Assembly (NCBI RefSeq): GCF_020085105.1
Contig: NC_058043.1
Span: forward strand, 19,135,667 to 19,199,666
DNA: 64,000 bases
Reading direction: 5' to 3'
Source of the DNA: Siniperca chuatsi
Taxonomy: Eukaryota; Chordata; Actinopteri; Centrarchiformes; Sinipercidae
The position numbers and the translations under genes were made by a program. The notes under the pieces were generated by a model. That model did no database searches, had not been told where the DNA came from, and was given only the letters and a program-made list of their open reading frames with translations. Below, one piece after another: positions 1-64,000 of the stretch. Position 1 is the first letter of the stretch, and each line of letters begins with the position of its first letter.

Positions 1-1285
1 GGTAAGGTCTATTCCAGGGTACTGGAGAGGAGAATTCGATCCGATAGTCGAACCTCGGATTCAGGAGGAGCAGAGTGGTTTTCGTCCCGGTCGTGGAACA
101 CTGGACCAGCTCTATACTCTCCATCGGGTGCTCGAGGGTTCATGGAGTTTGCCCAACCAGTCCACATGTGCTTTGTGGATCTGGAGAAGGCATTCGACCG
201 TGTGCCCCGGGCGCTTTGTGGGGAGTGCTCTGGGAGTATGGGGTCCGGGGCCCTTTGCTAAGGGCTGTCCGGTCCCTGTATAACCGGAGCAGGAGCTGTG
301 TTCGCATTGCCGGCAGTAAGTCAGACCTGTTCCCGGTGCATGTTGGACTCCGCCAGGGCTGCCCTTTGTCACCGGTTCTGTTCATAATTTATATGGACAG
401 AATTTCTAGGCGCAGTCAGGGGCCGGAGGGTGTCCGGTTTGGGAACCACAGGATCTCATCTCTGCTGTTTGCAGATGATGTCGTTCTGATGGCTTCTTCA
501 AACCAGGACCTGCAGCATGCACTGGGACGGTTTGCAGCCGAGTGTGAAGCAGCTGGGATGAGAATCAGCTCTTCCAAATCTGAGGCCATGGTTCTTGACC
601 GGAAAAAGGTGGTTTGCTCTCTTGGCGTGGGTGGGAGTCCTTGCCCCAAGTGGAGGAGTTTAAGTATCTCGGGGTCTTGTTCACGAGTGAGGGACGGATG
701 GAGCGTGAGATTGACAGGCGGATCGGTGCAGCGTCTGCAGTGATGCGGGCGCTGTATCGGACCGTTGTGGTAAAGAAGGAGCTGAGTCGAAAGACAAAGC
801 TCTCGATTTACCGGTCAATCCACGCTCCTGCCCTCACCTATGGTCATGAGCTTTGGGTAGTGACCGAAAGGACAAGATCGCGGATACAAGCGGCCGAAAT
901 GGGCTTCCTCCGCTGAGTGGCTGGGCGCTCCCTTAGAGATAGGGTGAGGAGCTCAGTCACACGGGGGGAGCTCGGAGTAGAGCCGCTGCTCCTCCACGTC
1001 GAGAGGAGCCAGCTGAGGTGGCTAGGGCATCTGATCCGGATGCCTCCTGGACGCCTCCCTCGGGAGGTGTTCTGGGCATGTCCCACCGGGAGGCGGCCCC
1101 GGGGAAGACCCAGGACACGCTGGAGGGACTATGTCTCTCGGCTGGCCTGGGAACGCCTCGGGATCCCCCCGGAGGAGCTGGAGGAAGTGTCTGGGGCGAA
1201 GGAAGTCTGGGAGTCCCTGCTTAGACTGCTGCCCCCGCGACCCGGCCCCGGATAAGCGGAAGAAGATGGATGGATGGATGGACTA
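1..1285 (+). mobile_element. Decayed RTE/Rex3-like non-LTR retrotransposon, 3' part
   Basis: Three reading frames together show a reverse-transcriptase-like protein. A VDLEKAFDRVP-type motif is encoded near 150-210, the catalytic FADDVVLMAS box near 465-500, and thumb/C-terminal segments (EFKYLGVLFTSEGR, LTYGHELWV, RWLGHLIRMP, GRPRTRWRDY) up to about 1255. The frame changes several times before position 230 and again near 620-650, and an in-frame stop interrupts it at 914-916, so the copy is dead. The 5' end lies outside the window. The 3' end is a short GGAT/GATG tandem tail at about 1264-1281, as described for Rex3-type RTE elements. The RT identity is clear. The clade assignment rests on the tail and on remembered fish elements. 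Confidence 0.88.
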
Positions 1286-1984
1286 AATTTACCCTGGCTT
1301 CATGTAAATGTCACTCATGTTCTGAAAGCAGCCAAAGAAATGCACTTTGGGCTTTTGTTATGTTTTCACCTCAGCCACTCGAGAAGTAGTAGAAATTTAA
1401 GTTTAGTTCCCACTTTGTACAAATGCTTTAATCTTTAAAGTACCGCAGACAGAAACTTCCCTTTACAAGAATAAATGCAGGGAAACAGATTGGCCTTTCT
1501 GTGTAACTGTTGCAAACAGAGGCACACAGAGGTGCCAATACCTCCGAAACCCCAGCTAAATTGGATTCTGCATGTCTATGGTCAAGCACCTGAAACAAAT
1601 GCTGATTGGTTAATCACAATTAAAATCAAGAACTAAACCCCAGGAGACTGAATCAGTTACACTTAATGAATACCTCAGAAGTTCTTTGGATCACTGCGTT
1701 TCCCTTGCTGACAGACTTCTTGTGTCGTGATTTCAGATTTGTGTCAATATAATCAAACAAAACTTCTTAAATATCAAACAAAAATAAGAATTTGAAAGAA
1801 TAAAACTAAGCAAAAAATGTCATCTCAAAAGTAAAACTCATAATAAAACAAATTATTTGTGTATTTGTGTATATATTATTGGTCTTTTACTTTTTTTCTC
1901 CTGTTTGCTCAGCCTGACTTTTTGTTTGCAAAACTACACAGAAACTACGGTGGCTGCAAAACTGGAACGGCCCTAACTAGAGCT
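1286..1984. other. Intergenic, no gene seen
   Basis: AT-rich DNA between the LINE tail and the next recognisable repeat. No long ORF, RNA gene or convincing splice-site pair was seen. Confidence 0.5.
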
Positions 1985-2240
1985 AATGTTTGGTTTGTCT
2001 GTTCTGGGCTACTGTAGAAACATGGCGGTGCAACATGGCGACCTCCGTGGAAGGGGACCCGCTCCCGATGTAGCTAAAAACGGCTTATTCTAAGGTAATG
2101 AGAACACAACGATCCTTATTTTCAGGCGATTATACACTCATGAAAACATACTTATAAATATTATATTCTATGTATTCTATATATCTAAACATTATATTTC
2201 TGCCAATAGCTCCTGCTAAATGTTACATACTGGACCTTTA
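1985..2240. repeat. Probable fish interspersed repeat
   Basis: The stretch with ATGGCGGTGCAACATGGCG at about 2022-2040 and the end TACTGGACCTTTAA at about 2228-2241 resembles a dispersed element I recall from many perciform sequences. Its class cannot be decided from this one copy. A following AT-rich stretch to about 2690 may be part of the same or another old element. Confidence 0.4.
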
Positions 2241-2241
2241 A

Positions 2242-3554
2242 TCAGGGGAACGCTAATTGAGAGCAAAGCTCTCTAGGATCAACATTTTTATACAAAGGAT
2301 AAATTCAACACAAACACAAGACAAATGACTTACAAAAATAAAAACACAAGAGAAAGACAGTAAAACAAGTACATTACACCGGGACATAGCCGGGACATTA
2401 AGAAAAACAGGAGCATTCATTATATAAAACATTGTTGAACAAACACTTAAACTGTTCTAAGGTTAAAAGTTTGTCTAACTTAAGGGAGTCCTGAAGCTTA
2501 CTCCATCTATAAGGAGCATAAAAGTTGAATGCAGTTTTTCCCAGTTCGATATTCACAAATGGGATATCCAGGGTAATGCATTCTTGTGAACGAGTACGGT
2601 ATAAAAGTGATGATAAATAAATTGGTAGCTTATTTAGGATTATTTGGCTTTGTAAATAAAAAAAGAACCTTCGAGTGGTAAGTGATCGCTATCCTACCTT
2701 TTCATAGAGGATACAATGATAGGTTAAAAACCTCAATAAATCAAAATAATAGAGAGGCGAAGTCCCTCCCATTCAGTGTCCCCCATGGGACCTCATTTCA
2801 GAAAAAAATATGTATGGTAGTCAGTGACGAGAGACAAATCATTTTTTTATCCCATTTGAATTGTGCCATGAACACATATGTTGTTTGTCAATTTAAAAGA
2901 TAGTTTTGCATGAAAGTCGCAGTTATTCCTATCAGCCAGTGTCAATTCTACTCAGTTCCCTACAGAAATTACTGTGTAAACAGTGCTCCAGTTAACGACC
3001 ATACTTTATGAATCACACACCTGCAAGATGTCTGATTTTTTAGATTGTTAACTTGTTGAAACCCAGTGGGCTGCTGTCCTATATCCAGGCTCCCTGAATG
3101 AAACAGGTGAGAACCAGCTGAGGCCAGCTGCTGATCAGGCCTCCTTTTCCCGTTAGATCACTTCCTCCGTCTCCAGCAGGGGACAGTGGAGGAGCAGCAT
3201 CTCCCCCTCCTCAAAACCACTAGAGAAAGACGAGTCACTCAGAGCGATAGATTCCTCCTCCTCTTTTCCTTTCCTTCCTTTCTCATTTTGGAGGAACAGA
3301 GAAGAGGAAAAGAGGGAAGTGAATAAGAGGAGACAGAAGTGAACAGATTTAGGAAATTGGTTTGCTGTATCTGACTGTAAAATAGCAGAACTGAAAGCTA
3401 AGCAACAAATGTGGTAACTGAGTCAACAAGGACATATAAAGCATACCATGTAAAATAAACTTGGTATTCTCTCTTCTGCTTACAGTTTTTGCACAGGATC
3501 TTCAAAAAGTCTTCAAGAACACTGGGAATTTGTTACATGAGCAGTAATTAAAAA
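2242..3554. other. Intergenic, no gene seen
   Basis: Non-coding. There is a small self-complementary motif, GAGAGCAAAGCTCTC, near 2259-2273, and purine/pyrimidine-rich sequence around 3150-3340. The short ORFs here lack codon structure or recognisable domains. Confidence 0.45.
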
Positions 3555-3700
3555 GCGTGTGTCCCATGCATGAGGCTGAGTCCTTACCGCAGTGTCCTGG
3601 GTTCAAATCCAACCCTCTCTTCCACATTTCCTTACTCTCTTCAGCTGTCCCAAATAAAGGCAAAAGCCCCAAAAATAGTCTTAAAAAAAGAATCACAAAA
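3555..3700 (+). repeat. tRNA-type SINE-like copy
   Basis: GGGTTCAAATCCAACCC near 3599-3615 looks like a tRNA box B (GGTTCAANNCC). It is followed by a pyrimidine-rich body, an AAATAAAGGC motif and an A-rich end. This order resembles an abundant percomorph SINE-like repeat. A (TG)n tract follows at 3766-3794. Confidence 0.55.
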
Positions 3701-3765
3701 AGATGATGAGAATAGCTATGCACAATTACCAAATGTGACATGTTATATTTTTTTTGTGTGAGGGG

Positions 3766-3766
3766 A

Positions 3767-3794
<28 letters not shown>
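3766..3794. repeat. (TG)n microsatellite
   Basis: Uninterrupted dinucleotide tract of about 14 units. ORFs on the minus strand that read it as Thr-His repeats are artefacts. Confidence 0.95.
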
Positions 3795-3797
<3 letters not shown>

Positions 3798-5064
3798 GAG
3801 AGAGTAGAAAGGAAGTGGAAGAAGGTCTAAATAAAATGAGAGTGGTCTTTTGTACTGAATATTGTTTATAGAGCAACAACTACAATTTGACCATCCGTTT
3901 TTTTTTTTTATGACAAATTGGCTCTGTGGAAAAACACACTGTTGCACCCTGACAGTGTTTATTTTTTATTGGGTACCAAAATTGTCACTTCATCTTCAAA
4001 TTAAGCCTGAATTAGTCTTGAAAAGCACAATCTGCATTCTCCTCAGTGTTACATATTAGACGATTAGGTCTAGATCTACATTTTAACACAGACTTATCCA
4101 TCATCATAGTGAATATCAGGTCAACAGTGCTATCACCACGTATCCTCAATTTTGGTGATTTAGATTTTTTGAGTTAAACTGAAAGATTAAGTGTTCCAAT
4201 GTTTATAATTGTCCTACTTTTTGAGATAAATAACCCATTAATAAACCCAATGGATTATCTGAAAAATGCACAGTCACAAATCTGAAAACAGGACTGTTTT
4301 TCTCAGCTCATGAAAAGTTTACTTTTTCGAGATACATGGTTTTCATAGGACAGCAACGGTATGCTCCAGAGCAAAGTCAAGCTATTCTGGGTGCTCTGAT
4401 TGCCAAAGAGATGGTCAACAATAGTGTGAGTGAATGGAGCTTCAGAGAACAAAAGAAGTCCTTTCCTGAATAGAGTTAGTACAGGGAAGTGATGTGTTAA
4501 CATGTAAAAATACATGGACAGTTATCAGGTCTGCTGTAACAAAAATACATTATGAGGAGTCTTGTATATATTTCAAATCCTATTTTTGTGAATGAGTTCA
4601 GCCTTCACCTCAGATAGCCCCCTGTTTTCCTCACTTGTCTTGGCTGTATAAGAGATACATTTGCTCACAGCATGAGGGTAGATTCCTTTCAAGTATTTGG
4701 GTCAAAAACAAAACCCACCGACTGAGAGAGAGGGGGCAGAGGGACGGGGGGGATGAGAGGATAGCAGAGCAGACAAACAAAACTGCTTTAGAACACATGG
4801 ACTTTCCCCACGTGAATCAATATTCAAGCCCTGATTTCCCTGTTGAGCAATGAGGACAAAGAGAAGAGGGAGCTGAAAGACAGATGAGACAGAGGGAGGG
4901 CTGTGGGATGTCATGTGTAAAGAAGGAGATTCTCATTGGAGGCAAAGAGAAAGAAGATTGCTATGCATGTTTTGAGAAAAAAAGGAAAACAAAAAACACC
5001 TACATGCTGAAGCCATCTTGGTCGCACTGCTACACTCTGGACTCCAGATCTGAATATTATTAAG
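3795..5064. other. Intergenic; possible apof leader exon at its right end
   Basis: No coding gene seen. AAG|GTAGGT at 5062-5070 is a good donor-like site. It could end a non-coding first exon of apof that splices to the acceptor at 5649-5650. The 5' end of such an exon cannot be placed. Confidence 0.3.
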
Positions 5065-5648
5065 GTAGGTGCTTCCACAGAATCAGAAGATGCAATGAAA
5101 TTATAAAGTTGTGGGTGGAACAACATTTCTATTTTTAGTTGTAGTCAGTGCAGGAAAAAGAGGACATGCATAAATGTTTCAGCTCAGTGTGGAGGCTCCG
5201 TGTTGGGATGCATTGCTCGTTCTTGCATTGCTAAAAAATGTTAAAAACATTTTTAAATATAGATTTTCTTGTTGTTTGTAGTGTGGGCCAATGTTTTTCC
5301 TACTATATTTCACCGCTGCTCTCCCCTAATGTGAAAACTTTGACACTGCAATAGTTTTTTACTCAACTCAAGTCATAGAGGGACAAACTCTGTTTTTCAT
5401 CAATGTTCTAGATTTAAAAATATCCACTCATGTAATGATCTTATTTTACTCCACATTGGGCTTTGTTTTGCAGGCAGACTGGATTAAAAACCGGTTTGAT
5501 ACTTGCCAATCATTCTCTGCACGAGAGTAAAAGATAAACATCCTCAACTGCAGGATTAACTAAGCAAAAGAAATTGTTTATTTAGTAGATACAATGAGAA
5601 TTAATTTGTTATGTTGGCTTGTTTTTCTTTATACTTCTGTGTTTAATA

Positions 5649-5650
5649 CA
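5649..5650 (+). other. apof: Candidate splice acceptor upstream of apof CDS
   Basis: A T-rich run followed by TTTAATACAG ends here, 39 bases before the proposed start codon. If used, it removes the upstream in-frame ATG at 5594 and leaves a short untranslated leader in the coding exon. Confidence 0.5.
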
Positions 5651-5689
5651 GTGGCTTTGGGGGGGGAAAGCTCTAACAAGAGTGGAAAG

Positions 5690-6985
5690 ATGTCCTTCAA
5701 GATGAAGTGGCTGATTGTAATCCAGCTCCTGCTGAATGAACAGGCTCTGTGCAGGGTCCCACCTCCTCTGGCAATGAGGAACCCGCCGCTTCCAGGAACT
5801 GACTACCGTGAAGAGGTAGAGGAGAAAGCCGAACAGGATCATCAGTCTCTCCTGGGATCCCTACTCCAGCTTGGTCTCCCATCTGCAGAAAAACCTGGTC
5901 CTGTATCAGTGGTTGCACAAAAAGAGGAGAGAGTCCTATCTGCCAAACATATAATATCAGTCCTCAGGGCGAAGCTTCGGGGGCAGATTCAAGCTCATCT
6001 CCACATTCAGGGGAACGGCAGCTGCGAGGAGCTGCTGTCTGCCAGCACCGTGGATGACCCATCATCCTCCATGTTGCCCCAGGAGTTGCTGGGTCTCTCT
6101 TTAGTGCCCGTGTTGGTGGTGGCAGACTGCCCACAGGAGGCACAGACCCTGGTCCTCAAACTGTACGACCTGCTAGGAATGGCGGATACGGAGGAGCTCC
6201 TGATGGAGGTGGAGGGTCTGATAGAGAGGAGGCTGAGCAAGTCTGCATCTACGCCTGCACCAGAGAGAGATCAAGCAGGGTGCCACATAGATGCTGTGAT
6301 GTTTAACATCCAGCAGCTGGCCGTGGTGGGAGAAGGTACCTCTAAGCAGGAAGGGCATTGTGAGGGTTGGACCAGGGTAAATGGAACCATGCTGGTAGGA
6401 ACAGCTGTGGAAGGAGCCACAGGTGATCTACAGGAGACTGTGAGCACCTGCGAGAGACTGGGAGTCCTGTGTGCTGGTGTGACCAGCAGTGGACCTGGGA
6501 AGTACCAGGCAGTGTTTAAGAAAGGTAGTCGCATCCTGCCCTCTGAATCCACAGAGTCTGAATGTTGGATCTTTCAGTGCAGCGCAGGGGAGAACGTTGC
6601 GATCCCCGCTGCTTCAGGTCGTCGGATGAAGCGAAGCACCCAGAGGAGCTGTATCAACAAAAGCGAGGAGCGTGTGTACAATGTGGTGGAGTGGATCCCT
6701 GCGGTCAGCACCCTCTACAACCTCGGCACAGCTGTGTATTACGCCTCAGTCAACTGCTCTGAAACAGCCAAGGAGAGAGCCATCCTCAGTGCTGTTGACC
6801 TCGGCACGGATGCTCTCATGGTCGCCACAGGGGGGACTGTCGGGGTGGCAGGATACGCCCTGGGAGCAGGTATGAAGACCGGTGTGAAAGCTGGTGTCAG
6901 GTATCTGCTCAACTCCATGAAGCAGGAAGACGACATGCTGGTGAACCAGTTCAGCTGGGAGGAGGGCGTCATCACCATCCAGTAG
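5690..6985 (+). CDS. apof: Apolipoprotein F-like secreted protein
   Basis: Single-exon CDS of 431 codons. In mammals ApoF is a secreted HDL/LDL-associated protein that inhibits cholesteryl ester transfer protein and is processed from a larger precursor. The same plan is visible here. Residues 5-22 (MKWLIVIQLLLNEQALCR) look like a signal peptide. A long variable pro-region follows. RRMKR at residues 311-315 is a furin-type site, and a 116-residue C-terminal domain with a Gly/Ala-rich hydrophobic stretch (GGTVGVAGYALGAG) comes after it. Four N-X-S/T sites (NGS, NGT, NKS, NCS) fit secretion. The open frame continues up to an ATG at 5594, but a pyrimidine-rich acceptor ending TTTAATACAG at 5641-5650 suggests the first 56 bases are intron. 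I therefore start at 5690; 5702 is also possible. The adjacent stat2 gene matches human synteny. The family call rests on domain layout and neighbourhood. Confidence 0.82.
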   Translation: MSFKMKWLIVIQLLLNEQALCRVPPPLAMRNPPLPGTDYREEVEEKAEQDHQSLLGSLLQLGLPSAEKPGPVSVVAQKEERVLSAKHIISVLRAKLRGQIQAHLHIQGNGSCEELLSASTVDDPSSSMLPQELLGLSLVPVLVVADCPQEAQTLVLKLYDLLGMADTEELLMEVEGLIERRLSKSASTPAPERDQAGCHIDAVMFNIQQLAVVGEGTSKQEGHCEGWTRVNGTMLVGTAVEGATGDLQETVSTCERLGVLCAGVTSSGPGKYQAVFKKGSRILPSESTESECWIFQCSAGENVAIPAASGRRMKRSTQRSCINKSEERVYNVVEWIPAVSTLYNLGTAVYYASVNCSETAKERAILSAVDLGTDALMVATGGTVGVAGYALGAGMKTGVKAGVRYLLNSMKQEDDMLVNQFSWEEGVITIQ

Positions 6986-6996
6986 ACTGAAGGATC

Positions 6997-7028
6997 AATA
7001 AATCAGCCTGTGAAGCTTTAGCAATAAA
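6997..7028 (+). terminator. apof: apof polyadenylation signals
   Basis: Two AATAAA hexamers, at 6997-7002 and 7023-7028, lie 11 and 37 bases after the apof stop codon. This implies a very short 3' UTR. Confidence 0.6.
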
Positions 7029-7029
7029 C

Positions 7030-8314
7030 ATTGTTATTATTAGTTTATAAATTTTTTCAAAACAATGACACAGGATCAATGTTTGTTAACTGACATGGCT
7101 GAAGAGTAACAAATTGGTTTACCAGACTTTATTTAATCTAGATTATTTGGAAAACAAGATTACACATTATTGTATTACAAGTTGAAAGTGGAAAAATGCT
7201 TTTTTTGTTTGTGTGACTGCGCACACTCATTTTACGCAGTTTGACACAATAATTATTCTTTATTGAAGATGATGTCAGTGATTTTCAATTAGTCTGTAAA
7301 TTTAAGTTAATTAGTATATTTTTGAGAGAGACAGTCTAACCTAAAATTTAATGAATATTCAGTTAGAGTGAAAATTAATTACATTACACATTCAGTGTAA
7401 ACCATCTCAATAAAATATAAAGATAAGTACGGTCATAAAGTAAGCCTTTTTGCTTTTTGAAAAATAGCTCTTTTTGTGTATAATGGATAAAATAGTTGAA
7501 CCTTTTATCATATTAAGCAGCAGCTTTTGAAGAACTGGTCTCAGGAAATTAAACCTTCAATCCCTCATGACTTTGATTTTACCCTCCACCCAGTGTCTTT
7601 TCTTCTGCTCACTGTCCTTCATCTTGTTGTTTTCTTCCCTCCCAACAAAACTTTTTGTCAGGTCAGAGTCACATTCTCACCTCTGGTGTAATTGCAGGGA
7701 CAACAGACAGATAACTACATGTTGTTGTTTTAAATGTTTTTTTTCTTTAAATGTCAATAAATTGTATATTAAATCCGTGTGCATACGGTGACTGTCAGTG
7801 TAGTAGTTTAGCACACACTCATGTCGGTTGTACTGTAAACAAGACTGTTTTATAGTAAATGAAACAGTGAGAAATGTATGCACACCACAAGAAAATATTA
7901 TTTAATGTGCGCTAAACTACGTATATTTTCTATATTGGCCAAGCCATCGTGTGCAGATTTTTCAGGTACCTTATATATAAGTTTTAAATTCACAGTACAA
8001 AGGGCAAACCACTTAAAGTGAATCACAGTGATAAGTGTGGGTTACACTGAATAGGCCTTTTCACAGAAGACATTTTGACATTATTGTCATTATTATCCAG
8101 AGTTCCATTTAGCTGCTTCAGTTTCAGGGTCCTGGTATTATGCATGCTGGCTCATTGTCATGGTTTACTGCAACACTTGAATAGAACAGAGCCATTGTTA
8201 ATGTTTTCACTATTTACTATTTAGTCAGTATGTCTGTGAAAATGGTCTATTTGCCTATTTGATGCCCATTTGAACCCATCTGGCTGAGACCTCTCTGTTG
8301 AATGTGTCTCTCTG
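7030..8314. other. Intergenic, no gene seen
   Basis: AT-rich sequence between apof and stat2. No domain-bearing ORF, RNA gene or strong repeat boundary was recognised. Confidence 0.5.
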
Positions 8315-8485
8315 TTTCTATGCAGTGTTCCTCCTACAGTCCAAAGACATGCAAGTTAAGTGAACTGAATGTGCTTGTTGTGTGTGTGTTGGCCTTGTGA
8401 CAGACTGGTGCCCTTTCGAGAGTGTTGCCTGCCCCAGTACCCTGAACAAGATCAAGATCATCTCAAATGGATAGATGAATTTTAT
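8315..8485 (+). repeat. Diverged LINE/SINE 3'-tail-like repeat
   Basis: CCTCCTACAGTCCAAAGACAT near 8329, then GACAGACTGGTGCCCTTTCG near 8399 and an ACCCTGAACAAGATCAAG...ATGGATAGATGAA end, follow the order of a very common teleost repeat. In that repeat CAGTCCAAAGACATGC is followed by a GACTGGCGACC block and an ATGG tail. This copy is strongly diverged. Confidence 0.5.
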
Positions 8486-10002
8486 TATGTTCATCAAAAC
8501 AAAACATGTTAGCTGCTTATTGATCAAAAGCCCAGGTGATCATCATAAACAGAGTACTGACTAATTAATGACAGCAGATGGGCAATACATGATCTCTTTT
8601 CTGATTCTGAGCGCTGTCTTGTGAACTTTGCTCTCTTTACACATATTTACCAAACAAATAAATCTGCACTTCTCAATCAAAGTCCACAATTCTTAATTTC
8701 TCACTAAAAAGGTCAGCTCGATGAATCCATAGAATGTATAACACATCACATTAGCTCTCTAAATGTAGTGGAAAGAGATAAGGATCAAGCTGGGTGTTAT
8801 TTAATCAGATAAGCCCAGTACAGAACACACAGCATGCTTCCTGGTAATGGAAAAAGGGATATGATTTCATTAGAAGAGCTACACTAGTTTACGATCTATT
8901 TAATAATGTTCGATAACATGTCTGTTTGTCTAGAAGGAAAATAATCTCTTTCTGGAGTTTTCCCATCTATCCACAGATAAAACAATGTTTGTTTTTGATG
9001 TTATCAGAGGCAGGTCGGGACACAGTTTTTTCTGACCTCTGGGAAGCTGAGCAGGTGTGCTGAGCTGTAGGCAGGAAACAGCAAAACAGGAAATTGATTA
9101 ATTACAAATGAATGCTCCCAGATCATTGAAGGCGGTTGGTTGAAGTAAAAATCTTCCATTGGCACCTGTGTGCTTAAGCAGGTCAACACAAATGAAGATC
9201 AAATTTACTTACTTTACTTATTATTGCATAGCTAAGTGAATAAAGGGAATGTGAATTAAAATCATTTGAAAACTGTACATAATTCATGGCTCATCCAAAA
9301 ATGTTATGGGGGGTGTTAGGTTGTGCTTAGTGAATTTAAAATCAATACCTCGGAATTTCTACAACCCTCTCTGCAGCCTCCTGATGATGAGTTTCTGCAT
9401 GGCAAATTTTAATTCATTTTCAATGAATCAAAATCCAAACTCACATCTGTAATGGTATGTCAAGTATGACATCTACTGGTGAGAGTGGGAACTGAAGGGA
9501 TGAATAAATAAAATGCTACCGTTATTGTTACATTAGTAATGTCCACTAAGGACCGGTTGTACCAGCTGGGTGGAAAATACAACACTACCTGGGTTATTAT
9601 TTTAAAGCCAGTCCATGCTCTCTCAGGAGACAGAACAAAGTCTTGATTTGAAAAAAAAGTGTTACCTGATATCCATTTTAAAGACATGTGTATAGATATT
9701 TGTACACAAATCTACAAAAAAAATGCTATTTAGCTACTAGCAGGGATGCAAATAACTAAGTATATTTACCGAAGTAGAATTTTTGGTAATTGCACTGTAT
9801 TACCCTCTATGGTATTACCATTATATAATAGCCTACTGTACTTTCGACTTAATTATCTGCCAGCCATTCAAGTAGATGTAGTGTTTGTTATTCTGACTTA
9901 GACTAGACTATCAGAGAAACACAGCCTGTTTCGTTGTTTATTGATTTGGGAGTATTCATATAATTGCGTCACATGCTCGCTTCTTAGCTTTCACAACATC
10001 AT
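8486..10002. other. Intergenic upstream of stat2
   Basis: No gene. A short stretch at 9748-9860 (AACTAAGTATATTTACCGAAG and following) resembles a diverged copy of a fish repeat whose better copy lies at 63630-63840. Confidence 0.4.
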
Positions 10003-10012
10003 TTCTCGGGAA
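10003..10012. promoter_or_regulatory. Possible STAT-binding (GAS-like) site
   Basis: TTCTCGGGAA is a TTC-N4-GAA palindrome-type site about 480 bases before the proposed stat2 leader donor. An interferon-pathway gene is a plausible carrier of such sites, but one short motif can occur by chance. No clear ISRE was seen nearby. Confidence 0.22.
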
Positions 10013-10299
10013 ATGTTCAGTTAGGGCCATAAGTTTCTATTTTGCTCACCACGCCCCTCACTACAAACTGACGTGCATGTGTACCAACAGCGCGTGGTGT
10101 TCTGTGTCCGGATCGACCAATGAACTGTTAGCTCTGAGCTCACGAGGAAACTGTGCGACTTGACTCGGACATTTCGGCTCTTTACTGCTTTAACGGCAGT
10201 CGTGTCAGAGCCAAAATGGTGCCCATAGTTAGCTCGTGAAGAACTACTTGGGAGGGATAAGTAGATATCCAATGAAACAGCGAACAAAGGCAAGAAGAC

Positions 10300-10488
10300 A
10301 CAGGAAATAACGTTCACACGCCTGTTTATTGTTGGAAGTTGTTTTGTTTTACCGACGTCTCACAGCAGCTACAGCTATCTAGTAACGCGAGAAACAAAAG
10401 CTAGTCAGGTATGCGCCTTTCTTAAATGGCCAGTTAGCTACTAAGACATTTCTAAGTGGACTTGGGCTGACAGCATAACTAACGCAAG
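10300..10488 (+). other. stat2: Probable non-coding first exon of stat2 (5' end approximate)
   Basis: AACGCAAG|GTGAGT at 10481-10494 is a strong splice donor. It pairs naturally with the acceptor at 10872-10873, one base before the stat2 start codon. A second, weaker donor (CAG|GTATGC) lies at 10406-10413 and could give an alternative leader. CpG dinucleotides are denser here (10090-10520) than in flanking DNA, as in a promoter. The transcription start is not resolvable. Confidence 0.5.
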
Positions 10489-10874
10489 GTGAGTAAATGT
10501 GTGATTACTGATGCGTCGAGCCTCGTCTGCGCTGTTGACTAACAGTTTTCTGTTTTTCCAAGAGGTAGCTAATATACAAATAAAGTACACTCGGTCTCAA
10601 CTACCAATAGCTTGTTAAAAACGTAATAGAATTTGCAGTCATTACATGTAATACAATACGGTTAAGTAGCTCTTCTCTAAGAGTTTGCACTTTGCGTCCT
10701 CAACTGTCGATTACAGACTTGTATAAACCCGAACATTTGAATTTAATGGCACTGTCTTTTAGTGCAGTGATAACGTTATTCTTTTAGGATAGGTTAGCAC
10801 ACGTACTCATACTGTATACACATGCATTAAATGTGGTTTGTGTGCATGTTGGCCTTTCCCTGATCAACCTTAGG

Positions 10875-13800
10875 ATGGCTCAGTGGGACAGACTGAGGCA
10901 GCTGCCTGCTGTGTACAGACAGCAGTTACATGAGCTCTATGACAGGGATGCTTTGCCTATGGATGTAAGGCACTACCTGTCAACCTGGATAGAGAAGCAG
11001 GAGTGGTAAGGCAGCACTGTCTCTTATATAATCCAACCAACAAATTATGTCATTCAAGGGTTAACGTAAAATACTCTGCTTATATCTTGTTTTTTGTTCT
11101 TCAGGCGACGAGCAGCACGGGACCATGATTTGGCTGTGGTGCTGTTCCAGGTCATGTTGGAAAATCTGGATATCCAACACAGCCGCTTTGTCCAAGAGGA
11201 GTCATTCTTACTGCAGCACAACATTAGACGCTATAAACAGAACTTTCAGGTTTGTGTGGATTTGATTTGTGGAAAACAAAAGCAACAAAAGTATGGTCAG
11301 CTTTGTAAAGTAAGCCCAGGTAGGAATTCAGTGTCTTTAGAGAGCTTTTTATTATCATTCTAGGTGTTTTTGCTCCCAATATACTGCCTGTGCTGATAAT
11401 TTTAAGTAATTAACGTTGACTCTGATATCCATCTTATCTCTCTCCCCTGTCAGAGGTACCTGGATGACCCATGTGCCTTGGCAAGCACAATCCTGTGGTT
11501 TTTGGAAAAAGAGAAGGAAATCTTGCAGAGTGCTGATCTGGCTGAACAGGTTGGGGCAAGATTTCATTAACTAATTGACACGTCACGTATAAAGATGGGA
11601 CACACCCTGCTGCTCATACAACATTTTAATGAAAACAGCATGCAAATTAAAACAACTACACACATATTGTTATAGAAAATGGCAGTGGGCATTTAGCATC
11701 TTGGTATTTTTACAGACAAATATTTTATCACATGGTCACTTCATACATTGCCATGTTTTGGCTATTTTTTGTCTCTGCAGTACTGTAACTTAATTCATAA
11801 CTTTTGAATATTTATAACCAAGTTTACAAAGGATATGTTCAAGGTGTCCTGTGTGAATTTCCATTATACATTTTTGTCTGTTTTCAGTTCTGAAAAATGT
11901 ATTCAGTTATTTAGAAAGGGTCATATGTACTGAACACAAAATGCAGGATTGTGTGGGCTGAAAAGCAAAGATTTTCCACCAAGCAGGGATTCTGTTTTAA
12001 CTGCCACTTTCACTCCCACTTATTCTTTGCCCTGCAACAATTTTACCCAGTATCACATTTGAAAGACTCTTTATCTCTGTACCTGCTCCCCCTACTTCTT
12101 TGCTTTGTTTCAGGTCCAGTTTTTGTGTGTAGAGCAGGAAGCCATGGAGACAAGCAGCCAACAGGACCTTGAACGTAAAATGGCTGGCCTCAGGAATGAA
12201 GTGCAGGTGCAGATTATGTTGCTTTATGTCATTATGTTGTGCTTTGTAGATGACAGACATTACAGTTCATCTATTATATTTTTTTTCTCTGTATTCTTGG
12301 GATATAGTGCATGGAACATACAATATTATGTCTGGAGGAGCAGCAAGACGAGTTTGATTTTAAATACCAAACTCACAAGATGGAAGGTAAGCAGATTAAA
12401 AAGTTCTGGTTATATTTGTATGTTCTGGTAATGTTGTCAGAGGATGAGTAATAAAGTGACATGAATCACAGCTACATGTTCTCTTTTGTTTTGGTCTCTC
12501 TTATATGGAAACTGATCCCACTGTGGAAACTGTTATGCAGCTGTGGTAGATGAGGCTGTGAAGAAAGAAAAAATTCAATTTCTTCAGTTACTTGTCAACA
12601 GACTGAATGAATGTAGAAAGGTATGGCAATATTCATATTCTTAAATAACACTATCACCTCTTCAGTCCAATTCTTGTCTTATTTTTATCTTTTTATAATT
12701 TTTTTTTTTTTTACTGTCTCATACAATCACCTTCTTAGAGCACATTGTCAGACCTAAATAAACTCCTGGACAGGACTGAGGACCTGATTGACATATTGGT
12801 GAAGAAGGAGCTGGTGGAGTGGCAGAGGAGGCAGCAGAAAGCCTGCATCGGTGCTCCAGACAATATTTGTTTGGATCAGCTAGAGAAGTGGTATGTTCAT
12901 CTTCACCTGCTCCACATCAGTTTTAATCTTTGGTGTTTACTGTAATAGTTTTATCAATAATCCTTCTGTAAATTAAGTTCTAGGCTGGCGAAAAACCTGC
13001 TGTCATTATTTTAATTTGATAAAACCACTAAGTTTTTTTTTTTTCATTTTCCATGACCTGTGTGAATATCATCACTTTTGCTCTTCTTGTTTTGTAGGTT
13101 CACCTGTGTGGCAGTGTGTCTGTTCCAGGTGCGGGAGTTTCTTGGTAAACTCGATGAGCTGGTTGGAAAAGTGTCCTATGACAATGACCCGGTGAAGGCC
13201 CAAAAACCCATACTGCAGCGCAGAGTAGCTTCTCTTCTAAAAGACTTACTCAAGAGGTCTCTTTTTCAGGACATACTTTCTTACACCCTTCTTGCTCTCT
13301 TATTGTGTCCTTCTGAAATTTCCTGACATTATTGTTTTACTGTTTCTTAAAGTTCCTTTGTAGTTGAGACTCAGCCATCCATGCCTCAGGGGAAAGGACC
13401 CCTGGTGCTCCGCACAAATGTCCAGTTCTCTGTCAAGACCAGGTAAGTGTGCCACTCCAGGCAATCACTACGATGCTGTGTATTTATTTGAATGTACTTT
13501 TACTACATGTTTGTAGCATAATCTATTTGTATAGAATTTTTTAGGTACATTCATTGACCAGTGCATTCATTATGTGGTGATCAGTATCGGTTTTCATAAC
13601 TAAATATGCAGCAATTAATATGATAGTGCATGTTGGACCACTGACAGGAAGCAACCAAGACATTTGAAAGAGTGCAACGCACCTTTAGCTACACAAACGG
13701 ACCAATACACAGAGTTGTAGTGAAGCTAAACCCACCTCAACTCAGTTTACTTGGGCTGTAGTGGATTGTAGTTCACCACATAAACATTACAGCAGTTCTG

Positions 13801-14881
13801 AAATAATATGAGGATAATAAGGAGAACAATGATAATTTAATGCTCTTCTACAAGTCCTTCTGTTATCCTTTTCCCAAATGTGACTTTGATCTATCAAACT
13901 TATTTTGTTTCATACTGTAACCTTGGCAGTGTTCCTGTTTTCCACATTTTACTGTTTAGTATATTAATATTTCCAAAGTTCTAAAGTCTTACACCTGACT
14001 TAAAATTTTCAGACTTCTTGTTAAGTTTCCCGAGCTGAACCACTCCATGAAAGTGAATGTGTCCATGGACAGGTGAGAGTCCTCCTTTATTTTTAGATAC
14101 TTTCATTACACACAAAGCAAATCTGCAGCCTTTAGTTCTTGTCTTCAAACAATAAAGGACCATGTTTTGTTCACCCCATGTGGTCACTGCTCCGTTTTTC
14201 TCACCCTTGAAATTAGGGAGGCTCCTCAGATCAAAGGGTGAGTATTTTTTTAAACTTCAGCTTCCATTTCAAGTGGTATTTCCAGAAGAACTTTCACATT
14301 TGATGTGAATTTGTTTTTACTAAACCTGGTATCTTTGTAGATATCGCCGTTTTAATGTTCTGGGAACCAAAACCAAGGCCTTGAACATGGCAGAGAGCCA
14401 GAGTGGAGGCATGGTGGCAGACTTCAGACATCTGGTGAGTGATAATGATTTGAAAAGAGAAAAGTTCTTAAATGACAACTGAGGAACCTCATAACAACAA
14501 TTAGAAAGAAAGCCTTTCATACAATTCCAAAATCTGAATTATTCAAAGGATAAATCCTGTCACATACTTTCTGTCAATGTTTTTAAGTACACACATAAAG
14601 CAGTCTCCAGCAGCTAAACTGAAGTGATTTAAAAAAAAAACAACAAAAAAACAAAGAAAGAAACAAAGAAGAAAAAAAAATCAAATAAATGTGGTAATAT
14701 TGTTGTTTGACTATTTTGGTGTACTATTATTTGTATGTAGACTCTGAAGGAGCAGAAGTCTGGAGGTGGCGGCAAAGGAATCAGTGATGTGAGTTGACTT
14801 TGGCAACCCTGAAGATACCATCTGTGCTTACAGTTTAACTCAGTAATTCATAATTCAAGATGTGAACAACCAAATAATGAT

Positions 14882-14934
<53 letters not shown>

Positions 14935-17900
14935 TTGATGTTGACAGATTTCTCTCAGCGTTACAGAGGAGCTGCACATCATCTACTTCGACACTGTATT
15001 TGAGCTGAAAGGCTTGTTGGTTGAGTTGCAGGTAGAGTTTCTTCTGCTTCTTTTCTTGTTATATGGCTGGCTTTATAAAAATATCATTAACCTACATGTG
15101 TTCTGTATAAAACATAAGTATTATATCATTGTGTTTATTGTTTATAAATATGCCAAATAAAAGTTGTTTTTCCCTGGCACACAACCTAGGCCTCCTCCCT
15201 CCCGGTGGTCATCATCTCCAACTCCAGCCAACAGCAGAGCGCCTGGGCGTCTGTCCTCTGGTTCAACATGCTCAGTCAGGACACCAAGGTGAGAGATCCC
15301 CATGACTAACACACGTCATGTAGCATTTTGCAGTTTAGTTGTGCTATTAGAAGGCATTAGAAATGAATTTTGTATGTATTTGATAATGTTTCTGTTTCTC
15401 CAGGATGTCATGTTCTTTGCCAACTCTCCTGCAGCCTCTTGGCCGCAGTTTGGAGAGATGTTGAGCTGGCAGTTTCTCTCTGCCACTAAACGTGGACTTA
15501 ATGATGCTCAGTTGGAAATGATTGCACACAGACTCTTTGGTAAATCCTGCTTCTATGTTCTGCTTTAGTTGCTTGTCTTTGCTTATTTTTGTGCTTGTTT
15601 TGTCTATAAATTGGGCTGAATTAATTCATCTGTGAGTCAAACATAATATCAGGAAACACCTTGGTCTGATTTTGACACAAGTTACTAAAATGCAAGATGC
15701 ATTTTAGTAACTTGTGTCAAAACCACAAGACTGACCGGCTTTATATTTAAAGATTTAAAAAAAAAAATAACTTAAGCCACAGCAGCATTTCTAATCACTG
15801 GAAACATGATGAGAAAACTTTGAACTGTACTGCAGTTGTCCCCTGATCAAACAAAGGACGCCCTAAACTATATTTATAATATTTCTTAATTTAGTTTTTC
15901 TTACATAATTCAGAGCAAACACTAGATAAGTAAGACACATTAGTGTCAAGCTAAAAAGCTACAAAGTGTGACTGCACCGTAACCTCTCACAACTTCAACA
16001 TGGTTACGACAGCTGTTTAATTTATGTCCATTATTGTTGCTTGTGTCCTGTGGAAAAGAATGGTATTGGATTGGAATTATGGAGACACGCAGGAGGACTT
16101 GTTCACATTGATTTGTCAGATTATGATATGGATTGCACACTTTAATTCAGCGTCCTTCATGGCTTGTAAGCATGTTTTATTATAGATTATGTAAGTGAGT
16201 GAGAGTTGCATAATGCATCATTTATTTTCTATCCCACCAGGAAAGAAGCAGAACTATGACACCTGCAAAGTAGCTTGGCCAAAATTTTGCAAGGTAAGAA
16301 TACTGAATCCTAGAAAATATTTTTCAGCGTGGCTTGAGGTATTAACTTTAACCCTAGCCACTCATCTCGAAATATCTCGACTTCAATCTCGATCCCCTGG
16401 CTTTTTCCTCTGGCGTCACCATGAAGTGGACAGTTTTAGTTTTGAGTGAAATGTCTCAACAACTATTGGATGGATTGCCATTACTTTTGGTACAGACATT
16501 CCTGTCACCCTTCGAATTGACATTACTTTAGTGATCCCCTGATTTTTCCTCTAGCGCTATCATCAGGTCAAAATGTCTGTTTGTTCAATATTTTGGTCTA
16601 TGACCAAAAACCTGCAAAACAAATTTTTTTTTTACCTTTAATTCACTGATTAGGATAAAAAACAAACTGTGAACAACTTTTATCCATCTTACTATTTGGT
16701 TTTCTTTACAATGAGCATTGCAGCCGCACAAAGCCGCTAGCATGACTGAGGATTCTTAGTCTTGTTTATAGTTTATGAATATAATCTGTAGGTGTGTATT
16801 GATGACCTTTCTCACCCATTTTGTTACAGGAAAATACTCCTGACACTTTCTGGGTGTGGTTTGATGGCATTTTGGTGATGGTGAAAACATACCTTGAAGA
16901 CCTGTGGAGGGATGGGTATGTTTTCTCAACATAGTCTAATCTGGGTTCAAAACATAGCAGTTTAGCTCATGCTTTTAATTCCTGGGAAATGGGAGAAATT
17001 TCTTGTTTTATGTAAGACTTTTTATCTGTACTGTAGCCACATCATGGGTTTTGTGAGCAAAGGCAAAGAGAAGTCCCTCCTGAAGAAAAAACAGAGAGGC
17101 ACGTTCTTGTTGCGCTTCAGTGAAAGTGTCATTGGAGGAATCACCTTCTCTTGGGTGGAAACCACCATAAATGGTGAGATATTTTTTTATTTCATAATGA
17201 TTCTGAAAAATATTTTTAAATTGTTGCATGGTAGACAGAAATACAAACAAGCTACTTGCAATAAACTCACTTTTTATTTTCTATGAATGGTCATCCTTTG
17301 TCTATTTTAGGTGAGCCTGATGTGAAAACAGTCCAGCCTTTCACCAAAGTTGACCTTTCCCAGATTCCCTTCCAAGAAATCATCAGGAATTTCCAGATCT
17401 TAGAAGCTGAAAATATCCCAGAAAATCCTCTACTTTACCTATATCCCAACATCCCTAAAGACGAGGCTTTCGGAAAATACTATTCTGAGAAGAGTAGAAG
17501 TAAGGGCATCATAAGATACTTTTTGCTTGCAACTTAAATATTTTTGGAAAAGAAAACTGCCAAAAAACAAATCTCACATTTGCTTTTTTGGTTAATGTTA
17601 TTTGAATGGTGTTTTGCCTTGCAGTAGTCATGGGTAAAATTACACTATGTTGATAGTGTTGGGGATGAGTATGACACATTAAATCACATCTAAACTCATT
17701 GTCTTTCAGATGACAGTTCTTACATAAAGTACATCAAAACCAAGCTGGTGTTTGTTTCAAAGGAGTAAGTATATTATTAATTTTCTCCAGGCTGGTCCAA
17801 AGTATCTTGCTGGTTTGAATTAAGACAAAATCATGCCTTATATTCTAAATGTGCTATTTATACAGAAACAGCAACTTAAACAACAAACTAAAAATGCACT

Positions 17901-19349
17901 TACTTCATCTAAGAAGTAGTGTACCCACGCCCTTTGTTATGTCATGAGCGACTAACTGGTTGTAATGACTGTTTGTCATTGGTCATGTAGGAACACAATG
18001 GAGGCTAGGTCACCCATGTCCTCTGACATGGCACAGGGTGAAGGCCTGGAGCCAATGAATGGCCTGTGTGGAGAGGCAGCTGGTGAGTCATGGCTCTCCC
18101 TGCTGTCCCATCCAGCTGAAAAACAATTATCAAACAAATCGCTCTCCCTTCGTCACAGAGCTTTGTGTTGTCCTCTCTATTTTGGCCTTCTGGTGTAGGA
18201 AATCAATGTGGTGGGGAAGTTGATGTCTAGATAGATGTCAGGCGACAGCTATGAGATTGCTGAATTGCTAACTTATATCCAGCTGGGCTGTTGCCGCTTC
18301 TACTGCATGCACATGGTCTGTAGTCTGCTCTACTGAACATAAAATCTTTCAGGTGTGGAGGTGATTGCTTGCAAAACTGGTCCTAATAAATTTATTAACT
18401 TAGCTTTAGCTTTTTGATTGATATGTGCCACTTACTTCTTGGAGTCTCCTCTGGTCACCTGGCAACTGCTCAGAACCAAGAAATAGTCAATTACATGTAT
18501 TTCTGATTCTGATTCTAATTTGTGAGCTTTAGAGGTACTGGTTGGCCCGATTTTGTTATCATTTGACTGAGCCAGGCTATTTGTTTCCCCCTGTTTCCAG
18601 TCTTTAAGCTAAGCTAACCGGCTGCTTGCTGTAGCCTGATATTTAATGGACAGATATGAGAGTGGTATCGATTTTCTCATTTAACTCTCTGCCAGAAAGT
18701 GAATATGTGTACAGTGTACAGTTTCCCAAAATGGTGCACTATTCCTTTTAAGAAAAAAAAGAAAGGTATGAGTGCTGTACTTAAGCTTATAGTATAGTAA
18801 GTACTTTTAATTGAGCTATTAAATATACAAACAATAAACATAAACTGAGCGTATTTAGTTAAGAGTAATCAGGTACAATTGAATAGTGTTTGAAAACTTT
18901 AATAATTTGATGAGCTGAAGGAAAACAACCAACACTGCATGCACAAAATCAAATCCTACTCGTCTGCATGTTCCTTCAGCATAAATCTGTACTTTTCGGG
19001 GGGTTTCTTTGGGTTGCTTACCACATCACATTTTTGTCACTCTCATTTCCTCATCAGAAGCAGTACCAGAAATAAACACAGCCATGACAGCAGAAACAGT
19101 ATCTTTCTCTTGTCTCTTTCTCTGCTCTCAGAACAAAACGGGAATCCTCATCCTCTGAATTCACCTGTGGAAACTTATGACCCTGATCCCATGCTGTCTG
19201 GGTCTGTTGCAGCCATGGATGACGATTTACTGATGTATCTCAACAACCCCAGCCTCTTTGTTGACTCTGACATCTCGGTACTGCCTGATTTAAATCTTCC
19301 AGGATTTAACTGCCTGCCCCCACAATCCTGTGGAAGCATTTTCCAATAA
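10875..19349 (+). CDS. stat2: STAT2, signal transducer and activator of transcription 2
   Basis: STAT2 is phosphorylated by JAK1/TYK2 at type I/III interferon receptors and joins STAT1 and IRF9 in ISGF3, which enters the nucleus. Coding exons, all GT-AG: 10875-11005, 11105-11249, 11454-11549, 12114-12206, 12308-12386, 12541-12620, 12739-12890, 13098-13256, 13353-13442, 14013-14072, 14217-14237, 14341-14434, 14741-14788, 14948-15031, 15190-15288, 15404-15539, 16241-16293, 16830-16915, 17037-17173, 17311-17499, 17710-17764, 17991-18082, 19132-19349. Phases agree at every junction and the sum is 2397 nt, or 798 residues. The STAT N-domain starts MAQWDRL. A coiled coil spans about 140-310, the DNA-binding domain about 312-480 and SH2 about 569-665, with [10 protein letters not shown] carrying phosphotyrosine-binding Arg595. 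Tyr685 (KYIKTKL) is the likely activation site. The acidic C-terminus (MDDDLLMYL onward) is the transactivation domain and is shorter than the mammalian one. [10 protein letters not shown] and the N-terminus favour STAT2 over STAT1. Confidence 0.96.
14217..14237 (+). other. stat2: 21-nt stat2 micro-exon
   Basis: Coding exon 11 holds only 21 bases and adds about seven residues (EAPQIKG region) between the exons ending in NVSMDR and starting in YRRFNVLG. The acceptor AAATTAG|G and donor AAAGG|GTGAGT are both good, and the phase fits on both sides. Confidence 0.85.
14885..14932. repeat. (TG)n tract beside a stat2 splice acceptor
   Basis: About 23 TG units end roughly 15 bases before the acceptor of coding exon 14 at 14946-14947. 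The usual pyrimidine tract is replaced by TG repeat plus TGTTTTGATGTTGACAG. Confidence 0.93.
15670..15722. repeat. Perfect 25-bp inverted repeat in stat2 intron 16
   Basis: Arms 15670-15694 and 15698-15722 are exact reverse complements around a 3-base loop (AGA). It would form a 25-bp hairpin in RNA from either strand. No known small RNA was recognised in it. Confidence 0.9.
16390..16615 (+). repeat. Interspersed fish repeat, TCTCAACAACTATTGGATGG family
   Basis: In stat2 intron 17. It holds one and a half units of a sequence in which GAAATGTCTCAACAACTATT, GGTACAGACATTC, GTGATCCCCTGA and CATCAGGTCAAAAT follow in order. Related copies are at 20770-20905 and 53035-53430, so it is a dispersed, partly tandem repeat. 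Confidence 0.75.
18521..18750 (+). repeat. Half copy of the long-TIR MITE seen at 45.7 kb
   Basis: In the last stat2 intron. GCCAGGCTATTTGTTTCCCC, TTAAGCTAAGCTAACCGGCT, GAGAGTGGTATC and the end TTTCCCAAAATGGTGCACTA match in order the right half of the element at 45686-46300. The left inverted repeat is absent. Confidence 0.8.
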
Positions 19350-20008
19350 GTCTCTGTTGTGTATATTCAACCAAATCACGGTATCATTCATCGTCAGCTT
19401 TACTTTTAGCTACTTACATTACAACATCCATGTCACAAATTTGTAGCATACGTAGCAAATCTAGTGTTAACATAATCGTTTGCTTTGAATACTGTTTTAA
19501 TCTGAAATACCTGACAGCCACTCTGCTAATCCTGACAGTCAGCGTTTGAGTGCTTGTGTGCACTTTGAAATCATTAGTGTATAACTTTTTATAATTCCCT
19601 TTTATCGTGTTGTTGTAAAAATGTTCCAGTGAGACTATTTTAAGACACAAAAGAGAGAGAATTTAATTAGTTGGACCTACATCCACTCCATTACTGTCTT
19701 AGGCACCTGTACTGGACCCCTCAACTATCATGCATCATACTTTGAATTTTGAGACCCTGTTATTTTAAGATAATACATCTAAGGAATGCTATGAAACTGA
19801 CAATTTAAGCTGTTTTTTTATTTGTAGAGTACATTGCGCAAACTGCACATAATTTATTGTTTTAATGTTTGTTCTGAGTCCCTTTGTGGTTGTTACAATT
19901 TTGCCACCTACAACTTGAGATAAACTACTGAAACATGGCACTTCCTCCCTTTTAAGTTGTGCTTTTATATTAACCTGCTCATTTAAATTAAAATGTAATG
20001 TTATCACC

Positions 20009-20014
20009 AATAAA
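20009..20014 (+). terminator. stat2: stat2 polyadenylation signal
   Basis: AATAAA 660 bases after the stat2 stop codon. It is the first canonical hexamer I find in the 3' region and implies a 3' UTR of about 0.7 kb. Confidence 0.5.
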
Positions 20015-20769
20015 AGGGAAATGACAATGATTTCATGTTCCGTCCATTAATAACTGAATGTTGTAAATGAACAAATATGAGAAGTTGTTTTTATATCATG
20101 AGTCTATGTTCACAGTAGCTTATTTATGACAGATTTGCAATGATTACAGACTGCAGCGCCAAACCTTTTCTCAAAATCGTATGTTGAAACCGAATACAAT
20201 GATTTAAATAAAATCAAATACTGCGGCTCTACGGAGATTTTAGGGTCTCCAATAACTTTTATTGCTGCTACTGCACATGATGGTTGATCTTTACTCACCC
20301 TGCTCTCCAGCCAGCAGCAGGCAGCATCAAGTAGCTGACAATCAAATGTGGACAGCTAGCAAACTAAACAACCAGATATTTTCCTCCGGAATTAGTGGAG
20401 ACTGAACAAGAGCTAAAAGGTCTGTCAATACTTGTAAATTATTTATTTTCGCCAGATGGCCAGAAACACAACTCCAAATGTTGTTCTGTCGCGTTAAATA
20501 GGCAATTTTTTGCTAACGTGTCAGTTAACCGTTGTGGTTGTTAGCCATTGGTGTGGTAGTAAATTACATGTAGCTAGTTAGCTATATCTGTCATTTTAAA
20601 TAAAGGTTTTTACCCCTAGTGGCCAAAATGCGATCAGAAAAAGCAGTATAAAGTAATTTATTTTAATGTGTACATGTCACTACTTTCCCTTGACTTAGAT
20701 TTCATTTTTTAGTTGAGCTGGCAGTGTGGCTCTAGGGATGGTAAAAACTAACGTTACCTGTCTGTCAGT
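20015..20769. other. Intergenic, stat2 to gpr84 (convergent genes)
   Basis: No gene. The two flanking genes point towards each other, so this DNA should hold only 3' flanks. No domain-bearing ORF is present. Confidence 0.5.
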
Positions 20770-20905
20770 CCAACACTTTGGTCCATAGTGCAATATTGCA
20801 ATACAGTTTGGATTAATTCTCATGAAATTTGGTACAGAAGGTAGGATGAATACTAATAACTTTGGTGATCCCTTGACTTGAAAGTGCCACATGAAGGTCA
20901 CATTT
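20770..20905 (+). repeat. Fragment of the TATTGGATGG interspersed repeat family
   Basis: CATGAAATTTGGTACAGAAGG, TAATAACTTTGGTGATCCCT and TGACTTGAAAGTG follow the same order as in the copies at 16390-16615 and 53035-53430. Confidence 0.65.
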
Positions 20906-21513
20906 TTATTCTTTGACAACAATGGCATGTGTACAGGGTACCGAAGAATAGAACTGTGTTAGTCTTCTTGTAAGATAAATCACACCTGGTAACAGTTGGT
21001 AAAGTGTGGACATGAATATGAATATTATTTGCCTTTGTCATTCACTCACTTAATGAATGCCTTGACACAACTCAAACATGCACACTCAACCCACATGTCA
21101 AACTAAAGACCAGATCACATGAACCCTTTTTATCATTAGTCATGCTAAGAGGCAATACAGAGTTGAGACACAGGTCAGAGTCACAAGTTCCTGATTTACT
21201 GAAATAAAGCCGGTTGTGTTAGACAGGAGTATCCTGTGCTGATTTTGTAACATTATTGGTTTCTCATATTATGTAACAGACACCTGAAAAACTCCAAGTA
21301 ATGACGTATAGGCTATTTTTGCTCAAAGTTCTTGACGTAACTGTGGATTGTGTATTACAAAATAGACTCTATTACATATATAACATAAACACATAATACA
21401 TAAGTACATACATAATAAAAAAGCTGCACTACGTATGTCAAGTATTTCATGAGAATAATATCCTACTGGGCTTATATCAGGAGAAACATCAGACAAGTTT
21501 AAGTTTCAGGAAA
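20906..21513. other. Intergenic, 3' flank of gpr84
   Basis: AT-rich and non-coding. I found no AATAAA on the minus strand close to the gpr84 stop codon, so its mRNA end is not placed. Confidence 0.4.
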
Positions 21514-22743
21514 TCAGGTTCTCAGAGCCTGCCACCGGGTCCACAGGCAGGTGAAAGGTGCAGCAACCCTGGTGAGCAGCATGTGGTAGGCCTGTCGAAA
21601 CTGTCTGTTCATGACAGCATAGAGCACAGGGTTGATACAGCTGTTAAGCCAGGTGAGGTTTGCACAGAACATGTGCAGTACCTGTGGGGCGCGGTTATGT
21701 TTGTCAGCTATGTTGAGCAACAGGAAGGGGACAAAGCAGAACACAAAACACAGAAAAACTGTGAAGCACATGCGTGTCACACGCTTAAATTCACCATCAT
21801 CTCCTGAAGTTGCTGAGTGTGAGGAGGATGCTGCATTTGTGGGAGCAGGTGTGGATAAAGGTGATATAGGGGCGATATCAGGGCGAGGCTTGTTGGCTGC
21901 TGATGAATTTGAGGCCTTGGCAGAGCTCTTTTCACAGGGGATCTCATCCTTATTTTGGGCTAGCTCCACCTGGCTGCTCATCTCACAGCTACATGTGTTG
22001 GTCATACCACTCCCTACACCACTGTCATCGGTCCCTTGTGCTGAAGAAGTTGGTTTCTTCCTGGAGGACCGGCGGCTGATCCTGTAGCGGAGCAGAGCCT
22101 GTGAGGCAATCTGGACACGTTTGTAAATGAGGAGGTAGAATGTGCCAACACAGGCTAGACCAACAAAAAAGTAGAAAAAGAGCAGGATGGTGGTGTAGGG
22201 GCGACCCCTGGTCCGATGGAAGCTGCATGTGCACACCTGTGGCACGAACACGTAAACATGCCATAGTGGGCCAAAGCTGGCCAGGCCTAATGCCCATGCT
22301 GAGATCAGGAGTAAAACAAGACCACAGTCTGCGAAGACACGGTCAAACACAGCCCTTTTTGTGACCAGGAGATACCTGCTCACTGCTATCAGGCAGAGGG
22401 TGATAATGGAGACAGAGTTGGAGAGGAAGAGGAGCAGGCCAAAGATGGTGCACCAGAGCTGACCACTGCGCCATCTGAGGTGTAGGTAGGAGTCAACTGA
22501 GATGGGCTGCAGTATAGTGCAGTACAGGAGATCAGCTACAGCCAGGTTGACAATGAGCACATTGAAGCGACTCCTCAGACGTGGGTCTAAGGCGAAGGCT
22601 AGAATGGTCATCAGGTTTCCCACCGTGCCAATGATGGTCACTGCACATCCCCACAGCACAGCAAAGTACCGGTAGCCTACAACTGAAGGACTGTGGCAGG
22701 AGAAGAGGTCATCTTCTGTTTGGTTTGTGTGGTTCATCAGCAT
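21514..22743 (-). CDS. gpr84: GPR84, medium-chain fatty-acid G-protein-coupled receptor
   Basis: Intronless CDS of 409 residues, a class A seven-helix receptor of the plasma membrane. GPR84 in mammals responds to medium-chain and hydroxylated fatty acids through Gi and is induced in activated myeloid cells. N-glycosylation sites (NHT, NQT) precede TM1. Family marks include GYRYFAVLWG in TM1, the TM2 segment NLAVADLLYCTILQPISVD, Cys98 in TM3 paired with an ECL2 Cys (171 or 173), SRY in place of DRY at the end of TM3, ECL2 VCTCSFHRTRGRPYTT with the conserved Arg, a Ser-rich third intracellular loop (about 222-320), and NPVLY in TM7. NPVLY is followed by MNRQFRQAY. The third loop is long, as in mammalian GPR84. 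The start follows an acceptor (CGACAG|A-ATG) exactly, so an upstream non-coding exon is likely near 23.6 kb. Family identity is very strong. Confidence 0.95.
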   Translation of the reverse strand: MLMNHTNQTEDDLFSCHSPSVVGYRYFAVLWGCAVTIIGTVGNLMTILAFALDPRLRSRFNVLIVNLAVADLLYCTILQPISVDSYLHLRWRSGQLWCTIFGLLLFLSNSVSIITLCLIAVSRYLLVTKRAVFDRVFADCGLVLLLISAWALGLASFGPLWHVYVFVPQVCTCSFHRTRGRPYTTILLFFYFFVGLACVGTFYLLIYKRVQIASQALLRYRISRRSSRKKPTSSAQGTDDSGVGSGMTNTCSCEMSSQVELAQNKDEIPCEKSSAKASNSSAANKPRPDIAPISPLSTPAPTNAASSSHSATSGDDGEFKRVTRMCFTVFLCFVFCFVPFLLLNIADKHNRAPQVLHMFCANLTWLNSCINPVLYAVMNRQFRQAYHMLLTRVAAPFTCLWTRWQALRT

Positions 22744-22951
22744 TCTGTCGACTAACAGGAATCAGAATATAGGTTAACACATTTGTCATGTGCTCACGGA
22801 AAGTTAAAGTCAAACAAAAACGCAGTCCTCCCCACCTCTCTAGTTTCAGCAGTGCCACAAGTGAAAAGGGAAGTAACAAGTGGTCTAGATAATTTACCAC
22901 CTTTTTAAATAAAGACCTCTCTCTGACAGCATCCTTTGTTTGTAGTCCCCA

Positions 22952-23169
22952 GTGTTACTCATTGTTGTAGAAAAGGTTTCAGTCGTAGTCATCTGGACAC
23001 TGTTTTCAGAATCAAGACGTTTCGGCTCCCATCCGGAAGTCATTCACAATTGGATGGGAGCCGAAATGTCTTGATTCTGAAAACAGTGTCCAGATGACTA
23101 CGACTGAAACCTTTTCTACGATAGAACACTCCTGGACGAATGAGGGACTACACCGTGTTACTCATTGTT
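22952..23169. mobile_element. Hairpin insertion with 15-bp target duplication in gpr84 intron
   Basis: Arms 22967-23034 and 23052-23119 are reverse complements over 68 bp with one mismatch, separated by a 17-base loop. The whole block 22967-23154 is flanked by the exact direct repeat GTGTTACTCATTGTT at 22952-22966 and 23155-23169. That is the signature of an insertion that carried an inverted copy of its own end. The arm sequence (AGTCATCTGGACACTG, GAATCAAGACGTTTCGGCTC) resembles a fish retroelement end, perhaps Penelope-like, but the class is not proven. Confidence 0.85.
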
Positions 23170-23600
23170 ATTATATTTTTAATTTAATGTTAATTGATCT
23201 AATGTAATTTCATTTACAACTGTTGTGGACAACTGCTGTAGCTCTAGTAACCTGACATACATTGTCTGGCAAGCATAAATAATTCCTCAACATTAGCCAT
23301 TATAAATAATGAACGAACAAAATAGGAACAGGTTTTGTGTACAGTATGATATAAAAAAAATGCCCTCTCTGTAACAACAACAATAATAATATTAATAATA
23401 ATCTAAAAAATTCTGAAATTATTTGATATTCATTTGAACTCTTTATAATATGCTCACATCACTGAGGTGAATCCTGCATATAGATTCTCAATTAGTCTAA
23501 ATTAGTGAAACATTGTGTACAATAAAGCTAGAATTTAACAGATTTAATATAATTTTTAAGGCAAATGAAAGCCCCTATTTTAAAACAAAACACAAAGAAT
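23170..23600. other. gpr84 intron remainder
   Basis: AT-rich intron sequence with a short (AAT)-rich run near 23379-23402. Nothing else recognised. Confidence 0.5.
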
Positions 23601-23607
23601 TTCTCAC

Positions 23608-23690
23608 CTTAAAGCTGAAGATTTTTGCTGGTCTTTCTAATTGTTGATGTGTAGCTGTGTCTTTCTCTGCAGTGATCTGGTGTGGTAAAT
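23608..23690 (-). other. gpr84: Probable non-coding first exon of gpr84 (5' end approximate)
   Basis: On the minus strand CTTTAAG|GTGAGAAA gives a strong donor with exon edge at 23608. The matching acceptor is at 22745-22747, one base before the gpr84 ATG. A TATA-like ATATAAG lies at about 23709-23715, roughly 25-30 bases before the proposed transcript start near 23685. The same donor-containing block recurs in the gpr84 duplicate at 28.15 kb, which supports its being part of the gene. Confidence 0.6.
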
Positions 23691-23708
23691 ATCTGACTTC
23701 CTGCTGGT

Positions 23709-23716
23709 CTTATATT
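23709..23716 (-). promoter_or_regulatory. gpr84: TATA-like element of gpr84
   Basis: The minus strand reads AAATATAAGACC here. Spacing to the proposed exon 1 fits a TATA box. The corresponding place in the duplicate (about 28250) has lost the motif. Confidence 0.4.
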
Positions 23717-23989
23717 TACATCCTCCCTGTTGCGTTAGTTCACTCTACATGATGAAATGGTATGAAATAGGGCTTTTCCATTTCATGTCCAAATTCAGGA
23801 AGAGAGATCTTGCATAGATTTTTTTTTTTATATTTCAAATGAAATAACCAAATGTGGAAAAAATGTATTCTTTTACTGAAATGTGTTTTGGTATGTCTGC
23901 ATACTGCATGTCACAAGGGACTTCCAAACAAAACAGGACTTGACCCCAGTTGATGAAATATTTTGATCATTACTATGTTTAAAGGGACA

Positions 23990-24290
23990 GTTCACCCCCA
24001 AATCAAAAGTACATATTTTCCCTCTTGAGTTTTGGAGATATCAGCTGTAGAGATGTCTGCATTTTTTGAATATAATGGGACTATATGGCACTTGGCTTGT
24101 GGTGCTCAAAGCGGCAAAAAAATTAATTTGAAAAACTCAACAGCAATGTCTCTTTCCAGAAATCATGACCTGGTTACTGAAGATAATCCACAGATTTGTT
24201 GTGAGCAGTTTCATGTAGGAACTATTTTCTTTCTACCGATAGTTCCTACATAAAACTGCTCACAACAAATCTGTGGATTATCTAGAGTAA
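23990..24290 (+). repeat. Fish interspersed repeat starting AAAGGGACAGTTCACCCC
   Basis: AAAGGGACAGTTCACCCCCA near 23981-24000 starts a block that matches, in the opposite orientation, the block ending at 35179. Shared segments include GATATCAGC...GTAGAGATG, TTTTTTGAATA and AGAAATCATGACC. This copy contains an extra hairpin: 24182-24224 against 24240-24282, 43-bp arms with one mismatch. Confidence 0.8.
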
Positions 24291-24589
24291 CCTCGTAGTG
24301 ACTTTGTTCTACCCTGGTGATTTATATGGTACACTGCAGAGGTGTTGTCTGTTCTCACCAGCACATGCTTCTGACGTGAGATAGATAAATGGCCCTCAGT
24401 TCGAGCACATGTGTTCTGATGACCAAGGGTCCCACATGCCCCTCACTGTCCTGCCCTCCCATTCGGCTCCCAGCCCATCAGCGATGCATCTGTTTATTGA
24501 TCTTTTGTGAGGAACGTTCCCCAGTGGGGTTCCTCCATGGGAACAGGGCTGCATGCAGGACTGTGCCACGAGCAGATTCATCCTCCTGT

Positions 24590-24945
24590 CAATTCAATTT
24601 TATATATATATATATAGCGCCAATTTATAACAGAAGTTATCTCATTGGACTTTTCCTATAGAGCAGGTCTAGACCGTACTCTTTATAATATTATTTACAG
24701 AGACCCAACAATTCCCACCAAGAGCAAGCACAGGCTACGAGAAAGAGAGCAGCCTAGTTGGGATGGGGTCTAAGAGACAGGTTGATGGCTTAGATGAAGA
24801 AATCATTGAAGTTAGTTGGAGAAGGTCAATGGGAGAAAAGCAGTCTAAATATATATCAGGTTTTTCAGCTGTTTCTAAGGTTCCTGTCATTGCCGGTTGA
24901 GGGCAGGACGTGATTAATTTTGTCTCAAATAATTGGTGGAATGCC
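24590..24945 (-). mobile_element. L2-like LINE fragment
   Basis: Minus-strand frame 24947-24735 encodes SSKPSTCLLDPIPTRLL, the start of the reverse-transcriptase domain typical of L2-clade LINEs in fish. The upstream piece CFSPIDLLQLTSMI fits the same family. The + strand begins with a TATA microsatellite (24602-24616) and TAGCGCC...ATAACAGAAGTTATC, resembling the repeat end at 39835-39960. Only a fragment remains. Confidence 0.65.
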
Positions 24946-25139
24946 ATTTCCTTTCAAGACTGAAATTAGCATAGGAGTCCTCTGTTATATTGAGACATGA
25001 CATTGAATTAAATGCAGATGAAATCACTTCCTTAAATTTAGCTTCAGCACTATCAGATATACATCTAGTGTAGGAATTTTTGCACAATAGCGTGTAGTCC
25101 AGTAATAGCAGTTCAAAAGTTATTAAATAATGTTTTTTC

Positions 25140-25805
25140 TTTTTTGGATGATGAAAGGAGTTGAACCGTTGCTGTATGGGACGCACCCTCAGCAGGCCCA
25201 AGGGAATCACCACCGATGCTGCTGTCATCAATCCCAGCAGTTTCTGAACCCTGTGAGCAGTCACAAGCTTCCCTAGTTCAAAGTGTCTTAATGCTTTCTC
25301 CAAACTGTCAACCAAATGGGGAGTGAGACATTGTCACAGAATTGAAGTGGAGACCATGAAAGTTTACCAAGGCCACAGATTGCTCTTCTTCCAGTTCACT
25401 GTGAACCCCAGGGACTGAACATGAGACAACACCATCTCTGTGTCCTGGATTACTTGATCTAGAGAAGGGGCACAAATTAACCAGTCGTCCAGATATGGCA
25501 GGATTTTGAGACCCTGAAACCGAAGGACTAAAAGACCACCCGAGTAAAGATCCTTTGTGCCAGTGACATGAAACTGTAAAACTTGAACTTGGAAAGCAAA
25601 GCGGAGAAAGGGTCTGTGTTCTGGACAAATCAGGACGTGGCAATATGCATCTTTGAAATTGAGGGATGTAAAATCACTCTCCTGCGCTGATGGACTGCAT
25701 TACTATTTTTGTATGAATCATTTTGAATCAGAGTACCTTCAGATATCGTTGAGGAACCTGAGGTTGAGAACAGGCCGATGACCACCATCTTTCTTTGGAA
25801 CTAGG
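25140..25805 (-). mobile_element. DIRS-like retrotransposon reverse transcriptase fragment
   Basis: Reading on the minus strand, three frames give KDGGHRPVLNLRFLN (about 25750-25800), PYLDDWLICAPS with the YLDD catalytic box (about 25470-25510), LSHVQSLGFTVNWKK, then ALRHFELGKLVTAHRVQKLLGLMTAAS and IPLGLLRVRPIQQ (to about 25165). This order and the last motif fit DIRS-type elements better than Ty3. Frame changes between the motifs show the copy is dead. It abuts L2-like sequence downstream, so the block is nested or composite. Confidence 0.75.
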
Positions 25806-26170
25806 GCTGGGCAATATCGCTTATAAATAATATCTCGATATTTTTAGGCTATGCTGCAATATACAATATAGGCCTATGTCTCGATATACACATTTTCTCT
25901 AAAATAACATACCGTAAATTCTCAGATAGTGCAAACATATGATTATCTTGTAGAATATGATGCATTGCTGAAGATTAAACTACCCAATAGTATATAAAGC
26001 AAGCTCAACCATAAACATCTACAGCAGTAAAATGCAACATACACATTAATGCAACAGTAATATTAATCCAGAAACATCATATATAATAGTAAAACACTAA
26101 CGGGGACCATTTTACTCTGCAATGAGTACTTGCAGAACTTTTACTTGTAGTACTCTAAACCTCTGTTTAA
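25803..26170. repeat. Probable hAT-like terminal repeat sequence and diverged repeats
   Basis: TAGGGCTGGGCAATATCG at 25803-25820 followed by ATATCTCGATAT resembles the start of a very common fish non-autonomous hAT-type element. No matching inverted end was located. The stretch near 26110-26160 resembles the reverse of the repeat at 63.7 kb. Confidence 0.45.
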
Positions 26171-26179
26171 AGGTCAGGG

Positions 26180-26900
26180 CTGGCTTGCGTTCGTTCGTTG
26201 GACAGTTTCCCTCATTGTAATAGAGCGCTCAGCCCTATACAGCACATCCTGGATGAAAGACTTGACCAGGCATTACTGGCAAAATCATCAGTTCATTCCT
26301 TGTGGCATCTGGCAAAGAAGTCTGTGCCAGCCACACTTGCCCATGACCTAAGACAGCTGATGACAAAGCCTCCCCCACATCACGTGTCAGTTCCACACCT
26401 TCCATTCTCACCACTGAGTGGCAGTAATGCACCTGCTTTAGTTTCTCAAACTGCAAATGCATCATTGTACAGGTTGTCTGAAATAGCATGTGATTGTGAG
26501 GAGATCAGAGGTGTGGACTACAATTCTTGCATCTTGACTTTTACTTATCATTAGTACCAAACTGGTATTTGATGTGAATACTTCCCTCAACTACCTCTAT
26601 ATGTGTGACAGTACGACCATGAAGTTTGTCCAGTAACACATAGGTTGTAACACACATGTCGTACTTCCACAAATCCAAAAGACATACATCTTCATATTAA
26701 TCTAGATGCCATTTTTGTATGTGGTGAACATTTTAAAGGCACACCCTGTCAAGTTCCTTTCCCTTTTTCTCCATCCTTCCTAATCTCTACCCTTTAAATT
26801 TATCACCCAGACAAACAACTGAAGACTTGATAGTGGCTGAATGCAAGATGCACTGCATTATTTAATCAGAATATCATATGGGGCCAATATGAATACAAAC
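26180..26900. other. Intergenic with a short repeat shared with 32.2 kb
   Basis: 26400-26465 and 32185-32245 share the CCATTCT-ACCACT-AGTGGCA-TAATGCACCTGCTTTAGTTT motif in the same orientation. The ORF over this stretch has no domain and is probably spurious. Confidence 0.5.
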
Positions 26901-26924
26901 ACCACTTTAAATTCCAGGAGTTGA

Positions 26925-27158
26925 CCACTGGGTCAGAGCCAGATAAATGGTGCCACAGCCCTGGTGAGCAGTACATGCTAGGCCGGTCGAAACTGCTGGT
27001 TCATGACAGCATAGACCACAGGGTTGATACAGCTGTTGAGCCAGGTGAGGTTTGCACAGAACATGTGCAGGAGCTGTGGGACGCGGTTATGTTTGTCAGC
27101 TATGTTGAGCAACATGAACGACTAACAGGAATCAGAATATAGGTTAACACATTTATAA
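26925..27158 (-). pseudogene. Truncated gpr84 duplicate
   Basis: 26930-27112 closely matches the 3' coding part of gpr84 (21540-21713), covering TM7 and the start of the C-tail. Then 27119-27158 matches the 5' edge of the gpr84 coding exon (about 22748-22788), so about 1 kb coding for TM1-TM6 and the third loop is deleted. A TAG at 26978-26980 stands where the functional gene has the Tyr of RQAYHMLL. The acceptor of the parent (CGACAG) is lost at the junction. The matching leader region is at 28130-28290. A new ATG at the junction opens a 45-codon frame, listed separately. Confidence 0.9.
26978..27115 (-). CDS. 45-codon TM7-only ORF in the gpr84 duplicate
   Basis: The deletion junction creates an ATG (27113-27115) in the original gpr84 frame. 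Translation from it runs MLLNIADKHN through the TM7 motif ANLTWLNSCINPVVY to QFRPA and a stop, 45 residues. Only one membrane helix is encoded. Whether it is transcribed is unknown, and the parent's splice acceptor is gone. It is most simply a by-product of pseudogenisation. Confidence 0.35.
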   Translation of the reverse strand: MLLNIADKHNRVPQLLHMFCANLTWLNSCINPVVYAVMNQQFRPA

Positions 27159-27273
27159 AAGTGCTTTGAGACGGTTGCCTGCTGCCACCTTAAAGGTTTT
27201 CAATGTCAGTCATGCTGCTGAAGTCGTCAGTAGTGCAGTGACAAGGTGGCAGGGCAGCTGGCTGTCAAACGCG

Positions 27274-27749
27274 TTCTCATTCCCAGGGCATCAAATACTA
27301 ATGTTTTGTTACATCCTTCCGCGTTGTATAAACTCGCGCAAGGTACCCTTTTGCGTTAGTAGGAGATGCCTTCAGAAACAATGTAACGCCACTTAAAAGT
27401 TAGGTTTAGGGAAAAAAACACTTGGTTAGGCAGTAGAAAATCACGTAACAGTACATGTCACGTGACATGTACCGTAACTTTAAAGTCAACTTTAACTTTT
27501 GGTTTCCCCTGGGATCTATGCACGGGACATGAACTCCTCCGTCTCCTGGGTGAAAGTCCTGGGTTTGACCCATTCGACCTCCCCACTTAAGCAGATTTTG
27601 TTGCTCTTTACATTATGTCACCTGATTTTATAAAGGCTTTCTGGCAGCCCTGTGCGTCTAATACAGACGCTAAAGATTACCTTGTGTGTGTTTATATGAC
27701 GCCAAAGGGCAAGACAAAACGTCTGTATTTGACACCCTGGGAATGAGAA
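27274..27749. mobile_element. Non-autonomous DNA transposon, 476 bp, with TIRs
   Basis: The left end TTCTCATTCCCAGGGCATCA and the right end, read on the other strand as TTCTCATTCCCAGGGTGTCA, are near-perfect inverted repeats extending through CAAATA. There is no transposase. A perfect 22-bp palindrome, GTACATGTCAC/GTGACATGTAC, lies inside at 27451-27472. The element sits between the two parts of the gpr84 duplicate. Confidence 0.85.
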
Positions 27750-28129
27750 TGGGCTAGGCTATGGCAACCACAGAAACTACACTGAAGGAAACAAAACCGC
27801 TTATTTTACTGGTATTCGAGTTCCCTAAATTATACACCTCTTTGTGATTGAACAAACATATCAATGAAGGGAAACGGTCTTGGAGCAACATCAACTTCGT
27901 CATCATCATCATCAACTGGTCACTTAATTTATCTTTTCTTAAATAAAGGGATTAATCGTTTAGTCTGAAATGTCAAAAATTGGGAAAAAAGCCCATCACA
28001 AGACCTTAGAGGCCAGGTTGACAACTTTAAATTGCTTGTTTTGGCTGACAAACTATTCAAAACCCAAACAATGGCAAACTCAGCATTTAACCATACCTTT
28101 CGTTTTTAATTGCTTAAACAAAAATGTGC

Positions 28130-28290
28130 GGCCTTCAATTTCTCACCTTAGAGTTGATGACCTCCGCCAGTCTTTTTATATGTTCATGTGCATATGTCAT
28201 TCTCTGCAGTGATCTTGTCCTCTGATTGTCAGTCTTCCTGTTAGCATGTTGTTTTATGTGCATCCTCTTTTTTTAAGTTTGCTCTACAGA
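28130..28290 (-). pseudogene. Leader/promoter part of the gpr84 duplicate
   Basis: TTTCTCACCTT, CATTCTCTGCAGTGATCT, CTTCCTG and ACATCCTC-like blocks occur in the same order and spacing as at 23601-23735 beside gpr84. The splice donor of the non-coding exon (AAG|GTGAGAAA on the minus strand) is kept, while the TATA-like motif is not. With 26925-27158 this shows a segmental duplication of the whole locus followed by deletion. Confidence 0.75.
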
Positions 28291-29639
28291 CAATGTATTT
28301 TTCCTTTTTATATTTCCTCTTAGTATTTGTTTGCAGACTGGACTGCAACTTAATCAGCTTTTGATTACGAATAGTTTGAAAGCCAAAATGTAGATATGTT
28401 TTACTATATCTTTTATGTCTGTTAGTCACTTATTACTATAGTACTGTACTGTATGTCAGAATATTTTAAACATTACTCACATTGCGCACACTGTGTACTT
28501 GCATTATTACTTTACTAAACTACTCGTACAACCAATTGCATTTGTGATTTATTATTGTCATATCTCATTACATTTGAAAAAATGAAAAAATCACCAATCA
28601 ACATTGCTTACAACCATGAATTCAGTGTAATGATTTTATATATAATTTTGTTTTAATTTAACAATTAGGAAGCCCCAACATGTACCTTTTCTCATTTGTT
28701 AATAATCTACATTTACAGTAATGTTTCAATACACATCTCCTAAATAACAATTCATACATTTGTAGACATTTTCTTTTTATTGCAGTTAACAAGAAAAGTT
28801 AGCAGGAGTGCTTAAAGTATTGCTACAGTTTCCGTTTCCTAAAGCTTCCCTCTAATTTTTCATAAGCCATCATGACTGTTGCACTGGGATAGTTCAGGGT
28901 CATGTAGGGTTGGAGCACACAAGGCAGAGCTGACAAACTAAACAGTTTTATGCCACTATAGGCCTATAATACTACCAAAAATGGTGTGTTGTTTTTTGCA
29001 TACAACTACTCATCTGTGTATGTGGTCCTTTTCTCTTCCTTCTGTAACATAATGCTGGTGTCTTTCATCCCAATGTCTTCGACACTCCTTGTATGGGATT
29101 GTGGTGAAAATGTGGTCTGTATTGAATGTGCACATAATGCAAATACCTGCTACTAAAGTCACAAATCAACCATTGTCCAGCTGTGAAACTATTCTGTTAA
29201 GACACTGAAACCTTTCTGTTTTGCGCAGTGAGGTGCAGATGAGAAAATGATAGATTGTTATTTTAAATGTATTTAAGCCATTTACATGTAGATTTTTCAC
29301 CACAGACTTTTACTTATGTGCTTTTTGGGGCTTTATGCATGTGGTTGTTGTCAATGGCCATTCAGGGAGAATCTGGGGAATTATTAGGGGAACTAAGAAA
29401 CTAACTTTGTATGGGTTTTGCCTCTCATTCTGTTCTTATTTTCTATATTTTACACAGACCGAAGAAAATAAACACTGATAGCTGCATAAAGCACCAGTAG
29501 CAATTACTTCTTCACAACATTTCCACCTTTGCCAAACCATAAATGTGGTTGATGTACACATCAGTACAGTTTCAAGTTTCAATTTCTGCCCTTTTGCTGT
29601 TCCTCTTTGACTTCCTGTTTCTGTCCCACAGAGGTAAAT
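28291..29639. other. Intergenic, gpr84 duplicate to znf385a 3' side
   Basis: AT-rich, no gene. A minus-strand AATAAA (TTTATT at about 28776-28781) could be the distal end of znf385a, 2.1 kb beyond its stop codon, but this is weak. Confidence 0.35.
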
Positions 29640-30241
29640 GGGCTGTCCCGAATACCATTTTTGGAGTTTCGAAGCTTTAGTGAGAATTATCCACGAATAT
29701 TTGAAGCTTCGACAGGGGTGGGGTGGGGGTATAAATGTCAAGGTTCATAGACAAGTGTTGTTGTTTTTTTTTTTCATTTTACACTGCATAAATTAGCCTA
29801 GAGGTTTGCACTTTTCCTCTGCTCATAGCTTAACAAATTACATATTATTTATACTTTTTCTTACTCACCGCAAGTCACCACAACTCACAACAGAACACCC
29901 CGGTTGAATTTTTGCATTATGTAACGTAACGAGTTGTCGTCAACTCAAGTAACCTTCACTTCACCTATCTCTTCTCAGAGACCTCCCCACGGCCCATCCG
30001 CCCCCAAAGCAGTCAACCTAGGGGAAACACTGCGTTGCTGTCATCCTTTTGCGCTTTAAGATGCCATTTAATGTTAATAATGTTGGATTTGCTATTTCTT
30101 ATTTCATGGTCTATTTTGGGATTTTTGGGGTAATGCATATAGGCTATAATAAAAAAAACACCACAACATTTGAATACCGATTTGGACGATTACCATGGCA
30201 ACGGTAGAAGCTTCAAAGCTTCGAGGTACTCGGGTCAGCCC
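29640..30241. mobile_element. Non-autonomous hAT-like element, about 600 bp
   Basis: The left end GGGCTGTCCCGAATACC (29640) and the right end GGTACTCGGGTCAGCCCTA (to about 30243) are imperfect inverted repeats. Both are followed inward by GAAGCTT-rich sequence (TCGAAGCTTTAGTGAG / GAAGCTTCAAAGCTTCGAGG). No transposase frame was found. The target duplication is unclear. Confidence 0.65.
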
Positions 30242-30925
30242 TAGTGAAAATGTAGACATACAGTACAGAGAAATGTTTGCCAGTAACTGCAGAAACTGTA
30301 CAGAAATTGTTGTTGCCTTTTTCTCTTTATAGGCCACAAAAACAGAACTTTACAGTGGCACAATCCACTATACTGTAACAGCTACAGAATGATACCAGCT
30401 AACATCAGAGGCAAATACTATATCTAACCCACCGGACATGTTTTTGATGCCATTAATGCTTTGGATATGTAATCAATCCTTGCAGAGGTGAACATTAAAA
30501 ACATAAGAGAGGTAGGGTTTTGAGTCAGATACAGTGGATCATATGTAAGATGAAGATAATTAGTCAGCTGCAGATTGGAGGATGCTCAAGGAAGTCCATG
30601 CTTGATAAAAACTTATTTATAAGTTCCTCTTCAAATTATCTGCAGAATCTACTTGATGATTAGCAGATAGCTGAGTGATGAAGGGAAACCGGGGAGGATG
30701 GAAACATATGGTGTCTTTGAAATCTCTGGTTCTCCCTGTTAACGTAACAGTAGTGGTCTGCAACCACAGTATGCACCATAAAGAGTCACATTTATGTTCA
30801 CTGTTTTTAATTATGATGAAACACCAGCTGGAGCTATGCCAGCTGATTTGGCTCTTGATGGCACATGGTTGCAGGCCTCCACTTCACAGTGTGCTTCTTC
30901 CTGATTCGTCCTCATTCTCTCTCCA
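30242..30925. other. 3' flank/UTR region of znf385a
   Basis: Directly downstream of the znf385a stop codon on its strand. Part is presumably 3' UTR. No other feature recognised. Confidence 0.4.
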
Positions 30926-31153
30926 TCAGTAAGGGGTGAAGAGGATCGGCCCATGCGTGGTGCGAATGGGACCTGGGGCGGGCCTCAGCAGGCTGAGGTG
31001 TGTTCCCTGTAGGAGGTGGTGATGGGGATGATGGTGGGAGGTCGGGCCAGGAGGACGTAGTGCCAGTTGATTAGAGGAGGCTGCTGCTGCCATCGCCGCA
31101 GCAACAGCCAGAGGACTTGGTAAAAGTCCGGCCCCCAGAGTTTTTGGAAGCTC
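30926..31153 (-). other. znf385a: znf385a last coding exon
   Basis: [20 protein letters not shown], an Ala run, a His-rich SHHHPHHHL insert and the C-terminal [15 protein letters not shown]. The stop TGA is at 30926-30928. The acceptor TTTTGCAAAG follows a long T-rich tract. TFAKELPK would continue in frame upstream, so an acceptor a little further out cannot be wholly excluded. Confidence 0.85.
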
Positions 31154-33115
31154 CTTTGCAAAAGTCAAGAAAAAATAGAAATGTAAATGTGACACAACTT
31201 TAAGTACTGGTGCATGCAAGAGTTTTCCTAAAACCTAAATGATAATGTTTTCATGGGGGGAATTGAGAAATATGGAATATGACTGTGAGAAAGACAAACT
31301 GAGTCTCTACCATAAAGTCTGTGCGCTTCTTGTGCCGACTGAGAAGAGGATTAGGTTTCCCTGCAACTCCATCCCGATGCCTACGGCTAGATATATGCTG
31401 AAACATAAAATGAGAAAGGACAGATACTGAATATTGAGATTGCTTTGAAACTTCTTCACTTAAGGTCTTCGGATCTTTGTGTGAGTTTCTCACCTGTTTT
31501 AGCTGCAGCTCTGAGTTGACTCTGACGTTGCAGATCTCACAGTGGAAGGTGCGTTCCTGAGTGTTGGGGTCAGAGGACAGCTCCCCTCCTTGCTCTGGGC
31601 TGGGTTTAGGACCCAGACGTGGGTATGCTTTAATGGGTCCCAGTCCACTCCGAGCCTCCAGAATGGTTTTGTGTTTGGTACCTGAAAACAATAAAAAGAA
31701 AGGTATAATCTGAGGTGGTAATCGAGGCCATGTTACAGTGTAGTGCATATACTAAATACTAAAGACTAAATAATAATTGACTATGTGGTGGTCTTAACTG
31801 CTGTTTCCAAGATCAAGAATTAACTTTGACCTTAGCTTTTAAGCCAACATGGATGAGGAGTCCTTAAAGTGCTAAAAATTTGAACATCTGCAATTCCATG
31901 ACAACTGGGCAAACTCCATGAGGATCATGTGATATGACAGAAATCACCAGACCAGCTACTAAATGGACCTCGTGGTGAGATTGTTTGCTCAACTAGTGCA
32001 TGGTTTTTTAAAAAGTGCAGAGAACAAAATCTAAAGCTAGATGTTATAAAATATATCAGCTTGAGATGGGAGAGTATTCCTGTAATTGCATTAATTGAGT
32101 GAGACAATATTTAGTATAGGTGGTAGGCAGTGATGTTTTTATCACCACCCATCTACACCCAGTCAAACCAAGCAGTTTTTAACCTGCCATTCTTACCACT
32201 AAGTGGCACTAATGCACCTGCTTTAGTTTTCAAACTTAAAATGCAGAATAAGTGCAGAATTGCATCTAAAGAGCCATGGCTCGGGGTGTGTGAAGTAGCT
32301 TCGAAGAGTGCATACTGCATAATGCTGCTGTTTGTAGAGGTTTATTTCTCTCAAGATTGTGCATACTCTGTGGCGGGACGTACTTATAAATATGTGCACT
32401 CTGACACAGCTGTGTTGGAGTTACCTTTGTTGTGTGCCTCCAGTTGTGAGAGGGAATTAACAGCTACTTTGCACAGGGAGCAGTAGAGAAGCTTCTTGGC
32501 TTTCTCTTCCTCTGACTCTCCTGAAGAGGGGCTGGGTGCTGGGGAGGGGGTTTCAGGAAGACCAGCCGCTGCTGGATCCACAGGGGGGGTACTGAGGGCC
32601 GGGGAGGGAGAACATGGCAAAGGTGTGTTGACAGAAGGCAAGAGGGAACACTCTGCGTCTGCTGAGCTCAGTGTGGGTGTTGGAAGGTGGCTAGGGGTCA
32701 AAGGTGACTTGTTAGAGTTGTGACAGGATTGGGTGTCATCTGTAAACAGCAAAAAGTTTTCAGGTTAGTGAATAATTTGTGGAAAGTCAACCACACAATA
32801 AGCCTTTCAACCCTGATGATCATGATGATGAAAGTGTGAAAATAACAATGCTGCTTTTCCAGCAATAGTGTTGTGCTTGAAACTCTTCCTCTTTGAGGTC
32901 GAACACACAGCTGTGCCGGCCCATCTGGACCTGCCAGCACGTCTGGCCACCCTTGTGTAGTGACATCTTAGCTAGACGAGATTTTGTGACTAACTACTGT
33001 ACTTCCATTTCTTAGTAAACACCAGGGCTCCTAAACTCCTCTCTGGTTAGTCTCTATCCTATCACTTCACACAACAGCTGTGTTGTGATGTGCATCTGTG
33101 CCATTTTGTGACAGA

Positions 33116-33162
<47 letters not shown>

Positions 33163-36100
33163 CTCGATATGTCACAGGTGATGCTCACCCTGCTTATTAG
33201 GATCAGGTTCAGGGCTGGATGGCGAGGGGCCTGGTGGAGTGGGCGAAGCAGTAGGGGGAGGGTGCTGCTTGTCGCCATCTTGGAGACGAGCTATCTTGGA
33301 TGTCTCGATCCCCTTCACCCTCCGAGCATGGCGATTCCCCTTATAGTGGGCCTCTGCCTGGCTCTGGCAGAAGAACAAGACATGACAGAGAAATATGAAG
33401 TCATGAATTTAAATGGGCACGACTGGATTCTTATTTCCATTTTAAACAGAACATTTCATGTTGTTCACCATGTTGGTTATCATTATTCCCTTTTTTCTTG
33501 GTGACCCTCCATGAGCTTCAGTCAGAGAGCCAGTGAGGTCGATGAAGTGAACCCACACTGCCATGTGGAGTGGATTTATTTGAACAGATTCCACTGGACT
33601 CCCCAATGAGCTGTGTGCTGCTGGTAGCACTAGCATTAGAAATGTGACTCATTACTTGTTTTTTCTGGTTACTTATACAGTCGTAAGCATTTAGGTAGCT
33701 ATAGGTGGGCTTGTCAGATGTTCATTACCCAGCAAAAGCAAAAAAGCTTACACTGAACACATTCAAATGTAACACCAGTTAAACCTTTGATATCTCAATA
33801 CATTTCAAAAACAAGTCACACCCATTTGAATCTTCTACCTTCAAAATCTAAATGTCTTCACATGGTATTACCTCTGCTTTGCTGTTAAGAGTAGTGCAGA
33901 GATTTGATTGGTGGTTGGGACCAGAAAGGTGCTGTCTCAAATTCCTGGACCAGTCATTGTGAAAATAAGGGTTTGGACTGGAGAATGAAAGAGTAATTCT
34001 TTCCTTTCCCACAACAACTACTGATGAGATGTCTGTGAACAAACTCCCAAGAGTTAGTGTCCATCAATTGAAGACTGATTGTGATGGGCGGCTTCCAGGT
34101 CTGGATGTGTCATAACGTAGCAGGAACTAAACGACTGAGTGACTGTTTATAACCAAGGGTTCTCCGTGGACTTCCGTTGGTTAATAAATGTTAAAGTAAA
34201 CAAATCCCCATATTTTATGACCCCAAGGATAATACAATAATTACTCACAAATTCTGAATGCACCCTGCATTTTTTATGCGTTATAGTAAATGGCTGTTGA
34301 GCTGATGGTTTACGAATATGATGTGCTGATGAGGCTAGCGGGGGAAGATTAGCCTCTAGAATATTCTCGTCTTCCTTCACTACTGGTGTAATCACTGAAC
34401 TGGCCTGTTGAGCTGATGATGATTATCGAGTGATGGGATTATCTAAAATGGGCTGCAGGGCTGTGGGCGTCCAGTGACAGTTGACAGTCAGCTACTGAGA
34501 GAAAAAAATGGAGCAAATCAAGAAGAGTTTGTGTTCATGAGTGTGTGTTTGCCTGCTTGTCCTTGTGTGATTGCACTTAAGAGGATCAGTTTAAACTCAG
34601 GAAATGGGAAATATGAAGAAGAGTGGGCATTTCAGAAAGTCCTTTAGTGCGGGTGTAAAATTTTGTGTTATAGTTTATCAGAGTTAAGGTTAAGGTAATG
34701 TGAGACTACTTATATGGTAAGGTTATAATCCTTTAGATTATCATGAAATCAAACCCCATTTTTGATACTATTTACGATCAGGGTATGACATAAACAATGG
34801 CCCGGGGCCAGTAAAAGTTTATGCCGGGCAAGTTGATTGACAAATCACTGGTCCGTCCAAGCCTTATGAAAAGATGGTCGTCCTTCTTTAAAAGGACTCG
34901 GCTTGCGGTGCTCAAAGAAAACTATTTTCTTGATAGTTCCTGCATGAAACTGTTCGCAACAAATATATGGATTATCTTGAGTAACCGGGTCATGATTTCT
35001 GAAAAGAGACATTACTTTTGAGTTCCATATAGTTCCATTGTATTCAAAAAATGCAGTCATCTCTACGGCTGATATCTCCAAACTTCGGCAACTCACACCA
35101 AAACAATCTAGATGGATAAATAGCACTACAGGTAAGAGGGAAAATACGTATTTTGGATTTTGGGGTGAACTGTCCCTTTGCTGAGATACTTGTGGCTAGC
35201 TAGCCATATAGCCAGCTGCGTTGAGCTAAACAGCTACAGCAACGTTTTATTTCTCTGATTCACTGGCTTTCTTACTGGTGCTCCCTCTCTCTCACTCTCA
35301 AACAACAGAAACACAAACCAAAGGAAGCTTCTTCGTATCACTATTTTTCAGCATAGACTGCAAGCCAGACACAGACTTTGAAGCTGGGTACACAAAATAA
35401 ACGAAGCGAGGAAACAACTGGGAGAGTATTATAGTTTGGTCCATGAACTCCACCTGGATAGCGCCTGGTTTCAGTGATAATGTCGAGTGCTGTGGGTTTT
35501 TGGCAGGCAAATCTCCCAAGTGGAGACAAAATAAGTCACGATTTTCATAGTTGTCAGTTGTATTCAAACAACATGGACAGCAGTCTAAACAAGCAATTTG
35601 ACTTCCATAGGCTGTGACTGGCATCAGATGATGGTGTTGTTAGCTACTTCCTAAACACACAAAGAGAGCCTGGAAGGGTGCATTTGATTTATTGTTCCCA
35701 TCCTTGCCAAATTTGTGGACAGCCTCACTATTCAAGATGTCCTTTGCATTAGGCAAGGACAGATAACAACAACAACAATAACAACAATAATAATACTGTC
35801 ATCCCTACAATGTACTGTACTGTACTGTACTTTTTGACTGGATTAAAATGTAAATATTTACCTAATGTCTTATTATGTAAGGGAATGATTGAAATGTCCT
35901 TTTATGGTAAGTGTTGCAATATAGGGCCCCTAAAATTATTAAGTGATGGAGAAAAAAAAGAGTTATTTTCATTTTTTGGCTGCCGGGCCAGTGAAAATAT
36001 ACAAGGGGCCAGTAAAACTCTGATATACTGACCAAGTGGGGCCAGTGGGGAAAATATGTTACGTTGGACACTGATGGTTGGCATTTTTTCAGCAATATCC

Positions 36101-39100
36101 ATTCAATGTATATCCATTCTATAATTACATCACTGTTAGTGCCGGAGTCTGCCGTTCCCACGTTGGTTTCAATTTGCACAAGGGATTTAAATGAAACAAT
36201 GCAAATGTAATCCAGTGTTATTATTTTTCATTTTATCTCGTTGATAACAGCCTCACTGTTTACTGTTGATTTTCCTACAGCCATGTCAGCACTGTATTAA
36301 GGTGCCTCTAAGACAAACTGAACATTTCCCACAGCTTCACATTAAAAAGCATTCAACTGGTGAAACACAGGGTGGCTTTTATTGTGAACCAGTCACAGGA
36401 AACGCAATGTATTTGTTAGAGTTTAGCACTGAGAGTGATCGTTAAGCAAAAAAATGCATCCACAAAAATAGAAGCTTTCTGCAATATCTGCACATAGCAA
36501 CTACAACATGATTATGGTTAGGGAGAGGTCTTTGTTATGGCAAATAAGCTATGGTTAAGACATGGTTAGGATTAGGCAACTAAAAGACAGAGTTACTGTT
36601 TGGGAAATATTGTGGTTATGGTTATGTGTGTGCCTGGCGCTAACTTCGTTGTTCTGCAAGTCTGTCATGCTACACCCTATATACCATCCCAACCTTCACG
36701 CCCTTACTTTCCGCCTTACTACACAAAGGACTCACTGTCTCCTGCACTGGCACTTAACAATGACATTGGACGTAAATCGTGAGGTGCAGAAACATCCAAT
36801 ATGGAAATAATTCCTAGAGCTAATGGGCTTGGAAATCAGTGCTACCCTGCAAGACCAGATATACATGTGCATGTCAGCATCAAATGAAATCAAAGGAAAG
36901 AGTGAGGTGTTAGAGCACAAATATAGTTCCTGTAAGTTCCTCGCTAATACAGTAATACAAGATTGTGTGTGTGACTGTATGTGAGGCCTGCTGGGATTAG
37001 ATAGGTTTCTTTATGTCAATAACGCATAAGGCCCGTGCCAGGTACATGTCGGGGGCTCTGCGGGGTGGGACGCTTCACTGAGGCAAATAGACCACTGGGA
37101 CGTGTCCGGAATGCCTCTGTAAGCCTGAGGTATTAACTACAAATGATAGTTACCCATATAGCCCTCATCCTGATTGGTGATGACAGAAAGGCAGATATAG
37201 CTCTGCCTGTGTAACCCAACTCCTCTGACTGCTGCTGCCAAAGCCCTGCAATCAGACAAGGAGATGAAGTCCTATAAGTTCCCCAACAAATGACAGCAGA
37301 ACGCTCGAAAGGTAGAAATACTTAATGCTGCTTCTTCTCTTTGCAGTTCGCACTTTGTGCTGCTGTCCTTTTTATTTTCCTCTCCCTTTCTGCAACTCCC
37401 ATTTGTTTTCTTTCTGCTTGGGCTTTGATACTTTGACTCTCCCTGTGACCTTCAGTGTCAGGTCTTAAGCAATCAATGAAGGTGTGCCATCAATTCAAGT
37501 GTAAAAAGCTTGACTGCCTCGTAGGTGGGGGTAGGATGCAACAGAGACAATAGGACGTAAAAGAGATTAAGGCATCTGATCTTTGGAGTTAAGAGGAAAA
37601 GTAAATAATGATAAAATATAAATGATGTTCGGCATAGTAGGTGAAATGGACTGAGAGAAGCTACGAAAGAGCCTATAGAAAGGGGGATTAAGATGAATGA
37701 GGAAGCAGTGATGGGATTTAAGAGGGAGAAAATGAGAGCAAGTGAATGTCCCTGAAATCCTTTTTCTCTCTAAGCAGGATGTGCTTTGATGTTTTATCTA
37801 TAAAGCGACAAAGGCAGAGAAAGCAGAGAGAGCAGCCAAATCTACTGTACGGGGTACTGGCAACAGGAAGAGGGGGTAGGAAGAAGCTGGAGAGGTGGAG
37901 AGGGGACAGATGATACAGGAAGAAGCAGAAACATGAAAACTGATGAGGAAAATGGTGAGCATCTAACTTGCCGAGCAGACAGGAGATATGAATGAAACAA
38001 GGTTTGGTGTGGGCCTGAGAAGAACAAGAAGAGAGATAAAGACAGAGAGAGGGGTGTCCAGTATGGCACTGCAGTAGTGACGATGGCTAATGCAGCATGG
38101 TGTGACGTCAGCCTTGCAGCAGAGCTGAGCTAAACACTGGCAGGCTAATCTGTCCTCTGTGGCCTGAAATGAATTGCAATGTTATAATTACAACATGTGT
38201 GGCAACGGTGTAGTAGCAGTGAGAAGCACCTACTTCTGAGTGGCCACTATCAATCAATCTGCCTCTTTCATTTTGTGTAAGTACTCAAACTCGCATTTAA
38301 CACTAGTCTCCCTCATGACATAAACATGAAAGAAACTGTCGGTATTATTAATGTACTTTGGTGCCTTATGACCCGAAGAAGACTTGATTGAAAAATAATG
38401 AGAGTTTGTCTGCCTTTGAGCTGCAGCTCAGCCCAGACAGCATGAGTAAGCCAAGTACTGTGCTGTAAGCAGAGTATTCCTTCATTATTAAAGAATGTCC
38501 ACCGTGCTATAAGCTCTGAGTCTCTCAGGTTACTGTGGAAAATGCTGTAGAGCTGCAGCAGAGCAGATGCACACCGTGGCTCACGCGCACAACAGCAGGC
38601 AGAACAAACAGGTGGCTCAGTATTAGAGTTCTCACTGCGTAACACATGTGTAACAACAGTTACAGAAACACGCACATCCATTTTCATACATGCGCATTCA
38701 TATTTACATACATAGAGTATGTAAATATGAACATGCTGTAGTAAATAAAAGCGCCCCCCACTCATTCTCTGTATCCCACGCTCATGTAGACCATGTGAGA
38801 ACACGAGGTCTGAGCAGGGGAGATATAATTAAGTGGCCCCTCACAGAGAGAACAGGGCAGTGTTACACAAGTTTCAGATGACTCCCTCCCTGCCTGTGTC
38901 CTTTACACACCACTGCATTTAGAGTACAAGTATTTAGCACTTCATCACCGGAATGCATTTATATTTTTAGATAGGCTTGTATGTCGGCTTTTGTTTGAGT
39001 TTTACTCATGTTTATGTTAGAGGTTACAGTGTGGGTCATAAACACTGGGATTTTTCCATCCATAAAAGCCCTTTCAATATTGTTGAATACACATCACTCA

Positions 39101-42100
39101 AATTCAAGATGTTTAGTTGCACTGTGTACCAAATTCATCTCAGGAAATGTGTCTTTTTTTTTACTGCTAATAGTTAAAGGACCTAGAGAGAGGTCACACG
39201 TAGTTTTCTGTAGATAAATGTACAGAGGCAGCATGCTCAGAAATGTTGTGGCCCACCAGGAAATGTGCTGTCTAATTTCTTAATTGTCCATGCAAAGAAA
39301 AGAAAATATCAAAATATTTCCACTGTACACATGTACTTACAAACATATACACGCTGTAAAAGGCCCAGTACTAGACTTTTAACACATCAATTATGCCATC
39401 CAGTAGCTTGGTTTTGGATGTACACATTATGAGTTATTTGCTTTTCAACTTTCAATTAACACCACTGCCTCTTTTAATGGGGACACTCAAATCATACCTC
39501 TAAAGTTTCATCACTTCTGGCCTCTTTTATTGCAGTCCATCTGCCTCATGTTGGCATAGTGCCCACTGTCAAGAGTGAAATGCAGAAAATATGCTTGATC
39601 AGCTTTAAGGTAGCTTTGAGGACAAGCCAGTGGCTGTGGTTCACCCTCACACGTCTCCACCATTAAAACCTCATCAGAGTGGACTCAAACACCCCTCGTT
39701 ATACTCAACAAAATCTCTACACACAAACTAAAAAGAAAGGTTCTGCAAATGTTCTGAAACTTTCTTGCTGTCTTTATATTTGCTTTTCTGACACAACATT
39801 CTTTTAAGACTTTGTTACTAGAGTGCAATTTTTTTTCTATTTTATTTATATAGCACCAAATCATAACAGAGGTTATTTCAGGGCACTTTTCATGTAGAGC
39901 AGCAACACCAAAAATTATACTGGACAGTCATAAAATAGATTAAGCAAGCAGGGTTTTTCTCTGTCCCCCATCCACCCCCCAGCCCACTCTCCATCCTAGA
40001 CAGGCTAAAATTGGAGCTGAGAAACTGTGAACCAAGTTCTCACCTGCTCCAGCTGTACAGTTAATCACCTACTAACTTTGGGTCCAGCCAACTAACTTTT
40101 TAGGTCATGATTTAATGTGTCTAAAGTACAGGTGCAGGGCTCTGGGAGAGTTTGACTGTTTATTGAAAAAGGAGCAACTGTAAAACTGTGAAATCATTGA
40201 TTCAGTCCAATAATATTTGCCAATTCTAGAAGAGGCTTATGATTAAATAATTTTATCCCATTCATGTTTGCGGGAAGCCAACAGGAAGTCAACCGGCTTG
40301 ACCAACAGGAAGACTCGCACGCACAAGCTCTCAACTGAACCAACAAGAGAAGGACACATGCTCTATGGGCTGAAAAACACAGAAGCGTGAGGAAGCCTGG
40401 GATGTGAACTACCTTTTTTCAATGTAACCTGTATCCCCACAAAGTTAATTGTTAGTTAATGATGTGCTAGCTTACTACTGACAGTACTACTGTCAGTAGT
40501 AAGCTAATTAGCTGGGCATACTAATATTTGACACACTGTAATCCATTTCTTACACTTTTGCTTTTGTATTTTTGGTTTTGGAACAGGCTTAAAATGTGCA
40601 CACCACTTCGGCATTTTTAGAAATCAAAGCTTGACAGGCCTGCTGTGCCTAGTTACAGCTGCCAAGCTATGATTGGACAATCGGTGTTTGGGTTAAGGGC
40701 TTAGCTAACAGTGAATTTGTATGATATTGTCTATAGAAGCAAACCCTTTATTTGTACTATTTAAGGTTTCATACCTCTGAGTTGAAGCGTATTTGACAGA
40801 CATTGCAGGAGATGATTGGACGCTTTGTCTTCACCATAGGTGGCCCGAAGGTGTGTGTCATCACAGCCTTCTGAACAGGGTCCATCTGAGGAGAGACAAC
40901 CCATAGGTCACATCGAAGATTCAGCAACACAGGAGGAACTCAGAGGGCAGCGTTTCAGTGTTTCTCCAGTGAATGTGGATGAGAGAGAAAGGTGTTAAAG
41001 AAAGTGTAGGTGAATGACAGGGGAGAAAGCTGGGAGATAAAAAAGAGCGAAGAAGAGTGAATTGAAGAGGGAGCAGTGATTGATGTGGACAGGAGGGTGT
41101 GTGTTTTCTCAGCAGCAGCTGGTGCCGCTGTCTGTGCCTGAGTTCTTGGGTGCCGTTCAAACGCTTTAATTTGTGCTGGGGTTAGAAGCGCCTAATTACA
41201 GACTCCCCATCTCCCAAAATGTGTACTTTGTTTTTGTGTTACAAAACCTCTGCTTTTTGATAAGATTCAGCCTTACTTTTGCTGTATGGACATTAAGTGC
41301 TTGTAGGGTGAAAAGCAATCAGTACACTGAGTACTAAAAATACAGAAGTATATTAAAATGGTAAAACAATGAAATTAACCAAATGAAATATAGACAAGCT
41401 TTGGTTTATATAAAAATATGCTGTTGGTAATTAAAACAATAACTGAGGATTGGATTTCTAACATTTATGGATTGACTTAAGTTTGAATACATATACAATA
41501 AACAGTGGGTAAACATATGTATTTAATAGAGGTATAATTTTGTCATTAGAAATATGCAGCTCAACGTTTATCCTATTAGGTGAATCACATAATAGGATTA
41601 AAACAATTAATTAAAACAATTAAGAAGTAAAATCAGAACGATTAGTACGATTAAAAAAGCAACAGTAAAACAATAAAATATACAGACAGGTGACAGATTA
41701 AAGGAAAAACCAACATGAAGTGTCTTAGTAAGGTGTTGGACCACCATGTACCGCCAGAACAGCTTCAATGCGCCTTGGCATTGATGCTACAAGTCTCTGA
41801 ACTCCACTGGAGGGATGAAACACCTTCTTCCAAAAGATATTCCCTCATTTGGTGTTTTGATGATGATGGTGGAGAACGCTATCTAACACGTCGGTCCAAA
41901 ATATCCCATAGATGTTCAGTTGGGTTGAGATCTGGTGTCTGCGAAGGCCATAGCATATGACTCACATCATTTTCATACTAATCAAACCATTCAGTGAGCC
42001 CTCGTGCCCTATGGATGGGGGCATTGTCATCCTGGAAGAGACCACTCCCATCAGGATAGAAATGTTTCATTATAGGATAAAGCTGATCACTCAGAACAAC

Positions 42101-44935
42101 TTTGTATTGATTTGCAGTGACCATTCCCTCCAAAGGGAACAAGTGGACCCAAACCATGGCAGCAAAATGCCCCCCACAGCAGAGCCACCGGATCCCCTCA
42201 AGCATTCAGGCCTGTGCTGTTATCTTGGTGTACGTCACACATGCACTCGCCTCACTCACCTGCATGCACTCACCTTGTTGAGAATATGGTGAAGAATGGC
42301 TCATCTGACCATATCACTTTTTTCACATCTCTGTAGACCAATGTCTAATGGTTTTTGCACCACTGAACTCTGAAATGTGCATTCATCTTTGTAATGAATG
42401 GTTTACGCACTGCAACCCTACTATAATATCCCTCTCGATGTAATTGTCAACGGACTGTTCCTGCTGACAGTCTGATCACATTCTGCATTGACATTATTAG
42501 TCACTTGAGGAAGAGTTGCTCTTCTGTTCCTTACATATCGCACTAATGCACGAGCATCACGGTCATCACATGTGTGCCGCCGACCACAGTTTTCCCATAG
42601 ATCTAAATGCAGATGTCACTTTCGTCACTGTTCCTATTGAAACTCTAGCCAGTGGAGCAGTCTTTGTGACTGAAGCTCCTGCCATCCGTGCACATTTATT
42701 CAGGTTTTTCCTTTAAGTTGTCACTCGTCTGTATATATATACTGTATATGTATATGGTATGTATATATATAAAATATTATGGGAAAACCAGAGTGTGTCA
42801 ATGTCAAGGTCATGGACATATCTTGAATATCTTAAATTAAATGCCAAATCGAAAAAATTGGCCTAGAAATACCAACCAAGCTTGTCATTCTCAGATCAAG
42901 TACAGATATATGCCACGTCATTCTCTTATGAATTGTTTACTGCCTCGTTTTTAGACGACTCGAATGGACTTGTGTGAGCTCTCTGACACACTGGCAGGGT
43001 TCAACAACCACAGCACTGGGTGTTGCCCTCATTAAGCAGCCAAAAGTACGCTGTGGTTTTACTCAGCCTCTCATCTCCTGCTCAGACTGTGAACGTTTGC
43101 TGCCAAATGAGAGACTGTTTACACTCTCAAGCTCCAGGCACCAGGGGAAATAGTATAATTGGTCTGAAAACTAGAAATATTTATAGACTTTAGCCAGTTT
43201 TTTTGTTTGCTTTTTTTTTTGCTCCTGTCTCTAATCTCATGTCTCCGATTCACCTCTCTCTTGTTTGTGTTTTTCATGTGGAGACCTGTAACACCTCTAG
43301 ACTTGTTTGTTTACATCTGTACATTTGTCTTTGTGCCAACATTGTGTGTGTGGGTGATTGCATGACAGCTTGTGTGTTGTGAATGTGTGTATGTATCTGA
43401 ATGCATTAATGTCTGTCAATGTGTGTGTCCAACAAGGTAGATAAAAACCTTGTTGGACCACTGTCCTGTCTCTCTTATTGGTGGCTGTTGTTCACCATGT
43501 TGATCTCCCATCACTGTTTGTCTTTTACCACCTGTTCTCATGAGTATCTCTTACTATACATCTGTCCGTACTGTTATAACCTCATTAACCTATTAGTCCA
43601 CTTTCTGTCTCCTCTTTCACTCTCTCCTCCCTCAAACAGTGGAGCTTTTGCTGCACCAGAAATTTACACTGTGTGTTATAAGTACATCTGAATGTATAGT
43701 TTATTTGCAGCTCCATTCTTAAATAGCCAATCTCTAATACACTGTAAGGTCTGCTTGGTCCAAGATCATCCCACATTTTTGCCTTTATTTCACATTTTGG
43801 AAGTTTTAATCCTTACAATTTCAGTCTTGGATGATTTGACGATACCCGCGGTTAAAGGTGGTAACAACAAATGAGTTTTAGTGCTACGGGTCCCATCGTT
43901 CTCTTTGAAATGGCACCTTATTGGCCACTGGGGGCAGCAAACACATCTTGAGAAACTATTCTGTCAGAGATGCAACACAGGAAGAGCAACTCATTTATCT
44001 GCACTTAAACTGTAGGCTGAGAGGGTCCATCGCTTCAAGTTGTTTAATAAATAAGGCTAAAGATGACAGTTAGCCTGGTTCCAGATCTCTAAATCTGGTG
44101 TTGTGCTCTTTGACGGCTGTTTGCCCAGGTAGAGAAACAACAGAGCCAATGGGTATGCTGTTTGAAAGATGGATAGTAACAATGAACTGCTTTATAGAGC
44201 ACATACAGAATACAGATATATTGAATGGGTATTACTGGAGAAAAATGACGATAAATAGTTTCAAAATGGGCTTTTTATAATGACAATCTTAAGAATTCTG
44301 ACTTCCACTAAATAACATGTACATTAAACTAATGTAGGCTAATAACATGTACATTAAACTTTAGCCTTACAGAAAAGTTATTTTCCTCTGGAGTGTTACA
44401 AATCAAGAGTGACAGAGGCTCATTCTCTCCCTCTGCGCACACCATGCCTCATTGTGCAGCTTATGTCTCAATGCAGGTGAGATCTACAGTGTACTCATGA
44501 GAATCTTAAGTGTCTGGAAATGACCTGTAATCCTGGTGAGTCAGACCTGATACGAGCTCTCTAGATAACTCACAGAGCTCCACACTCACAAAAAAGGTTT
44601 CTACCCAAACTGGAACATGACTGTGCTTGAAACAATAAACACAATAGAGTGTTTTTGTCAGTTTGCCCTTCTTTGTGTCCTTTCAGTCCCTGCTGCCTCT
44701 AAAGACGAGCGGGCTGATCAGGCTCTGAATAAAGGCTCGTACTGAGCTGCAGCCTTCTATCACTGGATGACAGCAGTGTTGTACACTTGTTTAGATTTTA
44801 CTGTGCGGACAGAGAGTGATTTGGATTAAGGTGCTCTGGCATGAGTGTCCACACTCAATGTACTCGCTGAAGCAGGATGAATCATTAACCTGCGGAAGGG
44901 TCATTTTGCCTGAGTGCATGAAGATGAGCTTGACG

Positions 44936-44972
<37 letters not shown>

Positions 44973-47900
44973 TGCACGTGCATTGTACTGTTTGTCGCCA
45001 CGCTGACCTTCACATGAAACCCAATCTGGAAATGAGAAGGAGCCACAGAAAATGCTGACTGTAGAAAACCCAGCCTGTGCCTCTTATACAATTGATTAGC
45101 TGTAACTCATTTTATTGCAGTAAAACACTCGCCTGGGAATTTTCTCAATTATGCTGAAACTCACTCTGCTGAATAAAAAGTAAACAGCTGTCACCTTATC
45201 ATTTTAGATTATACAGGATAAATCCTCAGCACTTTATCACTTATCTTCACTCTGGAGGCAACGCTCCAAAACCACAACTGAACACCAGCTTCTGTTAAGT
45301 GAAACAAGATGATAAGGAGTCCCAGGCACTGTGTGTGCATGCATGTGTATTCATGCCTGTGTGCAGGTATGCCTGTGAGCACTCACTGTATTAAAGTTGT
45401 GGAAGAGGCCGATATTGGCTGGGTGAGGCGACTCCAGGGGGAACTGGAATAAGGGCTTCATGTCCAGTGGGGCTTGGATGACAGGTGGGCTCCTGAGGAA
45501 GGCAGGGACCGGCCCCGGTCGGTTTACACTTCCTGTGGTAGATGCACAAGCAGGGAAATCAGAGATTAAAACAATTTAAAAAGCATAAAGGATAATGTAG
45601 AGAATCACATATTGAAATCATTGCACAAGGTTTGTTAATGATAAGGTGAAGACAACTACGACATTTGATTAAATATTTTCTTGAAGGAATAGTCAGACAT
45701 TTTGGGAAATACACTTACAAGCCTTTGTGCTGAGAGTTAGATGAGAAGAGTGATACAGCTCTCGTGTAAATATGAAGCTTCTGCACGCAGCTGGTTAGCT
45801 TAGCTAACACAAAAACTGGAAACAGCTAATCTGGACCTGTCCAAAATCCGCCTACCAGCAGTTATAAATTAGGTCACTAATTAACACATTATATCTCGCG
45901 TGTTTAATCCATACAAAAACCGAAGTGTAAAAACGTCAGGTTGTCGTTTTACAGGGGGTTTTGTGCAGGACTATTTCTTGGCCGGGAGCCGTAACAGCGC
46001 AGTCCAGCACATTACCCCCCTTAAAACCACGTGTTATTTTTGCACTTTGGTTTTTGAACAGATTAAACAAATGAGAAATAACATGTTAATTAGTGAGTTT
46101 TACAGGTGACGGTAGGTGGATTTTGTTACCTTTGGACCTTAGCCAGGCTAGCTGTTTCCCCCGATTCGAGTCTTTGCGTTAAGCTAAGCTACCCGGCTGC
46201 TGACTATAGCTTCATAATTACCGACGTGAGAGTGGTATCAATCTTCTAATCTTACTCTCGGCAAGAAAGCAAATAATTTCCCAAAATGTCACCCTATTTC
46301 TTTAAAGCTAAGTATCATATCTTATTCATATCTTAATTTTTTTTTCCTTCTCTGGTTAAATAAATCTAATACTCCACATTGTCTAAATCTAAACCCTCAC
46401 CTTCTGCGTCATTTTCCCATATTGAGCCCCACCACCCACACGTCTCCTCTCTCTGCTTCTCTTGCTCACTTTTCTCTCAGTAGTAGCTCAGCAGCGGTGA
46501 ATGCCTGCACTTGAGGAGTGTTCTGTGATGGGCAGGAGGGCTAAGCTCCTTAAGCCTCGCAGCTGGGGTGCTGCAGATATCCGCCTTTTCTCCATTTCTT
46601 CCTCTGTCTCTCTCTCACCAAGCACAGTTTTCTATCCCTTATTCTGTCTGCCTGCCTCTGTGTCCCTCATCTGTACTTTTCCTCACTCCAGCACCAGTCC
46701 TTCTAGCTGTTTTGTTCCTCCTTCTCCTCATCCTCTTTCTGTTTTGCTCTCTCCTTTCCACTTGTGCTTCCCGTAGTTATTCTTCTCTTTAGTGTAAAAC
46801 CAGCAGGGTACTTCAGGCCCAATCTGGCCATGCAGAGAGAATTTGTATAATCATCATCCTTTATTGCCACCGCTTTGTGATGACTACTTAACGATTTTGT
46901 TACACTTGAAAAGAAAAACTGGTCACTTGTCAAAATGAGGGGAAGAAAAGGCTATTTTGGTAACAGCAGAGGAGGCTCCTTTCACTGACAGCAGGGGAGA
47001 CGTAAAGAATGTGCTGTCAGGATCAGAAATAGATGGAGAGGAAAGTCTCTCCTTCTGGCATTGCTCTTTAGACCTTTGCAGTCCTTGGGAGGCTGTGGCA
47101 GCTGAAGCTCAGCTGTAGCTATTGTCATTTGTGTGTGGCTGCTTTCACATATGCTGCATGAGAAGGAAGGGAAATAAGATATAAAACTGGAGGTCACAGT
47201 TTAAATGTCCTTCAGACACGCCATGAATCCCACAGCTCACATGACAGCCGTTATCACCTCTCCAAACCAACCACAGCAAGATTTGTGCAGAGTGAAAAAA
47301 CGGCGATAATAACACATCTTATTTCACACCAACATGCAAACATGTAGGAATAAGTGAACGCTCAACACCGGATATCATGACGGAATGAGTGTAAGCAATA
47401 GCAAGATAAAGATACATTTTGGTTCAAAAAAAGCAATCTGGGACTATTCTTATATGATCATAGAAAGTTTGATGTATTTTTATTTTATTATATATGTTTA
47501 AAAATTTAAATATTAAATGATAAGGATGATGATATTTTTGTTGTTTCATGGGATTTGAAGACAAAATCCCATGAAAAGACCCATGCTTACAACATGTTAG
47601 TCCAGCTGTTAATACTTTATGGCTCCCCCAACCAGTCTGTGGATCTCAGCCCCAAGCCCATTTGTTCCTACTGAAGATGCAAATCTTTAAAAACGGGTCA
47701 CAGATATATACTTTCATTTTTAAAATATGCTAGTTTGTAGAAGACATTATCAAACAGGAGTAAATAGTGCATTTGTTCGGGACTATTTTAAGCCGCGGAT
47801 TAATACACATTTGGTGAACTAGTGAGTGTATACAAAATGGTGTTGGCTCAAAATAAAGTGCCCATGTTCATGGTGGTAAAGGAACATGCCACTCAGTGCA

Positions 47901-50900
47901 ATGGTGTGGCTCACTGATGTCTTTTTAATAGTTTTTGGACAACGAATAGAGCTCTATGGCACAGAGGAATAAGATATGTCAGGCTTTAGCTATACAGATG
48001 CTTGTTAGTAGGATTAATTCATTGATGGTTTTGGTCTTCCTGTGGGATTTGTTGAAGAAAAATACAAAAGATAACCAGACTTATCCTTTAAATTCAAGGA
48101 TACCTGTAACATTCTGTAGATTCTTCTTTCCATCTAGTTATTGTGTCAAAAACAAAACAAAAACAGAGTGGAAAATGTCTTAGAGGTAATTAAACATGTG
48201 GTTAACAAAATTTATAGAGAGACAATAATCTTTCAGCTTTATGGATTGTCTCAGAGGTATCATCATTGTGTTTCCTCTTTGGTTAGTGAAGCGTATTGCT
48301 AACACTCTTCTGGTAAATCCACAGCTCATTTTACGCCACATTACAATTTAAAGGTCAATGCATGTCTTCTGTTACAAATAAATCTGCATTTATTGTGCAG
48401 GCACCCACAATAGGGTGATGCATTTAACATTGGTACACATTGTTTTCAGGGTCATATTCTGCACCATCCCACAGCAGCTCGATGTGAATGTAGCAGCAGC
48501 ATCCCCTGACCTACACTCCTCTTGAGTGATTTACAATGACATCAGATAAGTGAACGCCACGACTCTTCAACAGCGACCACGCAGGGAGTGAGCGCATTGA
48601 TTGGATACATTCTGAGGAGCGTTAAATTGTTAAAGTGCTGCCAAACTCTATAAATCCAGGCCTCACTGTCTATCGCTCCTTCTCTCCACTAAAATGAACA
48701 GACAGCGCCATTTCACCCAGCCCCTCATCTTGCTGCCTTTTTGTTTTCTAATGCAAATGTTTGGGTGAGAAAAAGATCAATGCATGTGTAATAGCTTATT
48801 GAATTTTTGTGCAGATTGTGAGAGAGAGGTAGTTGGACAGAAATGAAGAGACGCAGAGGGGGAGAAAAAAAGAAAAACAGACAACCAGAGACAGAATCTT
48901 ATCGTCACAGTAGATTTCACAAACCCCAGCGTGTGCACACACAGGCATGCACACACCAATATGCTGTGACTAAAGCCTCTCAAATTGGCAATTCATTTAG
49001 CCAATTTAGGTTTAATAATCACAGAGGTAATGTCAATGTCAATGACGTCGCTGGAGCCTCTCTGTATTCCCCGCCTGCCTCCATCTTTGTGCCTCCATGA
49101 AGGGACCAGGAGGGAAGGGGACAGGAGACTGGATGACATGGCAGAAGCACTGCAGGGTCCCAACAAAAAAAAGAAAAGAAATGAAGCCACCTTTAGTTCC
49201 ATGCCCCTCAGCTCCACACTCAAGAGGACTGGCCTTGCACAAGATGCCAGCCGCCTCACATCTGCATCTAAATGGGCTGCTGTGCAGACAAGACTCTGAA
49301 ATGAGCTTCTGTGGCAGATTAGCCAGCCTCCCCTGACAAAAACCCCCTCACTGTCACTGCAGCAGAGAGGGACAACTCTGTGGTGGCAGTGGGTCTGTTA
49401 ACCCGAAAACCACTGGATCCACTGTGTTCTTATTTGTTTTCCTCCCAGGTTTTGTGTACAAGGCAACGTGAAAAAGAGTTGATCCAACATTTGGTGGCAG
49501 ATGCTGTTAATACATTGATGATCGTAATCTGTTCAAATGATTTATGACTCCTATTTATTGTTTCGTGGCAGGAATGCTGAGGTGCCACATTTTGGCATTA
49601 GGAGACATTATAACCAGTTCTCTGCAAAACAAATGCTTTAACTGATTTGTTATATCAGCTCTCTCCCATGTGGTGTAAATGCAATGCAACTGTTAGAAGG
49701 TCTAACCTTTGAAGAAACAAAGTGCTAACTTTGTCGTGATTGCAGGGGGAAGATGGCTCTGTCTTAGTGTCGCATACTGCTACTGTGAAGGACTGAGCAT
49801 GAAATCCAATTTACTGCAGCTCAGCTTACCCTCAAGTCAAAGGCAGCTATTTCAACCTAAGTGAGGGGGGGCAGACGACAATGCACACACATTCACACAC
49901 AAACCTTTGTAGTCTGAATGAACAATTCTCTAAAAGGAGTAACTTATAGGCTCAACGCTGATTAATGTTGTGTTTGTCTGTGTGAGATATGGACAGTGAG
50001 AAAAGGACACGCTGAAGAGGAGAGCTGAGTGCTGTTGAAGGAGAACACAGTTGATTTCAGTCTCCACTTTGTTTTAATGATAGATGCTCTGCGCCCCAGT
50101 GGCCAGGCTTAAATGCCACCTCCCAGAGAACTCTCAGAAGTCCTCTTTCATTGGAAATATGTGTGTGTGTGTGTGTCTGTTTTTATGCAGTGCTTTTGAG
50201 ATCGACTAGTCCTTCTGCAGCTCCACTCTGTGATTTCATGCAGTATTTGTAATTAGTGAAGACTTTTCCCCCCACAGATTTTGCACCCCTCTCATTAAAA
50301 TTAAAATCATTATGTAATGATAACGGTAGTACATTGCTTTCTTGGACTTTTCCCTGCTAACAATTTTTCATGAAAAATTCTTGTCAGATTATGAAACATC
50401 ATAACGAGGTAAGAACTCCCTGATTGGCAAGGAACTGGAGATGACGAGCAAAGAGGAGCATGGTAGGAAATAATGGCAGCAGGGCTGAGTGGATGGAGTC
50501 GATTGAGCGAGGAAAACAGGTCTTGACGAGGTGGGGAGATGAGCTGGAAAGAAAAGGAAAGCACCTAGGAGGGGGAGGGAGCCGCATGTTTTGAGGTGAG
50601 TCCAAGGTGACCAGGGGAGGTAAAGAGCCACGTTAACCTGCAGGTTATTGTAGAGAAGACATGCCATCTGTTAACTGAAGAAAGCAGCTATACTCCACAC
50701 AGCATATGACATACTGTACTATACATGTGTTAAAAATCTCATGGTAACATTGAAAGTGAAAGCAGTCCAGTCATGCAGCTGCTAGAAAGGGTTAACCTTT
50801 GGCTGTCACATGCAAAATGTCATACACGCGTGAACAATTTTGGGTTATTTTGTTGCCCTCCCCGTAGGTTGTCTACATGTCATATCTTGTTTTAAGCATC

Positions 50901-53900
50901 TACACAAATCCTGAGACACAGAGTTGGTAAAATGGGTTGTGTATGGTCCATATTTTTTGTGTGTTGCTGTCAGTTTGTTTGGTTGTGAGTGAGAGTGCAG
51001 CATTTTCACTACATGCACTCCTCTGAATTTGCATCATATGAGACAAGCTGAAGTTGAGTTAAGGAAATCTTTGCCTTGTGTTTTTCAAGTGAATTTGACT
51101 GCCGTCTGTGTTTATTCGCACCAAACAGCCAATGTGACACCTGTGCAGACGTTAGTTGTAGCTAGCTAACAAGATACACACCGACCGTGTGTGCGTGTGT
51201 GTGTGCATGTTTGTGTTCAGACTCTGACTGGTCTCTGAACACACCAGGAACTCCATTTCTTTCTGTTATTTTCTTCAAGTGTCTCTCCTTTTTCCTCTCG
51301 TCTCTGTACATTTATGAAGTTGACAAATGTTTTACTCAAGTTGAAACATTTTAAGACTGTCCTCCCAAGAAGACTGACAGCATCAGTTGTTTCAGCAAAT
51401 GCCCCAAAACCATCTGTTTTCGTTCAAGTGACAGAGCCCTCTAGAGGCGATATTAATTATGACGGGAGCAAAGGAGGAAGGCAGGTTACGTTGTTCTAGA
51501 GCGACAAAGTTCGCATTTGGATTGAAAATTTTGCTTTGCGTTCTGTCTAAACCCTGAAAGACACGCGTTTCTGGTGAAATTTGTCGCCATAGGAGGCTAG
51601 GTTTACCCAATCATCATTGCTCTTACTGGAGTCTGTGTTTTCAAATGTCTAGAGCAAAGTTGATGAGTAAAATGGAATCATGACCAATAGACAAAAATAA
51701 AAAGGTTAACACCTAAGTTGACAAATACTGGAATTTCCCCTTAAGCCACAGAAAGGATGGTGGACGGTAAAGATTTCATTTTAGCAGAATATTTATGAAA
51801 CATAGTTATACAGATATAATCTATCTGTGCCTTTGAGTTCTGGGCAGTTGTGTGAATGTTAACACGCTGGATCCTGGAGAGCTTTGTTTCATAAAGAGGC
51901 TTGTGTACGTCTGCCTATCTGTATCTGACCTCTCAGGCTTCAGCTCTTGTGGTGTTGGAACATCCTGAACCTGACTGCCAACTTTTTCTTTCATTACACT
52001 GCGGCCATGGTGTAGCACAGTTTAAGGCAAACAGAGAGCACTGCCGCATGAAACTACACAGAGCAAAGCAAGGCCCATTAAGAGATCTACCATGTCAACA
52101 TGACCTGCACCCCTGCCTCACATTATTATTCTGTTTGTCAAATCATTTACACACCTGCTGGGAGCTGGAAGAGCACACTACTGCAGATACAGGCCGAGAG
52201 AAACCTGAGCAAAAAGTACACAAGCAAGCACGCAAAGGCACATGTGCAAAAGGGTAAACACACGTACGCAACAATGGCATCAGACATATGGAAGCCAGGT
52301 GCATCTCCTTATGATTTTATATAATACAGAACACACAAAGGCAATGAATACTTTGGTCTTCAATAAACAGAAAAATATATATAAAACAAAATGAGGTTGG
52401 ATGCAGCAGAACTACATATAGCATATTGTTTTTTTCCACAGAAGCAGAAATTATAGGCTATATTTTGGGAGCTGATTGGAGTTTGAAGGGCAGAGTGTGG
52501 TTTATGCTATAGCTTGGTCTTGAAGCAACACGCAAGGGTTACGCAGGGTAAGAGTGGGGCTCGGCTGTGGTCCGCATAACTTCAGCACAGTAACAAACAA
52601 ACAACAAAGAGACTTTATGATCAGCCTGTGTGCCCTTTTGCCACTTGATCCTTGGAACCCGTAAATTACAGATGTTTTGTGCTGCAGGTTTCAAGGCCTT
52701 CTACTTTTACAATTATGGTCAACAGGTCCTCCAAACTAAACGACATATACGTCTTTGTCATTGCCTTCCAAAGCAACATATATGGACATTTTCTGATCTG
52801 ACACCCATATCAGCAGGACAACGTACTGTAGTTTGTCCTTCAAACCCATTACACACACTACTGTAGGACTGTTACAAAAATTATTAATATGATTGTTTGC
52901 TGATCTGTCTCAGCTATGGTTAAGGTTTGATTAGGTTCAGGCACAATGTCTGGTCGGTTAATGCTGGGATCAGAATACGCAGTATTTTAAGCCATGCTAG
53001 CAGCTTGACTCAGTGTCAATCCGTCAGTTCTCCACTTTGGTTCAGACTGAAATATCTCAACAACTATTGGATGGATTTTCATGATATTTTGTACAGACAT
53101 TCATGGTCCCCAGAGAATAAATCCTAATGGATTTATTGGTTATCCACTCTTTATCTAGCGAGATCAGCAGGTTGAGATTTTTTGTTTTAAGTGAAATACC
53201 TCAACAGCTATTGGATGGATCGCCATGGAAAACAGTACAGATCTCCAGGTCGCCCAGAGGATAAACCCTAATGACTTTTCTGCTAGCACCACTTTTCACT
53301 TATCCTTTGAAATATCTCTGGATGGACTGCCACAAAATGCTGTAAAGACATTCATGGTTCCATGACTTTGGTCATGAACCCCTGATTTTTGCTCTAGTGC
53401 CACCATGAGGTTGACTTTTGTGGTTTTGAGGAAAACCTCAAGCTCCTCCATAAGAGGTTTTGGGTTGCTAATAAAAGTCACGCAACTTTTTCATTTACTT
53501 TTTACACATGACCGTCTTAATTAACATGGTCGTTTGAGGTCCTTGTGAAGACATGCTATACATGGTGTATGTGAGGTAACTAAAGACCTTCAGAGTTATT
53601 TGACCGTCTCCTTAATCTTTGCTTACTAGTGCTGGTTATTTTCTGAGCAGTAGTTTCAGGCTTCACAGACATATGAAATATGTGTCAGTTTGTCAAACAT
53701 GCAGAGTGACGGGCTTTTTTTCTGTTTTAAATGTCAATACTTTTCATCCATCACTGCATTGCCTCGATTCAAAGGTCATGTTGTTCATAAGGACAACTTG
53801 CACCTGTGATTCTTTTGGAGGACATTGATGAGTAGGGAGATTTTGTGTGTGTGTGTGTGTGTTCTAGCTGTATGCACACAAAGACACACACACACATTTA

Positions 53901-55776
53901 TGGATTACTTCATACTGGCTGAGTGAACAGTGATGCAAGGCACAAACTTTCTTTTCATAGTGCTGAGTGAGGTCTTTGCGTCAGACTAGAAGAAGCCTTG
54001 GCCCATTTTTAAATAAATAAAGACCTCAAACCCCTGGGTCTGAAATATTTATCATAAAAATCACACAAGAGTTACTAAACTGCGTTCCACACTGCTCTGC
54101 ACCGAGGGAGATGAGCCAGCTTTAGTACGGTTCTTTCATACTCCGCTGCTGATTGTGTTGACGTGTTCAAATATTGCCTTTCAATTGAAGAAATACAGTA
54201 TTTAGATGGTGGTGGCGGTGGATAGAGAGGCACTAAAAAGTGATTTTTTTTGGCAATGAACAGACAGAGAGGACACTTTTTTGCATTTGTCCCTCTATAT
54301 TTTCTTGTCAACACCGTCATCGCCTTTCATGGACACGATTTCGATCTATGGACTCACGTCTCTATCTCAGTAAAAGGAAACTAATACAGTATATAAAACC
54401 CCATCACCCCATGTTGTTGTGATCTGGTGTCAGTGTGTTTAGTGTCTAATGCACAAAGAGTTAAAGCTTCAGCTCCGGGGAGGGATTACCACAAGCTCAA
54501 ACACACACTCGTGCAGCGGTAAGAGGAAGCAAACAAAAATAAAGTAGTCAAATATTTAGTCAACACACACGTAGCGTACATGGAACAAGATCACTGTACT
54601 TAATCAAATTTAAGACTAGAAGCAAGCATTAGTAGAGATAAAATGACAAGATACAATGTTGAAATTGAAAATGGGAAAATAGAATGGTGAGTCTACTGTA
54701 CTGTATACGACTGCGTCACATTGATAGAAATCTCCATTTTAGTCTTTTAATAAAAATTCAGGACAGGATGTGCATCTTATTAGGGCTAATTCTGCAACAA
54801 TGTCCCCTTGTGTATTTAATTTAATAAAACTGAACACACTGAACAGCTACTTCTGTAATATTCTGCAGTGATAAACATCAACATAATTAAACTGAATACA
54901 CTAAATTCTTTTTACAAAATATAATTCAATCTTAATTTGCATAGACATACATACATAATATCTGTGTACTCTCAAGTCAAAGTAAATTTCATTTATTCTA
55001 TTACATTTTAACTAACATGTTTGGTACAGAGATTTTGAACCTATTGAAGCTTTTTAGGGAAGGTTCACTGTATAAGCATATGGCTTTTTGACCCATTCTG
55101 TCTTTTTTGTATTTGTTTTAATGCTATTTTGTCTATGTGCAAATAGCACACAAAATTTACAGACAGTCATGCGCATATACATGTGAGTGTGTCTCTATTG
55201 TCTGAGTAGATACAGTATGTTTGAGTGAAGGACAGACTGCAGGAAGTAGACAGGTTAGTAAAGACTTGCTAGTAAAGCCTGTTGTAGACGTTGGACTAAA
55301 CGAACAAATTGAGACTGAGAGGTGTCCGATTTCCTGATTCTGCTTCATAATGAAGCTTGTTGATGAGGCAGGGGACTGTATTGATGAATGACATGGAGCC
55401 TTGTATCCTGTCAGTGGTGAGTGCACTGACACTTTAGGCAGTGAGAAACTGAGATGACTGATCATATAATGCACCAAAGTTAGACCATAATCAATAAGTG
55501 CGTTGACTTAGGGTCGGGTTAGAGTACTTAAAAGGAAATATGACATTTTCTACATATTCGTCTAGAATTGTCTGGTCTTTTTCTAATCATCATACATGAC
55601 AAAGTAAACAGATCATCTAAGACACATCTGGAGACAGCGGCACATGCAGCCAAAAGTTTGTGCCAGAGATGAGTGATCACCTTGACAGAAGAGGAATGTA
55701 AGTGTAAAAAACAATCAATTGGATCAATAGGAGCAAAGAGAGAAAAGCTTTCTGATACTGTCTTACCCAAGATCAT
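30926..55776 (-). CDS. znf385a: ZNF385A, zinc-finger protein 385A
   Basis: Eight coding exons on the minus strand: 55767-55776, 45387-45532, 40775-40885, 33189-33363, 32425-32739, 31494-31681, 31311-31397, 30926-31153. All junctions are GT-AG and phases agree; the sum is 1260 nt, or 419 residues. ZNF385A (HZF) is a nuclear protein that in mammals binds RNA and p53, steering p53 to cell-cycle-arrest genes, and acts in megakaryocytes and adipocytes. Three matrin/U1-type C2H2 fingers are seen: [23 protein letters not shown] (about 79-101), [18 protein letters not shown] (about 240-250) and [25 protein letters not shown] (about 303-322). Pro/Ser-rich linkers separate them. The C-terminus has [21 protein letters not shown] and ends HGPILFTPY, characteristic of ZNF385A rather than B-D. 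The N-terminus MILG|S and the MDPVQKAV motif also fit. Introns hold a Tc1 element and a MITE. Confidence 0.94.
31311..31397 (-). other. znf385a: znf385a coding exon 7, end of finger 3
   Basis: [20 protein letters not shown] and then RHKKRTDFM, 29 codons. The acceptor is ATGTTTCAG and the donor ATG|GTAGAG. The His of finger 3 are here. Confidence 0.92.
31398..31493. other. Short znf385a intron
   Basis: 96-base intron. The frame stays open across it together with both neighbours, which is why a single long ORF appears from 31748 to 31251. Confidence 0.85.
31494..31681 (-). other. znf385a: znf385a coding exon 6, start of finger 3
   Basis: [20 protein letters not shown], a linker, then [19 protein letters not shown]. 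The donor is AAACAG|GTGAGA. This is the most conserved block of the ZNF385 family. Confidence 0.93.
32425..32739 (-). other. znf385a: znf385a coding exon 5, finger 2
   Basis: A Ser/Pro/Thr-rich linker of about 80 residues, then [20 protein letters not shown] and [10 protein letters not shown] with finger 2. The last His of the finger (KGTKH) is encoded by the next exon. Confidence 0.93.
33121..33160. repeat. (GT)n microsatellite in a znf385a intron
   Basis: Twenty uninterrupted GT units. Confidence 0.95.
33189..33363 (-). other. znf385a: znf385a coding exon 4, second half of finger 1
   Basis: [20 protein letters not shown] gives the zinc-binding His residues and a basic tail, followed by a Pro/Ser-rich linker. 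The donor is CAGG|GTGAGC. A (GT)n tract at 33121-33160 lies 28 bases inside the following intron. Confidence 0.92.
33364..34829. other. znf385a intron, no other feature
   Basis: Part of the 7.4-kb intron between coding exons 3 and 4. No gene or clear repeat boundary seen. Confidence 0.5.
34830..35185 (-). repeat. Inverted-orientation copy of the GGGACAGTTCACCCC repeat
   Basis: Ends on + with GGGGTGAACTGTCCCTTT at 35162-35179, the reverse complement of the start of the copy near 23981. The internal order (GATTATCTTGAGTAACC, CATGATTTCTGAAAAG, TTGTATTCAAAAAATGCAG, GCTGATATCTCCAAAC) also matches. It lies in the znf385a intron. It lacks the 43-bp hairpin of the other copy. Confidence 0.8.
35186..39834. 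other. znf385a intron, low-information sequence
   Basis: Holds a (TGTAC)n-like run at about 35812-35832. GGGGCCAGTAAAA motifs appear twice, near 34804 and 36004, which may mark the edges of an older repeat that the 34830-35185 copy entered. ORFs here have no domains. Confidence 0.4.
39835..39960 (+). repeat. Fish repeat end, TTTATTTATATAGCACCAAATC type
   Basis: TTTTATTTATATAGCACCAA, ATAACAGAGGTTATTTCAGG and CACTTTTCATGTAGAGCAG resemble the common teleost unit that starts TTTATTTATATAGCGCCAAATCA. A second, diverged copy starts at about 24600. Confidence 0.6.
40469..40505. repeat. 16-bp-arm perfect hairpin
   Basis: AGCTTACTACTGACAG at 40469-40484 and its exact reverse complement at 40490-40505, with the loop TACTA. 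In the znf385a intron, about 270 bases from coding exon 3. Confidence 0.85.
40775..40885 (-). other. znf385a: znf385a coding exon 3, first half of finger 1
   Basis: Starts exactly at ATG of [18 protein letters not shown] and ends in [17 protein letters not shown]. It supplies the two zinc-binding Cys of finger 1; the His pair comes from the next exon 7.4 kb away. Confidence 0.92.
41683..42731 (-). mobile_element. Tc1/mariner element with degraded transposase
   Basis: The ends CAGACAGGTGACAGATTAAA and, inverted, CAGACGAGTGACAACTTAAA followed by GGAAAAACC are matching terminal inverted repeats. The element is flanked by TA on both sides (41681-41682, 42732-42733), the Tc1 target. On the minus strand a transposase is recognisable: [20 protein letters not shown] and [13 protein letters not shown] with the second catalytic Asp region, read at about 42205-41978. 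Stops and frame changes on both sides show it is inactive. At about 1.05 kb it is shorter than the usual 1.2-1.6 kb. Confidence 0.9.
42734..45386. other. znf385a intron, no other gene
   Basis: Contains a 20-bp direct repeat AATAACATGTACATTAAACT at 44311-44330 and 44341-44360 and a (GT)n tract at 44941-44970. No coding feature. Confidence 0.5.
44941..44970. repeat. (GT)n microsatellite
   Basis: Fifteen GT units. Confidence 0.93.
45387..45532 (-). other. znf385a: znf385a coding exon 2
   Basis: Encodes [19 protein letters not shown] onward to LFHNFNT: Pro-rich N-terminal part with no finger. The acceptor is TACCACAG|GA and the donor AATACA|GTGAGT. An internal in-frame ATG (DMKPLFQF) could start a shorter isoform if an upstream non-coding exon is used. 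Confidence 0.9.
45686..46300. mobile_element. Long-TIR MITE, about 615 bp
   Basis: The left end GGAATAGTCAGACATTTTGG and the right end (reverse complement GAAATAGGGTGACATTTTGG) begin inverted repeats of about 120-130 bp. They contain GAGAGTTAGATGAGAAGA, ATGAAGCTTCTGCACGCAGC and GGTTAGCTTAGCT on the left and their diverged complements on the right. The core has CAGTTATAAATTAGGTCACT and CGTCAGGTTGTCGTTTTACA. It resembles a repeat family very common in percomorph introns. A half copy is in stat2 (18521-18750). Confidence 0.85.
46301..53034. other. znf385a first intron, no other gene
   Basis: Non-coding. It includes a (GT)n run at about 50161-50176 and a small hairpin at about 47546-47576 (TTTCATGGGATTT and complement). 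The pyrimidine-rich block at 46560-46800 produces domain-less ORFs. Confidence 0.5.
53035..53430 (+). repeat. Tandem copy of the TATTGGATGG repeat family
   Basis: Three successive units: GAAATATCTCAACAACTATT (about 53050), GAAATACCTCAACAGCTATT (about 53193) and GAAATATCTCTGGATGGACT (about 53309), spaced 143 and about 116 bases. Each is followed by a GTACAGA-like segment and a CCTAATGA or CCCCTGATTTT segment. Confidence 0.8.
53431..55766. other. znf385a first intron, 5' part
   Basis: No gene. A short (GT)n run at about 53845-53861. AT-rich elsewhere. Confidence 0.5.
55767..55776 (-). other. znf385a: znf385a first coding exon, 10 coding bases
   Basis: ATGATCTTGG|GTAAGA on the minus strand encodes MIL plus the first base of Gly. 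The next exon begins with GA and completes the codon, reproducing the MILGS start of the mammalian protein. The upstream sequence in the same frame is open for only about 16 codons and has no ATG, so this is the first start codon. The 5' UTR continues to higher coordinates. Confidence 0.82.
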
Positions 55777-56340
55777 CCTGTATCCTTCCACTGTCAACTT
55801 CTCTTTCCCACGTTTTCTTCTCACTCGGCTCTTCTCTCCCTTGAGCAGCTACTGACGTGACTCAAACCTTAAGTCCACCTCTCTGGCTCTCAGAACTCAA
55901 TGTGGAAAAGACGTCCGACATCACAACCTTCACTTTGCATCCCTACGCTGCGTCTCTTCCGTTCCCCTTGTCCACATGAGATGCTTCTCCTTCAGATCTC
56001 GACACACGTCTCTTGTTCAGCCAGCTGTTGCCCGAGGAGGAGCGCAGCAGCAGCCTTGACCATAGCACAACATGCACTCAATCTACTGCAAAGGAAGCCT
56101 GTAATTTATTCACTGTTATATATTCACTCCAGCAGGAGGAACACCAGAGAATACAGCTGAGATGGAGCTCTGCCTCACTGGAGGAACCTCTGCACCACAG
56201 CATGCGTGTCTCTCCCTCCCTCAACCGCTCTCTCTCATATTTTGGGGTTGGGTATAACCTAAAGGCACCTTGCATTCCTGAGCCGCAATTGGCTGGAGGC
56301 TCGGCCAATGAGAGCAGTCGGTGCTGAGCGTTTTCTTGGG
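55777..56340 (-). promoter_or_regulatory. znf385a: Probable 5' UTR/promoter region of znf385a
   Basis: Lies directly upstream (minus strand) of the first coding exon. It is richer in G+C and CpG than the intron DNA on either side. No TATA box is obvious and the transcription start cannot be placed. Overlapping ORFs on both strands lack domains. Confidence 0.35.
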
Positions 56341-57170
56341 TTGTTTGAATCAGGAGGCAGAGTGATAATGCTGCTGTCGATTCTGCTCTCCCTTTGCCTT
56401 TGTCACCCTTTTTCTGCTGTTTACTATTGACAGTTTTTTTCCTCTCCTTGTCTCACTCCATACTCTGCCTCGTGCTTCACACCGGTGGCATCTGAAACAT
56501 GTCCTGAGTACTTTAATGTCTGCCCTCACAACATCCTCCCCCGATATGAGGCTAGATAACTGCTCTGGTCTCCCTTTCTACCTGTCTGTTGGAGTGTTGG
56601 GCGTTCACACAAAGAGTAGTGGTACATTTTGAAAATGCTGACCAAGTTCACGCTGTAGTTGCCGTTCCAGACAACTGTGTGAACAGAACAAAAAGAAAAG
56701 CAAGCACAGAGGTGCGATGGAGACTGACAGCTTGAGAGAGTCGATGAAGCATTGGAGGAAGGGGAGGAGAGATTGAGGTTAATGCAGACTGACTGGGGAT
56801 GAAAGTGTAAGGTGAGGAAATGTGGAAGATGTGTTGGAACAGAAGGATAAAGGAGGATGCTGACAGTGGTATGACAGGCAGAGAGTGCTGAATGAGCTCA
56901 AAAACTAAGCTGCACACACGTCGGTACCAACGTTTACCAGAATTATGTATTTAAAAGTGGAACGATGTGCTAATGTATATTCAAGACTTCATCAAACTCT
57001 TTCCCACAAGATCAGGCAGCACTGTCTCCTCCGGCTTTAGGCAATATGAAGTGATCCCATTCTACATAATTGAACAGTCATCACAACAAAAAACACAGTA
57101 AATCAGGTAATGCTGTGTGTCAGCCTATGTGTGTGTGTGTGTGTTTAAGCTTGTGTGAACCTAGGATAGG

Positions 57171-57171
<1 letters not shown>

Positions 57172-57231
<60 letters not shown>
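57172..57231. repeat. (TG)n microsatellite, 30 units
   Basis: The longest dinucleotide tract of the window. A shorter tract lies at 57128-57144 and another long one at 57413-57460. Confidence 0.95.
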
Positions 57232-57233
<2 letters not shown>

Positions 57234-57409
57234 ATAAGGTTTCCTCATTAGTTGAGTCAGGCTGAATAATGCAGGTAGGTGTATTGTTGTGGCCAATGGG
57301 CCAGGTGCTAATGTGGCTGTCTGAGGGTGGAGGGTCAGACACAGCATGACTTTAATGGATGTCACCATAGGAAACTGAAACCGAACCACTGGACTCGGGT
57401 GACACACCA

Positions 57410-57412
<3 letters not shown>

Positions 57413-57460
<48 letters not shown>
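57413..57460. repeat. (GT)n microsatellite, 24 units
   Basis: Same strand phase as the tract at 57172. The two sit 180 bases apart. Confidence 0.95.
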
Positions 57461-57462
<2 letters not shown>

Positions 57463-58100
57463 CTTGCATCCCATATGGTAAGGTTCCTCACTTATTAAAA
57501 CACTTTGCTGGTTCTCAGAGAGAAAATAAACGGAAAGATGTTACTGCCAGGTTGATAGAATACAGTACACATAATTATGGCCTTGAAAGAATGAGCTGAA
57601 ATAAGCTTTTACCATTCAAATATATGCAAAAGCAAACTTCATGCCTTTATGCATGTAGTGCAGAGTTATAATAAAAAGTCTGTAATTAGGTTAATCTGTG
57701 GGGAAGTTTTTCTCAGCATTGTTCAATGGACAGCCAACATGCAGTAGTTTTACTGTACAGGTGCAGTGAAGACACAGGCCTTTATGTTTTAAATAAAAAT
57801 TTAATTAAAGTAGAATTTTGCAGAGAGAACTTTTGAAATATGGACTTGTTGTTAGCAGGACTTTTTTGGAAAGCAATTTAATGTATGTTAATGCTGTAGT
57901 ATGTTCTCTGATGAACATTATAACCATGTTTAGCACAGTAAATACAGAGCATATACAGTAGAGGTAGAGGTGGAGTTACATTCCTCTTGTCATACAAAAA
58001 TATACTGTTCTTTTGCATGAAAAAATATCCCCAAAATGTATAGATCTAATCATTCAAGTTTGTATCACGGTTGTAAGTAGTGTGCAGTGCAGTCAGTAGG

Positions 58101-58102
<2 letters not shown>

Positions 58103-58137
<35 letters not shown>
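58103..58137. repeat. (TG)n microsatellite
   Basis: About 17 units. Confidence 0.93.
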
Positions 58138-58140
<3 letters not shown>

Positions 58141-60317
58141 ACTACGTGCATGTGACCTCAACCATCCTATCGTTCTCTCATATCGCCCCAAGAGGCCATA
58201 ACTGTGTCGACAGGCTTGGTGAGCTTTAATTTTAGCCGTGAGTCCTGAGGAGTTTAATGAAGTCTTCATTTGATGTGTTACACCGATGAAATGGGCTTAA
58301 GCATGTGTTAAATCAGCCACTTAGGTTAAAGTGGCCAAACAGACAAAGATGAAGAGTTGAAAGCAACTTACGAAACATTCAACTATTTTTCACATACCTT
58401 ACTGCATGCACAATTATATTTTACACAATAGAGAAACCCTGGTGACTGATAACAATATTATAATTAAATGTTTTTATTGGTTTTAGTGGTTCTGCTGTTT
58501 GTGCTTTGTGGTCAGAGAGACCAGTTGCGGACTGAAGCTGAGGTCCAAACTCTAAAACTAACTAAAAAGCAGCCAGCTGTGTTTGGTTGTAAATCTATTT
58601 GATGTAAAATGAGTGTGTTTCTCCTCTGGTGGCAGAGTGAAGGCAGTGGAGGCTCAGAGCAGAGCGGCTGTTTACTGCACCTCAGAGGTTAAAAGAGGTG
58701 TTGCTAGAATGGAGACTGGGAATGACCATCTTGAACCATACATAAATACACAAATGTCTCTGCACAAGGAAGAGGTGAGTAGTTCACTGGTATATATACT
58801 GTACATAACAGCGTGCTTTGTTGGGGAATGGGCTCGACTGGTCATGGTTTAGTACGCTGCTAATTTGAATAAAAACTAAAACTAATTTTATGTTCCTGCA
58901 AATTTGTAAATATCCACTGTTGTCAATTTGTAATGACAAAATACACTTTGGCCAAATACAAACTGTATGAGTTAAGCCACGTATCAACTAACAACACACA
59001 CTTTTCTTGCTGGTAATCCTATCTCTGTTATATTTATATAGATACTTTAGTACAGTGTATGTGTACACAAAGCAGAAAATCCTCAAAAATACATAAGTCA
59101 TAAAACAATTCAACTTGAATGAAAACTGCAGTTTTGAAAATTGACATTGGAAACTAGTTTGACAGAAAAAATCTTCACTCGAGGTCAACTTACTAGCCGT
59201 TACAATTCCCCCCCATACGATCACCTCTAATCACCGGAGCTCCATACATAACAACTGAGTCAACTCTATCTACTGAAGAAGACCATGAGAGCGTTTTAAA
59301 GCTCCAGGAAAAGCTAGTAAGTGGATCTTGAATTAAGATTTTTTTCCTTTGTTTTGTCAAACATACGGAAAATAGTTCCACATATGTCATGTTTACAGGG
59401 AGCAATTTAACAATATTAATGTTTCATGACTTAATCCTGACATCTGATGAATTCCCTTTCAATTTTCAGAAACCAATGTGATTCCTTTGCTTTCTTGTGT
59501 CCAGACACATTTCGACATATGCATATGACCTGATGAAGGTTCAGTGTGCTTTAGTCAAAGAACCTGAAACTAATCAACATGCAAAAAACACAAAATTGTG
59601 TCCTTTTTCTGTTATGACAGTTTAAGCCAACACTGGACAATCATTTGAATCTTGCAATACAAGGAGTACCCACACACTGGAATCACAGCTCCTTTTAATG
59701 CCTTTAATGTTATTAGAGATGTCACAACCAACTATAGGTCTTCCTGAGGCAAAGTTTTTATTGAGGTTTTGTGGATGTGCATACGACTACTCCAACAATC
59801 ATTTGACTCCCCTGCTTACAAAACAGAAAACTTCCTTTCACCTTATCACACATTGTTCATTATTTCTCCTGCATCTGCCAAACTCTTTTATCCTGCTGTG
59901 GTGCTGATGAAGAACAATTTGATCAGGAATGTCATGAAGTGTACAGACAGTGCCCTCTTTATTTAAGCCTAAGCTCACTCTCTTTCTCTCGTTCCCCCTC
60001 CCTTCTTCAATCATTCCTTCCCTGCATCATACCGATGATGTATGTGAAAGGTCGGGGGGGGTCAGACCAGATCTAAGTGCAAAGTCTTGTCTGACACTGA
60101 GTGCTGACGTTTTTAGAGGCTGCCCTAACTTTCATCAAAGAAAGAAACCTTCAAAGCATGTGAAAACTGTCACTCGCTCTTTATTTTTGCTCAGAATATT
60201 GCAATAATGAGGGGATCCTGGGTTATCCACCCCTCAGATCATTTTAAGGTGATCAAAGGAGGCATGCCCAGAGTTGTGGGTGGTTTCGCATTGCTCAGTG
60301 GTCAGTGATGATCTTAC

Positions 60318-60420
60318 CTGAGCCCCACATTGGTCGCCTCTGTTCTTCACGAGGCTAGAAGTGATCGGGATTCTTCGTCCAGAATAGAGTCCAAAGGTCA
60401 GTGTGTCAGCCAGCATAAAG
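60318..60420 (-). other. Candidate alternative upstream exon (5' end unknown)
   Basis: The minus strand has a consensus donor GGGGCTCAG|GTAAGATC at 60312-60326. The preceding frame is open from an ATG at 60416 (MLADTLTFGLYSGRRIPITS). It ends in phase 0, whereas znf385a exon 2 needs one carried base, so a fused protein in this frame is not expected. As a non-coding leader it could feed znf385a exon 2 and the internal ATG at DMKPLFQF. It could also be chance. Confidence 0.25.
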
Positions 60421-60426
60421 TAATAC

Positions 60427-62716
60427 TGACAGAGATCCTCTTCGAGTGGAATAAATAAAAGTATGCTCGCATTACTGCGAAGAGATTAATAAAGTAGCAC
60501 TGAGCGACATGAACGCAGACCTCGCACCAGTCAGCTGGAGAGTGGAGAGGGAAGTGCTCTGCACAGGCAGCCACATGCCCACGGTGTAGCTGCATCAAAC
60601 AGCAGGCGGCTTGATGTTTAGCTTCTTCATCTTCCTCACAGTCGCTTTCTCTCGCTTTATCTTGCTCTTTTTTTAGATTCCTTTTAAAAATGCCTCTCTG
60701 TGCATCTTTGTATTTTCTCTGTGTTTTCCCTTCATGTCATCACCTCTTTCCTGGAAGCGAAGGAAACAAGTGCATGAGATTCCAGAGGCTAATTCTGCTT
60801 CTTAGGACGGGGGAACCTAATATGTGAGGACAACTGTGGAAGGAGGGAGATACAGGCAGAGAGAGAGTGTGTGAGGAAAAGGAGGGGCAGGACAGAGAGG
60901 AGTGGGGCCCAGCGACGGATGGCAGATCAATGAAAAAAGGATTGGAGTGTATGTTATTGAAGAGGAGGAGGGTGGCAAGTCGTTGAAACTTGAGAAATGT
61001 GAAGGAGAGGACGAAAATGTTGACATGGTGAAGCAAAGGGAAATGTGATTGGCGGATTAAACAGATGGCTTACAGGCAGATATGTTGTGTCTTTTTTTTT
61101 GTTTGATTTGGAAATGGGTTCCTGTACAAATGGCTCTGCCAACAGGTTTCCTTCTCAGATATGTTAAACAGTCTGTGGCTCTTATAAATAGACAAAATGT
61201 GCCTTAGTTACACAACTATCCAAACCATGGCTCACTGTATATCTGAGCAAAAAAGTCACCTGCACCTTTTTGATTCATGCCCATTTGTGAGTTAATAGCC
61301 AGATGAAATTGTCCTAAAACTGCAAATACTTGGCAATCTTTCTGCTGCGTCATGTGTACACTTTGATCTTTGTCTTTCTTTTTATGCAATATCTGCATAC
61401 TTCTGCAAATATGTCAGAAAATTCACAAAGTGAAGTGAATTAAAAGTGGTGCTTTTATACAAAAATGTGAGGGGAAAAAAGATATATTTTTAGGTTACAG
61501 CAAAATGGCTTCTGTTGGTTTGTCACTACGAGTGATCCCTCTCACATTACACATTACAGTCATTTGATCCGTGGTAAATCTAAGAATATCAACTAGTGCA
61601 ACTTTAAATTACATATACCATGATGGAGGATATTATACATATTGTGTCATGGTTTGAGGGTTCATGTATGTTATTTCCTGTTTTATTTTGTAATATTCTC
61701 CTTTCCTTTATGTGTCTTGTGGTTTTCCTGCTTCTGATTGTTTGCCCTGCCCTGATCAGTTTCACCTGAGTATATTTAAGGTGATCAAACAGATTTTTAC
61801 ACTAAGGTTTATATTTAGGAAACTCTTTAATCTGGTTACAGTGATTGGAGTTTAGTGTGAATAAAAATGCACTGATGGTCTCAGTCATATATTCCCAACT
61901 CTTTTTTTCTATCCACTTGAGCAGCTGTCTGAGGATGACGGCCTCCTGGATCTGTTGCTTTATTTCAGTCACATCCCACAGTGCAAAACATCAGGAGGCA
62001 ACTTTACCGTAGGTGGCCTTCTTTAAAATACTGACCCACTGCATGCCCAAAACACCCTCAGCCTCTCAGTCACAGTTCAATTCGTCATCCAGTGAAACAC
62101 CCAAAGCGAAGTGGTGGAATAGCTGGGATGATGAAATTAAATGTGGGTGGCTGGTAGATGAACACAGTCACACAAAATTTACAAACATGATACAGCTGGA
62201 CTCCTGTGCGCTAGCATGTCGATTCCACGCTGCTGCCAGTTAAAGTGTAAATTCAGATCGGATGTCATAAATGTGCTTGCAAGTGTCGTTTCAGAGAGGT
62301 AAGAGAGTATTAGGTGGGGGAGCAGGAGGCGAGGCCTGAGGTGAGACTGACGCATGGCGCAATGTCGAGTAAATGTCAGTCTAATTCTGATATGCTAAAA
62401 GGCCTGTGAAGACGAAGTCAGCTCTACTCTGCCTTGTGCGTTACAACTCACCTGCAGAATATAGTGAATAAACGTGGGGTTAAGTACAGTCTATCAAAGC
62501 TATATGAACAGTCTAATGACATTCAGTGTGTGAAGTGCTCTTGTGTAAATGAGATAGGAAAACCAAGTGTTTAATAGCAGTAAAAGCAGTAATGGCACCA
62601 TCCCGTAAGGCTTGGCAGAGTCCCACCATGACACTTCTGAGGAAGAGATGTAAACTCATATACTAGTTTAATTTTAGACACACCTTCACTTTTATTTCAT
62701 TTGCATAATGTGGAGA

Positions 62717-62717
<1 letters not shown>
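60427..62717. other. Intergenic, no gene seen; one dispersed repeat
   Basis: 61645-61785 (GTCATGGTTTGAGG, ATTTCCTGTTTTATTTTGTA, CTGATCAGTTTCACCTGAGTA) resembles a recurrent fish repeat of unknown class. The rest is featureless. Confidence 0.4.
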
Positions 62718-62748
<31 letters not shown>

Positions 62749-62845
62749 AACACCTTCTGGCAACATGCCATGTGGGTTAGGTTAAGGGACAGTGGGGAAG
62801 GACAGCAAACCGGAGCAGTAAGCACATTTCACCACGGGGATACAG

Positions 62846-62893
<48 letters not shown>

Positions 62894-62920
62894 ATTCCTC
62901 CCCCTCTCCCCCTCAGGGTC

Positions 62921-62964
<44 letters not shown>
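62718..62964. repeat. Microsatellite cluster (CA)n-(CA)n-(CT)n
   Basis: (AC)n at 62718-62748, (CA)n at 62848-62891 and (TC)n at 62922-62964 within 250 bases. ORFs over it reading Thr-His or Ser-Leu repeats are artefacts. Confidence 0.95.
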
Positions 62965-62966
<2 letters not shown>

Positions 62967-63629
62967 GTACCTGCAATTAAATTTTTACAAGAATGTTCGC
63001 CATTGCATCCGACAGAGTAATGCAGGACTTTGCATTCTTCTCTTTCTCTGATCTAAATGTTGCTCATCAATGTTTACATACGTCTCCATTCCCCTTGACA
63101 TGTGGAGCTGTTTGGACTGACATAACAACTCATCCAACTAGCAGATTAAGCTACTGTTGGCCACAATGATGCAGTTACATATTTATGGTTCTCTGTTCAG
63201 ATAACTTTTTTGCCTAGGTTGGCTTTTGTCTCAGGCAATTAATAAGTAATAGGACACCTTATACATTGAGGCAGGGAATTTCTGTCCTTAGAGGGAGGTC
63301 AAACATGGCCAACTGCTAGACACTTGTTTTAGAAGATCATTGACTGGTTCAATATGACACGCCACTGTCTTCAAAATTACTGACATTCATTAAGAATATG
63401 AACCAACCATTTTTCTGTATGAGAATACAGATATATCAAGAAAAAGTGATATTTTCCTCATTTTTTTAATTTTAATTATTGTACACGTTTTGGGGGAAAA
63501 AGCAATGGATCTCAGATTTTTGGTTTTCATTATGCAACTTGTTGTCTGATCTCCCTCCCTTACTTGAACCTCTTTTCTTAAGACAAAAATCACTCAGTTT
63601 GTATTGGTATAAGAAATGTTCATATCCTT

Positions 63630-63840
63630 TACTTAAATAGGAATATGTCAATGTAAAAACACACCATTAAAAGTAGAAGTCCTCCATTCAAAATCTAGTA
63701 AGTAAAAGTACAGAAGTATTATCAGCAAAATGTACTTAAAGTACTTTAGCCTATCAGAGTATTACATAAGGTATTATTAGATTATTATTACTGATGTAAT
63801 CTGTAAACACCATTTTGATGTTGCAGCCAGTCAAGGTACA
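63630..63840. repeat. Fish interspersed repeat, AGTAAAAGTACAGAAGTATT family
   Basis: AAGTAAAAGTACAGAAGTAT, TATCAGCAAAATGTACTTAA and GATTATTATTACTGATGTAA follow the order of a very widespread teleost repeat. Diverged relatives appear near 9750-9860 and 26110-26160. Confidence 0.7.
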
Positions 63841-64000
63841 TCAGAACCATTAAACACATAATTTGTCTCACTATCAATAAAGGCATTATCACACAAAATC
63901 AAAGCAAAATTGATCAAACAATAGCATTCAACCCAAATAAGAGTTTTGCTTGAAATGGTGCCAGTTGTGTTGTTTTTCTACACTGTTTTTGGCTACTTTT

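Follow-up and report, generated by a model that had tools for sequence, protein, structure and literature searches.

GPR84 is a receptor for medium-chain fatty acids and an immune receptor. Dead gene copies are common, and the gpr84 copy described here would belong to their ordinary, non-processed kind. Pseudogenes of tandem-duplicated GPCRs are generally known to lie, as this copy does, in tandem and on the same strand, to keep intron parts and flanks, and to carry truncations and stops; what the copy adds is a probable conversion tract, and it otherwise falls within this kind. Partial conversion between tandem paralogues is likewise known to leave a sharp-edged tract of high identity in a more diverged duplicate, but in the copy the probable tract spans a 1-kb deletion and no longer has an upstream edge. 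In bats, according to a report on GPR84 pseudogenes (PMC9508565), the GPR84 coding sequence was likewise inactivated by stops and deletions, but there the orthologue itself was lost, whereas here gpr84 is intact and an extra copy is dead. The same report states that humans are without a GPR84 paralogue, and neither ‘duplicat’ nor ‘copies’ occurs in its main text. Copies of gpr84 are not discussed in passages from two further papers (PMC10002231, PMC6763605), and among the PubMed Central matches listed, we recognised no report of a tandem gpr84 copy in a fish, although one may exist.

Within a 64-kb window (the whole stretch of DNA that was analysed), we find an intact gpr84 and, upstream of it on the same strand, a broken copy (Table 1). 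Our preferred explanation, to which we give a probability of roughly three in four, is that the copy is a non-processed pseudogene: an old whole-gene tandem duplicate of gpr84 that was partly converted, and then truncated and dead.

Table 1. Features of gpr84 and of its copy, in window coordinates
Feature	Positions	Strand	Basis and details
gpr84: intact coding exon, 409 aa	21514–22743	−	ORF; from the ATG at 22743 to the stop codon ending at 21514
gpr84: predicted 5′UTR intron	22752–23607	−	sequence letters; acceptor AG 22753–22752, donor GT from 23607
gpr84: putative non-coding leader exon, portion homologous to copy	23608–23681	−	third BLASTN block; last base 23608
Copy: decayed 3′ flank, homologue of that of gpr84 (limits approximate)	26785–26924	−	alignment and shuffles
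Copy: remainder of TM7 and the C-tail, starting at codon 340	26925–27118	−	87.7% to 21532–21726, E 4e-65
Copy: high-identity tract spanning the deletion junction, proposed gene-conversion remnant	26999–27154	−	change-point test; 150/156 sites
Copy: 3′ end of the intron, including its splice acceptor, and 3 bp of exon	27119–27154	−	36/36 vs 22749–22784, E 2e-12
TIR-like element in the copy's intron	27274–27749		arms 27274–27369 / 27654–27749; inverted repeat 74% over 96 bp
Copy: leader exon (ends at 28147), donor GTGAGA retained	28137–28218	−	77.4% to 23598–23681, E 6e-12
Copy: 5′ flank, homologous to the DNA upstream of gpr84 as far as 23749	28219–28288	−	alignment and shuffles

The intact gene and its collinear copy

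The gpr84 protein has as its top phmmer match among solved structures ‘G-protein coupled receptor 84’ (8j18_R, E 2.3e-124, residues 5–395), which we take to be human GPR84, and it carries the Pfam domain 7tm_1 (E 3.3e-36). The donor of its predicted 5′UTR intron has eight of the nine consensus letters, and no ATG is found in the 108 nt that cover the putative leader exon. The same intron holds a foldback of 153 bp (22967–23119, 91.5% self-complementary), which has no second place in the window and looks like a small foldback transposable element.

When positions 26500–28800 were compared with the whole window by BLASTN (E up to 0.001), three matches to gpr84 were obtained, all collinear and on the same strand, with E values far beyond chance, just as an earlier note on this DNA had described. 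That note had taken the middle block for the 5′ edge of the coding exon, but the block is mostly intron: 33 of its 36 bp are intron end with the acceptor AG, and the three exon bases TCG that follow are joined directly to codon 340. The third block does comprise the leader exon with its splice donor, as had been claimed, the donor (AAG-GTGAGA) agreeing with that of gpr84 in nine of nine letters.

A search with the gpr84 unit (21300–24000) against the whole window (E up to 0.01) returned the copy blocks, the internal foldback and, at 35.8 kb, two matches of low score that measure 31 and 28 bp. Repeats and the TIR-like element lie close by, and could suggest that the blocks are a dispersed repeat also inserted in gpr84, or else a processed (reverse-transcribed) copy. 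Each block, however, occurs at two places only in the 64 kb (gpr84 and the copy) and one of the blocks is protein-coding, which argues against a dispersed repeat, while the intron end, the donor and the 5′ flank are all present, which argues against a processed copy; we therefore reject both origins within the window and regard their probability as close to nil. An assembly artefact, such as an uncollapsed haplotype, seems just as implausible, as the tandem layout alone speaks for it, but the leader block is 77% identical, the intron interiors are unalignable and the transposon-like element differs.

Extent of the duplicated unit

The duplication had been described earlier as partial, and this is not supported by the flanks. 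In shuffle tests, for which first-order Markov shuffles were made of one partner only, the 3′ flank (21300–21513 vs 26700–26916) scored 28.5, compared with an average of 15.3 among its shuffles (sd 3.2), and the 5′ flank (23682–23760 vs 28219–28300) scored 21.0 against a mean of 10.5 (sd 2.2), with none of 500 shuffles reaching the score in either comparison. For five random window pairs that served as controls, 45, 8, 171, 66 and 62 of 200 shuffles scored at least as high as the pair itself. As both flanks are homologous, the duplicated unit reaches at least from the 3′ flank to a point some 70 bp upstream of the leader exon, that is, over a whole gene, and the middle was presumably lost later.

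Further out on the 5′ side, beyond 23750/28289, similarity was not above background (31/500 shuffles at least as high). No homology was detectable between the intron interiors of gpr84 and the copy (140/500), and narrower intron comparisons also stayed within background (208, 141 and 244 of 500 shuffles; 47 and 64 of 200), as did a comparison of the 3′ part of the gpr84 intron with 24000–26900 (99/200). No poly(A) signal could be shown to be common to the DNA behind the two genes, where AATAAT occurs at 21257 and 21029 for gpr84, and ATTAAA at 26866 and AATAAT at 26862 for the copy.

A TIR transposon had been placed between the blocks, and a TIR-like inverted repeat is indeed present in the copy's intron, but no clear target-site duplication was seen around it. 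Homology to gpr84 ends at 27154, 119 bp short of this element, and resumes only at the leader exon; given this gap, the element is not enough to explain the break, and more must separate the blocks. A palindrome of 34 bp (88%) is located within the element at 27445–27478. Three pairs of interspersed repeats were recorded in the window (23981–24225 / 34933–35179; 26397–26461 / 32182–32245; 18516–18705 / 46087–46275), and in two of these pairs one member lies between gpr84 and the copy; for 20–30 kb, neither Tandem Repeats Finder nor Rfam gave any rows.

Deletion and stop codons

The copy is without the equivalent of gpr84 21727–22748, a stretch of 1,022 bp that comprises 5 bp of 5′UTR and codons 1–339, and the loss is at one junction (27118/27119), in agreement with the roughly 1 kb of coding DNA previously noted as missing. 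No microhomology was seen in the breakpoint letters. For codons 1–339, tblastn gave no convincing match elsewhere in the window (TM7 stands out at E 1.5e-27, and the next match is at E 0.23), which contains no intact second gpr84. From the usual seven-helix layout, the copy presumably lacks everything from TM1 to most of TM6.

Read in frame, what remains is open through TM7 as far as codon 386, which has changed from TAC to TAG (26980–26978), and a second stop follows at codon 401 (by the codon table); the replacement of a Tyr by a stop is thus real, but the residues before it, given earlier as RQA, are RPA in the copy. A weak match to Pfam 7tm_1 persists in codons 340–385 (E 0.00056, 19.9 bits), under the curated cut-off of 30.5. 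Judged from its sequence, this remainder would be unable to make a receptor, and the copy probably lacks function. The proposal that a duplicated gpr84 has turned into a pseudogene is thus well supported by the collinear homology, the absence of codons 1–339 and the two stops, and the retention of intron parts, splice signals and flanks alongside these disabling changes is that of a non-processed pseudogene.

Mosaic divergence and probable gene conversion

Divergence between gpr84 and the copy is distributed unevenly. We applied a change-point test to the 36-bp block and codons 340–400 (219 ungapped sites with 22 mismatches), and a single change point is best placed after codon 379, separating 6 mismatches in 156 sites (36-bp block and codons 340–379) from 16 in 63 (codons 380–400). 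Only 2 of 5000 permutations do as well, and 8 of 5000 when the coding block is taken alone. Third positions differ at 2 of 40 codons before this point and at 9 of 21 after it (Fisher 0.0006, on small numbers), and the leader block, like the tail, is far more diverged than the middle.

An abrupt shift in silent-site divergence between paralogues is what gene conversion would be expected to produce, and such a shift is present at codon 380, again on small numbers. We infer that the high-identity tract probably represents a partial conversion of the older duplicate by gpr84, although the direction cannot be read from two sequences. The tract is short and the tail consists of 63 sites only, and codon 380 has three neighbouring differences that may stem from a single event or from two indels that compensate each other. 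Since the intron interior is without detectable homology, the upstream end of the tract cannot be placed.

It is also possible, though we consider it unlikely, that the copy is a tandem pseudogene that never experienced conversion, and that its uneven identity reflects past purifying selection on TM7 together with chance. TM7 is conserved among rhodopsin-like receptors, the numbers are small, and dN/dS is below 1 throughout (0.5 over codons 340–385, with 10 changes; 0.36 over codons 340–400; 0.27 over codons 386–400, with 11 changes), which likely reflects past constraint on gpr84, on a live copy or on both, and could add to the contrast. Against this, the third positions jump too, and the tract includes 36 identical sites in 36, of which 33 are intron, a run with a probability of 0.01 at 12% divergence. 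Moreover, divergence starts in the most conserved heptad (codons 380–386, RQFRQAY): gpr84 and the solved GPR84 differ there at none of seven residues, compared with 11 of 40 at codons 340–379, while the copy differs from gpr84 at three of the same seven (stop included) and at 4 of the 40. The jump does not track the conservation between gpr84 and the solved GPR84, and constraint on gpr84 does not explain it.

Under the preferred explanation, that of an old duplicate partly converted and then truncated, a unit of about 2.4 kb with the whole gene (5′ flank, leader exon, intron, coding exon and 3′ flank) would have been duplicated in tandem and in the same orientation, and the two genes would then have diverged for a long time. 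Later, gpr84 would have converted at least the intron end and codons 340–379 of the copy, after which a deletion of 1,022 bp, beginning 3 bp inside the coding exon, would have taken out everything as far as codon 339. Conversion is placed before the deletion because the high-identity tract extends to either side of the junction. The stop codons and the foreign DNA in the intron would be further damage, to which we assign no place in this order. The description of the copy as ‘recently lost’ may be right for the final step; in the leader exon and tail, divergence is much higher than in the middle. A young duplication, private to this lineage, is argued against by the 77% identity of the leader block.

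Possible residual activity of the leader exon

The leader exon and promoter of the copy could conceivably still be active, a possibility to which we attach little probability. Splicing would then be either to the copy's own acceptor, giving a non-coding or short-ORF transcript, or to the acceptor of gpr84 5.4 kb downstream, giving an alternative 5′UTR. Such activity would fit the position of the copy upstream of gpr84 on the same strand, its acceptor identical to that of gpr84, and its donor, which has kept all nine letters of the gpr84 donor (25 of the 3,691 GT sites on this strand score at least 8/9). The predicted splice from 28147 to 27121 would also yield an ORF of 65 aa that starts at a leader ATG and continues into TM7, but in-frame leaders of at least 18 codons arose in 387 of 5000 shuffles (72-nt leader) or 633 of 5000 (114-nt leader), and an ATG further upstream in the 114-nt stretch opens an ORF of 16 codons first. 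At these shuffle frequencies the 65-aa ORF counts for little, and for nothing by itself, and we have set it aside as probably due to chance.

A more specific version, in which the leader and promoter of the copy would act as a second promoter of gpr84, appears slightly less probable again. Transcription would start at about 28.2 kb, and the donor at 28147 would be joined to the acceptor of gpr84 or to the one before 27121, the latter for a 65-aa microprotein with TM7 as its single helix. If this were true, the loss of a receptor copy would have led to extra regulation of the surviving immune receptor.

Other features of the window

Three further features lie outside the gpr84 region. First, an open stretch of 473 codons from stop to stop (5564–6982, plus strand) matches the Pfam family Apolipoprotein F (E 1.4e-21), and phmmer found no solved relative for it at E 0.001. 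Second, a reverse transcriptase fragment (48–740, plus strand; Pfam RVT_1, E 1.2e-16) marks a retroelement remnant at the window edge. Third, an open stretch on the minus strand (31254–31751) has a zf-met zinc finger (E 8.8e-06), which is consistent with znf385a without being proof of it.

Implications

If the copy is a dead whole-gene duplicate, as we believe most likely, the lineage formerly had two adjacent gpr84 genes. Unless relatives retain the second gene, this is largely an annotation matter, the remnant being at risk of a miscall as a gpr84-like gene. Should relatives retain it, the copy number of a medium-chain fatty acid receptor would vary among fish, and the conversion tract would illustrate how a dying duplicate can be kept partly young.
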